DNA of 60,811 nt from contig JASGUU010000031.1 in the NCBI GenBank assembly GCA_030057555.1, forward strand, positions 1 through 60,811, read 5' to 3'. Under the pieces are notes generated by a model. It made no database searches. It saw nothing but the letters and a program-made list of their open reading frames with translations, and was not told where the DNA came from. Every line of letters starts with the position of its first letter. Position 1 is the stretch's first letter. This DNA is from Bacillota bacterium (GTDB taxonomy: Bacteria > Bacillota > Clostridia > Saccharofermentanales > Fastidiosipilaceae). Below, piece after piece: positions 1 through 60,811 of the stretch. Both the position numbers and the translations under genes were made by a program.

Positions 1-47
1 TGCGTGATGAGCTCGCGCCACTCGGCGCGCGTGCGTTCTTGTTTCAT
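1..47 (-). CDS. 5' end of an unidentified gene, cut by the window edge
   Basis: A minus-strand ATG at 45-47 is preceded by an AGGAGG-type ribosome binding site (52-58) at good spacing. It opens a frame of 15 codons (MKQERTRAEWRELIT) that runs off the left edge. The residues, especially the WRELI stretch, resemble the beginning of IS66-family accessory proteins (TnpA/OrfA). Fifteen residues are too few to establish this. The strong RBS makes a real translation start likely; the identity is a guess. Confidence 0.4.
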   Translation of the reverse strand, partial: MKQERTRAEWRELIT

Positions 48-309
48 GGGTAACCTCCTGACGCTGTTTGCGTCAGACTACGGTTACCGGAAACCTATTT
101 CGAGATGCCGTTTTTTGAGCGCTTACATTTTCGGCTCACAAATGCAACTTATACACGGATGTCCGTGTACAAGTGAAAACTTTGCTCAGGACCCTTATAT
201 GCAGAAGACAGCCTGCTTCTCTTTCATCCTCCCGCAGCTCACCCTGTATATTTCCAGAATTTCGCCCTGATCCAGGCCGCCGCCAAAGGCGGTGGCGGTG
301 CCGGCGCCG
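48..309. other. Non-coding gap holding one hairpin repeat
   Basis: No convincing gene lies between the left-edge gene start and the alpha/beta hydrolase. An open frame on the plus strand here has no recognisable content. The interval holds a strong inverted repeat around 150-176: arms ACTTATACACGGA and TCCGTGTACAAGT, 12 of 13 pairing, loop TG. It is flanked by GCTCA/TGAGC motifs and resembles the palindromic elements near 17.35 kb and 51.95 kb (family 3). Confidence 0.5.
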
Positions 310-1254
310 CTAGTCGTGCTGCTGCATGAAATCCTTGAGTGCCTGATCGATTTCCTCACCATGTCCCCTCATCATGTGCCCGCCATCCGGAAATGTGACC
401 AGAGTGAGGTCAGGAAAACGGTGCCGGGCCTGGCGGACCTTCTCATAGCTCGCTACCGGATCGTCCTCCGCGTGCAGGATCAGGACCGGCACACGCAGTT
501 CCTCGATCGGATACTGCTCGAAATTCCGCTCCATATCCGGATTCGTCAGCCTCCCGTCCAGAATGACACCGGTCTTCCGTGCGGAAATGGGCTGGATGTC
601 CGCAGCCGTGGAGGCCGGCATGCCCATGAGCGCCGGCATGAGAGGGCTGATCAGGTACATGGCATAGTCGGAGAGCAAAGGTTCCGGCGGTGCCTGGTAT
701 TCGAGAAAAGACCGCGGTTTTTCGGCGACCGGCATCGCCGAGCAGAACAGAATCAGGGTCCTGACCCGCTCCGGATAATCCAGTGCAAAGCGAATCGCCG
801 GCGTCCCTCCGGCCGAGGTGGCCAGCACATGGGCACGGGCAATCGCCAGATGGCCCAGCAGCTCGGCAAAAGCCGAGGCCTGCTCTTCTGGCGTCCCCTC
901 GCCCTTCACGGCCGAGCCGGGGTAGCCAAAGCGCGACGGCGCGATCAGGCGATGGCGGTCGGCCAGATTCCGGACATTTTCACAGGCCTGATCGTAGCCG
1001 CCAAAAAGGCCATGTACAGACAAAATCACATCGCCGTCTCCCGCTTCAACATAGCTCATGGGGCCATAGGAAAGTGCCGCGGTTTTGACTTCAAAGGAGG
1101 CGAGTTTTTCCCTCGCCGCCTGCAGACCGACCAGACAGCGCAGGCCCTGAACCAGCAGATAGAGGCCCATGACGATGCTGCCAACCAGAACCACGCCCCT
1201 CACTCTCCACCTCCGCCTCTTCTCCGCTTTCCCGAAAACGCGTTCCCGCCTCAT
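310..1254 (-). CDS. Alpha/beta hydrolase, membrane-anchored
   Basis: This 314-residue protein begins with a basic stretch and one N-terminal membrane segment (about residues 20-43), followed by an alpha/beta hydrolase fold. The oxyanion-side HG motif is in SVHGLFGG (about 79-86). The nucleophile is Ser147 in an AxSxGG elbow. An acidic residue follows in HAEDDPVA and the catalytic His is in GGHMMRG near the C terminus. The ATG at 1254 was chosen because it overlaps the TetR stop as ATGA, with a GGGGTGG ribosome binding site just upstream. A longer frame starting at 1314 would sit inside the repressor gene. The pairing suggests the TetR protein controls this hydrolase. The substrate is unknown; family members include esterases, lipases and C-C hydrolases. 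Confidence 0.85.
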   Translation of the reverse strand: MRRERVFGKAEKRRRWRVRGVVLVGSIVMGLYLLVQGLRCLVGLQAAREKLASFEVKTAALSYGPMSYVEAGDGDVILSVHGLFGGYDQACENVRNLADRHRLIAPSRFGYPGSAVKGEGTPEEQASAFAELLGHLAIARAHVLATSAGGTPAIRFALDYPERVRTLILFCSAMPVAEKPRSFLEYQAPPEPLLSDYAMYLISPLMPALMGMPASTAADIQPISARKTGVILDGRLTNPDMERNFEQYPIEELRVPVLILHAEDDPVASYEKVRQARHRFPDLTLVTFPDGGHMMRGHGEEIDQALKDFMQQHD

Positions 1255-1856
1255 GTATCCACCCCTGCAGCCGGCGAAATGCCCAGTATTTCCGTCATCA
1301 GCGCGAAAAAGCACTCCCGCCTGGCAGCGTCGTCCAGATCAAAGCCCAGCAGCTCAGGACAGGTCCGGAGATTTAAAAAGGCAGACTGTATGCCGGCCAG
1401 CAGCAGGAAGGCCCTGACCCTTCTGTATTCTTCCGCCTCCCCGGCCGGCAGTGCCCTGCAGATGGCTCTGTAGCTGATGGAGGAATTGCTCTCCGGACCG
1501 GGGCTGGATAAATCGGAAAGCATGGAGATGCGGGAGATTTCCGGATGTGCCAGCAAAAATTCAAAGACGCGCAGAATGAACGCCGTCATCTCCCTCCCCC
1601 GCTGCCTGGGCGCGGCGCCCTCGGCCGCCCGGTCCTCGCCAAAAGCCGACATGACCTGTGAAATGATGCGCTCGACACAGATCTCGATCAGTTCCTTTTT
1701 TGAGCCGAAATGATAGTTGACCAGTCCGACGGAAACCCCCGCGCGCTGGGCGATCTCCCTGATCGTGATCTTCTCCACGAGACCTTCTGATCTCCGGATC
1801 AGCGAGGTGGTCGCCGTGATGATGACTTCTCTGATATCCGAATGCGTCTCTTTCAT
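1251..1856 (-). CDS. TetR/AcrR-family transcriptional repressor
   Basis: A 201-residue protein with an N-terminal helix-turn-helix: ITIREIAQRAGVSVGLVNYHF (about residues 31-51) followed by SKKELIE, the classic TetR N-terminal domain. The remainder is a helical ligand-binding region with no clear ligand clue. The start has GGAG upstream. The gene overlaps the downstream hydrolase by four bases, so the two are translationally coupled. Two 15-bp palindromes sharing TGAAC-N3-GTTCA lie in its promoter (1872-1886 and 1897-1911), one exactly between the -35 and -10 boxes, which points to autorepression. The regulated function is probably the coupled hydrolase. Confidence 0.9.
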   Translation of the reverse strand: MKETHSDIREVIITATTSLIRRSEGLVEKITIREIAQRAGVSVGLVNYHFGSKKELIEICVERIISQVMSAFGEDRAAEGAAPRQRGREMTAFILRVFEFLLAHPEISRISMLSDLSSPGPESNSSISYRAICRALPAGEAEEYRRVRAFLLLAGIQSAFLNLRTCPELLGFDLDDAARRECFFALMTEILGISPAAGVDT

Positions 1857-1871
1857 ATGTCAGCTCCGCCT

Positions 1872-1911
1872 TTGAACATTGTTCAACTTCATTTAACTGA
1901 ACGCTGTTCAG
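1872..1911. promoter_or_regulatory. Two palindromic operators, probable TetR binding sites
   Basis: TTGAACATTGTTCAA (1872-1886) and, on the plus strand, CTGAACGCTGTTCAG (1897-1911) are both perfect-arm palindromes sharing TGAAC-N3-GTTCA. Their centres are 25 bp apart. One occupies the promoter spacer and the other covers the expected transcription start. Their position directly in front of a tetR gene supports an operator role; the ligand is unknown. Confidence 0.7.
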
Positions 1912-1919
1912 TCTGTCAA
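1891..1919 (-). promoter_or_regulatory. Promoter of the TetR-hydrolase operon
   Basis: Minus-strand -35 TTGACA (1914-1919), 17-bp spacer and -10 TTAAAT (1891-1896). The spacer is almost entirely filled by the palindrome CTGAACAGCGTTCAG. Confidence 0.75.
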
Positions 1920-1996
1920 GTCACCGCTGTTTTCACACCGGGTCCATGCACAGGTCCATGGCTTTGCCTCATTTGAGCAATTGGCCCGGTGCCCTT

Positions 1997-2005
1997 TGCT
2001 ATAAT
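1997..2005 (+). promoter_or_regulatory. Extended -10 promoter element for the class A PBP gene
   Basis: TGCTATAAT is a perfect extended -10 (TGN followed by TATAAT at 2000-2005). The best -35-like match (TTGAGC, 1973-1978) is too far away, so the extended -10 probably drives recognition. The element rules out an upstream GTG at 1989 as the start codon. Confidence 0.6.
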
Positions 2006-2057
2006 TGCCTGCATCACAGCAGGCTCAAAGGCGCGGGCAGTCGGAGGCGACAGAACG

Positions 2058-4964
2058 TTGAAGCACGACCATGAGGCACATGAGGCGGAGGAGCGGCAGG
2101 ATCAGGAACCTGCCGTTCGCCCTGCACCGCCGCCGGTCGAGACCGACAGTTCCTCCCCCGACCCGGGGCTGCCCAACCGGCCCGAAATCCAGCGCGTCAG
2201 CGCGGAGCCTGTTGCCAGGCCTGAAATCCGGCGCGTCAACCCGGAGCCCGGAGCAGAGCCTGAGATCCGCCGCGTACCGGCATCTCCGCCTCCTGCTGAG
2301 ACGCCGGCTCCGGAACCGCACCCGACGGTGAAAGCGGCGACGAAGGCAGAGCCGGAGCAGCCGGCAGCCACGCAGACAGGCACGGCCGACGAAACAGCGT
2401 CGGAAGCCACGCGCCGGGCGGTGAAGCTGCCCCTGCCGAAGGTGCCGCCCACAGTGCCGGCAGGACCACCGGCAGCGCCGCACAGCGCCGTGCACGGCTC
2501 CGACAACGAAATCGAGCAGATCTCCGCGGAAGCGGCGGAGGCCAGGATGCCCCAGCAGGCACCGAAGCTGCGGCGTATCGGTGCATCCACCCGGCGCGGG
2601 GATGTCACCGAGGAAGTCAGCTATGTGGAGGCTTCCCACCTCAGCTCCCGCGAGCGCGAGCGCCTCATTCTCGACCAGGCGCTGCGCGGCCTCAGCCCGG
2701 CACAGCAGCGGCGCTACCGGAAGGATATGCGGAGGCTGCGGCGGACTTTGCGCAGACACACCACCGGAAAACCCACCCGCCCGGCCAGCATGCAGAGCGT
2801 GCCGGAGGTGATCGGCCGCGGTTTCTCCCGTTTCATAAAGGTCATCGTCGTGATCGTGATGCTCGCCATCGTCCTGGTTTCGGGCGTGGGCGGCGGCATG
2901 CTGCTGGGCTACATCTCGACCACCGAGCCGCTCAATCCGGCCCTGCTGACGAGCGGGAGCCAGACGAGCCGCGTCTATGACAAAAACGGCGAGCTGATCT
3001 CCATCTCGACCGGCGCCCGGAACATCGACCGCGAGATCGTGGAGTTTTCGACGATCAAGGACGGCTATCTCGACGAGGCATTCAAGGCGATTGAAGATGA
3101 GCGCTTCGACACCAATATTGGCATCGATCCGCGGCGCATCGCGAGTGCCGTGGTTTCCGCCATCATGCACGGAGGCACGCCGCAGCACGGCGGCTCGACG
3201 ATCACCCAGCAGACGGTGAAGCTGCTGACCGGCGAGGACGAGATCTCGGCGCAGAGGAAGGTGCAGGAGTGGTACAAGGCCATCCTGCTCAAGCGCGACC
3301 TGACGAACGACGAGATCATGGAGATCTACCTCAACTCCGTGCCGATGGCGAACTCCTACGTGGGGGTGCAGTCGGCCTCGCGGGCGTACTTCGAGAAGGA
3401 TGCGGCCGACCTGACGCTGGGCGAGGCAGCCTTCCTCGCCGGCATTCCGAAGGCACCCTCGGTCTACAATCCGCGCACGGAACTCGGCATGCGAAACGCC
3501 CTGCGCCGCCAGCGCATCGTGCTGGCAAAGATGCTGGACCTCAACTTCATCACTCAGGCCCAGTACGACGAAGCCCTGAACAGCGAACTCGTGGTGCAGC
3601 GCGAGCCGCCGCCCCTGAGCGGGACGAGCATCAACTCCTACTTCGTCGAATATGTCTACAAACAGACGGTCGAGGACCTCATCGAGCGCCGCGGCTACAC
3701 GCGCGAGGCCGCCCGCAGCCTGATCCACAGCGGCGGCGTGCGCATCTACACCACCTTCGACCCGAGGGTCCAGGCCCTGGTCGACGCCACGTTCAACAAG
3801 GAGGAGCTCTTCGCCGCCGAGCCCGGGCGCTACGCCGGCCTGCCCGACCTGCCGCAGGCGGGGATGGCGATCATCGACAATCAGACCGGCGCCATCGTCG
3901 CCATGGGCGGCGGCCGCGGGACGAAAGACGCGAATCTGGTGCTCAACCGCGCCGTCGACATCGAACGCCAGCCGGGTTCGGCGATCAAACCGCTCAACGT
4001 CTACGCCCCCGCCATCGAGATGGGCATGGTGACCGGGGCGACGATGATCCTCGACGAGATGGTCTTCATGGATCCGCAGCGCCCGGACGTACCCTACCCG
4101 AAGAACGCCTATTACCCTGAATACCGCGGCTGGATGACCATACGCAACGCCATCAAGATCTCGAACAACGTGCCGTCGGCGAAAGTCATGGAGATGGTCG
4201 GCCTCGACAACTCGCGCTACTACCTCAACAAGGTCGGCATCAACCGCCTCGAGGACGGGGCGCAGCTCGCGATGGCGGTCGGCGGCTTCGAGCAGGGCAT
4301 GAATCCGCTCGAGATGGCGTCGGCCTTTGCCACCTTCCCGAACGGCGGCCTCTACATTCCCTACTACTGCTACACGAAGGTCCTCGACTCGAACAACACC
4401 GTCATCCTCGAGAACCGCCCCAGCTACGAACTGGTCTACAGCCCCGAGACGGCCTACATGATGTCGCGCATCCTGGAGGAGGTCATGCTGCCCGGCTACG
4501 GCGAGGCCTTCTGGTACGGCGGCTCGGCCGAGGGCCACGGCATGATGGTGAACAGCGCCGGCGAAACCATCCGCACCGCCGGGAAGACCGGAACCACCGA
4601 CAACGACTATGACAAGTGGTTCTGCTGCTTCACGCCCTACTACACCGCGGCCGTCTGGTACGGCTTCGATGTTCTCAGGACTATTCAGGGTCCCGACAAC
4701 GAGGGCGCCAAGCGCATCCTCTTCGACGTCTTCGACCCCCTGCACGCTGATCTCGCGGCGGTCGACTGGACCGTCCCCTCGAACATCGTCGAGCGCCAGA
4801 TCGACATGCGCACGGGCCTCCTCGCCTCCCCCGAGCTCCAGGCCAGCTGGCCGCAGCGCGTCTACACCGAGTACTTTGTGCGCGGCTCACCGCTGATCCC
4901 CACCCAGTATGAGTCCGTCCCCACCGAACCGCCCGCCCAGGATGCCGCGGATGTTCAGAACTAG
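2058..4964 (+). CDS. ponA: Class A penicillin-binding protein (PBP1A family)
   Basis: This bifunctional peptidoglycan glycosyltransferase/transpeptidase builds and cross-links the cell wall at the outer membrane face. The start is taken as TTG 2058 because GGAGG lies at 2043-2047 and an upstream GTG (1989) lies in front of the -10 box. The product is about 968 residues. A long proline/acid-rich cytoplasmic tail (about 1-190) contains three tandem repeats of the form PEI(Q/R)RV. A single membrane segment follows near 257-285. The GT51 domain carries the catalytic Glu region EDERFDTN near 345 and GGSTITQQ. The transpeptidase domain has SAIK (Ser near 640), SNN and KTGTT (near 842). trpS follows after 39 bases, possibly in the same transcript. 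Confidence 0.93.
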   Translation: MKHDHEAHEAEERQDQEPAVRPAPPPVETDSSSPDPGLPNRPEIQRVSAEPVARPEIRRVNPEPGAEPEIRRVPASPPPAETPAPEPHPTVKAATKAEPEQPAATQTGTADETASEATRRAVKLPLPKVPPTVPAGPPAAPHSAVHGSDNEIEQISAEAAEARMPQQAPKLRRIGASTRRGDVTEEVSYVEASHLSSRERERLILDQALRGLSPAQQRRYRKDMRRLRRTLRRHTTGKPTRPASMQSVPEVIGRGFSRFIKVIVVIVMLAIVLVSGVGGGMLLGYISTTEPLNPALLTSGSQTSRVYDKNGELISISTGARNIDREIVEFSTIKDGYLDEAFKAIEDERFDTNIGIDPRRIASAVVSAIMHGGTPQHGGSTITQQTVKLLTGEDEISAQRKVQEWYKAILLKRDLTNDEIMEIYLNSVPMANSYVGVQSASRAYFEKDAADLTLGEAAFLAGIPKAPSVYNPRTELGMRNALRRQRIVLAKMLDLNFITQAQYDEALNSELVVQREPPPLSGTSINSYFVEYVYKQTVEDLIERRGYTREAARSLIHSGGVRIYTTFDPRVQALVDATFNKEELFAAEPGRYAGLPDLPQAGMAIIDNQTGAIVAMGGGRGTKDANLVLNRAVDIERQPGSAIKPLNVYAPAIEMGMVTGATMILDEMVFMDPQRPDVPYPKNAYYPEYRGWMTIRNAIKISNNVPSAKVMEMVGLDNSRYYLNKVGINRLEDGAQLAMAVGGFEQGMNPLEMASAFATFPNGGLYIPYYCYTKVLDSNNTVILENRPSYELVYSPETAYMMSRILEEVMLPGYGEAFWYGGSAEGHGMMVNSAGETIRTAGKTGTTDNDYDKWFCCFTPYYTAAVWYGFDVLRTIQGPDNEGAKRILFDVFDPLHADLAAVDWTVPSNIVERQIDMRTGLLASPELQASWPQRVYTEYFVRGSPLIPTQYESVPTEPPAQDAADVQN

Positions 4965-6068
<1,104 letters not shown>

Positions 6069-6122
6069 GCTTTCCGGCGGCCGGCTGCCGCGGTCATCTG
6101 CCACTGGTTTGCACAAATCAGG

Positions 6123-6158
6123 AACGGGGCCGTCTCCCCTGAGACAGCCCCGTTTCTC
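6123..6158. terminator. Bidirectional intrinsic terminator between trpS and the channel gene
   Basis: A long stem lies between two convergent genes: arms AACGGGGC + GTCTC and GAGAC + GCCCCGTT, one mismatch between the two blocks, loop CCCT, 6123-6154. It is followed by TTCTCTGT on the plus strand and preceded by a short A run that would act as the T run on the minus strand. Confidence 0.8.
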
Positions 6159-6195
6159 TGTGTGGCGAAAGCCTGATGCGTCAGGCGGAATCGCT

Positions 6196-7419
6196 CTAGT
6201 CTTCGGACTCCTTCTCCTCGATCTCGACTTCGGCGATCTTGGCGTCGAGCTGCTCGAGCTTGCGGCTGGCGAAATCACGGCCGCCGAGGCCGAAGGCAAG
6301 GGCGAAGGCCAGTGCGGCACCGGCGATGACGAAGAGGAAACCGTAGTTGACGATGACCGATGCGACCCTCAGCTGGTTCAGAACCATGAAGGAGGCCAGC
6401 AGCATGATGGCAGCGCGGGTCAGCAGACCCAGCGTGGCGCCCTGCTTGATGTTCTCACGCAGCAGGCGGTCGAGCCAGCCGGCGAGAAGCCAGGCGACAA
6501 CCAGGATCAGGACGGCGCCCAGGACGTTCGGCAGGTAGGCGATGATGCCGGCGCCGATGGTGGTGAGCACTTCGAGCTGCAGGGTGCCGAGAGCCTCGAC
6601 GACGAAGAAGAGCAGGATCAGGACGTTGACGACGATGCCGAGGACGCGCGTCAGCGAGAAGCTGCGGCCGGCCACGTTCGTATCACCGAAGACGCGGCTT
6701 ACGAATGCATCTGCGCCGACACTGCGGAGGACCTGGGTCAGCAGCTTCGTGGCCAGCCTGGCGATGAAGGCACCGATGGCGATGATGACCACGGCCGTGA
6801 TGATGCGCGGGATGTATTCGAAGACGGTATTGAGCATCGCGATCGCAGGCTGCGAAATGGCCGTAACATGGAGAACCTCCAGGGACGCGATGATGATCGG
6901 AATCAGGACAACGGCGTAGACGACATAGCCCAGAACCGTCGACAGCGAGGTCGACTCGGAGGGGGCGACGCCGGCTTTCTGCTGCAGCTTGTCAACACCC
7001 AGGCGGTTCAGCAGCGGGGTCACGAGATCACGGATGATGCGCGCGACAAAGAGGCCGATATAGAGAATCAGGGCAGCCGCTACGAGGTTCGGCAGGAACG
7101 CGACGAAGCTGTTCACGATGCCGGAAATGGGCTCGGCCACCCCGGTCAGGCCGAGACGGGCGAAGACCATCGGCAGGAAGAGCACGAAGATGATGATGAA
7201 GGCCAGCTGACCGAGATATTCGGTCGTGTTGGCGGCTTTCTCACCGGCTACACCCAGACGATTGACCTTCTCGTCCAGTTTGGTCGCCCGCAGGATCTTG
7301 ACCACCAGAAACTTCACCAGCGTAGCGAGCAGCCACGCGGCGACCAGGATCAGAACAGCGGCCAGCAGACCCGGCAGCCAGTCCAGTATCCCTCTCCCCA
7401 GATTACGAAACCATTCCAT
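6196..7419 (-). CDS. Multi-TM protein with conserved TM-helix repeats (mechanosensitive channel type)
   Basis: A 407-residue integral membrane protein built from four copies of a helix-pair repeat. Typical lines are GLLAAVLILVAAWLLATLVKFLV near the N terminus, LVAAALILYIGLFVARIIRDLV, IITAVVIIAIGAFIARLATKLL and VLGAVLILVVAWLLAGWLDRLL. These match the conserved TM helix family (PF05552) related to small-conductance mechanosensitive channels (CmpX-like). The C terminus has FGLGGRDFASRKLEQLDAKI, where the glycine-rich segment resembles the MscS pore helix end, followed by an acidic tail. The start has AAGGAA upstream. It probably acts in osmotic or membrane-stress adaptation; the conducted solute is not known. 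Confidence 0.8.
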   Translation of the reverse strand: MEWFRNLGRGILDWLPGLLAAVLILVAAWLLATLVKFLVVKILRATKLDEKVNRLGVAGEKAANTTEYLGQLAFIIIFVLFLPMVFARLGLTGVAEPISGIVNSFVAFLPNLVAAALILYIGLFVARIIRDLVTPLLNRLGVDKLQQKAGVAPSESTSLSTVLGYVVYAVVLIPIIIASLEVLHVTAISQPAIAMLNTVFEYIPRIITAVVIIAIGAFIARLATKLLTQVLRSVGADAFVSRVFGDTNVAGRSFSLTRVLGIVVNVLILLFFVVEALGTLQLEVLTTIGAGIIAYLPNVLGAVLILVVAWLLAGWLDRLLRENIKQGATLGLLTRAAIMLLASFMVLNQLRVASVIVNYGFLFVIAGAALAFALAFGLGGRDFASRKLEQLDAKIAEVEIEEKESED

Positions 7420-7898
7420 AAGATTGATTCCTTCCTTTCATGTCCGGCGCCATGGGCAGGCAATACCTCGCGCCTGAGGCTGTGCGCCGGCAGTTGATAT
7501 GTGTTCTTCTCATTTTAAACGCTTCGCGCGCCAGAAACAAATCAGAGACGAGAGTTGTCTGGCTATTTCGATAAAACAGCAGCCACAACTGGTATTTCAT
7601 GGCGGATTTCTCCTGAACGCTGATGGCATCCCTTCCACCATGCCTGTGGTACACCTGCTCTCCGGATCCGGACTGTCAGCAGCCCTTTCCGGGCGCATAC
7701 TTTCATGTCAGGTGTCAATACATTGTGGCATGCCGGACACGTCTGAGAGCGCTGATTTCACTCTCCCGGAATGCGCTTGTACAGAATTTCAAGGTTTCGC
7801 AGCTTCTACGCGCGGAAGGTTGAAACATGGCACAGGCTCGGAGCCGCACAAACAGCCCTGAACCCGTTTCTGTTTTCGCGGATTAAGCGGCGGGTCTG
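7420..7898. other. Non-coding gap with one solo hairpin repeat
   Basis: No recognisable gene. A minus-strand frame of 65 codons (7403-7600) has an AGGAGA ribosome binding site but overlaps the channel gene start and resembles nothing. A degenerate copy of the 46.8-kb repeat family sits at 7786-7834. Confidence 0.5.
7786..7834 (+). repeat. Solo degenerate copy of the 71-bp hairpin repeat family (family 2)
   Basis: It reads TTTCAAGGTTTCGCAG, then a variable centre, then GCGGAAGGTTGAA and GCACA. This follows the order of the tandem unit at 46.8-47.3 kb, with a partly broken stem. Confidence 0.6.
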
Positions 7899-8795
7899 CT
7901 ATATGATCTCGTCAACGGACAGCAGATGCGACGGCACGTCGAGCTGGCCGTCAAAAACCGTGCCCACCGTCTCGCCCTCGAGTATCGCTGCGAGATCGCC
8001 CGGCCTCCGCCCGTGCATGATCACCGTGTCGATGCCGCTGTTCGCCGCGATGCGCGCGGCCAGGAGCTTCGTCACCATGCCCCCGGTGCCCTGCGCCGAA
8101 GTCGTACCGCCGGCAATCGAGACGAGCTCCGGATCCGCCGGGTTGGCATAGGGGATGAGCTTCGCCACGACCTCGCTCACGATGTTCGGGTCGCGGTCAT
8201 GCAGACCTTCGATGTCGGAGAGGATGACGAGGGCATCGGCACCGACGCAGGCGGCTACCTGGGCCGAAAGCGTATCGTTGTCGCCGAAGCTCGCCAGATG
8301 CGCGACCTCATTCGTGGAGACGGTATCGTTCTCGTTGACAATCGGCAGCACGCCCTTTTCGATCAGGGCCTCGAAGGTGTTGCGGATGTTCTCGAGGCTG
8401 CGCGCATTCTCGAGATCGCCGCGCGTCAGCAGGATCTGTCCCGTGATCAGGCCGTACTCCGCCAGAATGCGCGAATAGACGTTGATCAGCTCGGCCTGTC
8501 CGATGGCCGCCTCCGCCTGCTTCTCGCGGATGCTGCGCGGCCGTTCAGTCACGCGCAGACGGTTCATCCCCACCGCCACGGCGCCGGAGGTCACCAGAAT
8601 CATCTCGCGCCCCTGATTCATCTGGTTCGCGAGCGAGCGGCAGAGCCGCTCCAGATTGCCGAGGTCCAGAGCCCGGTTCGGGTAGGTGATGGTGCTGCTG
8701 CCGACCTTGACAACAACGCGATGCGCCGCGGCGAGGCGCTGGCGCGCTTCCTGATGAGCGGTCGAAACGCTCGGGTTCTCCAAAAAATCACACAT
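7899..8795 (-). CDS. proB: Glutamate 5-kinase, short form without PUA domain
   Basis: ProB phosphorylates glutamate to gamma-glutamyl phosphate, the first step of proline synthesis. The 298-residue product starts at MCDFLENPS. It shows VVVKVGSSTI (phosphate loop), ILVTSGAVAVGMNRL, the substrate-binding IVNENDTVS, FGDNDTLSAQVA, and the GGMVTKLLAARIAANSG kinase signature. It ends shortly after the amino-acid kinase fold, so the C-terminal PUA domain of the E. coli enzyme is absent. proA is not adjacent. The longer open frame upstream would overlap the divergent dCMP deaminase promoter, so ATG 8795 is preferred, although its ribosome binding site is weak. Confidence 0.93.
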   Translation of the reverse strand: MCDFLENPSVSTAHQEARQRLAAAHRVVVKVGSSTITYPNRALDLGNLERLCRSLANQMNQGREMILVTSGAVAVGMNRLRVTERPRSIREKQAEAAIGQAELINVYSRILAEYGLITGQILLTRGDLENARSLENIRNTFEALIEKGVLPIVNENDTVSTNEVAHLASFGDNDTLSAQVAACVGADALVILSDIEGLHDRDPNIVSEVVAKLIPYANPADPELVSIAGGTTSAQGTGGMVTKLLAARIAANSGIDTVIMHGRRPGDLAAILEGETVGTVFDGQLDVPSHLLSVDEII

Positions 8796-8868
8796 GCCGC
8801 GAGCGTAGCACAATCGCCGCCTGTAGGCTAGAATGCGAACGAGATGCCGCGACGGAGGACGGGACCGG

Positions 8869-9399
8869 ATGGCCAAACGAAACGACTACATCGACTGGGA
8901 CGAGTACTTCATGGGTGTGGCCCTGCTCGCCGCCATGCGCTCGAAGGATCCGAACACCCAGGTCGGGGCCTGCATCGTGAACCGCGATCGCCGCATTCTC
9001 TCGACCGGCTACAACGGCCTGCCCCGCGGCCTCTCCGACGACGACTTCCCCTGGAGCCGCGACGGCGCCTGGCTGGACACCAAATATCCCTTTGTCTGTC
9101 ACGCCGAGCTCAACGCCATCCTCAACAATCCCGGCACCAGCCTCGCGGGGGCGACCATCTATACCGCCCTCTTCCCCTGCAACGAATGCGCGAAGGCCAT
9201 CATCCAGGCCGGACTCGCCGAGGTGGTCTATCTCTCCGATAAATACGCCGATACCGACATCACCCGCGCCTCGCGCCGCATGCTCGAGACCGCGGGCGTC
9301 TGCCTGCGCCGCCTGATCCCGAAGATCCGCGAACTGCGGCTCGACTTCACGACCGTTGATCTCGCCGGAGACGTCGGCGAGGCCGATCCCACAAACTGA
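8869..9399 (+). CDS. dCMP deaminase family protein (ComEB-like)
   Basis: This zinc hydrolase is predicted to convert dCMP to dUMP for thymidylate synthesis. The 176-residue product contains DPNTQVGACIV, the zinc and proton-relay motif CHAELNAIL (HAE) and the second zinc motif PCNECAKAI, which together define the cytidine/deoxycytidylate deaminase fold. The start ATG 8869 has GGAGG at 8854-8858. An earlier ATG at 8833 overlaps a TAGAAT -10-like box (8829-8834) and is rejected. The stop overlaps the next gene's ATG by one base (TGATG), so the two are coupled. Confidence 0.92.
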   Translation: MAKRNDYIDWDEYFMGVALLAAMRSKDPNTQVGACIVNRDRRILSTGYNGLPRGLSDDDFPWSRDGAWLDTKYPFVCHAELNAILNNPGTSLAGATIYTALFPCNECAKAIIQAGLAEVVYLSDKYADTDITRASRRMLETAGVCLRRLIPKIRELRLDFTTVDLAGDVGEADPTN

Positions 9400-11963
9400 T
9401 GCCGTCCCTTCACGGCACACAGAACGACCCCCCCACTCTCGAACGCCTGGTCGCCGCCATCCGTGAGGCTTCCACCCGCTTCGACCCCTCTGCCCTGCCC
9501 GATTACGAGCGCCGCGGCCTCCCCGCCGCCGCTGTCCGCGAGCGCATCGCGGCGGGGGCCGTCAACTCCGTAGCCGCCCCCTATGCCAAACGTTTCCGTG
9601 ACGTTGTCCGCGACAACGTCTTCACGGCCTTCAACTTCCTGAACGTCGTCCTCGCCGTCGCCGTCCTCCTCGTCGCCGTCCGCGAACCACGCTACCTGCC
9701 CAACCTCGCCTTCTTTCTTGTCGCCGTTCTCAATACCGCCCTCGCGGTGGTGCAGGAATGGCGGGCCCAATGCACGCTGCAAAAGCTGACTCTGCTGACC
9801 GAGCCCCGCGCCACCGTCATCCGTGACGGCAGGGGGACGGAGATCCCGGCCTCCGACATCGTCGTTGACGACCTGATCCGTCTCGCGAGCGGCCACCAGG
9901 TGCCGGTCGACGCCCTCGTCCTGGGCGGCGGCGGCGAGGTCGACGAGTCGCTGCAGACGGGCGAATCCGACCAGATCGCGAAGGGGCGCGGCGACATCCT
10001 GCTGTCCGGCTCGCTCGTTGTCTCCGGCAGCCTCGAGGCGCGCGTGGTCGAGGTCGGCGAGAGGACCCTCGCCGCCCGGGTGGCGGGCGAGGCGCGCCGC
10101 GACCAGCGCGACGAGTCGGTGCTCTTCGCCCAGCTTGACCGGCTGGTGCGCACCATCGGGCAGATCATCCTGCCGCTTGGCGCCCTGCTGGTGGGACGGC
10201 AGCTGCTCTATGGACGCGACATGCGCTTCGCCGACATCATCGTCAGCACCGTCGGCAACCTCGTCAGCATGATTCCCGAGGGGCTCATCCTGCTCGCATC
10301 GATGGCCTTCGCGGTGAGCGTCATCCAGCTCGCGCGGCGCGGCATGCTGACGCGGCAGCTCGCGAGCGTGGAGAACCTGGCCCGCGTCGACATGCTCTGT
10401 CTGGACAAGACCGGCACCATCACCACCGGCGACATGGATGTCGAGGCGCTCATCCCGCTCACCGCGGAGGTAAAGCAGGCTGAGATTGTGGAGGCGCTGC
10501 GCCTGCTCGCGGCCGGGGTGGCGGCGCCGAATGCGACACAGCTGGCCATCAACCGCTGGCTCGCGGAGCAGAAGCCCACGGAGCTCACCGCGAACGGCTA
10601 CGGCTCCATTCCGTTCAATTCCGCGCGCAAGTGGGCGGCTGTCCGCAGCGGGGCAGACGAGACCTGGTATCAGGGGGCGCCGCGCTTTCTGCTCGGCGGG
10701 CTGCCGCCGGAGCTCGCGGCGACCATCACGGCGTACACGGAGCGCGGTGCGAGGGTGCTGCTGATCGCCCGTGGCGAACGGCTGCCGACGGTGGAGGAGC
10801 TGCGGCAGGCCGGCCCGCCGCCGGGTCCGCTCGAGCCGCTCGCGCTGCTCGTGCTCGATGACCGGCTGCGCGAGGACGCGGCGGAGACGGTGCGCTACTT
10901 CACGGAGCAGGGCGTCCTGCTGCGCATCATCTCGGGCGACGATCCCCGGACCGTGGCCGCGATCGCCAGGCGGGTGGGTGTCGCCGGGGCGGAGGCGGCC
11001 GTCGACATGAGCGCGCTCGATGAAACGGCCGACTACCTCGAACTCGCACGGCGCTATACCGTCTTCGGACGTGTCTCACCGTTTCAGAAGCGCCGCCTGA
11101 TCGAGGCCCTGCAGGAGCTCGGCCATGTCGTCGCGATGACCGGCGACGGCGTCAACGACGTGCTCGCGATGAGCCGCGCCAACTGCTCGGTGGCGATGGC
11201 GAAGGGCTCGGAGGCGACGCGGGCGGCGGCCCACCTCGTCCTGCTCGCCGACGGCATGGGGCCGATGGTCGACGCCGTCCACGAGGGGCGGCGCGTCATC
11301 AACAACATCCGGCGCGTGTCGACGCTTTTCCTGGTCAAGACCACCTACGCCAGCCTGATGGCCTTCCTGATGCTTTTTATCCCGCTGGTCTACCCGCTCT
11401 ATCCCATCCAGGCGACGCTGCTCTCCTCGCTGACCGTCGGCCTGCCGGGCTTCGTCCTCGCCCTGAAGCCGAACCGCGAGCGCGTCCGCGGCAGCTTCTT
11501 CGGCCACGTGCTGCCGCTCGCCCTGCCGGCCGGCATCACGGTCACGCTGAGCTGGATCCTGATCCAGCTGGTCGCCCATGTCCAGCAGCTCGGCTACGGC
11601 GTGCTCTCGACGCTCTCGCTGCTGGCGGCCTGTCTGGTCGGCCTGCTGACGCTGCAGCGCGCCTCGCGGCCCTTTGACTTCGTGCGTCGCCTGCTCTTTG
11701 TCTTCTGCGCCTCTGCACTGCTGCTGTCGCTCATCTTTGTGCCGGGCCTCTTCCACGTCCATCCGCTGCACCTCGCGCCCCTGCCCCAGCTCATGCCGCC
11801 CCTCCTCGGCCTGACGGGGCTGCTCTATTACATCATCCGGCAGCAGGCCCTGCTCTTCCCCGAACGCAAGTTCCTCGACTTCTACGCCCGCTGGACGGCC
11901 TGGCTGCGCAAAGTGCACCGCCGCCTCCGCCGCGTGGACAGCGGTGAGGCGGGGCGGGCCTGA
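9399..11963 (+). CDS. P-type cation ATPase, CtpE-like
   Basis: An 854-residue ATP-driven membrane cation pump. Motifs in order: actuator TGES (near residue 186), MIPEGLIL in M4 (near 292), phosphorylation site DKTGT (Asp near 336), and hinge MTGDGVNDVLAM (near 582), followed by about six C-terminal membrane segments. The N terminus lacks heavy-metal-binding CxxC domains and M4 lacks CPC, so this is not a copper or zinc exporter. The PEGL motif and overall size fit the P2-like group that includes mycobacterial CtpE, a proposed calcium importer. Substrate assignment is inference. It starts within the stop of the dCMP deaminase gene. Confidence 0.9.
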   Translation: MPSLHGTQNDPPTLERLVAAIREASTRFDPSALPDYERRGLPAAAVRERIAAGAVNSVAAPYAKRFRDVVRDNVFTAFNFLNVVLAVAVLLVAVREPRYLPNLAFFLVAVLNTALAVVQEWRAQCTLQKLTLLTEPRATVIRDGRGTEIPASDIVVDDLIRLASGHQVPVDALVLGGGGEVDESLQTGESDQIAKGRGDILLSGSLVVSGSLEARVVEVGERTLAARVAGEARRDQRDESVLFAQLDRLVRTIGQIILPLGALLVGRQLLYGRDMRFADIIVSTVGNLVSMIPEGLILLASMAFAVSVIQLARRGMLTRQLASVENLARVDMLCLDKTGTITTGDMDVEALIPLTAEVKQAEIVEALRLLAAGVAAPNATQLAINRWLAEQKPTELTANGYGSIPFNSARKWAAVRSGADETWYQGAPRFLLGGLPPELAATITAYTERGARVLLIARGERLPTVEELRQAGPPPGPLEPLALLVLDDRLREDAAETVRYFTEQGVLLRIISGDDPRTVAAIARRVGVAGAEAAVDMSALDETADYLELARRYTVFGRVSPFQKRRLIEALQELGHVVAMTGDGVNDVLAMSRANCSVAMAKGSEATRAAAHLVLLADGMGPMVDAVHEGRRVINNIRRVSTLFLVKTTYASLMAFLMLFIPLVYPLYPIQATLLSSLTVGLPGFVLALKPNRERVRGSFFGHVLPLALPAGITVTLSWILIQLVAHVQQLGYGVLSTLSLLAACLVGLLTLQRASRPFDFVRRLLFVFCASALLLSLIFVPGLFHVHPLHLAPLPQLMPPLLGLTGLLYYIIRQQALLFPERKFLDFYARWTAWLRKVHRRLRRVDSGEAGRA

Positions 11964-11980
11964 GAGTATGGGGGATCCAT

Positions 11981-12517
11981 ATGGTCATAGAGATGCAAAG
12001 GAATATCGCAGGCTCAATCCTCGATATCGGCGGCGGGGGCGAGGGCATGATCGGACGGATCTATGGGAACCAGGTCATCGCCATCGACAACCGCCAGGAA
12101 GAGCTGGATGAAGCGCCGGACTGCTGTGAGAAAAGGCTGATGGATGCGACTCAGCTGCTTTTCCCAGACCAGTCATTCGACCATGCCACCTTCTTCTATT
12201 CGCTGATGTACATGACGCGTGATGTTCAGGCAGAAGCGATCCGGGAAGCAGCCCGGGTATTGAAGCGGGGAGGGCGTATACACATCTGGGATTCGGATAT
12301 CGCATCCGTGGGTCGGGAGCCATATGCCGTGGACCTCGACATCATCTGGGATGGCAACTGCGTTCACACCTCCTACGGCATCGTGAAGGGGGAAACGCAG
12401 AGCTCCACTGATGTCATGCGCATACTGAGAGAATGTGGTTTTCAGCCGGAGCGCCATGTGTTGACGGAGAATCATTTCTTCATCTGCGGATGCAAAGACC
12501 AGACCGTAGACAGATGA
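11981..12517 (+). CDS. SAM-dependent methyltransferase, class I
   Basis: A 178-residue protein with the class I methyltransferase nucleotide motif ILDIGGGGEG near the N terminus, VIAIDNRQEEL (motif II acidic residue that binds the SAM ribose), and a downstream ARVLKRGGRIHI motif. The start is preceded by GGGGG. It opens a run of lower-GC accessory genes on the same strand. The substrate cannot be told from the sequence. Confidence 0.85.
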   Translation: MVIEMQRNIAGSILDIGGGGEGMIGRIYGNQVIAIDNRQEELDEAPDCCEKRLMDATQLLFPDQSFDHATFFYSLMYMTRDVQAEAIREAARVLKRGGRIHIWDSDIASVGREPYAVDLDIIWDGNCVHTSYGIVKGETQSSTDVMRILRECGFQPERHVLTENHFFICGCKDQTVDR

Positions 12518-12664
12518 GGACGAGGACAACTGTGGCAGAGCATATCCTCACGTGTCTGGCCTGGTGACCATGATGCCGTGACGGAGCTTCTGCCATTTTT
12601 GCCGGATGCCAGTGGCAGGTGCGTGCAAAACCCGGAACGGACGGGAACAGGGGAAGGATATGAA

Positions 12665-13240
12665 ATGAATGCGGCTGTTGATATCACCGGCGTACATCTG
12701 GAGACGGAAGCGCTGATTCTGCGATCCTTCGAAGCAGCTGATCTGCAGGATTTCCATGCCTATGCCCGGGTTCCCGGTGTCGGGGAGCTGGCCGGCTGGG
12801 TTCATCACAGCTCTCTGGAAGAATCAAAAGAGATTCTGGACATGTTTATCAGCGAGAGAAAAACGCTGGCGATCGTGGAAAAGAAGACAGGCAGGGTCAT
12901 AGGCTCGGTCGGAATTGAGCCTTATGACGAAACCTGTGTCGGCGATGAATACCGGCCTCTCAAGTGCAGAGAAATCGGCTATGTTCTCAGCAGGGAATAC
13001 TGGGGACAGGGTCTCATGCCTCAGGCCGTGACCGGGGTATTGCGCTATTGCTTTGAGGAGCTGCAGCTTGACGCAGTTTTCTGTGCATGCTTCAGGAGAA
13101 ACCATCAATCCCGGCGCGTTGCTGAAAAGACAGGGTTCAGGCAGGTGTGTGACCTGATGCTGCCAACCATGTATGGCACGCAGGAAGAGGCAGTACTGAC
13201 TGTCATGCACCGGGAGGACTGGGCAGGGAGGTCGTCATGA
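12665..13240 (+). CDS. GNAT-family N-acetyltransferase (RimJ/RimL type)
   Basis: A 191-residue acetyl-CoA-dependent acetyltransferase. It begins LETEALILRSFEAADLQDF, a typical RimJ/RimL start, and contains IGYVLSREYWGQGLMPQAV (acetyl-CoA pyrophosphate loop) and NHQSRRVAEKTGFRQ, the standard C-terminal motif. ATG 12665 is chosen because GGGGAAGGA precedes it; an upstream ATG at 12578 lacks a ribosome binding site. The stop overlaps the next start (ATGA). The acceptor could be a ribosomal protein N terminus or a small molecule. Confidence 0.88.
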   Translation: MNAAVDITGVHLETEALILRSFEAADLQDFHAYARVPGVGELAGWVHHSSLEESKEILDMFISERKTLAIVEKKTGRVIGSVGIEPYDETCVGDEYRPLKCREIGYVLSREYWGQGLMPQAVTGVLRYCFEELQLDAVFCACFRRNHQSRRVAEKTGFRQVCDLMLPTMYGTQEEAVLTVMHREDWAGRSS

Positions 13241-13713
13241 TCGGGACATGGTGCGGACTGGACTGCAGTGAATGCGGTTTGAAACACGAATGCGGCGGCT
13301 GCGCTGAAACGGACGGTCATCCCTTTGGCGCTGCCTGCATGATTGCCGCCTGCTGCAAAGACAGGGGCTGTGAGAACAGCGGTCGCTTTTTCGAGGCTCC
13401 CTGCAGACTCAGGGAGCAGCTGATCGCCGAGTTCAATGCGCTCGGAATCGCGGACATGGAGGCGGTGAGCAGTCTCAACGCTTTGCATGGCGCCTACATA
13501 AACCTGCAATATACGCTTCCCGGCGGACAGAAGATCAAATTCTGGGACGACGACAGGATTTATCTGGGCAATCAGATCTGCAAAAGAGACAGCAACAGAT
13601 GCTATGGTCTCACAGCTGACGAAAACTATCTTCTGGTCTGCGAATATGGCGATAACGGCAGCGATGCCGAAATCATCGTCTTCAGGAAGCGGGGCCAGAC
13701 GGCCGGTTCATGA
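13237..13713 (+). CDS. DUF3795-type cysteine-rich protein
   Basis: A 158-residue protein with a dense cysteine set at its N terminus (CGLDCSECGLKHECGGC, then CMIAACCKDRGCENSG), which is the DUF3795 pattern and probably binds a metal. The second half (about 85-150) is a beta-rich domain with no recognised relative. It overlaps the acetyltransferase gene by four bases, so the two proteins are probably made together. Function unknown. Confidence 0.75.
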   Translation: MIGTWCGLDCSECGLKHECGGCAETDGHPFGAACMIAACCKDRGCENSGRFFEAPCRLREQLIAEFNALGIADMEAVSSLNALHGAYINLQYTLPGGQKIKFWDDDRIYLGNQICKRDSNRCYGLTADENYLLVCEYGDNGSDAEIIVFRKRGQTAGS

Positions 13714-14018
13714 GCCGGGCTTCACAGCGCCGGCTGCGGGCAGCCGGGAAATATGGTTGACGGAATGCTGTTTGGCCTGACGAATGTAAGCTGCCGGCTT
13801 TACGTGAGCGATCCTGGTGTCGACAGGGATGATGAGAGGCAGGGCAAAGCTTGAGAGCTGATGAAGCTGGCGCCTGAGATGGCAGGCGGCGAGAAGGACA
13901 CTGGTGATGCAAAGGCTGCCATGGCGCCCGGCCATCGCAGAACTTCCATGCCCTGATAACGGCAAAGGCCGAAAGCCTGTTATTGTGAATGAACAGCTTA
14001 CCTGACGGGAGAACACCG
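13714..14018. other. Intergenic interval with no supported gene
   Basis: Contains a short GC-rich hairpin (CCGGCT and AGCCGG arms around 13731-13748) without a T run, and a stem with ATAAC/GTTAT outer arms around 13956-13983, just ahead of the lipoprotein gene. A minus-strand frame here has no recognisable content. Confidence 0.4.
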
Positions 14019-15008
14019 ATGCCCATGAAACAGCGAACCAGATTCATATCTTTGCTTGTATCCATATGCCTCATTCTGTCACTGACGGCCTGTGCAGGCG
14101 GCAACAAAGTCGCATATTCCGACGCCAGGAACTGGGCTTATTTCGAAAATGAGCAGTCCGACAAAAAGGCGGATGTGTTTTTCATCTGTCCTACTGTCTT
14201 CGGCGGCGATGAGAGCTCGTTCAATATGGCCATGGATGATGAAGAGACGCGCGGATATTTTCTCGGTGCAACGAATATGGAGAAAGGCATCTACGATGAC
14301 AATGCGCGCTTCTTTGCTCCCTATTACCGACAGGCAGGGCTGAATGTATATCGACTGCCCGCCACAGAGAGAGAACAGTACCTTGCATTCGCCTATGCCG
14401 ATGTAGAGACTGCTTTTGCCTATTATCTGGCGAACTGTAACAACGGGCGTCCGTTTGTTCTTGCCGGCTTCTCTCAGGGGGCGGATCTGTGTATCCGCCT
14501 GCTGAAGGACCATGCCGGGGATGCGGATTTTGCCGAAAGGTTCGTCGCCTGCTACGCCATCGGCTGGAGCATGACAGCAGAAGAACTGGATGCATATCCC
14601 GGACTGAAGTTTGCAGAAGGTGAAAGCGATACCGGTGTGATCATTTCCTATAACAGCGAAGCCGGGTACATTGACGATTCGCTGATCATTCCGAAGGGGA
14701 CCAGGACACTGGCCATCAATCCGTTGAATTGGCTGACCGATGGAACCCCGGCAGATAAGTCGCTCAATCTCGGTGCCTGCTTCACGGATTATGATGGGAA
14801 TATCAGAAACGAAATCCCCGCCCTGACCGGTGCCTATATTGATGCCGGGCGCGGTGCTCTTATCGTGACGGACGTAAGCGCGGAGGATTACCCACCCGTT
14901 CTGGACATTTTCCAGGAAGGTGTTTTTCATCTGTATGACTATCAGTTCTTTTACAGAAACCTGGAGAAAAACGTCGGAACCCGAATTGATGCCTTCGCAG
15001 ATGAATAA
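14019..15008 (+). CDS. DUF3089 alpha/beta-hydrolase-like lipoprotein
   Basis: A 329-residue predicted lipoprotein. MPMKQRTRF is followed by a hydrophobic signal segment and a lipobox (LTAC, Cys near residue 24), so it should be anchored to the outer face of the membrane. The body matches DUF3089: ADVFFICPTVFGG, ARFFAPYYRQAGL and AGFSQGADLCIRLL, where Ser near 152 lies in a GxSxG nucleophile elbow. GGGAG (14007-14011) selects ATG 14019 over an upstream ATG at 13989. Predicted secreted hydrolase, substrate unknown. Confidence 0.83.
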   Translation: MPMKQRTRFISLLVSICLILSLTACAGGNKVAYSDARNWAYFENEQSDKKADVFFICPTVFGGDESSFNMAMDDEETRGYFLGATNMEKGIYDDNARFFAPYYRQAGLNVYRLPATEREQYLAFAYADVETAFAYYLANCNNGRPFVLAGFSQGADLCIRLLKDHAGDADFAERFVACYAIGWSMTAEELDAYPGLKFAEGESDTGVIISYNSEAGYIDDSLIIPKGTRTLAINPLNWLTDGTPADKSLNLGACFTDYDGNIRNEIPALTGAYIDAGRGALIVTDVSAEDYPPVLDIFQEGVFHLYDYQFFYRNLEKNVGTRIDAFADE

Positions 15009-15137
15009 CAGGCAGGAATACACCCGCCATTGGCCCTGTAAATCATGCAGGAAAAGGCAGCGGATCCATGCGTGGCAGACTCCGATGTCCATTCGATACG
15101 GAACAAATGGATATACCGATGAGCAGGGCTGAATTGA

Positions 15138-15467
15138 ATGGCAACAGGCAATCCGAAAAGTGAAAGGCGAGAAGGAAAGGAATATCGCGTGAAGGAAACA
15201 GCAGGTAAAGTGATTGAACGAAGAAATCGTGGTATGGATTGTCCTGCTATCGTTACCGTACAGTATTCCGTTAATGGTGAAGTTTTCACAATCAAGGAGT
15301 CTTTGAAAATAAAAAGCCAGGCGATAAAAACAGGTTTTCTGCCGATAGGACAGAGAAAAACTTTTAAGCTGAATTGTCAGGCAGGGGATACGGTCACAGT
15401 GATCTATGATGAAAGAAAACCCCACAAAAGACGCATTAAAGGAAATGAAGGTATTATAAATTGTTAA
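15138..15467 (+). CDS. Small DUF3592-like beta-domain protein
   Basis: A 109-codon frame whose central part (RGMDCPAIVTVQYSVNGEVFTIKES and DTVTVIYDERKPHKRR) resembles the extracytoplasmic beta domain of DUF3592 membrane proteins. No membrane helices are present, so it is either a soluble variant or a trimmed relic. A GTG at 15189 with AAGGAAAGGA upstream is a plausible alternative start giving 92 residues. Low GC compared with core genes. Confidence 0.55.
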   Translation: MATGNPKSERREGKEYRVKETAGKVIERRNRGMDCPAIVTVQYSVNGEVFTIKESLKIKSQAIKTGFLPIGQRKTFKLNCQAGDTVTVIYDERKPHKRRIKGNEGIINC

Positions 15468-15653
15468 TCGGTGCAACGGGTGAAAACAAATGACGGGTAG
15501 TTCCGGTTGGCGGACCTGTTGGCGAAAAGTAAAACGAACAGATACATGCAGGTGGCTGGAAATACTGAGACATTCATGCCGGCGGGCTGGGAATCGTGGG
15601 GATTCTCATTCCAGGCACAGCAGGCAGCCTGGCAGCAGGTATGGGAGGCAGTT

Positions 15654-16142
15654 GTGGCTCTTGAAGCAGTAAAGGAATATTTCGCAAAATTTGACATGGC
15701 AGAGCGGATAAAAGAGTTCGCTGTGTCCAGTGCCACCGTGGAACTGGCGGCTCAGGCTTTGGGCTGCGAGCCTCGCCGCATCGCAAAGACGCTTTCCTTC
15801 ATGGTAGACGGGCACCCCGTGCTTATCGTTACGGCAGGCGATGCCAAAATCGACAATGCCAGATATAAGGCTCAATTTGGCACGAAAGCAAAGATGCTCA
15901 CACCTGACGAAGCGAATACCCTGGTCGGTCATGCGGTGGGTGGTGTCTGCCCCTTTGCCCTGAAAGAGGGCGTTGACGTTTATCTTGATGATTCGCTGAA
16001 AAGGTTTTCGTCGGTATTCCCCGCCTGTGGAAGCAGTAACAGTGCGATTGAATTGTCAATAGCAGAATTAGAGGAGCATTCGGGCTTTATCTGCTGGATT
16101 GATGTCTGTAAAAACTGGCGGTCCGAAAGAGCCGGGAATTGA
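15654..16142 (+). CDS. YbaK/EbsC-family aminoacyl-tRNA deacylase
   Basis: A 162-residue protein of the YbaK/ProX editing family, which hydrolyses mischarged aminoacyl-tRNAs. It has SSATVELAAQALGCEPRRIAKTLSF with the conserved catalytic-site Lys, VTAGDAKIDNARYKAQF, and the GHAVGGVCPFAL motif that shapes the pocket. GTG 15654 is preferred because GGGAGG lies five bases upstream and the resulting length matches the family. A longer frame from 15507 adds about 50 residues unlike the family. Confidence 0.82.
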   Translation: MALEAVKEYFAKFDMAERIKEFAVSSATVELAAQALGCEPRRIAKTLSFMVDGHPVLIVTAGDAKIDNARYKAQFGTKAKMLTPDEANTLVGHAVGGVCPFALKEGVDVYLDDSLKRFSSVFPACGSSNSAIELSIAELEEHSGFICWIDVCKNWRSERAGN

Positions 16143-16364
16143 TTAGCCTGACACATGTCCATGTCAGCAGAAAGCGTCGCCTCTCCTGCACAGGTTTTCC
16201 GGGCGGAGGCGAAGCCGGACTGTACATGGAAAACCACTACCATGGATTTTCGGATTCTTATAAACTGGATTACGCACCGTAATGACTTGTGCTGCCAGAG
16301 TGCAGCCGGTCTTATGAAGAGATCTTCGTATAAAGAAGTCGGACAGATCCAGGGGGGAAAGGTT

Positions 16365-16583
16365 ATGAACGAGTATTCAAGAATCGTGATAGAGCAATAC
16401 TGCGGGACACACAGCAAAACAAAGAAGAGTTCATTTTTACAGAAGCTTCTGAAGGGATCGTACAGCTTGGATTACGAGCCGGGAGACTGGGAAGCACTTC
16501 AACTCTCACAATACATTGAAAGCGAGAAAGATCCGGAGCTGAGGGCTGCCCTGGAAGATTTAGACGAGTATCTGTTCAGATAA
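16365..16583 (+). CDS. Small hypothetical protein (72 residues)
   Basis: MNEYSRIVIEQYCG begins after a strong GGGGGGAAAGG ribosome binding site. The product is highly charged, with an acidic C-terminal half (DPELRAALEDLDEYLF) and a basic middle. No known family recognised. The strong RBS and coding-like composition support translation. An in-frame upstream extension from 16155 lacks an RBS. Confidence 0.5.
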   Translation: MNEYSRIVIEQYCGTHSKTKKSSFLQKLLKGSYSLDYEPGDWEALQLSQYIESEKDPELRAALEDLDEYLFR

Positions 16584-16648
16584 AAACAGCTTCTGAATGG
16601 ACGAGAGTAATACCTTTATCAGTCGGATATTTTATCTGACGGGCGGCA

Positions 16649-16766
16649 GCCCCTGCACCGGCAGCCAAACATGCCTGTCAGCAGAAGCCTGCTGGCCGCA
16701 CAAAGGAGACAGTCATCAGGGACCCTGACGTGCCGGCACCTGCGCTGCGCCTCCGGCTTAGGGCAG
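16649..16766 (+). repeat. 118-bp direct repeat, copy 1
   Basis: Matches 17156-17273 at 113 of 118 positions. It begins GCCCCTGCACCGG and ends CGGCTTAGGGCAG. A hairpin-element fragment (TATACACATTTTTGC...) follows at once. Confidence 0.85.
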
Positions 16767-16943
16767 CTTATACACATTTTTGCTTGCACAGGTTGTTTCT
16801 ATTGCATGTCCGGCACCCCTGGGATGAGACGGCAGGAATTAGATAACCTGTCTGAAACCACAACATGGACCGCACACCAGAAAGCGGTTGATCATGCCAG
16901 GAGCACGGCTGGCAGGGAGAGAAAAGCAGCTGGTGGACTTCTG

Positions 16944-17143
16944 GTGGTCAAAACGAAGAGAAATCCAATAAATGATTTGGATTTCTCGCGATCCTGACCA
17001 CAAAAAGACCGTTTCTGGTCAAAACGAGGAGTTTTCCAAAAAATGATTTGGATTACTCGCGATCCTGACCACAAAAGGGCCGTTTCTGGTCAAAACGAAG
17101 AGTTTTCCAAAAGACGATTTGGATTTCTCGCTATCCTGACCAC
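16944..17143 (+). repeat. Tandem hairpin array A (three units, 71-bp period)
   Basis: Units at 16944-17001, 17016-17072 and 17087-17143. Each has outer arms (G)TGGTCA/TGACCA(C) and inner arms such as GAGAAATCC/GGATTTCTC around an A-rich loop, separated by 14-base spacers ending GTTTC. Preceded by a leader (about 16898-16943) conserved before the arrays at 27.2 and 36.0 kb. Family 1. Confidence 0.9.
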
Positions 17144-17155
17144 AAAGAAGGGCGC

Positions 17156-17273
17156 GCCCCTGCACCGGCAGCCAAACATGCCTGTCAGCAGAAGCCTGCT
17201 GGCCGCACTAAGGAGATAGTCATCAGGAACCCTGACGTGCCGGCTCCTGCGCTGCGCCTCCGGCTTAGAGCAG
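17156..17273 (+). repeat. 118-bp direct repeat, copy 2
   Basis: Second copy, same orientation, five substitutions from copy 1. It directly follows the three-hairpin array. Confidence 0.85.
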
Positions 17274-17335
17274 TTCCTCTTGAGAGCTGCCTGGGCCTGA
17301 GCGGAGCGACATTTTTGGTCTGGGTAGAGTATGCA

Positions 17336-17462
17336 CTGAGCGAAAAATCAACCTGTGCGCACTTTTGCGTGTACAAGTCGATTTTCTGTTCATATTCCGT
17401 GGCTTAATGCTCGAAAATTCAACGTATACACATTTTTGCGTGCACAGGTTGTTTTTATGCTC
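17336..17462. repeat. Palindromic repeat pair (family 3)
   Basis: Two imperfect hairpins in tandem. The first pairs AAAATCAACCTGTGCGCAC with GTGTACAAGTCGATTTT around TTTTGC. The second pairs CAACGTATACAC with GTGCACAGGTTG around ATTTTTGC. Both are bracketed by GAGC or GCTC motifs. Related elements lie near 150-176, 16767-16795 and 51923-52061. Confidence 0.6.
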
Positions 17463-18012
17463 TCAAGCATTGTATGCAAGATGCAGCTGACAGACTGTCC
17501 ATCCGGCCAGGCTTTGAGAAAACGCCCCCTTTGCAAGCGGCCTGTATTACAGCCCTGTTTCCTTCTCAAGTGCTAACCGGGTATGTCCCGCTGGAATGTC
17601 AAATGACTGGTCGACACAGGTAAAGGCTACTGCTGTCAAGCTGCGCCGTTCTTCTGGTGCAGGCCGTATAGCACGATTAAATCCGGATTGTCTGGGCAAG
17701 TTTTCAACTCTGATTTCTAACAGATGCTCTACGCATTCTCCGGCTCCGGTGCACTGCTCCTCTTTTCGACCTCGCCCGGCCATTGCCCGGTCCATGCCCT
17801 GGACTCCACAGGCTGCCCGCTGGGGTGGCGCGTCCGCTGCCGTTCCCGGGGTCTCGGAAGTTTTAAGCGGGCTTTAAAGATCGTTCACAGCTCTTTCCGT
17901 TACAATGAGCGTGTACATGCACAATCGGGCTGCGCATCTGCCAGTGCCTGCGCTGCCCCTGAAGCTGCCACCTGCAGCGAAAATGGCCATACCGGCCGGA
18001 AAGGAAGATCAC

Positions 18013-18645
18013 ATGATTACACTCGAAAAGATTGATGCCGTCATGGCCGCCACCGGCGCGGCCTATCCCGAGGTTCGCGAAACCCTCATCGCCTGCGACG
18101 GCGACGTCGGGCGGGCAGTCCGCGTCCTGACCGGACAGGAACCGCTGCCGTCCGCGGAAGCGGAAGCCGCGGCGGAAGAAGAGACGCAGGAGCCCAAGGC
18201 GGATCCCGCCGGCGCCAGCCGCGAGAAGATGCGCAACAGCCTCGACGAGGTCCTCGATGTCATCCGCGAACTCTGGCGGACCGGCAACGCCTCCTCCCTG
18301 ATCATCGAGAAGAATGGCGAGACACTGCTCAATCTCTCGCTGACCGTCTCGGTCTTCGCCCTCATCATCGCTCCGGTTATCGCCGTCATCGGCCTCAGCG
18401 CCGCCTTCATCACCGAGTACACCATCAAGGTCGTCATGGACAACGGTGAGGTCATCAACGTCCTCTCCTACAGCCTGAAGCACCAGGGCGAGCGCATGCA
18501 GTACCGCAAGTCCACTGGTGAAAGCGACGAGACGGCGGCCGAGGCAGCGCCCGAGGCGGCGGAGGCGGCCGAAGAACCGGCCGAAGAGAGCGCCTGTGAA
18601 GGAGAGGCAGCCACCGAGGCGCCCGAGACCGAGGCCCGCGACTGA
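18013..18645 (+). CDS. DUF4342 protein with N-terminal UBA-like segment
   Basis: A 210-residue protein. Residues 1-42 (ITLEKIDAVMAATGAAYPEVRETLIACDGDVGRAVRVL) look like a UBA/EF-Ts N-terminal fold. An acidic linker follows, then DUF4342 (about 75-150): LWRTGNASSLIIEKNGETLLNLSLTVSV followed by a hydrophobic segment IAPVIAVIGLSAAFI and EYTIKVVMDNGE. The C terminus is Glu/Ala-rich low complexity. GGAAAGGAAG precedes ATG 18013. The hydrophobic stretch may be membrane-associated. Function unknown in the family. Confidence 0.8.
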   Translation: MITLEKIDAVMAATGAAYPEVRETLIACDGDVGRAVRVLTGQEPLPSAEAEAAAEEETQEPKADPAGASREKMRNSLDEVLDVIRELWRTGNASSLIIEKNGETLLNLSLTVSVFALIIAPVIAVIGLSAAFITEYTIKVVMDNGEVINVLSYSLKHQGERMQYRKSTGESDETAAEAAPEAAEAAEEPAEESACEGEAATEAPETEARD

Positions 18646-18676
18646 TCCTCATCTATCCGCAAAGTCCTGTATGCAG

Positions 18677-18707
18677 ACGGCACGCCAGAGAGCGTGCCGT
18701 TTGCTGT
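18677..18707 (+). terminator. Probable terminator after the DUF4342 gene
   Basis: Perfect 9-bp stem ACGGCACGC/GCGTGCCGT with loop CAGAGA, then TTGCTGT. The T run is weak. Confidence 0.55.
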
Positions 18708-19176
18708 GCCTGGGACGGGAGAGGACGGCTGCGCAGGCGGTGGTCAAAACGACCTGTTAGCCAAACGTTTTTGCATGAATATGCATGAATTCGCATAATC
18801 GCAGTGAGATATTCATTTTTGTGGATCGTTATGCGTTTTCATTTGGATTTCATGCCTAAGCTGGCCACGGCGTTCCGGGCGGCTCAGCCCGCGGAAGCAT
18901 GTCCGGAGAAAAATGCCATCGGCGACCCGCTTTTACCCGTTCGCGCCTCCCCTTTGTTATCTCCGTGTAACATAAATGTAATAATGCACATAGTTTTCCA
19001 CAGACTGTGGAAAATTCTTCGCCACCCTATCCGTTTTCCGGCCTTTTCGCTACACTTCTGCCTGAACGGACTCCACCTGGGAACAGCGTGCAACCGCTGC
19101 GGCAGTATCTGCGTATTCGGTACAGGTGGCGTCAGACAGCCGCAGTGTGAAAAGGAAAGGTTCCTGTAGCAGCGAG
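18708..19176. other. Intergenic interval upstream of the sigma factor gene
   Basis: No gene seen. It contains a left-half relic of the family 1 hairpin (GTGGTCAAAACGA at 18738-18750) and a perfect palindrome, TTTTCCACA (18994-19002) and TGTGGAAAA (19006-19014), whose arms match the DnaA-box consensus. A related TAATGCACA lies just before it. Confidence 0.5.
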
Positions 19177-19758
19177 ATGACGCAGCCGAAATTTGATCCG
19201 CGTGACTTTGATGCCGTGATGGCCCGCTATGGTGACATGGTCTATCGTCTGGCGTTCAGTCATACCGGACAGAGAGAGGATGCCGAGGACGTGGCCCAGG
19301 ATGTGTTTCTCCGCTATGTCGACAACTGTGACCGCATAGAGTCGCCCGAGCACTGCCGGGCCTGGCTGCTGCGTGTCACTGTCAACTGCTGCCACAGCCT
19401 GCACCGCCGCGCCGACCGCCGCCGCCGCGCCACGATGAGCGACGAGCTCGAGGCACTGCTGGCGAAGCCGCAGTCGGGAGAGGATCCGCTGCGGGCGACC
19501 TTCGCCCACGATCCGGAAGCGGAGCGCGAGGAGGGTGAGGAACTCGATGCCAAGAGCCGCGAGCAGCTGCGCCGGGCCCTGCTGGGGCTGTCGGAGCGTT
19601 ACCGCACGGCGCTCTATCTCTTTTATTACGAAGAACTTTCGGTGGCGGAGATCGCCGGCCTGATGGAGGCAGCGGAGGGCACGGTCAAATCCCTGCTCTC
19701 GCGCGGCCGCAAACAGCTGCGCGCCGTATATGAACGGGAAGGCGGGCGGTCGGGATGA
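19177..19758 (+). CDS. Sigma-70 family (ECF-type) RNA polymerase sigma factor
   Basis: A 193-residue sigma factor. Region 2 covers about residues 10-75 (MVYRLAFSHTGQREDAEDVAQDVFLR, then the DNA-melting segment through CRAWLLRVTVNCC). A charged linker follows, then region 4 (about 120-185): LLGLSERYRTALYLFYYEELSVAEIAGLMEAAEGTVKSLLSRGRKQL. ATG 19177 is used although its ribosome binding site is weak; GTG starts at 19126 or 19147 are possible. The next gene overlaps by ATGA and looks like a membrane anti-sigma factor. The pair probably responds to an envelope signal. Confidence 0.9.
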   Translation: MTQPKFDPRDFDAVMARYGDMVYRLAFSHTGQREDAEDVAQDVFLRYVDNCDRIESPEHCRAWLLRVTVNCCHSLHRRADRRRRATMSDELEALLAKPQSGEDPLRATFAHDPEAEREEGEELDAKSREQLRRALLGLSERYRTALYLFYYEELSVAEIAGLMEAAEGTVKSLLSRGRKQLRAVYEREGGRSG

Positions 19759-20768
19759 AGGCAATGAGAGACAGCAGGAACGAACACGAACACGAGGAGG
19801 TCTGGCTGCCGGCCTATCGGGAGCTGCAGGAAGAGCAGCAGCTCGGCGACGCCGCACGGGCACGCATCCTCGCGGCGATGCAGGAGCGCGCCCAGGCCGC
19901 GCCGGCACCTGCGCCGGCATCCACAGCCCGGCGCCGCCGCATCCCCTTCCCGGCGAAGCGCTGGATTGTGCCGGCCGCGGCGGCCGCGCTCGCGGTCACC
20001 CTCGGCATTTTCTGGGCCAATATCGCCGGCGGCGCCCGCAGCCGGGCTCCGAGAGAGGATATGGCCACAGGACAGCCCACATCCGGCGAAACACAGCTGG
20101 CGCTCTACGACGGCATGGAGGGGGCGGCACCGGCGGACGCCCTCCCCGAGGGGGCGCCGGAGACGAAGGAGGAGCCCAACAGCCGCTCCGCCCCGGAGCC
20201 GTCCCTGAGCCCGACGCAGGCAGCGGCGCTGGACCGCTCAGAGGCCGTGGTGCAGGAGGAAGAGGACATTCTCTCCTATGCCCGGCAGCAGCTCCGGAGC
20301 ACCGGGACACGACGGGAAGTGCTCTACTCCTACACGGAAAAAGCAGACGGAGAAGCAGCTCTCGACGAAAAGTGCATGGACGAAGCAGGTGTTGATGTCC
20401 GGCTCGAGCAGCTGCTCGCACCGCTGCAGCTGGCGGACGCCGAACCCGGCGTGGCCCAGGTTCTGCTCGGTGCGCCGGCCTTCCCCGACCGGGAGGCGCC
20501 GCCCGGGGATCCGCCGGAGACGATCAGGATCGAGGCCATCCGCGCCGTTTACGGCGACGGCGAAGAGCTGGATCCCGCCGGCCTCCGAATCCGGGTGCGG
20601 CGCGGTGCGACGGAGGAGTCGGTGGAGGCGCTGAGCTTTGCAAAGAACATCCGCCTGCCGGCCCTCCTGCAGATTGACACCCGCCAACTGGGTACGCATG
20701 AGGAACTCGTCATCTGGCTCGTGGTGGACGGCGAGGAGGTTTCGCTGGTACTCGTGGGTCAGCCCTGA
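19755..20768 (+). CDS. Putative membrane-anchored anti-sigma factor
   Basis: A 337-residue protein coupled to the sigma gene by a four-base overlap. About 68 cytoplasmic residues precede one membrane helix (WIVPAAAAALAVTLGIFWANI, about 69-89). The rest is an extracytoplasmic region with a Pro/Glu-rich linker and a beta-rich C-terminal domain (about 215-337). No zinc-finger anti-sigma (ZAS) HxxxCxxC motif is visible, so the role rests on gene order and topology. Its 3' end overlaps the convergent mfd stop by ten bases. Confidence 0.6.
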   Translation: MKAMRDSRNEHEHEEVWLPAYRELQEEQQLGDAARARILAAMQERAQAAPAPAPASTARRRRIPFPAKRWIVPAAAAALAVTLGIFWANIAGGARSRAPREDMATGQPTSGETQLALYDGMEGAAPADALPEGAPETKEEPNSRSAPEPSLSPTQAAALDRSEAVVQEEEDILSYARQQLRSTGTRREVLYSYTEKADGEAALDEKCMDEAGVDVRLEQLLAPLQLADAEPGVAQVLLGAPAFPDREAPPGDPPETIRIEAIRAVYGDGEELDPAGLRIRVRRGATEESVEALSFAKNIRLPALLQIDTRQLGTHEELVIWLVVDGEEVSLVLVGQP

Positions 20769-23700
20769 AGCGCGGCGGCCTCGCGGCGCAGCTGCGCCTC
20801 GAGATCGAGGAAGAGACGGCGCAGGAGCCCGGGAGCTGAACTGAGAGGCACGGCGGCCCCGCGCAGCAGGAAGTGCGGGCGCTGGCCGGCGCTGAAGAGG
20901 ACGCGGCCGCGCCAGTTCTCGAGGGTGGGCAGGGCGAGCAGCTTCGCCATGTCGGGGCGTATTTCAGTCGCCAGTTCGAGGCGCAGGTCTTCGGAACGTA
21001 CATGGATGCGACTGATGCCGAGGGCGCCCGCGCTCCGGCGGGCCAGGGCGACGTCGCAGAGCGTCAGGCAGGCGGGCGGGGGATCGCCGTAGCGGTCCTG
21101 AAGCTCATCGAGGACATCGCTGTAGGCGGCGGCATCCGAAATCGCACCGATGCGGCGGTACATGTCCATGCGCTCGCCTTCGTCGGCGATGTAGGTCGGC
21201 GGAATATAGCTGTCGAGGGCCAGCTCGACGACGCAGTCGACACGGGCCGTGGGATCGGGATCGGTGAGCGGATCGGCGGGAGGGGCGGACGGGGAGGCGG
21301 CCTTTGCCTCATGTTTTGCCTTCTCCACCTCCTCGCTCAGCATGCGTGTATAGAGATCGTAGCCGATGGCCTCCATCTGGCCGTGCTGCTCGGCACCAAG
21401 AAGATTGCCGGCGCCGCGGACCTCGAGGTCACGCATGGCGATGCGGAAGCCGGCCCCGAGCTCGGTGAAGTCGCGGATGGCGGCGAGGCGCTTCTCGGCG
21501 ACCTCGCTCAGCACCCCCTCGCGGCGGTAGGTGACATAGGCATAGGCCTGGCGGTGGGAGCGGCCGACGCGGCCGCGCAGCTGATAGAGCTGGGCCAGGC
21601 CGAGACGTTCGGCGCGCTCCACGATGATGGTATTGACGTTTGGCATGTCAATCCCCGACTCGATGATCGTGGTGCAGACGAGGATGTCGGCCTCGCCGGC
21701 GATAAAGCTGCGGATGACATCCTCGAGATCGCGCTCGGGCATGCGGCCGTGGGCGTAGATGACACGGGCGCCGGGCAGGGCCTGGCTGAGGGCGGCCGCG
21801 CGCTCGGCGATGCGCCGGGTGTCGTTGAAGAGATAGAAGACCTGGCCCTCGCGGCCCAGCTCGCGCAGGATGGCCTCCTCGATGACGCCGCTGTCGTACT
21901 CCATAACGTAGGTCTGGACGGGGCGGCGGTCCTCCGGCGCCTCCTCGAGCACCGAGATGTCGCGGATACCGGAGAGCGACATGTGCAGGGTGCGCGGGAT
22001 CGGGGTCGCGGAGAGGCTGAGGACGTCGACGGAGGGGGTGAGGGCCTTGATGCGCTCCTTGTGGTTGACGCCGAAGCGCTGCTCCTCGTCGACCACCAGC
22101 AGGCCGAGGCGCTTGAAGCTGACATCCTGCGAGAGGATGCGGTGGGTGCCGATGACGACGTCGACCGTGCCGGCGGCGAGGCCGCGGAGAATCTGGCGCT
22201 GGCGGGCGGCGGGAACAAAGCGCGAGAGCAGGCCGACCCGGAGCGGGAAATCGCCGAGACGCTCGCGAAACGTGTCGTAGTGCTGCTGGGCGAGGACGGT
22301 CGTGGGCGCGAGGAGGGCTGCCTGGCGGCTGTCGCCGACGCATTTGAAGATGGCGCGAAAGGCCACCTCCGTCTTCCCGAAGCCGACGTCGCCGCAGAGC
22401 AGACGATCCATGACGCGGTCGGACTCCATGTCCCTGTTGACCTCGTCGATGACGCGCAGCTGGTCGGCGGTCTCTTCATAGGGAAAGGATTCGGCAAACT
22501 CGCGGTCCCAGACGGTTTCCGGCTGGAAAGCATGGCCGCGCAGCACGCTGCGCTGGGCATAGAGCCTGACGAGGTCGACGGCCAGGCTGCGGATCGAGCT
22601 GCGGGCGCGCTCCTTCGCGCGCGTCCACTCGAGGGTGCCGAGGCGGGTCAGGCGGGCGGCGCCGGCCCCGTCGGCCCCGTCGCCGTCCCCGGCCGTGCCG
22701 ATGTGGCGCTGGATCTGGTCGAGCTGCTCCATCGGCAGGAAGAGGCGGTCGTCGCCGGCATAGCGGATGGCGAGGTAGTCGTGCCGGACGCCCTGGCTGT
22801 CGCTCTGGTTGACGAGACCCTCGTAGAGGCCGATGCCGTAGTTCTCGTGGACGACACGTTCGCCGGGGCGCAGATCGCTGAAGAAGTCGATCGCCCGGCC
22901 CTGACCGCGGAAACGGCGGCGGCGCTGGCGGCGCTCCTGGCCGAAGACATCCTCGCTGCCGAAGACCAGCAGGCCGGCGCGGGGCCACTCGAAGCCGCGC
23001 GCGAGGCTGCGGGGGGCGATCCGGGGCGGGGTCGTGACGCCGTGCTCGAACAGGATCTCGCCGAGGCGGCTGGCGCGCTCAGGGGACTGCGTCAGGAACC
23101 AGGTCTCGAGGCCTTCCCGCTCCCGCCCGCGGACGAGTTCGGCGAGCTGTGCGTCACGGCCGCGGAAGCCCTCGCTCTCGCGTCCCTGAATGTTGAAGTG
23201 GATGGCACCCGGGAGACCGCTCCCGGCCGAGCCGATCATGGCGAGGGAGAGGACAGATGTTTCGCGGTCGAGCCAGCTCATGATGTCCGTGCGGCCGAGG
23301 CGGGCCTGGCCGGCGAGGGCGAAGGTCTGGCCCTTCGCCAGGAGCGAGGCGACATGGGCGGCATGCTCCGCCTGGGCCTGGTCGAGACGCTGGCTGACGC
23401 GCTGCGGCTCGTCGACGGCGAAGAGGCAGCCGTAGTGGCGGCCATGGTCGAGAATCGTGTCGTCGCCGTGGATGAGGGCGAGCCATTTGTCGAGACCGGG
23501 GCTGTCATGGCCGGCTGCGAGATCGGCGAGATCGCGGTTCAGCAGGCTGCGCAGGCGGTCGCTCACGACCGGATCGGCCTGCCGGCGGCCGAGATCAAGC
23601 AGCTCGGCCTCGCCCGCTTTCCGGACGCGCTCCGTGAGAGCGGCGCGCCCGTCGGGAGCGATGAGCCGCTCCCGGGCGGCCGTCACCAGAATCCGCTCGA

Positions 23701-24457
23701 GATTGTCCAGCGAGCGCTGTGAAGCGAGGCTGTAGGATTTCAGCTGGTCAATCTGCGTGTCGAAAAAGGAGATGCGATAGCCGATCCCGTCCTCCCCCTC
23801 CATCCCCCCGCTCCCTCGGTTCTCCGGGAGTCCGACGGGCACGATGTCGAGAATGTCGCCGCGGCGGGCGTACTGTCCCGCGAGGCGCGCCTGCTGCGCG
23901 CGTTCGTAACCCAGGGCCTCGAGTTTTCGGCACAGCTCATCCACGTCCGCCTCCCCGCCCCACGTGATCTGCAGCGCGGTGGCGGCCAGGCGGCCGGGTT
24001 CGGGCAGGCGGATGAGAGCCGCGGCAGCCGGGACGATGAGGGCGTCGAGTTCAGCGGCGGCGAGGCGGCGCAGCAGGGCGAGGCGGGCCTGCTCCTGCTC
24101 GCGGCTCGCGGCCTCGGCGTGGCCGAGCTCGAGCTCGCGGCGGGACCAGACGGCGACGCGCTCAGGATCCGGGGCGAAGGCCGCGAGGCTCCCGGTGAAG
24201 CGGCGGGCGGCGAGCTCGTCGGCTACCACGAGCAGCAGCGGGCGCCCGAGGCGTCCCGCCGCCGCCATGAGCAGGCAGGCCTTCTGGGCATCGACCGGGC
24301 CGGTGACATTGACATGGCGGTCGGGCCAGAGGCGGGCGATCGCAGCGACCGATGGATCGCGTTCCGCGGCGGTCGTGAGCGGGGCGGCGGCGGCGCTGAC
24401 GGGACCGGCGGGGCTGGCGGGCGGTTCCTGCGCCGGCGCCGGCCTGTCAGCCGGCAT
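20759..24457 (-). CDS. mfd: Transcription-repair coupling factor
   Basis: Mfd removes RNA polymerase stalled at DNA damage and recruits UvrA. The 1232-residue protein has the full domain order. An N-terminal UvrB-like region comes first. The CarD/RID polymerase-interacting domain follows near 524 (FFSDLRPGERVVHENYGIGLYEG). Then comes the RecG-like helicase with Walker A GDVGFGKTE (near 689), VDEEQRFGV (near 787) and LSATPIPRTLHMS, motif VI QLRGRVGRSHRQAYAY, and the C-terminal TRCF domain. The start overlaps the end of pth by 11 bases, with GGAGA upstream. Together with pth and glmU it forms an operon whose order is conserved in Firmicutes. Confidence 0.97.
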   Translation of the reverse strand: MPADRPAPAQEPPASPAGPVSAAAAPLTTAAERDPSVAAIARLWPDRHVNVTGPVDAQKACLLMAAAGRLGRPLLLVVADELAARRFTGSLAAFAPDPERVAVWSRRELELGHAEAASREQEQARLALLRRLAAAELDALIVPAAAALIRLPEPGRLAATALQITWGGEADVDELCRKLEALGYERAQQARLAGQYARRGDILDIVPVGLPENRGSGGMEGEDGIGYRISFFDTQIDQLKSYSLASQRSLDNLERILVTAARERLIAPDGRAALTERVRKAGEAELLDLGRRQADPVVSDRLRSLLNRDLADLAAGHDSPGLDKWLALIHGDDTILDHGRHYGCLFAVDEPQRVSQRLDQAQAEHAAHVASLLAKGQTFALAGQARLGRTDIMSWLDRETSVLSLAMIGSAGSGLPGAIHFNIQGRESEGFRGRDAQLAELVRGREREGLETWFLTQSPERASRLGEILFEHGVTTPPRIAPRSLARGFEWPRAGLLVFGSEDVFGQERRQRRRRFRGQGRAIDFFSDLRPGERVVHENYGIGLYEGLVNQSDSQGVRHDYLAIRYAGDDRLFLPMEQLDQIQRHIGTAGDGDGADGAGAARLTRLGTLEWTRAKERARSSIRSLAVDLVRLYAQRSVLRGHAFQPETVWDREFAESFPYEETADQLRVIDEVNRDMESDRVMDRLLCGDVGFGKTEVAFRAIFKCVGDSRQAALLAPTTVLAQQHYDTFRERLGDFPLRVGLLSRFVPAARQRQILRGLAAGTVDVVIGTHRILSQDVSFKRLGLLVVDEEQRFGVNHKERIKALTPSVDVLSLSATPIPRTLHMSLSGIRDISVLEEAPEDRRPVQTYVMEYDSGVIEEAILRELGREGQVFYLFNDTRRIAERAAALSQALPGARVIYAHGRMPERDLEDVIRSFIAGEADILVCTTIIESGIDMPNVNTIIVERAERLGLAQLYQLRGRVGRSHRQAYAYVTYRREGVLSEVAEKRLAAIRDFTELGAGFRIAMRDLEVRGAGNLLGAEQHGQMEAIGYDLYTRMLSEEVEKAKHEAKAASPSAPPADPLTDPDPTARVDCVVELALDSYIPPTYIADEGERMDMYRRIGAISDAAAYSDVLDELQDRYGDPPPACLTLCDVALARRSAGALGISRIHVRSEDLRLELATEIRPDMAKLLALPTLENWRGRVLFSAGQRPHFLLRGAAVPLSSAPGLLRRLFLDLEAQLRREAAALQG

Positions 24458-25139
24458 CGCTGGTCTCCGCGTCCGCGGCCGGGGACTCCGCCGCCGGGGA
24501 CTCCTCCGCCGCCGGGGACTCCTCCGCCGCCGGGCGCCGCACGTTGATGCGGTTCATCGCGAGGTCGACACTGTGCTTCAGGATCAGGTCGACGGCGTCG
24601 GCCGCCGTCTCGAAAGCTCCGCGCATGAGCGGCCGCAGCTCCGCCGGAATCGCCTCGAGCACGAAGGCCACGATGTCGCGGTTCCCGGGCTGCGGTCCGA
24701 TGCCGATGCGGATGCGCGGGAAGGCACCCGTGCCGAGCTCCCGGGTCACCGACTGCATGCCCCGGTGGCTGCCCGGCCCGCCCTGCTGGCGGATGCGCAC
24801 CTGCCCGCGTGCGATGTCGACATCGTCATAGAGGACGATGAGGTGCTCGGGCGGCAGCTTGAACCAGTTCAGGGCGGCGGCGACACTGCGCCCGCTCTCG
24901 TTCATATAGGTTTCGGGTTTCAGCAGAATCAGGCGGCCGTCAGCCGTGTCGCCCTGGCCCCAGGCGCCGTGGAAGCGGGCTTTGCCTACCCTGATGCCAT
25001 GCCGCGCCGCGATGAGGTCGAGTGCGAGCCAGCCGCAGTTGTGCCAGGTCGCGGCATAGCGGGGCCCGGGGTTGCCGAGTCCCACCACGAGCCAGCTGCG
25101 TTCGGCGAGCCGTCCCCGCGGGCCGGGAAAAAACGCCAT
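24447..25139 (-). CDS. pth: Peptidyl-tRNA hydrolase with low-complexity tail
   Basis: Pth recycles peptidyl-tRNA released from stalled ribosomes. The 230-residue protein has LVVGLGNPGPRYAATWHNCGW with catalytic His33, KPETYMNESG with Asn80, YDDVD (Asp105/106) and GGPGSHRGMQSV. The C terminus, beyond the normal 190-residue fold, is a repeat of PAAEES units encoded by an 18-bp tandem DNA repeat (about 24480-24536). GGAGG in the end of glmU serves as ribosome binding site. Confidence 0.96.
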   Translation of the reverse strand: MAFFPGPRGRLAERSWLVVGLGNPGPRYAATWHNCGWLALDLIAARHGIRVGKARFHGAWGQGDTADGRLILLKPETYMNESGRSVAAALNWFKLPPEHLIVLYDDVDIARGQVRIRQQGGPGSHRGMQSVTRELGTGAFPRIRIGIGPQPGNRDIVAFVLEAIPAELRPLMRGAFETAADAVDLILKHSVDLAMNRINVRRPAAEESPAAEESPAAESPAADAETSDAG

Positions 25140-25144
25140 CGCCG

Positions 25145-26503
25145 CTAGCCTCCGCGTCTCTGCCGGCGGCGGCGGACCCAGTCTTCCAGCGTCGACTGGC
25201 GCTGCCTCGCGATCGCCAGCGCAAAGGACCCCACCGACTCCGTAATCACCGAGCCGGCTGCGATCACGGCATTGTCGCCGATCTCAAGCGGTGCAACCAG
25301 CGTCGTATTCGAACCCACCACGGCCATCTGGCCGATCGTGGTGCGCTGCGACTGCCCACCGGTATCGTAGTTGGCGGTCACCGTCCCCGCCCCGACGCGG
25401 CTGTCGCTGCCGACATCGCAGTCGACGAGGGAGACATGCGCCTCGATCGTCACCCGCCGCCCGATCACGGCATTCGCGATCTCCGCCCCGGCTGCGATCC
25501 TGGTCTTCCTGTCGATCCAGGCGCCGTCGCGCAGGCAGACGCCGGGTCCGATGTCACAGTCCCTGCCCACCTCACTGTTGCGGATCACGGCATGCGGGCC
25601 GACATGACAGCCCGGTCCGATGCTGGCGTTCTCGAGCACTACGCCGCGCTCGATATCACAGCCGGGGCCGATCTCGGTGGCGCCCAGCAGGGTCACATCG
25701 GGCGCGATCCGGGTGTCCGGAGCCACTTTGACCCCGGCCTCTATGACCGAGGTCTCCGGGCGCTGCAGCTCAACACCGGCATCAAGCAGGCGCTGGGCTT
25801 CGCGCTGGCTGAGAATACGTTCGGCAAAGACCAGGTCCCCGACCGAGCGTACATGCCGCGCCTCCGCCGGGGGCATGCCGAGCGTGGCGGCCCGGCGGCC
25901 ATCCGCCACCAGGATCGGCAGGCAGGCAGCGAGGTCGAGACGGCCGTCCTCGGCAAAGCGCATGCGCCCGAGAACGGAGAGCAGTATCGTGGTGCGGAAG
26001 ACATAGAAACCGGAACTGACCTCCAGCTCGCGCTCGGTGCCGGCCGCGCTGCGTCTGACGGCGACGATCTCTTCCGCCGCCTCCGCCGTGAGCAGGCGGA
26101 CAGGGCCGGGATCGCCCGCCTTCGCGACCAGCAGCAGGCAGTCCAGGTCCTCGGCGACAAAGGTCTCAAGCGCGCGGCAGACGGTCGCCGTCGTCAGCAG
26201 CGGCGCGTCGCCCGGGACGACCAGCGTCAGGCCGCGGCGGCTCTCGAGGAAGCTCGCCGCCTGCAGCGCCGCATGGCCGGTGCCGAGGCGCTCCTCCTGC
26301 AGGACATAGGCCATGTCTTCGCCGAGGACGGCGCGGACCTGTTCCTGGCGGTCGCCGACCACGCAGGCAAGGGCGCCGACGCCGGCTTCCTGCAGCACCG
26401 CACGGACGCGGGCGGCCACCGGCTGTCCGCCGATGCGGCGGGCATGCACCGACTGCTCCGAGTGCAGGCGGGCACAATCCTGTGCGGCCAGTATGACGGC
26501 CAT
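25145..26503 (-). CDS. glmU: GlmU-like protein with degenerate uridylyltransferase motif
   Basis: GlmU normally acetylates glucosamine-1-phosphate and then forms UDP-GlcNAc. The 452-residue length fits. The N-terminal signature LAAGxGTRMxSxxPK is replaced by LAAQDCARLHSEQSV: Arg12 and Ser15 remain, while the glycines, Thr and Lys are gone. VVPGDAPL and LGTGHAALQA persist. The C-terminal left-handed beta-helix keeps the catalytic His (EAHVSLVDCD) and GAGTVTANYD. Acetyltransferase activity is plausible; uridylyltransferase activity is doubtful. ATG 26503 gives the family N terminus, and an upstream ATG lies beyond the -10. Synteny with pth and mfd supports the name. Confidence 0.88.
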   Translation of the reverse strand: MAVILAAQDCARLHSEQSVHARRIGGQPVAARVRAVLQEAGVGALACVVGDRQEQVRAVLGEDMAYVLQEERLGTGHAALQAASFLESRRGLTLVVPGDAPLLTTATVCRALETFVAEDLDCLLLVAKAGDPGPVRLLTAEAAEEIVAVRRSAAGTERELEVSSGFYVFRTTILLSVLGRMRFAEDGRLDLAACLPILVADGRRAATLGMPPAEARHVRSVGDLVFAERILSQREAQRLLDAGVELQRPETSVIEAGVKVAPDTRIAPDVTLLGATEIGPGCDIERGVVLENASIGPGCHVGPHAVIRNSEVGRDCDIGPGVCLRDGAWIDRKTRIAAGAEIANAVIGRRVTIEAHVSLVDCDVGSDSRVGAGTVTANYDTGGQSQRTTIGQMAVVGSNTTLVAPLEIGDNAVIAAGSVITESVGSFALAIARQRQSTLEDWVRRRRQRRGG

Positions 26504-26679
26504 GATCTCTTCATTCCGTTCGTAAACGATGGTTCTGATCCTACCTTCCCGTCCTCCCGGACGTCTCTCCCGGAATTCCCTGATCCGGGTTTCGCAGCCG
26601 AAACAGCGGCGCCAAAACGCACGAAAAGCACCCATCCCATGCTCATGCCGGGAGGGGCTGCTACTGTTCTTCTGGCAAA

Positions 26680-26688
26680 AGTATAGCA
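26680..26688 (-). promoter_or_regulatory. Extended -10 for the glmU-pth-mfd operon
   Basis: Minus-strand TGCTATACT: TG at 26687-26688, -10 TATACT at 26680-26685. No good -35 is visible, as expected for an extended -10. Confidence 0.5.
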
Positions 26689-26774
26689 TGCTCCCGCGCC
26701 TCTTCCATGCCCCGCCGTCCGTCGCTGGTGGACGGTCAGTCGCTCTTTCAGGACATCAGGCGGCTTTCCGGTGG

Positions 26775-26827
26775 ATTTCCACAATTCGCCGGGAAATTGT
26801 GGAAACTGTGGAAAAGTCTATGGATAA
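26775..26827. promoter_or_regulatory. Cluster of four DnaA-box-like sites
   Basis: ATTTCCACA (26775), TGTGGAAAC (26798), TGTGGAAAA (26807) and TATGGATAA (26819) match the DnaA consensus TTWTNCACA, in either orientation, at 8, 8, 9 and 8 of 9 positions. Another, TGTGGAAGA, lies at 27031. dnaA and dnaN are not nearby, so this is not an obvious oriC. Confidence 0.4.
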
Positions 26828-27103
26828 CAAAAAGTGCGTTTCACGCCTCGATATCCCTGAAACTAAGGTTACATGCATGTTTCACGGATTACAGGGATAT
26901 TGCGAACAACTGTTCAGAACAGTTTTTTGGCAGGCTGTGAGTACTGCGCCTGCAGGCTTTCAGCCATTATGACAAACAGATTACAGGGTGATTTCAACAC
27001 TGTCCTAACACGTCGGAGTATGGAAAACTCTGTGGAAGAGCGGAAATCGCAGCCGCTAATCGACTGACGGAGCTGTCCACGGCAGCGGGGGCAGTACAGG
27101 ATA

Positions 27104-27750
27104 GCACGTCAAGAATGTCGGGAAGCGGGTAAGCAGGCCAGGAGGACGGCTGGCCAGGGGAGAAAAGCAGCCGACGGACTTCTGGTGGTCAAAACGAAGA
27201 GAAATCCAAAAAACGATTTGGATTTCTCCCTATCTTGACCACGAAGGAGCTGTTTCTGGTCAAAACGAGGAGTTTTCCAAAAAATGATTTGGATTACTCA
27301 CCATCCTGACCACGAAGGGGCTGTTTCTGGTCAAAACGAAGAGTTTTCCAAAAAATGATTTGGATTACTCGCCATCCTGACCACAAAGGGGCTGTTTCTG
27401 GTCAAAACGAAGAGTTTTCCAAAAAATGATTTGGATTACTCGCTATCTTGACCACGAAGAAGGGAGCAGCGCTGCTTGTCGGGATCTCCTTAATCATACT
27501 TCTTCCGAACAAGAGAACCTGGATCGCTTCACCATCTCCTGGAACGTGCCGTGTCTGTCATCCTCGCTGCCCGCTATCCTGTCGCATGCCATTCACATTC
27601 CGACAGTTCGTGAGGCTGATCGCTATGCAGACAATGGTAGACGTGAACTTCCTTATGCTTGAGTACAAGCTGCGCTGAAACCCCGGTGTTTCCGGTGTTT
27701 GAGGAATGGCCCGGAAAAGACTTTACTCGTCCCGACAGATATGACGTGCA
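27104..27750 (+). mobile_element. MITE-like module B with internal hairpin array
   Basis: Bounded by inverted ends: GCACGTCA-N4-TGTCGGGA (27104-27123) and its near-complement TCCCGACA-N4-TGACGTGC (27730-27749). Internal order: conserved leader, four-unit hairpin array, and a trailer of about 295 bp that is clearly homologous to the trailer of module C (CTGGATCGCTTCAC..., GCCCGCTATC..., CCATTCACATTCCG..., GTTTGAGGAA). No coding capacity. Confidence 0.75.
27185..27455 (+). repeat. Tandem hairpin array B (four units, 71-bp period)
   Basis: Units at 27185-27242, 27257-27313, 27328-27384 and 27399-27455. The first has a perfect 12-bp inner stem (GAGAAATCCAAA/TTTGGATTTCTC). The other three carry GAGTTTTCC on the left and GGATTACTC on the right, leaving two mismatches. 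Confidence 0.9.
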
Positions 27751-27822
27751 CCCGGTGGGACACTGGCCTTTGCGACGAAAAGGGGTGGAATGGAGCCCTC
27801 CGCCGACAGCTGCAGGAGCACT

Positions 27823-28293
27823 ATGCTGTCTTTGAGTCCGGTGAAAGGAGGTGCGCTCATCCGACCAGGTCTTATTCTGCTGCAGTTTTGGCTGCTGGCC
27901 ATCGTGACGGTGTCGGATTATCGCCGGCGTCAGGTCGCTAACCGCTGGCTGCTCCTGCTGGCCGTGGCCGGGACGGCCCTGGTACAGATGGCCGGCGGCG
28001 GCCCGGGCCCGGGGGCGGCGCTCGCCGGTCTCGCGGTCTGCGCGCTGCCCTTCGCCTGCCTCTACTATCTCAGCGATGACATGGGCGGAGCGGATGTGAA
28101 GTTCGCCGCTGTCTGCGGCTGGATCCACGGAGCCCGGCGGGGACTTCTGATCCTGCTCGCGGGTCTCCTTCTCATTGCCATCGTCTACGGCCTCAGCGCC
28201 CGCCGGCGTGCGGCCGTCCGCAGCCGCGGCATACCGCTGCTGACCTGGCTGGCTCCGTTTCATGGGGTGGCGCTGCTATTGCTCTTGGCATAG
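27823..28293 (+). CDS. Type IV prepilin peptidase-like protein (A24 family)
   Basis: A 156-residue membrane aspartyl protease of the A24 family, which cleaves type IV pilin-like leader peptides. The two catalytic aspartates are visible: TVSDYRRRQVANRW after the first membrane helix, and the GxGD-type MGGADVKF in the centre. Four or more membrane segments are predicted. It has only the catalytic core, like TadV/CpaA enzymes, and no N-terminal methyltransferase domain. ATG 27823 follows AGGAG. No pilin or secretion genes are nearby, so its substrates lie elsewhere. Confidence 0.8.
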   Translation: MLSLSPVKGGALIRPGLILLQFWLLAIVTVSDYRRRQVANRWLLLLAVAGTALVQMAGGGPGPGAALAGLAVCALPFACLYYLSDDMGGADVKFAAVCGWIHGARRGLLILLAGLLLIAIVYGLSARRRAAVRSRGIPLLTWLAPFHGVALLLLLA

Positions 28294-28320
28294 TTTTGAA
28301 TCTGCATATAATAATTGTTA
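28285..28320 (+). promoter_or_regulatory. Promoter of the aminopeptidase-PerR pair, with Per-box-like overlap
   Basis: -35 TTGGCA (28285-28290), 16-bp spacer, -10 TATAAT (28307-28312). The ATG of the next gene begins eight bases after the -10. ATATAATAATTGTTA (28306-28320) matches 11 of the 14 defined positions of the Per box (TTATAATNATTATAA). Confidence 0.6.
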
Positions 28321-29627
28321 TGGATATTCGCAGTTTATTTACAAATGCACGCGAGACATGTCTCTCGCTCGCCGACTTCATACGGCGCTCGATCACTCCC
28401 TGGCATGCCGTGGCCGAGATGGAGCGGCGCCTTGTCGCCGCCGGCTTTGTTCCGCTCGGAAACCACACACGACTGGAACCCGGCGATCTGGTCTACGACA
28501 TCGCCTTCGGTTCGGCACTGACCGCGGTCATCGTGGGCGACGCGCCCGAGCCTGTCTGGTCGCTTGTCGGCACGCACTGCGATTCTCCGGCCCTCGCGGT
28601 CAAGCCCGCTGCGGATCAGGTGGCTGAAGGATACCGCCGCCTCGCGACGGAGGTCTACGGCGGACCCATTCTGAGTACCTGGTTTGACCGTCCGCTGGGA
28701 CTCGCCGGGCGGGTCTGGTTCACGGACGCGGAGACGGGACGGCTCTGCTCCAGACTCGTGGAGCTGGAAACCCGCTTCGTGCTGCCAAACCTCGCCATCC
28801 ACATGAACCGCGAGGTGAACAAGGGCGTCGCGATCGATCCGAAGAGCGAGCTGCTGCCGGTCTATGCGACGGCGGAGGGGCGCGATCTGCTCTCGCTGCT
28901 GGCGGAGGCCGCGGACGTTGACCCGGCTGCGCTACTCGACTGGGAGCTGCGCTTTTTCGATCCGGAGCCGGCCAGCTTCCTCGGTGACGGCGGAATCTGG
29001 ATACAGGCGCCGCGGCTCGACAATCTCGCGAGCTGCCATGCCGGACTCGAGGCCCTGCTCACGGCAGCCGCCGCGGAGGAGGTGCCGGGGAACCATGCGG
29101 TCCTGTTCTGCGCCGACGCCGAAGAGGTCGGCAGCCACGGCAAAAGCGGCGCCGCCTCCCTCCTGCTGCGCGACCGCCTCGAGCGCATCGCCCTCATTCT
29201 GGGTGCCGGGAGAGCGGAGTTTCTCGCCGGCCTGGATCAGTCCTTCCTGCTTTCCGCCGACCTCGCCCATGCCGTCCACCCCAACCGCGCCGAGCTGGCG
29301 GATGCGACAAACCGCCCGCGCCTGAACGGCGGACCCGTGATCAAGTCCGCGGCAAACCTCTCCTACATCACCGACGCACCGGGTGCGGCCCGTTTCCACC
29401 TGATCTGCCAGGCTGCCGGCGTGCCATGCCAGAGCTTCAGCAACCGCAGCGATCTCGGCGGCGGCTCCACCATCGGGCCGCTGCTGTCCGGGCAGCTGCC
29501 ACTCGCCGGTGTCGATGTCGGAACACCGGTCTGGGCCATGCACAGTCTGCGCGAGACGGCCGGCGTGGAGGATCAGGCCTGGTTCTGCCGCGCCCTCGTA
29601 CAGTACTTCAGCCACCGCCTCCCCTGA
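28320..29627 (+). CDS. M18-family (aspartyl) aminopeptidase
   Basis: A 435-residue dinuclear-zinc aminopeptidase that removes N-terminal residues, typically acidic ones, in the cytoplasm. Metal and catalytic motifs: THCDSPALAVKP (His, Asp), RLDNLASCHAGLEAL (bridging Asp), ADAEEVGSHG (catalytic and metal Glu), AVHPNR, and the C-terminal STIGPLLS with TPVWAMHSLRE (His). ATG 28320 has no Shine-Dalgarno sequence and lies about where transcription should begin, so the message may be leaderless. A TTG at 28296 lies in front of the -10 box and is unlikely. perR follows after 61 bases. Confidence 0.93.
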   Translation: MDIRSLFTNARETCLSLADFIRRSITPWHAVAEMERRLVAAGFVPLGNHTRLEPGDLVYDIAFGSALTAVIVGDAPEPVWSLVGTHCDSPALAVKPAADQVAEGYRRLATEVYGGPILSTWFDRPLGLAGRVWFTDAETGRLCSRLVELETRFVLPNLAIHMNREVNKGVAIDPKSELLPVYATAEGRDLLSLLAEAADVDPAALLDWELRFFDPEPASFLGDGGIWIQAPRLDNLASCHAGLEALLTAAAAEEVPGNHAVLFCADAEEVGSHGKSGAASLLLRDRLERIALILGAGRAEFLAGLDQSFLLSADLAHAVHPNRAELADATNRPRLNGGPVIKSAANLSYITDAPGAARFHLICQAAGVPCQSFSNRSDLGGGSTIGPLLSGQLPLAGVDVGTPVWAMHSLRETAGVEDQAWFCRALVQYFSHRLP

Positions 29628-29688
29628 CCGCTTCCCGACCATTCGCCACCGATTGCCCATATACCAGATACTAGAAGGCAGGTATGAG

Positions 29689-30111
29689 ATGAGACACACA
29701 AAGCAAAAAGAGCGCATTCTCCAGGCGGTCCGCACCATACCCGACCACCCGACGGCGGAGATGGTCTACGACGCTCTGAAACCCACGAACCCGCGGCTGA
29801 GCCTCGCTACGGTCTATCGCAATCTCAACCTCTTTTCTGCGCAGGGCAAGCTGCTCAAGCTCGACATCCCATCCGAGCCGGCCCGCTTCGATGCCAACGT
29901 TCACCCACATGCTCACGCTGTCTGCGACAGCTGCGGCATGCTCTTTGATATTGAAATCGAGCGCTACGAGGATTACCTGACAGATCTGAAGAAACATATC
30001 GAGACTCACAGTGACTTTCGCATCAGCGACATCACCATGCAGATCCGCGGTCTCTGCGGCGCCTGCTGCCAAGCGGAGAGCAAAGAGCCCGCAAAGGCCA
30101 GCGGCAGCTGA
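29689..30111 (+). CDS. perR: Fur-family regulator with a complete PerR-type metal site
   Basis: A 140-residue Fur-family repressor. The winged helix covers about 1-60 (LSLATVYRNLNLF recognition helix). Two CxxC pairs (CDSCG near 79-82 and CGACC at the C terminus) bind structural zinc. The regulatory site residues of Bacillus PerR all have counterparts at the same spacing: His20, Asp68, His74, His76 and Asp87 (Asp rather than Glu at the last position is typical of PerR). It is therefore probably a peroxide sensor using Fe or Mn. The start follows GGCAGG. Likely co-transcribed with the M18 peptidase gene. Confidence 0.85.
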   Translation: MRHTKQKERILQAVRTIPDHPTAEMVYDALKPTNPRLSLATVYRNLNLFSAQGKLLKLDIPSEPARFDANVHPHAHAVCDSCGMLFDIEIERYEDYLTDLKKHIETHSDFRISDITMQIRGLCGACCQAESKEPAKASGS

Positions 30112-30472
30112 GAAGTCGGCAGCAACACAGGGATGACGCTTACCTGAACGGGATTGTGCAATTATTGCGCTCCGGACACCAGAAACATGCACCAGACGGG
30201 AATCTCTCACCGTCATCTCATCGGCATCCGCTTATTGCGCCAGAATTTGCATTCCGGGGTTTCGCCAGCGTCATTCTGCATCCGGCCACCGAGGCTGCAT
30301 TTCACGGACAGAGCCTCCACGCCGGGTATGTTTCCACGTTCGGCGGTCCGGTGCAGCGTCGTTTTTTCGCCCTTTTATCGTGAGCCACACGCAAAAAACG
30401 CTTGTCGCCCGGTTACAGCTGTGGTATTCTGTCGCTTGCGTTTTCATGTCGAGTGGTGAGGAGGTGTTCCGG
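30112..30472. other. Intergenic interval between perR and rpmB
   Basis: No gene or structured RNA recognised. The last 71 bases hold the rpmB promoter. Confidence 0.4.
30402..30430 (+). promoter_or_regulatory. rpmB promoter
   Basis: -35 TTGTCG (30402-30407), 17-bp spacer, extended -10 TGGTATTCT (-10 at 30425-30430). Confidence 0.7.
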
Positions 30473-30670
30473 ATGGCGAAATGTGAAGTTTGCGATAAGG
30501 GTATCAACTTCGGCCGTAAGATCAGCATCACGCGTTCGCGGGTCTCCCGCCGTGCGCCGGCCATGCAAAAGCCCAACGTCCGTCGTGTCCGCGTGCTAGT
30601 TAATGGCACGCCGTCCCGCATGTACGTCTGCACGCGCTGCCTGCGTTCAGGCAAAGTTGAGCGCGCCTGA
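30473..30670 (+). CDS. rpmB: 50S ribosomal protein L28
   Basis: A 65-residue L28. MAKCEVCDKGINFGRKISITRSRVSRR is the standard N terminus, followed by PNVRRVRV and CTRCLRSGKVERA. Two CxxC pairs (CEVC and CTRC) mark the zinc-binding form. GAGGAGG precedes ATG 30473. It is a single-gene unit with its own promoter and a strong terminator. Confidence 0.96.
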   Translation: MAKCEVCDKGINFGRKISITRSRVSRRAPAMQKPNVRRVRVLVNGTPSRMYVCTRCLRSGKVERA

Positions 30671-30697
30671 CCCTGGCGTTTCAATTCACCAGCGCAT

Positions 30698-30735
30698 AAA
30701 GCCGTCGCGTCCCGAGACGTGGCGGCTTTTATCTG
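30698..30735 (+). terminator. rpmB terminator
   Basis: 14-bp stem AAAGCCGTCGCGTC/GACGTGGCGGCTTT (two G-T wobbles), loop CCGA, ending in a T run (TTTTAT). It also lies downstream of the convergent NlpC-like gene. Confidence 0.85.
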
Positions 30736-30811
30736 TCAGCCCCGATGTTCCTCCGTCGAAGGCCGTTCCCGATCCGCCGCTCCCGGCTCAGAGCAGGCAG
30801 CGGCACACGCC

Positions 30812-32179
30812 TCACTCCTGCACAAAGGGCCGCCTGACATCCAGCAGGCGCAGCTTCTCCAGCACCTGGGTCAGCTCCAGTTCGCGCAGGACGAAGCTGC
30901 GCTCGGACTCCATCAGCACGATACCGTAATCGAGCCAGACACCCATGTCGGTCGGCAGGTCCGGCGCCACGATCTCGCCCTCCTCGCCATCGGAGGTGGC
31001 CTGCGGCGGCGGGGCGGAGGAGAAGAAGAGCAGATCGCCGGGCTCAAGACGCGAATAGTTCACCGTTCCGTTGAGGTTCAGGTAGTTCTGCACGGGCGGC
31101 GATATCTCCATCTGACCGACCATGGTGTGCGGCAGGCTCAGGCCGTTGACGGCGGCAGCCTGCTGGACAATTCCGTGAATCGATGCACCGGAATTTGAGA
31201 TGCCGTTATGCAGCAGGGTCGAGTTCACAAAGGCCCTGAGCGTCGACGCAAAGCGCTGCGCCTCGGCCACCTCGACACGCTGATCCACGGCCAGCGGAAT
31301 CAGGCCCGACGAGTCCATCCAGCCCTCGCCACCGTCCGGCAGCGCCACACGATACACCGTGCTCGACTGATAGACATAGTAGAGCACCGTACCCAGCTTG
31401 ACCTCAACGATCAGGTTCCCGGCGCTGGCATGGGTCATCACGCGCTTCGCCAGGTCGGCCACCACCACACGCCCCTCGTAGCCCGCCGGCTCGATCGAGC
31501 GCTGGTCGCGCGTCAGGTCGCGCGTCTTGACAAAGGCTGCCGTTCCATCCTCGAGCAGCACGGTCGTAAAGCCCGTCGCTGCGAGGCCCGGATCGCCCAG
31601 CCGCACCGGTGCATTGTAGAGCAGCTGAGTGACACGCTCGGCCTTGATGTCGGGCCGGGCGTAGACATTGACCACCGGACGCAGCACCACCGCGTAGGCA
31701 TCATCGTCATATAGATCGTGCATCTTCTTCCCCGGATCCTCCACGGCACTCGGATCCGTCACCCCGACACCTGCGAGCACCCGCGGCAACACGACGAAGA
31801 GCCCCGCCAGCAGCAGAACAAGCACGATCGCCGGCAGCAGCCAGCCCGGCAAACGCCGCGGCTCGATCGCCTCGCTGCCCGCGTCCTCGCCATCCTCTTT
31901 TCGCGCCTCGAGCCAGTCCTCCGTCAGTACATGGCGGCCGGCCTCCCGGCGCAGCTGCGTCAGCGGACTGCGCAGCCAGACGGCCCGCCGCAGCCTGTCA
32001 CCCTGCCGCCGAAAGCGGGCCCGCCGCCCACGCCGCCTCGCCGCGCGCAGATACTCGCGCCGCTGCCGCGGTGTCACTTCATCGCGCGCGCGTCCGCTCG
32101 ACACCGGCGCTTCCACCCGCCGGATGCCCGCGGCATTCGTCTCACGCGATGTCGTTGCCTGTCGCCGTTGTCTCTCCAC
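30812..32179 (-). CDS. Membrane-anchored SH3 / degenerate NlpC/P60 protein
   Basis: A 455-residue protein. A strongly basic cytoplasmic N terminus (about 1-108) is followed by one membrane helix (WLLPAIVLVLLLAGLFVVLP, about 112-131). An SH3-like domain (AVVLRPVVNVYARPDIKAERVTQLL, about 160-220) comes next, then a second beta segment, then a C-terminal NlpC/P60-like fold with GLSLPHTMVGQM and LEPGDLLFF. The catalytic Cys motif (DCSG) is replaced by ASIHG and the catalytic His (HVGI) by DMGV, so hydrolase activity is unlikely. It may bind cell wall. GTG 32179 begins three bases after the acpS stop, behind GGAGGAGG. Confidence 0.75.
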   Translation of the reverse strand: MERQRRQATTSRETNAAGIRRVEAPVSSGRARDEVTPRQRREYLRAARRRGRRARFRRQGDRLRRAVWLRSPLTQLRREAGRHVLTEDWLEARKEDGEDAGSEAIEPRRLPGWLLPAIVLVLLLAGLFVVLPRVLAGVGVTDPSAVEDPGKKMHDLYDDDAYAVVLRPVVNVYARPDIKAERVTQLLYNAPVRLGDPGLAATGFTTVLLEDGTAAFVKTRDLTRDQRSIEPAGYEGRVVVADLAKRVMTHASAGNLIVEVKLGTVLYYVYQSSTVYRVALPDGGEGWMDSSGLIPLAVDQRVEVAEAQRFASTLRAFVNSTLLHNGISNSGASIHGIVQQAAAVNGLSLPHTMVGQMEISPPVQNYLNLNGTVNYSRLEPGDLLFFSSAPPPQATSDGEEGEIVAPDLPTDMGVWLDYGIVLMESERSFVLRELELTQVLEKLRLLDVRRPFVQE

Positions 32180-32182
32180 CGC

Positions 32183-32623
32183 CTAGGCCTCCTCCGCAAG
32201 GCAGAGCAGCATGCAGCTCGCGACCGCCGTTTCCGCCTCGTGACTCAAACTTACACTCCGGCTGATGACGCCCAGGCTGCGGGCTCTGGCTGCTGCCTTT
32301 GCATGCAAAAGCAGCAACGGCTCCCCGCTCTCACCCCGTACCGTTTCAATCATCTGCCAGCTGATGCCGGCACGGCCGATACCTGTGCCCAGGGCCTTCG
32401 CCACCGCCTCCTTCGCCGCAAAGCGTGCGGCCAGCGCACGGCTCTGGGCAGGCAGCGCAAGCCCGGCACAGTCGGCCCGCTCCCGTGCCGTGAAGATGCG
32501 CGCGACAAAGCGCTCGCCCTGTCTCTCGAGGAGGCGGGTGATGCGCGCCACGGCGACAATGTCAATGCCGCTTCGTATCGCGAGCGGCGGCAGACCGGCT
32601 GTAGTTGGATCCAGTTCACACAT
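32183..32623 (-). CDS. acpS: Holo-[acyl-carrier-protein] synthase
   Basis: AcpS transfers 4'-phosphopantetheine from CoA to the acyl carrier protein. The 146-residue product has GIDIVAVARITRLL with the metal-binding Asp, FTARERADC, and ARFAAKEAVAKALGTGI with the second metal ligand Glu, followed by the SLSHEAETAVA C-terminal motif. ATG 32623 (MCELDPTT) is chosen; the much longer open frame upstream runs through repeat sequence. Its stop lies next to the NlpC-like gene start, so the two form an operon. Confidence 0.93.
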   Translation of the reverse strand: MCELDPTTAGLPPLAIRSGIDIVAVARITRLLERQGERFVARIFTARERADCAGLALPAQSRALAARFAAKEAVAKALGTGIGRAGISWQMIETVRGESGEPLLLLHAKAAARARSLGVISRSVSLSHEAETAVASCMLLCLAEEA

Positions 32624-32703
32624 CGGGCTCTCATTATCGCACAAGCGGCTGCATGCTAGAATCTCGGGTAGAAGACGAGGGAGGAGGTCATCGAAGCAGC
32701 TCA

Positions 32704-32812
32704 GGCAGCCGAATCGTGCGGAAGGTTGAATTTTTGCACATTTTCGAGGCCTTCTGTGCAGAATTTCAGGGTTCCGCAGCCGAATCGTGCGGAAGGTTGA
32801 ATTTTTGCACAC
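32704..32812 (+). repeat. Two tandem copies of a hairpin repeat (family 2)
   Basis: The segments at 32704-32740 and 32777-32812 share CAGCCGAATCGTGCGGAAG followed by GTTGAATTTTTGCACA. The period is 73 bp. TTCCGCA and TGCGGAA form the stem. Same family as the array at 46.8-47.3 kb, different spacer. Confidence 0.8.
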
Positions 32813-32909
32813 GCCGGCTGGCTTTCCCAACAGCAGCATCGCGGCTTCTTCCGCATCTGCACGCGATGATGACAGATCAGATGAGCTATCAAAAGAGAGG
32901 AGATTCATG

Positions 32910-33962
32910 ATGTACGAAATCCTGCAGTTTGCTCCACAATACAAGGACTATCTCTGGGGCGGCCGCCGCCTCGCCGGCTTCGGGAAGGAGCTGCCACCCG
33001 ACGGCCCCGTCGCCGAGAGCTGGGAGCTCTCCTGCCAGCCGAACGGGCTTTCGATTGTTGAGGGTGGCCGTTATGACGGGCAGCGCCTCGACCAGCTGCT
33101 GCTGTCGGACAGAAGCGGGTGGATGGGGACGGACTTCGCGGAGAGCGAGAATTTCCCTCTCCTCGTCAAGTTCATCGATGCAGAAAAAGATCTCTCCGTT
33201 CAGGTGCACCCTGACGACGAGGCCGCCCGCCGCCTCGAGGATGTCCCCTATGGCAAAAACGAGATCTGGTATGTCGTCCACGCTCCCGGGGATGCCACCC
33301 TGGTCGCGGGCCTGAAGCCCGGCACCACACCTGATCAGCTCGCCGCCGCGATTGCCGCCGGCCGCTGCGAGGACCTTCTCGCCCGCATCCCGGTCAAGGC
33401 CGGTGATGTCATCAACATTCCGGCGGGTCTCGTCCACGCGATTACGGCGGGCCTTATCGTCTACGAAGTGCAACAGAGCTCGGACACCACCTATCGACTC
33501 TACGACTACAACCGTCGTGGCGCCGACGGCAGGCTGCGCCCCCTCCATGTCGAGAAGGGGCTCGAGGTCATCGACTTTGCGCCCGGCGATGCGCCGCTGC
33601 GTTTTGACGGCCTGCCGAACGCGGTGCCGAGCCTCAGCGGCGACGTCAGCAGCCGTCTGCTGGTGCTAAACCGCTACATCAGCTTCGCAGAGATCGATCT
33701 CGCGGGCGAGGCCACCTGGCAGGCCGATCCGCGCCGCTTTCGCATCCTGACCTGCCTGACCGGAAGCGTCACCCTGAACGGGAACGTGACGGTCGGACGC
33801 GGGCGCACGGTCTATCTGCCGGCGGCGCTGCCCGGGCTGACGCTGTCCGGTGAGGGGCGCCTGCTGGTCACCTGGCCGGGGGATCCGGAGCTGCGCGAAG
33901 AGCTGATGGAGTCGGTCGGCTGCGAGACACTCGCCGCCGCCACCGCACTCGACCCCGCCTAG
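32910..33962 (+). CDS. manA: Mannose-6-phosphate isomerase, class I
   Basis: Interconverts mannose-6-phosphate and fructose-6-phosphate. The 350-residue protein has DYLWGGRRLAGFGK at the N terminus, the zinc motif VQVHPDDEAARRLE, GKNEIWYVV, and the second metal-site segment NIPAGLVHAI, with the cupin C-terminal region completing the fold. Two adjacent ATGs exist (32907, 32910); AGGAG at 32898-32902 gives better spacing to 32910. With the GH38 mannosidase elsewhere in the window it would allow mannose use. Confidence 0.92.
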   Translation: MYEILQFAPQYKDYLWGGRRLAGFGKELPPDGPVAESWELSCQPNGLSIVEGGRYDGQRLDQLLLSDRSGWMGTDFAESENFPLLVKFIDAEKDLSVQVHPDDEAARRLEDVPYGKNEIWYVVHAPGDATLVAGLKPGTTPDQLAAAIAAGRCEDLLARIPVKAGDVINIPAGLVHAITAGLIVYEVQQSSDTTYRLYDYNRRGADGRLRPLHVEKGLEVIDFAPGDAPLRFDGLPNAVPSLSGDVSSRLLVLNRYISFAEIDLAGEATWQADPRRFRILTCLTGSVTLNGNVTVGRGRTVYLPAALPGLTLSGEGRLLVTWPGDPELREELMESVGCETLAAATALDPA

Positions 33963-34511
33963 CACGGAACTTGCCGAACAGGAAACAGGGAGACGGCCAG
34001 AACGCCTGATACACGTGTGTTTCAGCCGTTCTTCCTGCCGCCTGTCAGCTGCCCACTTCATCCGCCCCCTGCCGGTGTCGCACCACGAGTATTGCTGTTG
34101 TAGGGCCGGGACACTGATGCCGGGCTGTGCCTCATGCTTACGGCAGCCCTTCGGGACCTCGTCGGAACAGGGGAAAGAACGCTTTTCGTCCCGGCTGCAT
34201 TATGCAGTGCACCCAGCAACCTGGCTTGTGAGTGCTTTCGCTGCGCAGAACTTGATTTCATGAACACAATTCGCTGCGGGTGGTGGTTTTTTGAAATGCG
34301 TACACGTTCCCTGTCAAGAACACGAAATACCTTTGTCAGGTGTCCGGGCTTTCAAGCAGCTTGGCATCAGTTACGGCATAGCCTTCCACGGGTAAAGAAC
34401 AAGCAATTGCAGATAGAAGCATAAGTGCAGCGCGTACAGCTGCACATGCTATCCTCATTTCAACGCCTCAACAGGTGTACGTTATAGGATGCTGGGGAGA
34501 AGGTAAAACCA
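33963..34511. other. Intergenic interval with no supported gene
   Basis: About 550 bases of moderate GC with short frames lacking ribosome binding sites or recognisable content. No RNA gene identified. Confidence 0.4.
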
Positions 34512-35038
34512 TGTCAAAGAACCCGTCCCACTGACAAGCTATAAAGCTTTATAGAAACTCACCGCAGCGGCGATCTCTTCCTCATCTGGATGTCCCCTGG
34601 CAATCCCTCCGACCAGCTTAAACGGGCCAAACGTGTCAAAGCCAAGGCAATGGTAGCTGCCTAGTTCCCGGCAGTTCTTCTTTTCCGCAATCTCACGGAT
34701 ACCTTTCAGGAAGCTGCCGACTGGTGCGCCATGGGTATAGATATAGAATACATCTTTATTTTTCGGCAAATGAGCATCAGCGAAAGACAGAATCTGCCTG
34801 GCGAAGCTGTTGAAGTAAATGCCGGAGGCGAAACCGATACGGTCGTAGAATGACAGGTCAACATCCGGATTCTCTGTGACATCAAATAAAGTCACAGAGC
34901 TGTCTATACTCGCAATCGCATCGAGCAGTTTCTTTGTGTTCCCGTGGTGCTGAGAATAATACACAATGGCAGTGGTCACTATCGCATACCTCGACATCTA
35001 CCGATTTACTTCATGTCAAGATGACGGGTTCTTTGACA
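34512..35038. mobile_element. Inverted-repeat cassette carrying a flavodoxin gene
   Basis: TGTCAAAGAACCCGTC at 34512-34527 is exactly repeated in inverse at 35023-35038, and TGACA recurs a few bases further in on both sides. The 527-bp segment contains only the flavodoxin-like gene. The ends resemble insertion-sequence termini, but no transposase is inside, so this looks like a non-autonomous element. No target-site duplication is visible. Confidence 0.7.
34539..34979 (-). CDS. Flavodoxin-like protein
   Basis: A 146-residue flavodoxin fold protein, expected to bind FMN and carry electrons. The phosphate loop YYSQHHGNTKKL follows the first strand at the N terminus. GFASGIYFNSFARQIL and YIYTHGAPVGSF match the second FMN-binding loop of flavodoxin-like (FldA/NrdI-like) proteins. 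GTG 34979 is preferred because GAGGT precedes it and the family usually begins directly at this strand. ATG 34997 would add six residues. The gene is AT-richer than its neighbours and lies between perfect inverted repeats, which suggests transfer. Confidence 0.8.
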   Translation of the reverse strand: MTTAIVYYSQHHGNTKKLLDAIASIDSSVTLFDVTENPDVDLSFYDRIGFASGIYFNSFARQILSFADAHLPKNKDVFYIYTHGAPVGSFLKGIREIAEKKNCRELGSYHCLGFDTFGPFKLVGGIARGHPDEEEIAAAVSFYKAL

Positions 35039-35354
35039 CGTCTCCTTCACATGAGGAGACTGCACGCTTCTTGACAGTTCCACATATCAAACATGTCAGT
35101 TAATATTATAGTCCTGTCATCGAAAGCTGAGGGGACATGAAAACACGGAGAGCACTGGAACGCCGCTCTTTCCGGGTTTTATGTGAAGCCAGGATATGTT
35201 GTATGTGACTTGTGATTGAAGAGATCGGATCTTTTATTGTGCTCCCCGGGTCGATTATTTAGGGTCCAGTCTCAGGCTGTAGATTCCGTTCAGGGCTGTA
35301 CAGATATCACTCCCCGTGCAGGCCGCCCGCCTCAGACCGGAGAAGCTTCCCCCG

Positions 35355-35552
35355 ATGCCGGTTACGAACCGGATTTGGGACGAAATCGCCTTTGCCCGAC
35401 TGGCGGATGAACATATTCACTGGGATTCCAGGCAGTGGAATAGCAGCCCTGGCGCTTTGGTTCATGCGCTGATCCTCTCGGCCACGACAGATAATGGCAG
35501 GAGGCGCACCCGGGCGGGAAGCGGATGGCCGGCTGGAACAGCAAGGCTCTGA
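35355..35552 (+). pseudogene. Transposase N-terminal fragment (IS1634/DUF4277-like)
   Basis: The frame reads MPVTNRIWDEIAFARLADEH, then IHWDSRQWNSSPGALVHALI. This resembles the N-terminal DUF4277 domain of IS1634-family transposases (D-x-x-QW-x-x-SPG-x-x-x-x-AL). It breaks off before the DDE domain, so it is a relic. Confidence 0.45.
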
Positions 35553-35767
35553 TAAATTCTGCCCATCACCAGTTATGCGACAAAAGCAAGGGTATCTATC
35601 TGGAGAAGATGGGATACGGAAAGCTATGACATCCATGGCATGGATGATCCTGATTACAGGAAAGCACTTATCCTTCTGGATCTCCTCAAACTCGACTATA
35701 TAAAGCTCATGGAGCATCTGTGGACCATGCATGGTGTTGCCATCAGGGAGTCATCTGCCCCTTTTAG
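35526..35767 (+). pseudogene. Frameshifted coding remnant, unidentified
   Basis: Two overlapping frames look protein-like. One reads MAGWNSKALINSAHHQLCDK and ends in a stop at about 35629. The other reads ESYDIHGMDDPDYRKALILL, continuing to LMEHLWTMHGVAIRES. A single frameshift near 35620 would join them. No family recognised; it may be the tail of the preceding transposase. Confidence 0.3.
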
Positions 35768-35907
35768 ACGACAGCGATGAAATGGAGCTGCGCCCAAAAG
35801 CAGGCATACATGACCAAAGCCGGAAATAACAGCTTCAGTGGATCATCTATATGCAGGGAATTTGAAAGTTCGCCGCCCCCAGCGGATGCATGTTACTTCG
35901 ACAAAAT

Positions 35908-36444
35908 GGGGGTGCACGTCAGGAGTGTCGGGAAGTGGCTGAGCATGCCAGGAGGACGGCTGGCAGGGGGAGAAAGCAGCCTGCGGACTTCTGGTGGTCA
36001 ATACGAAGAGTAATCCAAAAAAAGATTTGGATTACTCGCTATCTTGACCACAAAAGGCCGATTCTGGTCAAAACGAAGAGTAATCCAAAAAACCATTTGG
36101 ATTACTCGTCATCCTGACCACAAGGAAGGGGCGCGCAGGCCGCAGCACGGCGCACTGTCTGTCGGTATCGCCTTTATCACACGACATCAGAGCAACAGCA
36201 TCTGGATCGCTTCACAATCTCTCTGGGAGTGCCAGGTCGTGCCTGTCAGCCTTGCCGCCCGCTATCTTATTCCTATGTCCCATTCACATTCCGGCTGTTT
36301 GTGAGGCTGGCCGCTGCGCAGGCAATTGGAGAAGGGATTTTCCCTGCGCCTGCATGTAAGCCGCGCTGAAACTCCGGTGCTCCCGGTGTTTGAGGAAAGC
36401 TCAAAAAGGTTTTACTCGTCCTGACAAATTTGACGTGCACCCCC
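35908..36444 (+). mobile_element. MITE-like module C with internal hairpin array
   Basis: 537 bp bounded by inverted ends. The left end has GGGGGTGCACGTCA-N4-TGTCGGGA (35908-35933). The right end has TCCTGACA-N4-TGACGTGCACCCCC (36419-36444). Internally it has the conserved leader, two hairpins, and a trailer homologous to module B. The two additional 71-bp units in B explain most of the length difference. Confidence 0.8.
35994..36121 (+). repeat. Tandem hairpin array C (two units)
   Basis: Units at 35994-36051 and 36065-36121. Both have perfect 12-bp inner stems GAGTAATCCAAA/TTTGGATTACTC. Relative to the perfect unit of array B, one base pair is swapped (A-T to T-A) in both arms. Confidence 0.9.
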
Positions 36445-36923
36445 AAAATGGAACCTAAATGAACGACAGGGTGCCGGATGTACATCTTGTTCAATGTAAT
36501 GGAACTTCTAGATCGGGACTTTTAGATCCACAGAATGCCGGACATGTATTCATGCCATAGTGATAAATTACGGTTTCACGAACACCGCCCTGTTTCTGGG
36601 TATTTTGGACGCCATGCTCGTATTCCATCGCGCTTTTCCTGTCACAGCCCTCCAAAATCATTGATGATAGAGAAGGGGAGGTAATTCAGTGCCTTGATGG
36701 TTTAAAAAAGAGGCACGTTGTCCGGCATTCACAAACCCATCAGCGTGTACAGGGTGTAGCTCAGAGAAAAGAAGAGTGACGGTCGATTGAGTTTTCTCAT
36801 AGTTTGATCGAGCCATTTTTGCCCACTGGTCTCTGTGCAGCCGGCAGCGCAGCATCAGCACCCGACGGAAGCAGACAGGCCATCTGGAATGTCAGTCAAC
36901 CCGCCGGGTTCCGGCCGGCGCTT

Positions 36924-37964
36924 CTAGCGCTCCGCCAGCCGGCGGCGCCGCCGCGTCAGGCGGATGTCCTCGCCGCTGATGTCGAGCAGCTGGAAGGCGC
37001 CGATGAGGCGTGACGAGACGCGCTCGTCGTAGACCTGGCGGACGTCGCCGAGGGCCAGATTGCTCGAGATCACGAGCGGGCGCCCGGCCGCAAGACGCTG
37101 ATTCAACAGGCCGAGGAGTTCGGTCAGACGCGTCGCCGGAGGGACATTCTCGGTGCCCAGATCGTCGAGGATCAGGCAGTCGACGCTCTCGATGCGCTGC
37201 TGCATGTCTTCGGCGAGCGCCAGCCGCAGCGGGTCGGGGCCGAAGCTCGTCGTCAGGCGGCGCAGCCGGGCCAGATGCTGGTGCCAGTCGGGCGCCGTCA
37301 GATAGAGCACCCCATAGCCGCGCTCGAGCAGACGGCGGCCGATGGCCTGGGCGAACCAGGTTTTACCGGTGCCGGTCGGCCCGCTGAGATAGACGTGGGT
37401 GGGATCGTTCGCCGGGAAGGCGTTGCACCAGCCGAGGAGATAGTCGCGCTGCCACTCGCGCTCGTCGCGGACGGAGGGCAGCGGACTGCCGTCGGGGGCG
37501 CTGCGGGGACGGGCGCTGAAAAGCGCGGCATCGAAGCTCGCAAAGCCGGCCTCGGCGTCTGCGGGCAGGCCGGACTGTGCGCGCAGCCAGGGACCGGCAA
37601 CCTCGGGGTAGCAGGCGCAGAAGCTGTCGCCGTCGTAGCCGGTGTCACCGCAACGGGGACAGAGCGGTACGGTGGCGTCGTAGCCCGCCGGGTCCGTGCC
37701 GAGGGCCGCGAGCAGGCGGCGGCGCTCCCCGCGCAGACTGTCCAGCTCGTCCTCGGCGCGTCTGCGGGCATCCGGGGAGAGATCGAGGGCCTCGAGCCGC
37801 GCGATCGCGGCGGCGGTCACGCGGCGTTCGAGAGCGGCCAGCTCCGGATGGGCCGCCTCGAGAGCACGGCGGCGGGCATGGCTCGCGGCCTCGGCGGCCT
37901 GGCGGCGGCCCGCGTACAGGGCGCGGACGTGCTCGGGCATCTCGCGCCGGTTATCTGCAGGCAT
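36924..37964 (-). CDS. DnaC/DnaI-like helicase loader ATPase
   Basis: A 346-residue AAA+ protein predicted to load the replicative helicase. A coiled-coil-rich N terminus (about 1-95) is followed by a zinc-binding loop, CPRCGDTGYDGDSFCAC (about 101-117), as in DnaI. The ATPase domain has Walker A GPTGTGKTW (near 195), Walker B CLILDDLG, a sensor segment LVISSNL, and the arginine-finger region ERVSSRLIGAF. ATG overlaps the upstream DnaD-like stop by one base (TGATG). The two genes form the primosomal pair typical of Firmicutes. Confidence 0.9.
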   Translation of the reverse strand: MPADNRREMPEHVRALYAGRRQAAEAASHARRRALEAAHPELAALERRVTAAAIARLEALDLSPDARRRAEDELDSLRGERRRLLAALGTDPAGYDATVPLCPRCGDTGYDGDSFCACYPEVAGPWLRAQSGLPADAEAGFASFDAALFSARPRSAPDGSPLPSVRDEREWQRDYLLGWCNAFPANDPTHVYLSGPTGTGKTWFAQAIGRRLLERGYGVLYLTAPDWHQHLARLRRLTTSFGPDPLRLALAEDMQQRIESVDCLILDDLGTENVPPATRLTELLGLLNQRLAAGRPLVISSNLALGDVRQVYDERVSSRLIGAFQLLDISGEDIRLTRRRRRLAER

Positions 37965-39046
37965 CAGGTCTCCCCTCTCCTCTCCTTTTCTTCCTTCTCC
38001 TCGCTGCGCCGCAGTTCGCCGAGACGCATCGGGTCGGCATAAAAGTCGCGCAGGAATTCATCGGAGTAGCTGCGCTGGTCAAAGTTCGCCGCCACGTTGC
38101 CGCCCGCACGACGGTCGGCAGGCTGCGGCCGGGTGGTGGGGCTTTGCGTGCGTGAACTCTGACGCGATGAACGCAGCTGCTGTTCGCGCTCCTTCTCGTA
38201 GGCCTCGATGGCCTCCACCGACTCGAGACCGGCCTCGTGCCACTCGCGCAGCAGGCGGTCGAAGAAGGGGAAGCTCGGGCTGCGCAGCTTGACGACCCGC
38301 TCGAGGGCGAGTTCGATGATGTCCTCGTCGAAGCCGAATTCGTTCAGCCAGCGGTCGACAAAGGGGCGATGGTACTCCGTCGTGTCGATGCGCAGGCGGC
38401 GGCCGATGCGCTTGAGCAGCTGGGCCTCGCGCTCGTGGCGGGCGAGATGGCGGTTCATGTCCTCGTAGCTGACGACGCCGTTCTGGTGCCAGTCGCGGCC
38501 GACCGCCTGCACATAGCCGACGCGGAGCTTGTTGAGGTCGCGGCAGAGGTTGAAAAGGACATAGATGACCTGGGGCTCGAAGCGGTACTCGCTGTAGAAG
38601 ACCTCGAGGACATCGAACCATTTGATGCCCATCATGCCGGAGAAGAAGCGGTTGTTGATGTCCTCGCTGAGGCGGCGGTAGCCCTCATCGTGCTCGTAGT
38701 GATCCATCAGGTCATCCTGGCGCGAGCCGGTGCGGGGACGGAAGAGCTTCAGGACCTGCTGGTCCTTGATATCGACCAGAGTCAGATAGGGCTGGCCCTG
38801 AACGTAGTTGATCAGGCCGGCGTTGGTGAGTTCGATGAGAACGGCGGCAAAGGCGTCGTCGTCGAGGCGCAGCATGCGCAGCAGACTGGCGGGTTCGACG
38901 CGCTCCTCCCCCTCCTGTGTCAGCAGGCTCAGGGTCAGATAGGCGCGGACGGCATCGAGTGACAGGTCCGGCAGATAATCGGTGACAAAGACCGCCGGCA
39001 GATGCAGGTCACTGTACAGTCGTCTGCGCAGGGCCCGGATCTCCAT
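37964..39046 (-). CDS. DnaD/DnaB-like replication initiation protein
   Basis: A 360-residue protein. The N-terminal winged-helix region (about 20-100) contains LSLDAVRAYLTLSLL and ASLLRMLRLDDDAFAAVLIEL. One DnaB_2/DnaD C-terminal domain carries LEVFYSEYRFEPQVIYVLFNLC, and a second related segment holds NEFGFDEDIIELALERVVK. The basic, disordered tail ends DPMRLGELRRSEEKEEK. It probably remodels DNA at the origin and hands the helicase over from the coupled DnaI-like loader. AAGGAGG precedes the start. Confidence 0.87.
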   Translation of the reverse strand: MEIRALRRRLYSDLHLPAVFVTDYLPDLSLDAVRAYLTLSLLTQEGEERVEPASLLRMLRLDDDAFAAVLIELTNAGLINYVQGQPYLTLVDIKDQQVLKLFRPRTGSRQDDLMDHYEHDEGYRRLSEDINNRFFSGMMGIKWFDVLEVFYSEYRFEPQVIYVLFNLCRDLNKLRVGYVQAVGRDWHQNGVVSYEDMNRHLARHEREAQLLKRIGRRLRIDTTEYHRPFVDRWLNEFGFDEDIIELALERVVKLRSPSFPFFDRLLREWHEAGLESVEAIEAYEKEREQQLRSSRQSSRTQSPTTRPQPADRRAGGNVAANFDQRSYSDEFLRDFYADPMRLGELRRSEEKEEKERRGET

Positions 39047-39088
39047 GCTGGCGCTACCTCCTTCTTTGGCTTTGCTGCGAGAACAAGC

Positions 39089-39189
39089 GAGGCTCCTGCC
39101 GCTCGCGCGTGTTCACGGCAGGAACCTCTCTCATCATACTGGATCAGGTCACGGCCGGCCGCTGCGGGCGTATGCCGCCCGGGCCGGCC
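39089..39189. other. Two stem-loops between nifJ and the dnaD-like gene
   Basis: Stem 1: GAGGCTCCTGCCG (39089-39101) with CGGCAGGAACCTC (39116-39128), 12 of 13 pairs. Stem 2: GGCCGGCC arms at 39153-39160 and 39182-39189 with further inner GC pairing. Neither has a T run. They lie just downstream of the dnaD promoter side, or could stabilise transcript ends. Confidence 0.4.
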
Positions 39190-39206
39190 GGACAGGGTTC
39201 ATCGGA

Positions 39207-42200
39207 TCAGGACCAGTCCTCGGCTGCCTTCCGCTCGTAGGTCTTGTAGCGGTAGAGAGCGTCGGCCTCGGCCCGGGTGAAGATCTCGTCGACCTTCTCG
39301 GGCGAATACTTGCGGGCCAGCGAGCTGTAGCGGACCTCGCTCTTCAGGAAGGCCTTGAAGTCGCCGGTGGGCTCCTTCGAGTCGAGCTGGAAGGGGTTCT
39401 TGCCCTGGTCGGCGAGGCGCGGGTCAAAGCGATAGAGGTGCCAGTAGCCGCACTCCACGGCTTCCTTCTCGCGCTGGATGCCGAGGCGCAGGCCGCCGCG
39501 GATGCCGTGGTTGATGCAGGGCGCGTAGCAGATGACGAGCGAGGGGCCGTCATAGGCTTCCGCCTCCAGGAAGGCGCGCAGGGTCTGGGCCTGGCTCGCG
39601 CCGAGCGCGACCTGGGCCACATAGACATAGCCGTAGGACATCGCCATCATGCCGAGGTCCTTCTTCCGCATGGCCTTGCCGCCGGCGGCGAACTGTGCGA
39701 TGGCGCCGGTCTGGGTCGCCTTCGACGCCTGGCCGCCGGTGTTCGAGTAAACTTCGGTGTCCATGACCAGAACGTTGACGTTTTCGCCCGTGGCCAGCAC
39801 GTGGTCGAGGCCGCCGTAGCCGATGTCATAGGCCCAGCCGTCGCCGCCGATGATCCACTGCGAACGCTTCGAGAGATAGTCGCTGCCGGCCAGAATCTCG
39901 TCGACCAGCGCGCGCTCGGCGTCGGACTTTGCCTCGTAGTTCTGAAGGGCGTTGACGAGTCCGGTCGAAACCTCGAGGGTGCGCTCGCCGTCGTCGCGGC
40001 CGTCCTTCCAGGCGTCGATCGCCTGCGAAAGCGTCTCACAGCCGACGTCAAGCCTGTCGACGCGGTCGATCATGCGGTCGCGCAGCTGCTTGTAGCCGAG
40101 GTACATGCCGAGGCCGTTCTCCGCGTTGTCCTCGAAGAGCGAGTTCGCCCAGGAGGGGCCGCGGCCTTCGGCGTTCGTGGTATAGGGGTTCGTGGGAGCC
40201 GAGCCGCCCCAGATCGAGGTGCAGCCGGTGGCGTTGGAAATCATCATGCGGTCGCCGAAGAGCTGCGTCACCAGCTTGATGTAGGGGGTCTCTCCGCAGC
40301 CGCCGCAGGCGCCCGAGAACTCGAGCAGGGGCTGCTCGAACTGCGAGCCCTTCACCATGTTCTTCCGCATCGGGTTGGGCTTCAGCGGCAGCGCGCGGAT
40401 GTAGTCCCAGGTCGCGGCCTGATCCATGTTGTCGGCGAGCGGCTTCATGACCAGAGCCTTGGTCTTCGCCGGGCAGGTCTCCACACAGGAAGCGCAGCCG
40501 GTGCAGTCGAGCACCGAAACCTGAATGCGGAACTTGAGATCCTGATAGGGGCGCATGCCGTTGAGGACTTCCGTGCCGGCGGGCGCGGCGGCGACTTCCT
40601 CCTCGGTCAGCAGGAAGGGACGGATGACCGCGTGCGGGCAGACGAGCGAGCACTGGTTGCACTGGATGCAGTTTTCAGGGATCCAGACGGGCACGTTGAC
40701 CGCGATGCCGCGCTTCTCATACTGCGAGGTGCCGACGGGGAAGGTGCCGTCAGCGGCGTCGGCAAAGGCGGAAACCGGCAGCTGATCGCCGCGCTGGGCG
40801 TTCATGACGTCCGCGATATCCTCGACGAAGACCGGCACATCGCGCACGACGGGCGCGCTGTCGGGTGCGTCGGCCCAGTCGGCCGGGATTTCGATTTCGA
40901 TGACATTCTCGAGGCCGGCGTCGACGGCGGCGTAGTTCATCCTGACGACTTCTTCGCCGCGGCGGCCATAGCTGTCTACGATCGCCTGCTTCATGTAGGT
41001 GACGGCATCGTCAACCGGGAGTACCTTCGCGAGCTTGAAGAAGGCCGACTGCAGCACCGTGTTGGTGCGGTGGCCCAGGCCGATGTCGGCGGCGATGCCG
41101 ACGGCGTCGACGGTGTAGAGCCTGATGTTCTTGGCGGCCAGCTGGCGCTTCATGGCACCGGGCAGATGCTCGCTGAGCTCGTCAACGTTCCAGGCCGTGT
41201 TCAGCAGGAAGGTGCCGCCGGGCTTGAGCGATGTCACCATGTCGTAGCGCTCGACATAGGACTGCTGCGAGCAGGAGACGAAGTCCGCCTGGTTGATGAG
41301 ATAGGTGGAGCGGATCGGCTCATTGCCGAAGCGCAGATCGGAGATCGTGATGCCGCCGGACTTCTTCGAGTCGTAGGAGAAGTAGGCCTGGGCATACATG
41401 TCGGTGTGGTCGCCTATGATCTTGATCGAGTTCTTGTTCGCGCCGACGGTGCCGTCGGAGCCGAGGCCCCAGAAGCGGCAGGCGATCGTGCCCTCGCTCG
41501 CGACGCCGGTGAAGTCCTCCGACGGCAGAGAGAGATGGGTGACATCGTCGACGATGCCGATCGTGAAGTTGTGGCGCGGTTCGTCAGCGGCGAGGTTTTT
41601 AAAGACGGCAAAGATCTGGTCCGGCGTGGTGTCCTTCGAGCCGAGACCGTAGCGGCCGCCGACGATGAGCGGGGCATTCTCCTGGCCGGCGAAGGCGGCG
41701 ACAACGTCGAGATAGAGCGGCTCGCCGTGGGCGCCCGGCTCCTTCGTGCGGTCGAGGACCGCGATGCGCTTCGCCGTCTCCGGCACGGCCGCGAGCAGGT
41801 GCTTCACCGAGAAGGGGCGATAGAGGTGGACATTGACCAGGCCGACCTTCTCACCGCGGGCGTTGAGGTTGTCAACCACTTCCTCAATCGCGCCGACGGC
41901 GGAGCCCATGGCAACGATGACGCGGTCGGCATCCGGCGCGCCGTAGTAGTTGAAGAGCTGATAGTTGCGTCCGAGCAGGTCGTTGATCTGCTTCATGTAG
42001 TCTTCGACGATCTCCGGAACGGCGAGGTAGTAGGGGTTCGAGGCCTCGCGCGCCTGGAAGAAAATATCCGGGTTCTGAGCCGTACCACGCTGCGACGGGT
42101 GGTTCGGCGACAGGGCGCGCGCGCGGAAGGCCGCCAGGGCGTCCTGGTCGATAAGAGCGGTCAGATCCTCGTAGGCCGGCACTTCGACCTTCTGGATCTC

Positions 42201-42740
42201 ATGCGAGGTACGGAAGCCGTCGAAGAAGTGCAGGAAGGGAACACGGGCGCGAATCGCCGACAGATGCGCGACGGCGGCCATGTCAACAGTCTCCTGGACG
42301 CTGGCTGCGCTCAGCAGGGCAAAGCCCGTCTGGCGGCAGGCCATCACGTCCGAGTGGTCGCCGAAGATCGACAGCGCGTGGCTGGCCAGCGCGCGTGCCG
42401 AGACGTGGAAGACGCCCGGAAGCAGTTCGCCGGCGATCTTATACATATTCGGGATCATCAGCAGCAGGCCCTGCGAAGCGGTATAGGTCGTCGTCAGAGC
42501 ACCGCTGTTCAGTGATCCGTGCACGGCGCCCGCAGCGCCGCCCTCGGACTGCATCTCCACCACGTTGACGGTCTGGCCAAAGCCGTTCAGACGGCCCTGT
42601 GTCGCCCAGATGTCCACATGGTCAGCCATCGGAGAGGACGGGGTGATCGGATAGATGCCCGCAACCTCCGTAAAGGCATACGACGTATACGCCGCGGCCT
42701 CATTGCCATCCATAGTCATAAAGGTGGTTTTTTTGCCCAT
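39207..42740 (-). CDS. nifJ: Pyruvate:ferredoxin (flavodoxin) oxidoreductase
   Basis: A single-chain 1177-residue enzyme that oxidises pyruvate to acetyl-CoA and CO2, reducing ferredoxin. Domain order is canonical: AYTSYAFTEVAGIYPITPSSPMA (domain I), the gamma-type domain with GLGSDGTVGANKNSIKI, two 4Fe-4S motifs CIQCNQCSLVCPHA (near 693) and CTGCASCVETCPAK (near 747), a proximal cluster loop CGGCGETPY, and the TPP-binding segment DTEVYSNTGGQASKAT (near 995). AAGGAG precedes ATG 42740. It signals a fermentative anaerobe. Confidence 0.97.
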   Translation of the reverse strand: MGKKTTFMTMDGNEAAAYTSYAFTEVAGIYPITPSSPMADHVDIWATQGRLNGFGQTVNVVEMQSEGGAAGAVHGSLNSGALTTTYTASQGLLLMIPNMYKIAGELLPGVFHVSARALASHALSIFGDHSDVMACRQTGFALLSAASVQETVDMAAVAHLSAIRARVPFLHFFDGFRTSHEIQKVEVPAYEDLTALIDQDALAAFRARALSPNHPSQRGTAQNPDIFFQAREASNPYYLAVPEIVEDYMKQINDLLGRNYQLFNYYGAPDADRVIVAMGSAVGAIEEVVDNLNARGEKVGLVNVHLYRPFSVKHLLAAVPETAKRIAVLDRTKEPGAHGEPLYLDVVAAFAGQENAPLIVGGRYGLGSKDTTPDQIFAVFKNLAADEPRHNFTIGIVDDVTHLSLPSEDFTGVASEGTIACRFWGLGSDGTVGANKNSIKIIGDHTDMYAQAYFSYDSKKSGGITISDLRFGNEPIRSTYLINQADFVSCSQQSYVERYDMVTSLKPGGTFLLNTAWNVDELSEHLPGAMKRQLAAKNIRLYTVDAVGIAADIGLGHRTNTVLQSAFFKLAKVLPVDDAVTYMKQAIVDSYGRRGEEVVRMNYAAVDAGLENVIEIEIPADWADAPDSAPVVRDVPVFVEDIADVMNAQRGDQLPVSAFADAADGTFPVGTSQYEKRGIAVNVPVWIPENCIQCNQCSLVCPHAVIRPFLLTEEEVAAAPAGTEVLNGMRPYQDLKFRIQVSVLDCTGCASCVETCPAKTKALVMKPLADNMDQAATWDYIRALPLKPNPMRKNMVKGSQFEQPLLEFSGACGGCGETPYIKLVTQLFGDRMMISNATGCTSIWGGSAPTNPYTTNAEGRGPSWANSLFEDNAENGLGMYLGYKQLRDRMIDRVDRLDVGCETLSQAIDAWKDGRDDGERTLEVSTGLVNALQNYEAKSDAERALVDEILAGSDYLSKRSQWIIGGDGWAYDIGYGGLDHVLATGENVNVLVMDTEVYSNTGGQASKATQTGAIAQFAAGGKAMRKKDLGMMAMSYGYVYVAQVALGASQAQTLRAFLEAEAYDGPSLVICYAPCINHGIRGGLRLGIQREKEAVECGYWHLYRFDPRLADQGKNPFQLDSKEPTGDFKAFLKSEVRYSSLARKYSPEKVDEIFTRAEADALYRYKTYERKAAEDWS

Positions 42741-42854
42741 ACTGCGCTCCTTGTTTCCTTGATACTTTGTTGTTTTTGCGCTGATTCCGGCATTTGAGCC
42801 AATGACAGCGCAGGCGCGGCCGTGTCCGCCGCTACGCATACAGAACCACCAAGA

Positions 42855-42883
42855 AGTATAGCACAGGGCCTTTAAACCTGTAA
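42855..42883 (-). promoter_or_regulatory. nifJ promoter
   Basis: Minus-strand -35 TTACAG (42878-42883), 17-bp spacer and -10 TATACT (42855-42860) preceded by TGC (extended -10). It leaves a leader of about 105 bases before the ATG. Confidence 0.65.
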
Positions 42884-43261
42884 CAAATGTTCCTATTCAG
42901 ACCACGGCTGCAGAGTTTATCGACAGGCTGGCCGCTTCGAACCCCTCCGCCTGTCCAGGAATGTCAGTCAGTGCAGTTCACCCACCAGACGGCGAAAGCT
43001 CTGAGCATATCCGCTTCCCGGGAGTGCAAAAACTACACTCTGGACAGCCACAGCCCGATCCGAATCAGCCATAACCGTCCAGAGCGAAAATTTAGCTCAT
43101 CCCAGGACCACGACTGATCAGAAGTACGATCTGTGCACCTCTGACGCGGACCAGGAGGAAATGCACAGGCTATATTCGTTATTGCTTTCTCACTCAGGCT
43201 CGCGCGCAGTCGAACCCCGCTCTCAAATGTAGCTGCCGAGTCGCAGATGTAGCTGTCGAGC
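42884..43261. other. Non-coding interval beside a decayed gene
   Basis: No gene supported. A short tandem motif (ATGTAGCTG(C/T)CGAG twice, 43229-43262) lies near the decayed oxidoreductase. Confidence 0.4.
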
Positions 43262-43674
43262 CCGTGCGCTTTCAAAAACACCGCCAGATCCCGCTGCCCA
43301 GCTCCAGCGTCACCCGCTCACAGACAATCCACAGGCTCACGGGCTCATTCGGCTCCAACGAATGGCTGGCGGCGAACACGAAACGCGGCCCGCCCCCGCA
43401 GGAAGCAGGTGCCAAAACCGCTGATCGGCTTCGAGCGGCAGATCTCCGCCTCCACCTCCGCTGGCCACACGGCAGCCACCCACAGCGGAACCAGCGGTTT
43501 TTCGCAGAGCACATGGCTCCCCGCTCTCAGAGCCAGACTCGCCTGCTCCAGATGGAAGGGCACGGGCGAGGCGATGATCGTGAGGTCCACGGCCTGTTTC
43601 TGCAAAGCACTCCTCCGGCATCCGAAACACCGGCACCTCAACCCCGGCGCTCCCGTCACACGCCTCTCCGCCAT
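43262..43674 (-). pseudogene. Decayed Gfo/Idh/MocA-family oxidoreductase
   Basis: One minus-strand frame (43345-43674) contains VDLTIIASPVPFHLEQASLA and GSHVLCEKPL, the second half of the NAD-binding Rossmann fold of Gfo/Idh/MocA dehydrogenases. A different frame (43272 to about 43400) carries a C-terminal-like stretch FVFAASHSLEPNEP then SLWIVCERVTLELGSGIW. The N-terminal GxGxxG strand and the middle of the protein are missing. The reading frame is broken and a large part is deleted, so the gene is dead. Confidence 0.55.
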
Positions 43675-43692
43675 CTCCCCGCCTCCGGAACA

Positions 43693-43723
43693 AGCAGAAG
43701 GTCGGCCCCCGAAGGAGCCGACC
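43693..43723 (-). terminator. Terminator of the pgk-tpiA gene
   Basis: Stem GGTCGGC/GCCGACC (43700-43706, 43717-43723) with a 10-base loop, followed on the minus strand by TTCTGCTT. Confidence 0.6.
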
Positions 43724-43752
43724 CGTCTGTCAAGTCATGCCAAAGCCGCTGT

Positions 43753-45708
43753 TTAGTCGGCCTGATAGGTGTTGCAGATGACCGCGAAATCCGCCGACTT
43801 CAGCGAAGCGCCGCCGACCAGACCGCCGTCGATATCCGCCTGCGCGAAGAGGCCGCCGACGTTCTTTGCATTCACCGAGCCGCCGTAGAGGATACGGATG
43901 CCGGCAGCCGCCTCGGCGTCGTAGAGCTCCGCGATCAGGCCGCGCACGAAGGCACAGACCTCCTGCGCCTGCTCATCGCTCGCCACCACACCGGTGCCGA
44001 TGGCCCAGATGGGCTCGTAGGCAATCGTGACCTGGCAGAGCTTCGAAGCCGGCACGTTCGCGAACGCCGCCACGATCTGCGAGCGCACGAAGTCGAAGGT
44101 CTCCCCCGCCTCGCGCTGCGCCAGCGACTCACCGCAGCAGACGATCGGGCGCACGCCGTTGTCGAGCAGCGCCAGCAGCTTCCGGTTCACGGTCTCGTCC
44201 GTCTCGTTGTTGTACTCACGCCGCTCGGAGTGGCCGATGACGCAGTAGGAGACGCCCATCTTCGCCAGCCAGGCGGGCGAGATCTCGCCGGTGAAGGCGC
44301 CTTTGGCCTCGAAGTGGCAGTTCTGGGCCGCGACATGGATGTTCGAGTAGGCAGCAGCCTCGACGGCGGCGGCCAGGGCGGTGGCGGGCACGGCGACGGC
44401 GATCGGGCCATCGGCGTCGGCCACCAGCGGTTTCAGCTCGGCGATGAAGGCGGCCGCCTCGGCGGGCGTGCCCAGATTCATCTTCCAGTTGCCGGCCGAG
44501 AAGGTCGAACGCGGATTGCGGTCGATAAGGCAGTCGATGCCGGGGAGGACTTTGCCTTCGAGGAACTCAAGCGAAGCACCGCCGCCGGTGGAGATGTGGG
44601 TGACCTGGTCCGCAAAGCCCATCAGTTCGACCGCCGCGGCGGAATCGCCGCCGCCGATGATCGAGACGGCGTCGGACTCGGCGACCGCCCGCGCAATCTC
44701 GCGGGTCCCGTTCGCGAAGGCATCGAACTCAAAGACGCCCATCGGTCCGTTCCAGACGATGGTGCCGGCAGATTTGATCTCGGCTTCGAAGAGCTTCACG
44801 GTCTCGGGGCCGATGTCGAGGCCCATCCAGCCGTCTTCGATCGCAGCGTCAGCGGTGACCTTCGCCTCGGCGTCGGCCGCGAAACGGTCGGCCGCGATGT
44901 TGTCGACCGGCAGCAGGAGCTTGACGCCCTTTGCCTCGGCTTTCTCCAGCAGCTGCTTCGCGAGGTCGAGCTTGTCCGCCTCGAGCAGGCTCGCGCCGGT
45001 GTTGTAGCCCTGGGCCTTCAGGAAGGTATAGGCCATGCCGCCGCCGATGAGGAGGGTGTCGACCTTGCCGAGCAGGTTCTCAATGACGCCGATCTTATCG
45101 GAGACCTTCGCTCCGCCGAGAATCGCGACGAAAGGCCGCTTCGGATCCTTCAGCGCACCGCCCATGACGGCGACTTCGCGCTCGATCAGGAGGCCGGAGA
45201 CGGCGGGCAGGAAGTTCGCCAGGCCGGCGGTCGAGGCATGGGCGCGATGGGCCGTGCCAAAGGCATCGTTGACATAGATGTCCGCCAGTGAGGCGAGTTC
45301 GCGCGCGAAAGCGGCATCGTTCTTCGTCTCTTCCTTATGGAAGCGGACGTTTTCGAGCAGCAGGACATCACCGTCCCGGAGCGCCGCGGCCTTCGCCTTG
45401 GCGTCGTCGCCGATGGTGTCGGCGGCCAGCGTGACCGGCTGGCCCAGCAGCTCCGCCAGGCGGTCGGCGGCCGGCTTCAGGGTGAACTTCGGATCGACGC
45501 CTTTCGGGCGGCCGAGGTGCGAGACCAGAATGACACGCGCTCCCTGCCCGACCAGATACTGGATCGTCGGCAGCGCGCCGCGGATGCGCTTGTCATCCGT
45601 GATGGCGCCCGTCTTCTTGTCCTGCGGGACGTTGAAGTCGACGCGCACGATGACGCGCTTCCCCGCTACTGCGATGTCGCGGATGGTTTGCTTCTGCATG
45701 TTGGCCAT
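43753..45708 (-). CDS. pgk-tpiA: Fused phosphoglycerate kinase / triosephosphate isomerase
   Basis: One uninterrupted 651-codon gene joins two glycolytic enzymes. Residues 1 to about 395 are phosphoglycerate kinase: [45 protein letters not shown] and the nucleotide loop GGGDSAAAV. After [14 protein letters not shown] the triosephosphate isomerase begins: SAGNWKMN (catalytic Lys near 406), IGHSERR (His near 488), [11 protein letters not shown] (Glu near 566) and ILYGGSVN. All catalytic residues are present in both halves. AAGGAG precedes ATG 45708. Such a fusion is known from Thermotoga. Confidence 0.96.
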
Positions 45709-45958
45709 AAGTCTCTCCTTTGTGGTTCCTGACTGAATTGACGAGGGGTCATCCTGATCCATTCTCGAGCCGGTAAAAAAACCAAAGCTATCGTTCAGTT
45801 TAGTACAAGTGCGGTAGCTTGAAAAGCTGGCTTCTCCCCTGCGTCGTTACGGCAGCGTTAGGGTTCAAAGGCGCAACAGTGTACAATAAAGTACCGTTTT
45901 GCCCGCAATAGCAGGGCGACGGTGCAAGAGACATGGACAGAAGAGGAGCTTTGCCCGC

Positions 45959-46618
45959 ATGCTGACTGTGATCCAGGATCTTATCCAGCAGATAGCCGAA
46001 CTGCTGGGACGACTGCCGGATGCCATTCCGCTGCTGTTCGCGCTCGTCATTGGCATCGCCCTGGTCGGCTGGGGCTACACGCTCTTTCGGGTCTGGATGC
46101 TCGCCATCGGTCTCTGGACGGGCTACAGGCTCGCCGAATGGCTCGTCCATCTGGCAGACATACAGGGAGATATGCGTTTCCTCATCATTGTGCTGATTAC
46201 GCTGGCCGTGGCGCTCTTTCTCTGGCTGGCCCTGCGGGCAAGCATTTTCGTCGCCGCCTTCATTATGGGTGCTCACGTCCTGCGCACTCTGGGGATTTCG
46301 ATTTTCGGTCTCGAGAACCGCTGGGTCCTGCTGCTCGGAGGACTGCTGGCGGCGGTGCTGGCGGCGGCCTTTATCAAGCTCTTTATCATCGCTGCCACAG
46401 CAGTATCCGGTGCCTATCTGACCGTCGATGCGATTCACGGATTCGTGCGCGGCGAGGAGGCCGGCGTCTGGCTCAACCTCCAGGATCCCGCGCGCAACTT
46501 CGTCCTCATCGTTCTGCTCCTGCTCTGGATTGCCATCGCTCTTTTCGGCATCGCATATCAGTACCGCCTGACCGGCCACGGACGCCACGTCCGTCTGCAC
46601 GGCACTTCGGATTTCTGA
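45959..46618 (+). CDS. DUF4203/TMEM198-like membrane protein
   Basis: A 219-residue protein with about seven hydrophobic helices, for example LLFALVIGIALVGWGYTLFRVWMLAIGLWTGY near the N terminus and NFVLIVLLLLWIAIALFGIAYQY at the C terminus. Glycine-rich helix pairs and the layout fit the DUF4203/TMEM198 type. ATG 45959 follows AGGAG by ten bases. A possible -10, TACAAT (45882-45887), precedes it. Divergent from pgk-tpiA. Function unknown. Confidence 0.65.
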   Translation: MLTVIQDLIQQIAELLGRLPDAIPLLFALVIGIALVGWGYTLFRVWMLAIGLWTGYRLAEWLVHLADIQGDMRFLIIVLITLAVALFLWLALRASIFVAAFIMGAHVLRTLGISIFGLENRWVLLLGGLLAAVLAAAFIKLFIIAATAVSGAYLTVDAIHGFVRGEEAGVWLNLQDPARNFVLIVLLLLWIAIALFGIAYQYRLTGHGRHVRLHGTSDF

Positions 46619-46742
46619 GCTTCCGGGGCGGCGGTGCCGCGAGCGGGACGGAGACAGCCGGATCTTTGGAGTGTCTGTGGACCTCGGAAGAAGAGGCGAC
46701 AGCTGAAGATGAAGATGTGACGACAGCCTCAGGAGCCTCATG

Positions 46743-46768
46743 CTCTTTATAAACAGATATATAAAGAG
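46743..46768. other. AT-rich hairpin before the repeat array
   Basis: CTCTTTATA/TATAAAGAG, a perfect 9-bp stem without a T run. Confidence 0.4.
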
Positions 46769-46780
46769 AAGAAGGATCGA

Positions 46781-47343
46781 GCCTCGAGTTGCTCAGTTTT
46801 TCAAGGTTCCGCACGTTTTCGGTGCGGAAGGTTGAATTTCTGCACATCTCAGCCTCGATTTGCTCAGTTTTTCAAGGTTCCGCACGTTTTTTATGTGGAA
46901 GGTTGAAATTCTGCACATTTCAGCCTCGATTTGCTCAGTTTTTCGAGGTTCCGCACGCTTTCGGTGCGGAAGGTTGATATTCTGCACCTTTCAGCCTCGA
47001 TTTGCTCAGTTTTTCAAGGTTCCGCACGTTTTCGGTGCGGAAGGTTGAATTTCTGCACATCTCAGCCTCGAGCTGCTCAGTTTTTCAAGGATCCGCACGC
47101 TTTCGGTGCGGAAGGTTGAAATTCTGCACATCTCAGCCTCGAGTTGCTCAGTTTTTCGAGGTTCCGAACGTTTTCGGTGCGGAAGGTTGAAATTCTGCAC
47201 ATCTCAGCCTCGAGTTGCTCAGTTTTTCAAGGATCCGCACGCTTTCGGTGCGGAAGGTTGAACTTTTGCACATCTCAGCCTCGAGTTGCTCAGTTTTTCA
47301 AGGATCCGCACGCTTTCGGTGCGGAAGGTTGAAATTCTGCACA
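46781..47343 (+). repeat. 71-bp tandem repeat array, about 8 copies (family 2)
   Basis: Units recur exactly every 71 bp from 46781 to 47343. Each holds GCCTCGAGTTGCTCAG, TTTTTCAAGGTTCCGCAC, a short loop, GTGCGGAAGGTTGAA and TTCTGCACATCTCA, with TTCCGCAC/GTGCGGAA forming a hairpin. Units differ by a few substitutions (the second has a damaged stem). Because 71 is not a multiple of three, no continuous protein is encoded, only staggered short frames. Related copies lie at 7786-7834 and 32704-32812. Confidence 0.92.
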
Positions 47344-47377
47344 GCGCAGCAGCCGGGAGTAGCCGGTGCGGATCTCG

Positions 47378-48433
47378 TCAGCGGCTCCAGAAGCGGCCGG
47401 CGTCGATGTAGCCGGGCAGGAAGGCGCTGACGTCGCGGTCGAAGTCGGGATAGTCGTAGCCGGCGAGGCCGGCGACCTGGCGCGAGACCGCGCGGAAGGC
47501 ATCGAGCACGGAGACGAAGGCCTCGTAGACGGCGGCGGGGCTGCCGAGAGCGCCGGTCCGCCAGACGAGGTCGCGGTCCCCGGGCGGAAGGAGGCGGAAG
47601 AGATGGGTGTGGGCTTTGCCTGGATTGAAACTCTCTCCCCGCTCCAGCAGGACACGCCAGGTCAGCTGGCGCAGCAGCTCCGCCCGCAGCACATTCGCGA
47701 TCAGATCGGCGGCGTACCACCAGTCGGAACGGGCGAGCCCCTTCGCGACATAGACGGTCACCCACCAGAATTCGTTGCAGGAATCGCGCCAGCTCCGGGC
47801 CGTCGGCGGCAGAGCGAGGTAATCGCCGTCGTGCGGGGTGGGCGGGTCGGCGATAAGGCCGTCCTTGTCCACGAGGAGCGCCGTCAGACTGTCGCCGCCG
47901 AGGCCGGCCGCCGCACGCGCCGCCACCCCGCCAGCACCATCGCGGAGCAGATCGTAGATGGTCAGATCGACGCGCTGCCCGTTGGCGAACTGCAGCAGCC
48001 AGGCAAAGCGGCCGGCAGGCGCGGCTTCGAAAAGCGCCGAGGCATCGGGCGTCTGCCAGATAACGCGCGGCCCGAAGCGATCAATCCAGCCGCAGTTGTC
48101 GGGATCCGCGAGAGCCGCGAAATCCGTGACGCCGTAGACGGTGTCGAAATCCATCCAGGCATCGTGGCGCGCCGCCGGATCCACACGCGAGCCGTTCAGC
48201 CAGACGAGGCGCACGCGCTCATCCGCCGCGGCGAAATCAAGCAGGGTATCAAAGAGCGTCAGGGCAGCGAGCGCCCGCCCCGGCGCAACAGCCGGCCGGC
48301 TCCCAGCGGCATCGGCGGCCGTCGCCTCGCGGATGCGCCGGACCCAGCCGGTCTCGCCCGGCCGCGCGGCACGCCCCGCGAGACGAGCCGTGATCTGCTC
48401 CGTTATGCCGGGTGCGGGCGCCGGACCCGGCAC
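47378..48433 (-). CDS. Aminoglycoside 6-adenylyltransferase-like nucleotidyltransferase
   Basis: A 351-residue protein of the ANT(6)/AadE family (Adenyl_transf). It contains WLNGSRVDPAARHDAWMDFDTVYGV, the family's GSR plus DxD nucleotide/metal motif, then VDLTIYDLLRDG and SCNEFWWVTVYVAKGLAR, with GKAHTHLFRLLPPGDRD at the C-terminal part. The start is uncertain: GTG 48433 is the first usable codon after the mannosidase stop. Its GC matches neighbouring core genes, so it looks native rather than recently acquired. Streptomycin modification is possible but unproven. Confidence 0.82.
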   Translation of the reverse strand: MPGPAPAPGITEQITARLAGRAARPGETGWVRRIREATAADAAGSRPAVAPGRALAALTLFDTLLDFAAADERVRLVWLNGSRVDPAARHDAWMDFDTVYGVTDFAALADPDNCGWIDRFGPRVIWQTPDASALFEAAPAGRFAWLLQFANGQRVDLTIYDLLRDGAGGVAARAAAGLGGDSLTALLVDKDGLIADPPTPHDGDYLALPPTARSWRDSCNEFWWVTVYVAKGLARSDWWYAADLIANVLRAELLRQLTWRVLLERGESFNPGKAHTHLFRLLPPGDRDLVWRTGALGSPAAVYEAFVSVLDAFRAVSRQVAGLAGYDYPDFDRDVSAFLPGYIDAGRFWSR

Positions 48434-48458
48434 CGGGACCCGTTTTGCATCACCTCGC

Positions 48459-51400
48459 TCAGGCAAAGTCCACCAGGAAGCTGCGGATCTGCCAGGGCCT
48501 GAAGTCGGCCCGGAAGCCACCCGCGCCCGACCCGTCGTCGTCCGGCAGCGGAACGATCTCCTCCCCGTCCGCTTCCTCGAGCAGGTTGCAGGGCGTGACA
48601 CTCACGAGCGGACACGCGAACGTGAATTCCGCCTCCGCACGACGGCCGTGGCTCTCGTAGGCGCGCAGCAGCCAGCGCTGCGGGTCGCTGTCGGCGCGCT
48701 TGAAAACCTCGATGCGCACACTGTCGTCGCTGCCGAGCAGCCAGTTCGCAGGCAGTCCGCCGACCACCGCCGCGGCCTCCCCGCCACCGCAGACCGCGAG
48801 GGCATAGGGCGGGCGGTTCAGGTCGTTCGCGCGCTGGACGGTGCCGGCCTCCTGCCAGCTGCCCGCGTGGGCATAGAGCGAATAGGTGAAGTGATGGCGC
48901 TCCTGATCGGCGGTCGGGTTCGGCATGGTCCCCGACTTCAGCAGCGTCAGGCCGACCTCGCCGTCACGGACGTGGCAGCCGTACTTGGCGTCGTTGAGGA
49001 AACTCACACCATAGCCATATTCCGCCACATCGAGCCACTTATGCATGACGACCTCGAAGCGCGCCTGGTCCCAGCTGGTATTCTCGGAAATCGGCCGCGT
49101 CACGGCGCCGTACTGGATCTCGTAGGTGGCGTGGGTGGCGACGATATCCAGCGGGAAGAGGGCCTTCAGCAGCAGACGCTCGTTGCGCCAGTCGATCTGC
49201 GTGTCGAAGTCGACCTGCCCCCTGCGGTGCTTCGCGAGGCGGACACGCTGCACGATCAGGGAATCGAGGCAGGGACGGCTGATCTCGACGGTCTTGAACA
49301 GCGGTCCATCCTCGACCAGACGGAAATGCGCGACCTCGTCGACGGGCCAGAACTTCTCACGGTAGAAGGAGCTGATCTCCCAGTTCTCCCAGTTGCGCGG
49401 GCGGTCCTCGTAGATCACGAGACGGTTGCCGCGCTTCCCGGGCGGCAGGACTTCGCGCTTCGCATCCTTGTCCCAGATGGAATCCAGCTCGCCGTTGGCC
49501 GCAAACACCAGGCGCAGGCTCTCATTCTCGAGCACATAGCCGTCGGGATCAACGGCGTCATAATGCTGTGCTGCAAAGCCCGCGCCCAGCTCCGCTCCCA
49601 CCGGCGCCGGCTCCTCCGGATCCGCGATGACACCCTCGACCGTGTAGGCCGTGAGGCCGATGCCGTCCGCATCCGCCACGAAGACGGTGCGGCCGTCGGC
49701 GGTCTCCTGCACGGGCAGCTGCCGGCCCTGCTCATCCCGCACGCCGCTCACCAGCGCGAAGTTCTCCGGCAGTCGGACCTCCATCGAGCCCCGCGTCTCC
49801 GTGGGATTGAAGACGATGACATGCTCCTGGCAGAGGCCATACTGCGCGGCGAGGGCACCAAGGCGCCCGGCGATGCCGCGCTCGATCAACGCCTCCAGCC
49901 GCTCGTACTCGGCGCGGCTGTCCTCATAGACCTCATGGATCGAGGAGCCGGGCAGGATGTCGTGGAACTGGTTGCGCAACAGGATCTCCCAGCCTTCGGC
50001 GAGCTCGTCGGCCGGCCAGGCGGCGCCCGTCTCAAGGGCGGCGATGGAGGCCAGCATCTCCAGCGCCAGCAGGCCGTACTCGCCCGAGCGGTTGGACTTT
50101 TTGTTGCGCGCCATCGAGGTGTAGGTGCCGCGGTGCAGCTCGAGGTAGAGCTCGCCGCGCCAGTGCGGCAGCTGCGGGGAATCGGCCACAGCCGCCTCGA
50201 GCTTCTCGAAGAAGTCGAGCGAGGTCGACGGCTTCACCACCGGAGCGCCGGGAATGCCGCGCTCGAAACGCTTCAGGTTCTCCAGCATCTCAACTGTCGG
50301 ACCGCCGCCGCCGTCGCCGTAGCCGTAGGTCATCAGGACGAAGTCGTTGAGGTCCTTCTGCTGGTAGCGCTGCCAGGCGCCGAGCACATGCGACGGACCC
50401 AGCTCGGCGTTATAGGTTGTGAACCAGGCAGGCTTCCCGCACGGCTGGATGTACTCGCGCGAGGGGCTGAAGTGCGTCAGCACGGTGGAGCCGTCGATGC
50501 CCTCCCAGGTGAAGGTATCCATCGGCAGCTGGTTGGTCTCGTTCCACGAGATCTTCGTGGTCATGAAGTAGGGGATGCCTGCACCACGCAAAATCTGCGG
50601 CAGGGCGGCCGAATAGCCGAAGACATCGGGCAGCCAGAGGATGCGCGGGCGGCGGCCGAAGCGCTCCTCGAAGTAGGCGATGCCCGTCGTCACCTGGCGG
50701 ACCAGGGCCTCGCCGGAAGCGAGGTTGCAGTCGGGCTCGACGAACATCGCGCCCTCGGGCTCCCAGCGGCCTTCCGCAACGCGCGCCTCGATCTCGGGCA
50801 GCAGCTGCGGGGCGAAGCGCTCGATGAAGCGGTAGAGCTGCGGCTGCGAGGACATGAAGATGAAGTCCGGGTAGTGGCACATCAGTTCAAGCATGCCTGA
50901 GAAGGAGCGCACGGTCTTGTCCGCTGTGATGTCGAGCGTCCAGAGCCAGGCGATGTCAATATGGGTATGGCCGACAGCGTAGATGGTGGGCTTGCGCTCG
51001 GTGCTGCAGAGGTCCTGATAGAAGCTGCGCTCGAGCCAGGCGCGGGCCTCGCGGATCGAGGCGCGCGAGGCGGCGGAGCCGGCCCGGCGCAGGTCGACGC
51101 GGTTGATGCAGTCATTCAGGGTGCGCAGGATGAGGCCGCGGTTGTCATCGGATTCGGGCAGCAACCCGGCGACGCCCAGCGGCACGCTGAGGTCGTACCA
51201 GAAGGCCTCCGTCTCGCGGTCGATGGTCACCAGCGAGCCCTCGAGGACGAGCCGTCCGGCATAGTTCGCGGTATAGGCCTCGAGACGGACGCGGTAGCTC
51301 TCGCCCTCCACCGCGGCGTCACTCAGGCGGATCGCGCGGTGGTTGACATCGAAACCCATGCGCAGCTCGCCGTTGACATAGACCGCGAACTGCGGATTGT

Positions 51401-51791
51401 CGGCATTCCAGCCGGTCCTGACACCGGTGGAGATGCGCAGCTCCAGCGCTTCTCCGGCCGCCCACCCGGGCACCCGGAATTCGGTTTCAAAACTGACATG
51501 GCGGCGGAAACCGCCCCAGCCGCGTTCGGGATCCAGTGGCTGCCAGCCATCCTCACCGGCGACGGCGGGCCGGGCCGCGGCAACACCGTAGGTGCCGGGG
51601 CTGCCGACCAGCTCGGCGGCCGGCGTGAAGCGGCCGCTGCCGTCGCCGATGAGCGGCACGGTGGAGCCGGCCACCCAGGGGCGGTGCGGCTCCTCGCGAT
51701 AGAGCCAGCCGCTCACGGGCTCCCTGCGCAGGGTGATCAGGCGCTTCAGATCGGCTGTGATGCGTTTGACGCGTTCCAAGGTAAACGACAT
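48459..51791 (-). CDS. GH38 alpha-mannosidase
   Basis: A 1110-residue retaining, zinc-dependent alpha-mannosidase. After an N-terminal beta-sandwich (about 1-260), the catalytic domain has VGHTHIDIAWLW (zinc ligands His and Asp, near 272) and WLPDVFGYSAALPQIL (nucleophile Asp near 387). A helical bundle and long C-terminal beta domains follow. No signal peptide is seen, so it is cytoplasmic and would act on imported manno-oligosaccharides. GGAGGG precedes the ATG. The nucleotidyltransferase gene begins close to its end and is probably co-transcribed. Confidence 0.94.
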   Translation of the reverse strand: MSFTLERVKRITADLKRLITLRREPVSGWLYREEPHRPWVAGSTVPLIGDGSGRFTPAAELVGSPGTYGVAAARPAVAGEDGWQPLDPERGWGGFRRHVSFETEFRVPGWAAGEALELRISTGVRTGWNADNPQFAVYVNGELRMGFDVNHRAIRLSDAAVEGESYRVRLEAYTANYAGRLVLEGSLVTIDRETEAFWYDLSVPLGVAGLLPESDDNRGLILRTLNDCINRVDLRRAGSAASRASIREARAWLERSFYQDLCSTERKPTIYAVGHTHIDIAWLWTLDITADKTVRSFSGMLELMCHYPDFIFMSSQPQLYRFIERFAPQLLPEIEARVAEGRWEPEGAMFVEPDCNLASGEALVRQVTTGIAYFEERFGRRPRILWLPDVFGYSAALPQILRGAGIPYFMTTKISWNETNQLPMDTFTWEGIDGSTVLTHFSPSREYIQPCGKPAWFTTYNAELGPSHVLGAWQRYQQKDLNDFVLMTYGYGDGGGGPTVEMLENLKRFERGIPGAPVVKPSTSLDFFEKLEAAVADSPQLPHWRGELYLELHRGTYTSMARNKKSNRSGEYGLLALEMLASIAALETGAAWPADELAEGWEILLRNQFHDILPGSSIHEVYEDSRAEYERLEALIERGIAGRLGALAAQYGLCQEHVIVFNPTETRGSMEVRLPENFALVSGVRDEQGRQLPVQETADGRTVFVADADGIGLTAYTVEGVIADPEEPAPVGAELGAGFAAQHYDAVDPDGYVLENESLRLVFAANGELDSIWDKDAKREVLPPGKRGNRLVIYEDRPRNWENWEISSFYREKFWPVDEVAHFRLVEDGPLFKTVEISRPCLDSLIVQRVRLAKHRRGQVDFDTQIDWRNERLLLKALFPLDIVATHATYEIQYGAVTRPISENTSWDQARFEVVMHKWLDVAEYGYGVSFLNDAKYGCHVRDGEVGLTLLKSGTMPNPTADQERHHFTYSLYAHAGSWQEAGTVQRANDLNRPPYALAVCGGGEAAAVVGGLPANWLLGSDDSVRIEVFKRADSDPQRWLLRAYESHGRRAEAEFTFACPLVSVTPCNLLEEADGEEIVPLPDDDGSGAGGFRADFRPWQIRSFLVDFA

Positions 51792-51922
51792 GGTAACCCT
51801 CCTCGTAGTCGTCCCTCATATGTATCATTGAAACGGAAAAATAGCGATACCATCGCGGGAGATGGACCGGGATGGCGGCGCATTGGCCCGCCCGGATGCT
51901 TCGTTCCCTGTTGCATAGAGGC

Positions 51923-52061
51923 TGCATGAGCAGAATTTCAAGTTATGCACGCGGGAACTTGTATAACTTGTTTTTTTGAGCCGAAAACCACCATTCGCAG
52001 CGCATTTTGTCTCAAAAATACAAGTTGTGCGCGCTCAAGTTGAATTTTTGCTCACTGCATA
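51923..52061. repeat. Near-palindromic element between two operons (family 3)
   Basis: Arms of about 55-60 bases: the left arm carries GCATGAGCAGAATTTCAAG and AACTTGTAT ... TTTGAG, the right arm the inverted CTCAAAAATACAAGTT, GCGCGC, then AAGTTGAATTTTTGCTCA and TGCAT. It resembles the palindromic elements at 17336-17462 and 150-176. A MITE-sized hairpin element. Confidence 0.7.
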
Positions 52062-52114
52062 ACGTACCCAGACCGGAAAACGCCGATAAGCCTCTTCCAG
52101 CGTGGCTCCGGCGC

Positions 52115-53518
52115 CTAGCCGCGCAGCTGAATCGCGAGGCGGAAGAGCTCGGAGGCCATCGGGGCGGCGATGCCCGAGGCGTAGCCGGCGTTCTCGCAGA
52201 CGATGCCGACCGCATAGGGATGCGCGGGGCTGTCGAGGAACGCCAGGAAGACGGCGTTCGGCCTCTCCTGGCCCTCGACCTCGGCGGTGCCGGTCTTGCC
52301 GCCCACCGCATAGCCGGGCACGGCCGCCAGCTCGCCGGTGCCGCCGTCGATGCCGGCCAGCATCAGCTCGCGCACGCGGCGGTTCGTCTCGGGGTCGAGC
52401 ACCGTCGCCCGCTCGCGCGGCTCGAGCGTCTGGTACTGCTGCTCGAGCGGATTGGTCAGGTGCTGCACGATATGCGGCTCCATCATGACACCGCCGTTCC
52501 CGACGGCGCCGGCCATCAGGGCGAGCTGCAGCGGCGAGGCATAGAGCACCGAGGCATCGAGGGGCTGGCCGATGCCGAGCCAGCTGAGCAGGGCCTGGTC
52601 AAAGGGATCCGACGAGATGCGCCCGCCGCTCGCGTCCAGGCGGTCGACCGCGAGAGGACGATTGTAGGCAAAGCCCTCCGCCGTCTCCCGCAGCTTCTCG
52701 TAGCCGGCCTCGAGGGCGATATTGCCGTAGAAATGGTTGCAGGAGACCTGGAAGGCCCGCGTCATGTTGAGCTCGCCGTGGCCCTCGCCGTGCTCGCGGA
52801 CGCCGTTCGGGACGATGGGTTCGGAGCCGCTGCAGAAGACGAGGTGGTCGGGGTTCCAGGCAGGGCTTTGCATATAGGCGGCCGCCGTGACGAACTTGAA
52901 GCTCGAGCCGGGCGCATAGCGGCCCATCAGGGCGCGGTTGAAGAGGGCGGTATCGGGAATATTCTCGTAGTTGATGATGTTCTCGGGGCTGGTGGCGGGC
53001 TTCGAAACCATGGCGCGGATGGCGCCGAGGTGGTAGTCGATCAGGACGATGGCGCCGCGGTAGTCGCCGAGGAGATTCCAGGCCGCCAGCTGCAGGCGGC
53101 TGTCGATAGTCAGCGTGATGTCGTCGCCGGCGAGGCCGCGGCCGGTCACGTCGAAAAGCAGCTGCGAGAAGGGGTTGCGCTCGGTGCCGGTGAGCTGGCC
53201 CTGGTACTGGGCCTCAATGGTGTTGTGGATGTTGTGGGTGTAGTCGCCGACGAGCTGCGAGAGCGACTGGGCGAGCGTGGCATCGGCGGCATAGAGGCGG
53301 CGGCCCTCGCTGCTGTGGGCGAGTGCGACGCCGTCGGCGGAGTAGATGGTGCCGGCGGAGGCGTAGCGGGAGCGGAGGATGGCCTTGTTCTCGCCGGCGG
53401 CCACGCGCAGATCGCGCTGGGCGCGGTACTGCTGGATCAGGATGCCGCCGAGCAGGCCGACCGAGATCAGGGCGAAGACGATCATGACGATTTTGATGTT
53501 GCGCAGCAGAAGTCTCAC
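52115..53518 (-). CDS. Class B penicillin-binding protein (transpeptidase)
   Basis: A 467-residue PBP with one N-terminal membrane helix (IVMIVFALISVGLLGGILI) and a short dimerisation domain. The transpeptidase domain has APGSSFK (Ser near 204), SCN (near 258) and GGKTGTAE (near 408). It is shorter than PBP2 or PBP3 of E. coli and lacks PASTA repeats, resembling the PbpA type encoded next to a SEDS gene. GTG 53518 overlaps the stop of the upstream SEDS gene (GTGA), so the partners are translationally coupled and probably form one septal or elongation synthase. Confidence 0.93.
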   Translation of the reverse strand: MRLLLRNIKIVMIVFALISVGLLGGILIQQYRAQRDLRVAAGENKAILRSRYASAGTIYSADGVALAHSSEGRRLYAADATLAQSLSQLVGDYTHNIHNTIEAQYQGQLTGTERNPFSQLLFDVTGRGLAGDDITLTIDSRLQLAAWNLLGDYRGAIVLIDYHLGAIRAMVSKPATSPENIINYENIPDTALFNRALMGRYAPGSSFKFVTAAAYMQSPAWNPDHLVFCSGSEPIVPNGVREHGEGHGELNMTRAFQVSCNHFYGNIALEAGYEKLRETAEGFAYNRPLAVDRLDASGGRISSDPFDQALLSWLGIGQPLDASVLYASPLQLALMAGAVGNGGVMMEPHIVQHLTNPLEQQYQTLEPRERATVLDPETNRRVRELMLAGIDGGTGELAAVPGYAVGGKTGTAEVEGQERPNAVFLAFLDSPAHPYAVGIVCENAGYASGIAAPMASELFRLAIQLRG

Positions 53519-55335
53519 GGTCCGTCATCCTCCTCCGTCATGAGCGGGACACCGCCGGCCGTCGGCTGCAGCCAGAGCACATCCTCCTCGCGGCGGGCGG
53601 CAAGGCCGAAGTAGATCGCCATCATGATGAACTTCGCGAGCAGCGAGGAGCCTCCCGCGGCCACGAAGGGCAGCGTCGCCCCGGTCAGCGGCAGCAGTCC
53701 GGTCACGCCGCAGATGACGATGGCGGCCTCGGCGAAGAGGGCGGTGACGATGCCGAGGATCAGACTCGAGGTGAAGCCGTCGCGGACGGTCATGGTGGAC
53801 TTCGCCCCGCGCAGCCAGATTGTGATGTAGCAGACGACGATGGCGAGGCCGACCAGAATGCCGAATTCCTCACATACGACGGCAAAGACCATGTCGCTGG
53901 CCGCGAGCGGGATGCCCTCGGGCGAGCCGTTCGCGAGGCCACGCCCGAGCAGGCCGCCGCGCGCGATCGCCTGCAGGCCGTAGACGATCTGGGCGTTGCG
54001 CGGCGTGACCTCGGTCCAGAGCGTGGTCCAGCCGCTGATGCGCGCGCGTACATGGGGGAAGAGGGCGAAGGCCAGGGCGCCGAGGGCGCTGCCGGCGACG
54101 AGGATGGCCAGGGTCGTCAGGTACTCCGAGGTCATCACCACATAGACGACCAGCGTGACCATCATCAGGATCATGGCGGAGCCGAGGTCCGGCAGCAGCA
54201 TGATGAGGAAGAAGATCACGGCCGCCCAGGCCGCGAAGCCGATCTGGACGCGGCGGTCGGGGCGGATTTTGAAGAAGCCGGCGAGGACGACGAGGTAGGT
54301 CAGCTTGGCAAACTCCGTCAGCTGCAGCGAGATGCCGCCGATGCGGATCCAGAGCGAGGCGCCGTGGGTCTCGCGGCCGCGGCCGAGAATCAGGGTGATG
54401 ATCAGCAGCAGCGGGGTGACCACGAAGCAGACGGGGACGAAGAGCTCGATCAGGCGGCTGCGGCGTGCGATGACGGCGACGATGGGCAGCAGGACGAGGC
54501 CGGCCAGCAGGGCGATGCCCTGGATGCGGATGTCGCCGAGGAGATTCGCCATGCGCTCGGCATCCATCTCGCGCAGACGGTTCGAGAGGCCGGAGAAGCG
54601 GATCTGCATGACCATGCCGAAGATCGCCACCAGCATCATGGCGAGCCAGGCCGGGCGGTCGAGGGGATCGAGCAGCCAGGGCAGCAGGAAGTGGTAGAGG
54701 TTGAAGAGCACCCAGACGGCGACGAGCAGGATGAAGACCGGCTCGCGCAGGAAGAGGCGGTCGCCCTGCAGCAGAAACAGCAGCAGGAGGGCGAGTGCGC
54801 CATAGAAGATGTTGACCCAGAACCAGGTGCCCAGCGTCGGCAGCATGCCGCGGTCGCGGTAGAGGCGCTGGCGCTCGGCGGCGAGCAGCTCCTGAGCGGC
54901 CTCGTCCTGGATGTAGACCAGGTTGACCTCGCCCAGCGTGATGCGGTCCTGGTCGGCGAGGGGGACGGGATCGCGGACCTCGGCGCCGTTCAGCAGCAGC
55001 GGCAGGCTGGCCCGCACCGGACGGATAAACCAGCGCCCCTCGAAGCGGTAGATGATGGCGTGGCGCGCGCCCACGGTGTCGGTGCCCAGGCGGATGTCGC
55101 AGACACGGCTGCGGCCGAGGATGGTGGTGTGAAAGAGCGGCAGCGGCTTGACCGTGCGCGCGGCGGCGCCCTCGCCCTCGACCACCAGCAGGTAATGGCC
55201 GGCGACCGGGCGCAGATTGCGGCGCATGCGGCCGGAGATATCGCGTATCGCCTTCGTCAGCAGCAGGCCGGCGATGAGGACGAACAGCCCCGCGAAGAGA
55301 TAGCGGGCCAGATACGCGATCGAGGAAGCATTCAC
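53515..55335 (-). CDS. FHA domain-SEDS (FtsW/RodA/SpoVE) fusion protein
   Basis: A 606-residue protein. One N-terminal membrane helix (about 5-28) is followed by a cytoplasmic FHA domain (about 70-150) with the signature TTILGRSRVCDIRLG...GARHAIIY and the late LLLNGAEV. About ten membrane helices then form a SEDS glycosyltransferase, with the conserved ISLQLTEFAKL, LPDLGSAMI and LTGATLPFVAAGGSSLL segments. GTG 55335 is chosen because GGAGGGG precedes it. The FHA domain should bind phosphothreonine, linking septum or wall synthesis to a Ser/Thr kinase. It is coupled to a class B PBP gene. Confidence 0.92.
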   Translation of the reverse strand: MNASSIAYLARYLFAGLFVLIAGLLLTKAIRDISGRMRRNLRPVAGHYLLVVEGEGAAARTVKPLPLFHTTILGRSRVCDIRLGTDTVGARHAIIYRFEGRWFIRPVRASLPLLLNGAEVRDPVPLADQDRITLGEVNLVYIQDEAAQELLAAERQRLYRDRGMLPTLGTWFWVNIFYGALALLLLFLLQGDRLFLREPVFILLVAVWVLFNLYHFLLPWLLDPLDRPAWLAMMLVAIFGMVMQIRFSGLSNRLREMDAERMANLLGDIRIQGIALLAGLVLLPIVAVIARRSRLIELFVPVCFVVTPLLLIITLILGRGRETHGASLWIRIGGISLQLTEFAKLTYLVVLAGFFKIRPDRRVQIGFAAWAAVIFFLIMLLPDLGSAMILMMVTLVVYVVMTSEYLTTLAILVAGSALGALAFALFPHVRARISGWTTLWTEVTPRNAQIVYGLQAIARGGLLGRGLANGSPEGIPLAASDMVFAVVCEEFGILVGLAIVVCYITIWLRGAKSTMTVRDGFTSSLILGIVTALFAEAAIVICGVTGLLPLTGATLPFVAAGGSSLLAKFIMMAIYFGLAARREEDVLWLQPTAGGVPLMTEEDDGP

Positions 55336-55503
55336 GGTTCGGGGTCCCCTCCGACTTAATGCTGGAAATCCGGGATTCCAGCGATTTCGATCGCCTGTGA
55401 GGTTTGCCAAGGTGGATTTGGCATACTATTTGATGAAATCCTCGGCTATAATCATAACAGAACGCTTGTCCGCTGGAGATTATAAATTCAAGGAGCACAC
55501 GAG
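55336..55503. promoter_or_regulatory. Divergent promoter region of lacZ and the FHA-SEDS gene
   Basis: TATAAT at 55447-55452 fits a plus-strand -10 for lacZ, with no clear -35. On the minus strand TTATAG, 17 bp, TAGTAT could serve the FHA-SEDS gene. The pairing is tentative. Confidence 0.4.
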
Positions 55504-58500
55504 ATGAAGCTGAATAACGAACATCTGAGTTTCGAAACGCTGCATGTTGGCAGCGAAATCAACCGCAGCTGGTATGTACCCGAGGCGAATATACAGGAAG
55601 CCCGCGCCCATCAGCAGCTGCTGGATGAGGGCGAAGAGCTCGATCTGCGCCCGCTTTCGAACCGCCTGACCATGCTCTCGGGCTGCGACTGGCGTTTCCG
55701 TTACTACCCGAATCCCGGAGCCGTGCCGGAGAACTTCCCCGAGCGCGACTTCGACCCTGACAGCTGCGATTTCGACGAAATTCCCGTGCCCTCCTGCTGG
55801 CAGACGCAGGGCTATGATAACCATCAGTACACGAACATCAAATACCCCTTCCCCTACGACCCGCCCTACGTGCCGGAGGAGAATCCGACGGGGGCCTACA
55901 TCCACGACTTCGAGCTCGAGCGCGCCGACCTGCGCGGCCGCCAGTTCCTCTACTTCGAGGGCGTTGACTGCTGCTACCACGTCTGGGTCAACGGCCAGTA
56001 CATCGGTTTCTCACAGGTCTCACACTCCTCGACCGAGTTTGAGGTGACAGGGAAGCTCTCGGTAGGCACGAACCGCCTCAGCATCATCGTGCTGAAGTGG
56101 GGCCTGGCCTCCTATCTCGAGGATCAGGACAAGCTGCGCATGAGCGGCATCTTCCGCGATGTCCTGCTGCTGCGGCGTCCGGACCGCCACATCCACGACT
56201 TCCGCCTCGGCATGACGATCGCTCCGATCAGCGAGGACGGCCTGACGGGTGACGCCACGCTCGATGTCGACCTCTGGCTGCGCACCCGCGGACCGCGCCG
56301 CCGTGGCCGGCGGCCGCTGCCGCGTCCGGGCGACCTGAGCTTCGCGCTCGAGGCCATTCTCGAGGACGGCGACGGCAACGAGGTGGCGCGCGCTGAGACA
56401 GCCATCGACCTCGCCAGCTGGAACGAGAGCGAGGAGCGGCTCGGCGGACGGGTGTCGCTGACTTTGCCCGAAGCAGATCTGTGGACGGCCGAGACCCCGA
56501 CCACCTACACCCTCTATCTGGTACATGAGGATGAGACCATTGCGCAGACCGTGGCCTTCCGCGAGGTGCGCATCGAGGACGGCAGGGTGCTCGTGAACGG
56601 GCGCCTGGTGAAGTTCCGCGGCGTCAACCGCCACGACTCGAATCCGGTGACCGGCTACACCATCAGCCCCGAGGCCCTGCTCGAGGACCTGCTGCTGATG
56701 AAGGAACACAATATCAATGCGCTGCGCACGGCGCACTACCCGAACGCGCCCTGGGCCTATGACTGGTACACGCGCCTCGGCTTCTATGTCATCGCCGAGG
56801 CCGACCTCGAGATTCACGGCGTGCAGACGCTCTACCGCGGCGGCGGGCAGAAGCGCATCTCCGACACGGCGGTCGAGACGGACTCCTACTGCGAGATCGC
56901 GATGGATCCGCGCTTTGACAGGGCCATTCTGGACCGCGTGCAGCGGTCGGTGGAGCGCGAGTACAACCACGGCTCCATTCTGATCTGGTCGCTTGGCAAC
57001 GAGTCGGGCTACGGACCCTCGTTCGAGAAGGCGCTGGCCTGGGTGAAGTCGGTGGATCCCGGCCGCCTGACCCACTACGAGGGTTCGAACTGCCAGCACC
57101 GCGACCATGTGAACGACTACTCGAACCTCGATCTGGTCTCGCAGATGTACACGCCTGTCGACTACATCGACCGCTACTTCAACGAGAAGTACTCGGAGAA
57201 GCCCTTTATCCTCTGCGAATTCGTCCACGCGATGGGCAACGGCCCCGGCGACATCGAGGACTACATGGAGCGCCTCTATAAATACGACGGTTTCTGCGGC
57301 GCCTTTGTCTGGGAGTGGTGCGACCACGCCATCTACATGGGCCAGACCCCCGACAACCGCCCGATCTACTTCTATGGTGGAGACTGGGGCGACTATCCGA
57401 ACGACGGCAACTTCTGCATGGACGGTCTGGTCTATCCCGACCGCACGCCGCACACGGGTCTGCTCGAGTACCGCAACGCCATCCGTCCCCTGCGCGTCTG
57501 CCCCGAGGGCTCCGATGTGGCGGCCGGGCGCCTGCTGGTGAAGAACCACTACGACTTCCTGAACGCCGCGGTGCTCGTCGGGCACTGGAGCGTCGAGCAT
57601 GACGGCGAGGAGATCGGCTCCGGCTGGATCGAGGACCTCGACATCGCCCCGCACGCCGAGGTGCTGCTGGAGCTGCCGGAACTGGCCGCGCTCGAGCTGC
57701 CCGCCGACGGCAACCTGGTCCTGCATATCGACTGGTTCCAGGCGCTGGTGGACGAGGCCGGAGAGGATGAGCCCGGCGCGGACATCGAGACGCTCGACGC
57801 CGTGGGCGAGGACCAGATCGTGATCCGCCGCTCCGTGGATGCCGCGACCGTGGAGCGCGTGGGCACGCGGCTGGCAGCGGCGGTGCAGTGCGGGGCCCCG
57901 GCCGGCGGGCGTCACAGCGGCACGGCCCCGGCTTCGGTCGGACGCCGCCGTACGCGCCTGCGCCTGATGGAGACGAGCGACGGCTGGCGCGTCTTCGGCA
58001 ACGATTTCTCGGCGGAGTTCAGCCGCCGGCTGGGCCAGTTCACGAGCCTGATCCACTCCGGGGTCGAGCTGCTGGCCGCCCCGATCGAGTTTAACGTCTG
58101 GCGCGCGCCGACCGACAACGACATGTACATCCGCCCCGAGTGGGAGGCGGCCGGCTTCAACGAGGCTCGGACGCGCGTCTACTCCGCGACGGCGACAACG
58201 GACGACAATCTGGTCGTCTTCACGGTGGACTACGCCCTGCTGCCGATCTACCGCCAGGCCATCGCCCGCGGCACGGCCACCTGGACCGTCAGCGCCGATG
58301 GCGAGATCGGCTGCGAGATCACGGTGGACCGCGGCAACCCGCACCCCTGGACCGACGAGGCGCCGCTGTGGCTGCCGCGCTTCGGCCTGCGCCTGGCGCT
58401 CGACCGGCGCTATGACCGTGTCGCCTGGTTTGGCTACGGCCCGCTCGAGTCCTACATCGACAAGCGCCGTGCGAGCAGTGTCGGCATCTTCGCAAACAAC

Positions 58501-58848
58501 GTGGTCGACGAGACCGAGCACTATCTCATGCCGCAGGAGAACGGCAGCCACTACGGCGTCAGCCAGCTGATGCTGGGCCGGGCTGCGGGCGATCTGCCGC
58601 TGCTCGGCGTGGTCGCCGACGCCGACGCCCCCTACGAGGGCCTGAGCTTCAACTGCCAGGTCTACTCGCAGGAGGAGCTGACGGCGAAGACGCACGATCA
58701 CCTGCTGGAGGAGTCGGACTGCACCTGGCTCTGCCTGGACTACATGATGAGCGGTGTCGGCTCCAACAGCTGCGGGCCGCCGCTGCTCGAGCAGTACCGC
58801 CTCGCCGAGCGCGAGTTCACCTTCCGCCTCAAGCTCCAGATCGGCTGA
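55504..58848 (+). CDS. lacZ: GH2 beta-galactosidase
   Basis: A 1114-residue LacZ-type enzyme that hydrolyses lactose and related beta-galactosides. The domain order is complete: sugar-binding domain (CWQTQGYDNHQYTNIKYPFP), immunoglobulin-like domains, the TIM barrel with RTAHYPNAPWAYDWYTRLGF, acid/base Glu in WSLGNESGYG (near 499) and nucleophile Glu in FILCEFVHAMGNGPGD (near 572). The C-terminal small-chain domain follows. No signal peptide. AAGGAGC precedes the ATG, and a strong terminator ends the gene. Confidence 0.96.
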   Translation: MKLNNEHLSFETLHVGSEINRSWYVPEANIQEARAHQQLLDEGEELDLRPLSNRLTMLSGCDWRFRYYPNPGAVPENFPERDFDPDSCDFDEIPVPSCWQTQGYDNHQYTNIKYPFPYDPPYVPEENPTGAYIHDFELERADLRGRQFLYFEGVDCCYHVWVNGQYIGFSQVSHSSTEFEVTGKLSVGTNRLSIIVLKWGLASYLEDQDKLRMSGIFRDVLLLRRPDRHIHDFRLGMTIAPISEDGLTGDATLDVDLWLRTRGPRRRGRRPLPRPGDLSFALEAILEDGDGNEVARAETAIDLASWNESEERLGGRVSLTLPEADLWTAETPTTYTLYLVHEDETIAQTVAFREVRIEDGRVLVNGRLVKFRGVNRHDSNPVTGYTISPEALLEDLLLMKEHNINALRTAHYPNAPWAYDWYTRLGFYVIAEADLEIHGVQTLYRGGGQKRISDTAVETDSYCEIAMDPRFDRAILDRVQRSVEREYNHGSILIWSLGNESGYGPSFEKALAWVKSVDPGRLTHYEGSNCQHRDHVNDYSNLDLVSQMYTPVDYIDRYFNEKYSEKPFILCEFVHAMGNGPGDIEDYMERLYKYDGFCGAFVWEWCDHAIYMGQTPDNRPIYFYGGDWGDYPNDGNFCMDGLVYPDRTPHTGLLEYRNAIRPLRVCPEGSDVAAGRLLVKNHYDFLNAAVLVGHWSVEHDGEEIGSGWIEDLDIAPHAEVLLELPELAALELPADGNLVLHIDWFQALVDEAGEDEPGADIETLDAVGEDQIVIRRSVDAATVERVGTRLAAAVQCGAPAGGRHSGTAPASVGRRRTRLRLMETSDGWRVFGNDFSAEFSRRLGQFTSLIHSGVELLAAPIEFNVWRAPTDNDMYIRPEWEAAGFNEARTRVYSATATTDDNLVVFTVDYALLPIYRQAIARGTATWTVSADGEIGCEITVDRGNPHPWTDEAPLWLPRFGLRLALDRRYDRVAWFGYGPLESYIDKRRASSVGIFANNVVDETEHYLMPQENGSHYGVSQLMLGRAAGDLPLLGVVADADAPYEGLSFNCQVYSQEELTAKTHDHLLEESDCTWLCLDYMMSGVGSNSCGPPLLEQYRLAEREFTFRLKLQIG

Positions 58849-58868
58849 CAGCGGGCCGGGCACAGCAG

Positions 58869-58903
58869 TCGAGCCTTTAGCAGCACATCGAGCCTTTAGC
58901 AGT
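58869..58903 (+). repeat. Short tandem repeat after lacZ
   Basis: TCGAGCCTTTAGCAG occurs twice with a 19-bp period just before the terminator. Confidence 0.6.
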
Positions 58904-58912
58904 AACGCAATC

Positions 58913-58946
58913 GGAGCCGCCTCGCGAGGGGCGGCTCCCTTTGTTT
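58913..58946 (+). terminator. lacZ terminator
   Basis: Perfect 9-bp stem GGAGCCGCC/GGCGGCTCC (58913-58921, 58930-58938), then CTTTGTTTG. Confidence 0.8.
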
Positions 58947-58989
58947 GATTCCCCGAACGGCCCCGTGGTCAGGATGAGGACTTTGTCGA

Positions 58990-60811
58990 GTAGACAGGTC
59001 AGCTTCTTCTTCAAGAAGCTGCCTGCCCCCCACAGAACCCGGCGTGCGGTTTTCCCGCACCGGGCTCTTCAAGGCGTCTTTGGTTGCTAATACCAGATGT
59101 TTACCGTGATCCTCGGTCGTGGCACGTACGATTGCCAGATCTTGTTGTACTTCTCCCACGTCAGTTTACTGCGCTGGCTGCGACGTCTTAGCATGCGATA
59201 CGTGGTCCAATATACGTAGTTCCAGAACTTCTGGAGACTCTTGAAATTGCCATTCACACCATAGTAATTGCCATGTCCACGTAGTACACTTGCGATCCAT
59301 TTCATCGTCTCGGCTATGGGCTGATGTCTCTTCTTTTTCAGCCGTCCCTTTACATCCTGTCGCTTTGCCTTCAGCTTCTTCTGACTCGTACGTACTCCCA
59401 GGCGCCGCCTGCCGCTCCGGCTCTTCGTGTTATAGAACGTAAAGCCCAGAAAATCGAACGACTCCCGGGTACCTGTCCGTCTGCCCATCGGCAGAAGACG
59501 GGTCTTCTCCTCGGCCACTTCCAGTCCGCCTTTGCTCAGCTGCGTTTTCATGGCTTCCATGACCGCGCGGGCTTCGTCTTCGTACTGGAACATCATCAGA
59601 TAGTCGTCTGCGTACCTTACGTAATAGGCTTCACCCTTCAGGCGAGGCCGTACCCGGTCCTCAAACCACATATCCAGCAGATAATGGAGATAGACATTCG
59701 CGAGGATCGGAGAGATCAGTCCACCTTGTGGGGTTCCCCGTTCGCTCTCGAGCATTTTGCCTTCCTCCATCACCCCGGCTTTCAGAAACCGTACGATGTA
59801 GCGGAGAAAATTCTTGTCGGCTATATCGTGAGACAGGCACATCATCAGCTTTTCATGATCTACATTGTCAAAGAAGCCTTTGATATCTGCTTCCACTACA
59901 TAGTTCACTTGGCTTCTTTGTATTCGCTCGTTCACGTACCGCACCACCTGATGGGCACTGCGTCCCGGCCTGTACCCGTAGGAACAGTTCCGGAATCTCG
60001 GCTCGTAGACCTCCGTCAGAAGATCCGCCATGACACTCTGTACCAGCTTATCCTCATAAGCCGGGATGCCCAGCGGGCGCAGGCGTCCATCCGTCTTCGG
60101 GATGTATGCGCGCCTCACGCTCTGCGGCCGGTAGCGGAATGTCTTCATGCGTTCCCATAGATCGCATAGATTTCTCCCCAGCTCCCTACCGTATTCTTCC
60201 TTCGTAACGCCATCGATGCCTGAGGCCTTTCCGGACGGCTGCTTCGCATGGGCCTGCATCAGGGCTTCCCTGTCCACCAGATGCATCAGGTTCTCCACCT
60301 TGCGTCGGTTCCTCGACTGCCACCTTATTCCCCTTGTTTCGCTTTCCATATGTCTCCGCCTCCTGTACGGCATATGTTTCCACTCAGGGAACGACTCCTT
60401 GCAGGCCCCTTCGCTCCATCTGCTTTCACAGACTTCAGCACTACTATGAGCCTGTCCGACTTCTGAACGTCCATCAGCATCTCTCCATCTTTCTGGGACT
60501 TCAATCTCCCTTACCCGATGCGTGTCCACATCAGGAGACGTCCAGACCTCCCAGGTATGCAAGGGCGACCTTGCGTACTCGCCACGCTCTCAGACCCCGG
60601 TGGAACCTGCTACAGCCTTGCTCCTCTGTGCGGCTGTGCATTGCTGCCTGCGACCTTTGGCACGGTATCGGCTTCCACTCAATAAATTTACGAGGCTCAA
60701 TCGCTTCACGCTTTCGCATTGCGGCTCTTACGCTCCATTGCCTACGCTTAAACCCGTCCTCGCGGACTAAGGCTCCAAGGCTATGTACCGGCTGGGCGCT
60801 ACCCCTTTACC
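58990..60811 (-). mobile_element. Group II intron, 5' part beyond the window
   Basis: Minus-strand ribozyme plus encoded reverse transcriptase. Domain V is a 33-base hairpin at 59035-59067 beginning GAGCCCGGTGCGGG and ending CGCACGCCGGGTTC. Domain VI follows: AGCTTCTT/AAGAAGCT stem with a bulged A (58999), and the intron should end in CTAC at about 58990. The 5' GUGYG end is not seen, so the intron continues past 60811. The 3' exon resembles a family 1 hairpin half. Confidence 0.85.
59087..60349 (-). CDS. ltrA: Group II intron reverse transcriptase/maturase
   Basis: A 420-residue intron-encoded protein. Reverse transcriptase blocks in order: SGKASGIDGVT, RRAYIPKTDGRLRPLGIP, FRNCSYGYRPGRSAHQ, EADIKGFFDNVDH, GTPQGGLISPILAN (near 205), YVRYADDYLM (catalytic YADD near 246) and FDFLGFTFYN. 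The maturase domain (about 330-400) includes VNGNFKSLQKFWNYVYW. No HNH endonuclease motif follows, so this is an endonuclease-minus protein. AGGAGG before ATG 60349 selects that start over an ATG 71 codons upstream. Reading frame intact. Confidence 0.95.
   Translation of the reverse strand: MESETRGIRWQSRNRRKVENLMHLVDREALMQAHAKQPSGKASGIDGVTKEEYGRELGRNLCDLWERMKTFRYRPQSVRRAYIPKTDGRLRPLGIPAYEDKLVQSVMADLLTEVYEPRFRNCSYGYRPGRSAHQVVRYVNERIQRSQVNYVVEADIKGFFDNVDHEKLMMCLSHDIADKNFLRYIVRFLKAGVMEEGKMLESERGTPQGGLISPILANVYLHYLLDMWFEDRVRPRLKGEAYYVRYADDYLMMFQYEDEARAVMEAMKTQLSKGGLEVAEEKTRLLPMGRRTGTRESFDFLGFTFYNTKSRSGRRRLGVRTSQKKLKAKRQDVKGRLKKKRHQPIAETMKWIASVLRGHGNYYGVNGNFKSLQKFWNYVYWTTYRMLRRRSQRSKLTWEKYNKIWQSYVPRPRITVNIWY

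Follow-up and report, generated by a model that had tools for sequence, protein, structure and literature searches.

The 60,811-nucleotide stretch of DNA analysed here (contig JASGUU010000031.1 of a Bacillota bacterium, positions 1 to 60,811; hereafter the window) carries a flavodoxin-like gene between exact inverted repeats, which raises the question of whether the gene came as the passenger of an insertion-sequence-derived cassette, as a sequence-only reading had proposed, and where the ends of such a cassette would lie. The 16-bp repeat described in that reading was found at the same positions and is exact in both arms, and the TGACA noted further in does recur, at +21 of each arm.

34512–34527, plus strand: inner left arm, TGTCAAAGAACCCGTC (exact sequence match)
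34532–34536, minus strand: TGACA, lying at +21 relative to the inner left arm (motif scan)
34539–34997, minus strand: flavodoxin-like gene, intact 152-codon frame (PF12724, E 2.8e-9)
34979, minus strand: likely GTG start of the gene (146 aa), GAGGT upstream (alignment of relatives)
35014–35018, plus strand: TGTCA, lying at +21 relative to the inner right arm and mirroring the site at 34532
35023–35038, minus strand: inner right arm, exact inverse of 34512–34527

The gene is, as had been claimed, the only content of this interval: no other frame of at least 80 codons lies within 34512–35038, and the frame is intact and AT-richer, with a GC of 0.484 against 0.628. In an alignment with 14 relatives the usual start falls at residue 7, where most of the aligned relatives begin. 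None of the NCBIfam models for the protein scored above its cut-off, and a profile of the flavodoxin alignment searched against solved structures matched one chain, flavodoxin 8g64 (E 0.00029). The GC3 of the gene, 0.559, falls between the 1st and the 5th percentile (median 0.749, 5th percentile 0.604) of 199 stop-to-stop frames of at least 400 codons, a reference taken in any frame and thus with wrong frames included. On the minus strand, the leader of the gene (34960–35130) folds better than most of its shuffled versions (z -2.33; 3 of 200 as good), using several TGTCA/TGACA arms.

The gene is present in single copy in its own assembly (G000; 2.9 Mb, 90 contigs, 96% complete). Matches at E ≤0.001 were obtained in 8 of the 58 genomes searched, own genome included, the best one elsewhere in the order showing 39% identity, and none was found in the 11 other genomes of the family, congener G001 included (four of the 11 are less than 90% complete). 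A collection of 84,980 species yielded 54 loci with relatives, the best about 73% identical, whose hosts are mostly Clostridia of the rumen and gut. Neither a viral relative of the protein nor matching plasmid or phage DNA was found. The absence from the family genomes searched, the relatives in rumen and gut Clostridia and the low GC3 therefore make a horizontal acquisition of the gene likely. In 45 of the 54 relative loci (L003–L047) exact inverted repeats within 300 bp of the gene reach 11 bp at most and the nested arrangement described below was not seen, and 22 of them (L003–L024) hold 0–4 TGTCA/TGACA sites against 0.1–3.9 expected; thus the repeats look peculiar to the locus at 34311–35077, and the motif cluster does not travel with the gene among its relatives. 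The sequence-only reading had named two observations that would count against it, the same repeats at many terminators and a flavodoxin gene and its flanks conserved without them at the same locus in relatives, and neither was made: the exact repeat does not occur elsewhere in the assembly, where its two copies are the two inner arms, and the family relatives searched lack the gene.

The inner pair is the longest exact inverted repeat of the window with arms 100–2000 bp apart. Since 13 of 100 Markov-1 simulated windows contained an exact inverted repeat of at least 16 bp at that spacing, its length by itself is weak-to-modest evidence across the whole window. When the local AT-rich block of 1144 bp was simulated, a 16-bp repeat with arms 300–1000 bp apart was obtained in 0 of 3000 cases (longest, 14 bp), and 395 kb of comparison DNA taken elsewhere in the assembly, from two contigs (C44 complete and C20 from 1 to 160000), held one exact 16-bp repeat at this spacing, of 88% GC. 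Each inner arm is, in addition, itself a 25-bp dyad, TGTCA-N15-TGACA. Given the local composition, the gene between the arms and a related outer pair of repeats, a chance origin is less likely.

This outer pair is a new observation, missing from the sequence-only reading. The sequence TGTCAAGAA occurs in the window at 34312–34320 and, inverted, at 35068–35076 only, and each copy can be extended outward by one base, giving the first two of the following features.

34311–34320, plus strand: outer left repeat, CTGTCAAGAA, TTCC directly before (motif scan)
35068–35077, minus strand: outer right repeat, TTCTTGACAG, TTCC directly after (motif scan)
34334–34338, plus strand: TGTCA, at a distance of 22 bp from the outer left site (motif scan)
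35094–35119, plus strand: two further TGTCA sites, 21 bp apart, beyond the outer right repeat

The outer pair shares with the inner repeat the core TGTCAA[A]GAA and the inward orientation, so far as the sequence goes giving each putative end two or more repeats in matching orientation. Some exact 9-bp pair appeared in 4138 of 20,000 simulated flanks, and a pair at most one edit away from the inner repeat in 22 of them. The interval 34312–35119 holds 12 TGTCA/TGACA sites, the densest 830-bp cluster among the 455 kb examined (the window, C44 and most of C20), with a runner-up of 9; in 3000 composition-matched simulations TGTCA peaked at 8, and the commonest 5-mer, whichever one it was, reached at least 12 in 10. 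Five neighbouring pairs of sites are spaced 20–22 bp apart. Two of the 12 sites fall beyond the outer right repeat, and for these a cassette offers no explanation. The TTCC outside both outer ends is a possible 4-bp target duplication, short and noticed post hoc, and nothing like it was seen flanking the inner pair. If a cassette exists, its better-supported ends are the outer repeats at 34311–35077 rather than 34512–35038.

We considered whether composition or the flanking DNA delimits a putative insertion. GC is low from about 34.2 kb through to about 35.3 kb and shows no step at the inner or the outer repeats; because AT-rich DNA continues beyond both repeat pairs, composition does not mark either of them as a boundary, and because the sampled contigs hold AT-rich runs of equal or greater length elsewhere, it decides little. 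The right neighbour lies outside the putative cassette:

35319–36481, plus strand: a copy of element A, a dispersed non-coding repeat that encloses element B (35907–36445)

This copy of element A is without the left part of about 123 bp that is present in nine other copies, and a search for the absent part to the left of the gene gave only chance-level matches. No empty site could be drawn from G001, the only congener, because its manA-side and dnaC-side contigs both stop inside this intergenic region.

Several features of the surroundings are recorded here in their own right. Dispersed non-coding repeats of the window lie at 35319–36481, 16805–17145 and 27104–27753; element A has inverted ends like ACGTCCGGCACCC, and element B has ends TGGGGGTGCACGTCA, with 1 to 5 tandem near-palindromic units of about 71 bp (GAGTAATCC../..GGATTACTC). 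Matches number 144 in the own assembly, window included, and 163 in the congener, the best being about 75% identical among the matches listed; 16 clusters were counted in 455 kb. Rfam gave no match at gathering score on 33900–37000 and one below it (E 0.16). A 12-bp inverted repeat, GAATGCCGGACA, at 36533–36544 and 36719–36730, about 200 bp across, is possibly another small repeat element. The congener has conserved DNA matching 36930–40524, and the 900 bp after manA in its intergenic region contain other repeated, hairpin-like sequence (contig C44, L177). In the own genome, TGTCACCGTATCTTTTGATCTGG recurs every ~220 bp in an AT-richer stretch at about 163476–164367 of C44 (L195), perhaps a repeat protein. 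A pyruvate:ferredoxin/flavodoxin oxidoreductase gene (39210–42896, minus strand; PF01855, PF01558 and others) lies about 4 kb from the flavodoxin gene, and a Streptomycin adenylyltransferase family protein (PF04439, E 3.7e-66) is encoded at 47381–48601, minus strand.

A cassette of this kind would need an enzyme acting on its ends, and the sequence-only reading had proposed a search of related genomes for the same ends around transposases. Among 188 genomes of the order the exact 16-mer occurs in the own genome only and in none of the 187 others. Allowing up to 3 mismatches, it is found at 40 places in the own genome, the two inner arms among them, whereas the reversed pattern is found at 19; this excess speaks against rejecting a dispersed repeat with these ends, a candidate otherwise unsupported, the 16-mer occurring only twice in the assembly. 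Of the 38 other places, 28 were fetched as loci (L057–L084), and an open frame of at least 250 codons runs over 27 of these sites, all except that of L075, long open frames being also expected by chance at this GC; four more of the 38, at the starts of contigs C75, C77, C79 and C86, lie in what we take to be IS66-like ends. A single inverted pair within 3 mismatches was present in the fetched loci, on C12 (24520 and 28941, 4.4 kb apart). We read it as coincidence in coding sequence, because each of its sites falls within a long open frame and the first belongs to a gene whose G001 homologue gives a near match; for this G001 match, a search of its 3-kb locus allowing 4 mismatches showed no inverted partner. 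With up to 3 mismatches allowed, the loci fetched from the own genome gave no autonomous insertion sequence sharing these ends. A search with an end pattern also returned no match, but the pattern misses the window's own outer site as well, so this result is uninformative.

A search for rve-type transposases in the 96% complete assembly identified two, which from reading the proteins we take to be one IS21-like (on C20) and one IS3-like. The two elements were rejected as partners, their ends differing by eye, so that no cognate IstA or TnsB was found among these hits. A Pfam scan of 40 of the 51 open frames picked in the window, all but 11 short ones, showed no recombinase, integrase or DDE transposase, the only mobile-element protein among them being a group II intron reverse transcriptase/maturase (59090–60589, minus strand; PF00078, PF08388). 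The IstB-like protein at 36927–38057 (PF01695, E 3.4e-12) was rejected as an IS21 remnant and is read as a helicase loader, because its neighbour is a DnaB_2/DnaD-like gene and both are conserved together in G001. A phage origin was likewise set aside, the 33 viral stretches with the 16-mer carrying it once each and never twice, and an integron cassette looks unlikely, since by eye no attC-like core was apparent.

Taken together, these observations are best read, tentatively and with a probability of about 0.4, as a transposase-less insertion of about 767 bp (34311–35077), resembling a mobile insertion cassette and containing a single flavodoxin-like gene of horizontal origin. What is directly observed is an intact gene that the family genomes searched lack, a cluster of motifs, and repeats that are nested and oriented as described. 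In this reading a transposase supplied in trans would bind the two or more inward TGTCAA(A)GAA copies of each end (outer at 34311 and 35077, inner at 34512 and 35038), cleavage would take place at the outer pair, and TTCC would be the duplicated target, so that the flavodoxin-like gene would have arrived by transposition and may now be stranded for want of its partner enzyme; the cassette is probably immobile at present. The support offered by one copy is circumstantial. Against a cassette stand this single copy, the failure to find a transposase with these ends among the rve-type ones of the own genome, the lack of an empty site and the lack of a step in composition. The insertion-sequence-derived cassette of the sequence-only reading is thus partly supported: the gene that looks like a newcomer and the nested repeats speak for it, whereas neither rve-type transposase of the genome has these ends and AT-rich DNA runs past the arms. 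A bolder version, which we regard as a long shot, would make the element a transposon reduced to its cargo, one electron carrier between multi-site ends like those of Tn7 or IS21, which depends for movement in trans on the enzyme of some other element or cell and has landed within 5 kb of the pyruvate:flavodoxin/ferredoxin oxidoreductase gene.

The gene could instead have come with a longer stretch of AT-rich DNA (about 34.15–35.32 kb) through recombination, homologous or illegitimate, the repeats being chance, a local hairpin or regulatory sequence, an explanation that we hold doubtful and still take seriously. It accommodates the AT-rich DNA that continues past the repeats on both sides, the 13 simulated windows in 100 with a repeat as long, the minus-strand leader that folds well on its TGTCA/TGACA arms and the truncation of the right-hand repeat at 35318/35319, which implies a rearrangement there. 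However, the local simulations (0 of 3000) and the related outer pair (22 of 20,000 flanks) argue against chance, leader hairpins leave the matching arm beyond the stop codon unexplained, and AT-rich runs as long or longer elsewhere take much of the weight from composition.

The readings that make the repeats functional sites in place are both improbable. In an invertible segment, a site-specific recombinase would act on the 16-bp arms and flip the gene relative to an outside promoter; the dyad structure of each arm would suit this, recombinase sites being often dyads, yet no recombinase turned up among the scanned frames, and the outer pair is neither needed nor explained. Slightly harder still to sustain is an operator array, in which the TGTCA/TGACA sites would bind a regulator of the flavodoxin gene: the five site pairs spaced near two helical turns are in its favour, but further sites follow the stop codon, the last about 230 bp beyond it, and no such cluster surrounds the 22 relatives. 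The odds among these readings did not change when the inverted pair on C12 and a wider Pfam scan were taken into account.

If the cassette is real, a metabolic (redox) gene would have spread among gut Clostridia by a cargo-only cassette, whereas those in the cited literature carry mostly resistance genes, and the nested end motif would be a searchable tag for similar cassettes and for the missing transposase.

Among known systems, invertons have arms of 10–40 nt in the excerpted text of PMC11892184, a range that includes the 16-bp arms described here, and are, like our locus, segments flanked by short inverted repeats that match exactly (PMC11892184). The locus differs from them in that a whole foreign gene lies inside and no recombinase is encoded among the scanned window frames. 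The ends of Tn7-like, Tn5053 and Tn552 elements are arrays of transposase-binding repeats of about 20 bp, as given in part of PMC8649781, and repeat arrays near the putative ends are found here too. Unlike these, the locus measures 767 bp in all and has no clean 5-bp duplication, and the only rve proteins found in its genome are the IS3-like and the IS21-like ones. IS21 family ends (L1/L2, R1/R2) carry at least two repeats each according to the portion of PMC11208146 available, as do the putative ends here. In contrast to IS21, no istA/istB is present, and the ends of the genome's own IS21-like element on C20, judged by eye, differ. IS21 termini are of the TG...CA type, which is another likeness. 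Because no cognate transposase was found, the locus cannot be assigned to IS21 or Tn7.

Mobile insertion cassettes are defined, in the section of PMC3913671 consulted, by inverted repeats around a segment without a transposase gene, and their partner transposase is sometimes unknown (PMC3913671); MIC231, mic-qnrD and mic-qnrS2 resemble our locus in holding one gene between inverted repeats and no transposase gene (PMC3913671). They differ in that the cargo here is a redox protein, the repeats are nested in two pairs, no related insertion sequence was found and the target duplication is uncertain. Judged by the features of this class, the interval 34311–35077 is bracketed by inverted repeats, carries a passenger gene without a transposase gene and has TTCC as candidate target duplication at both outer ends, the inner ends showing none.
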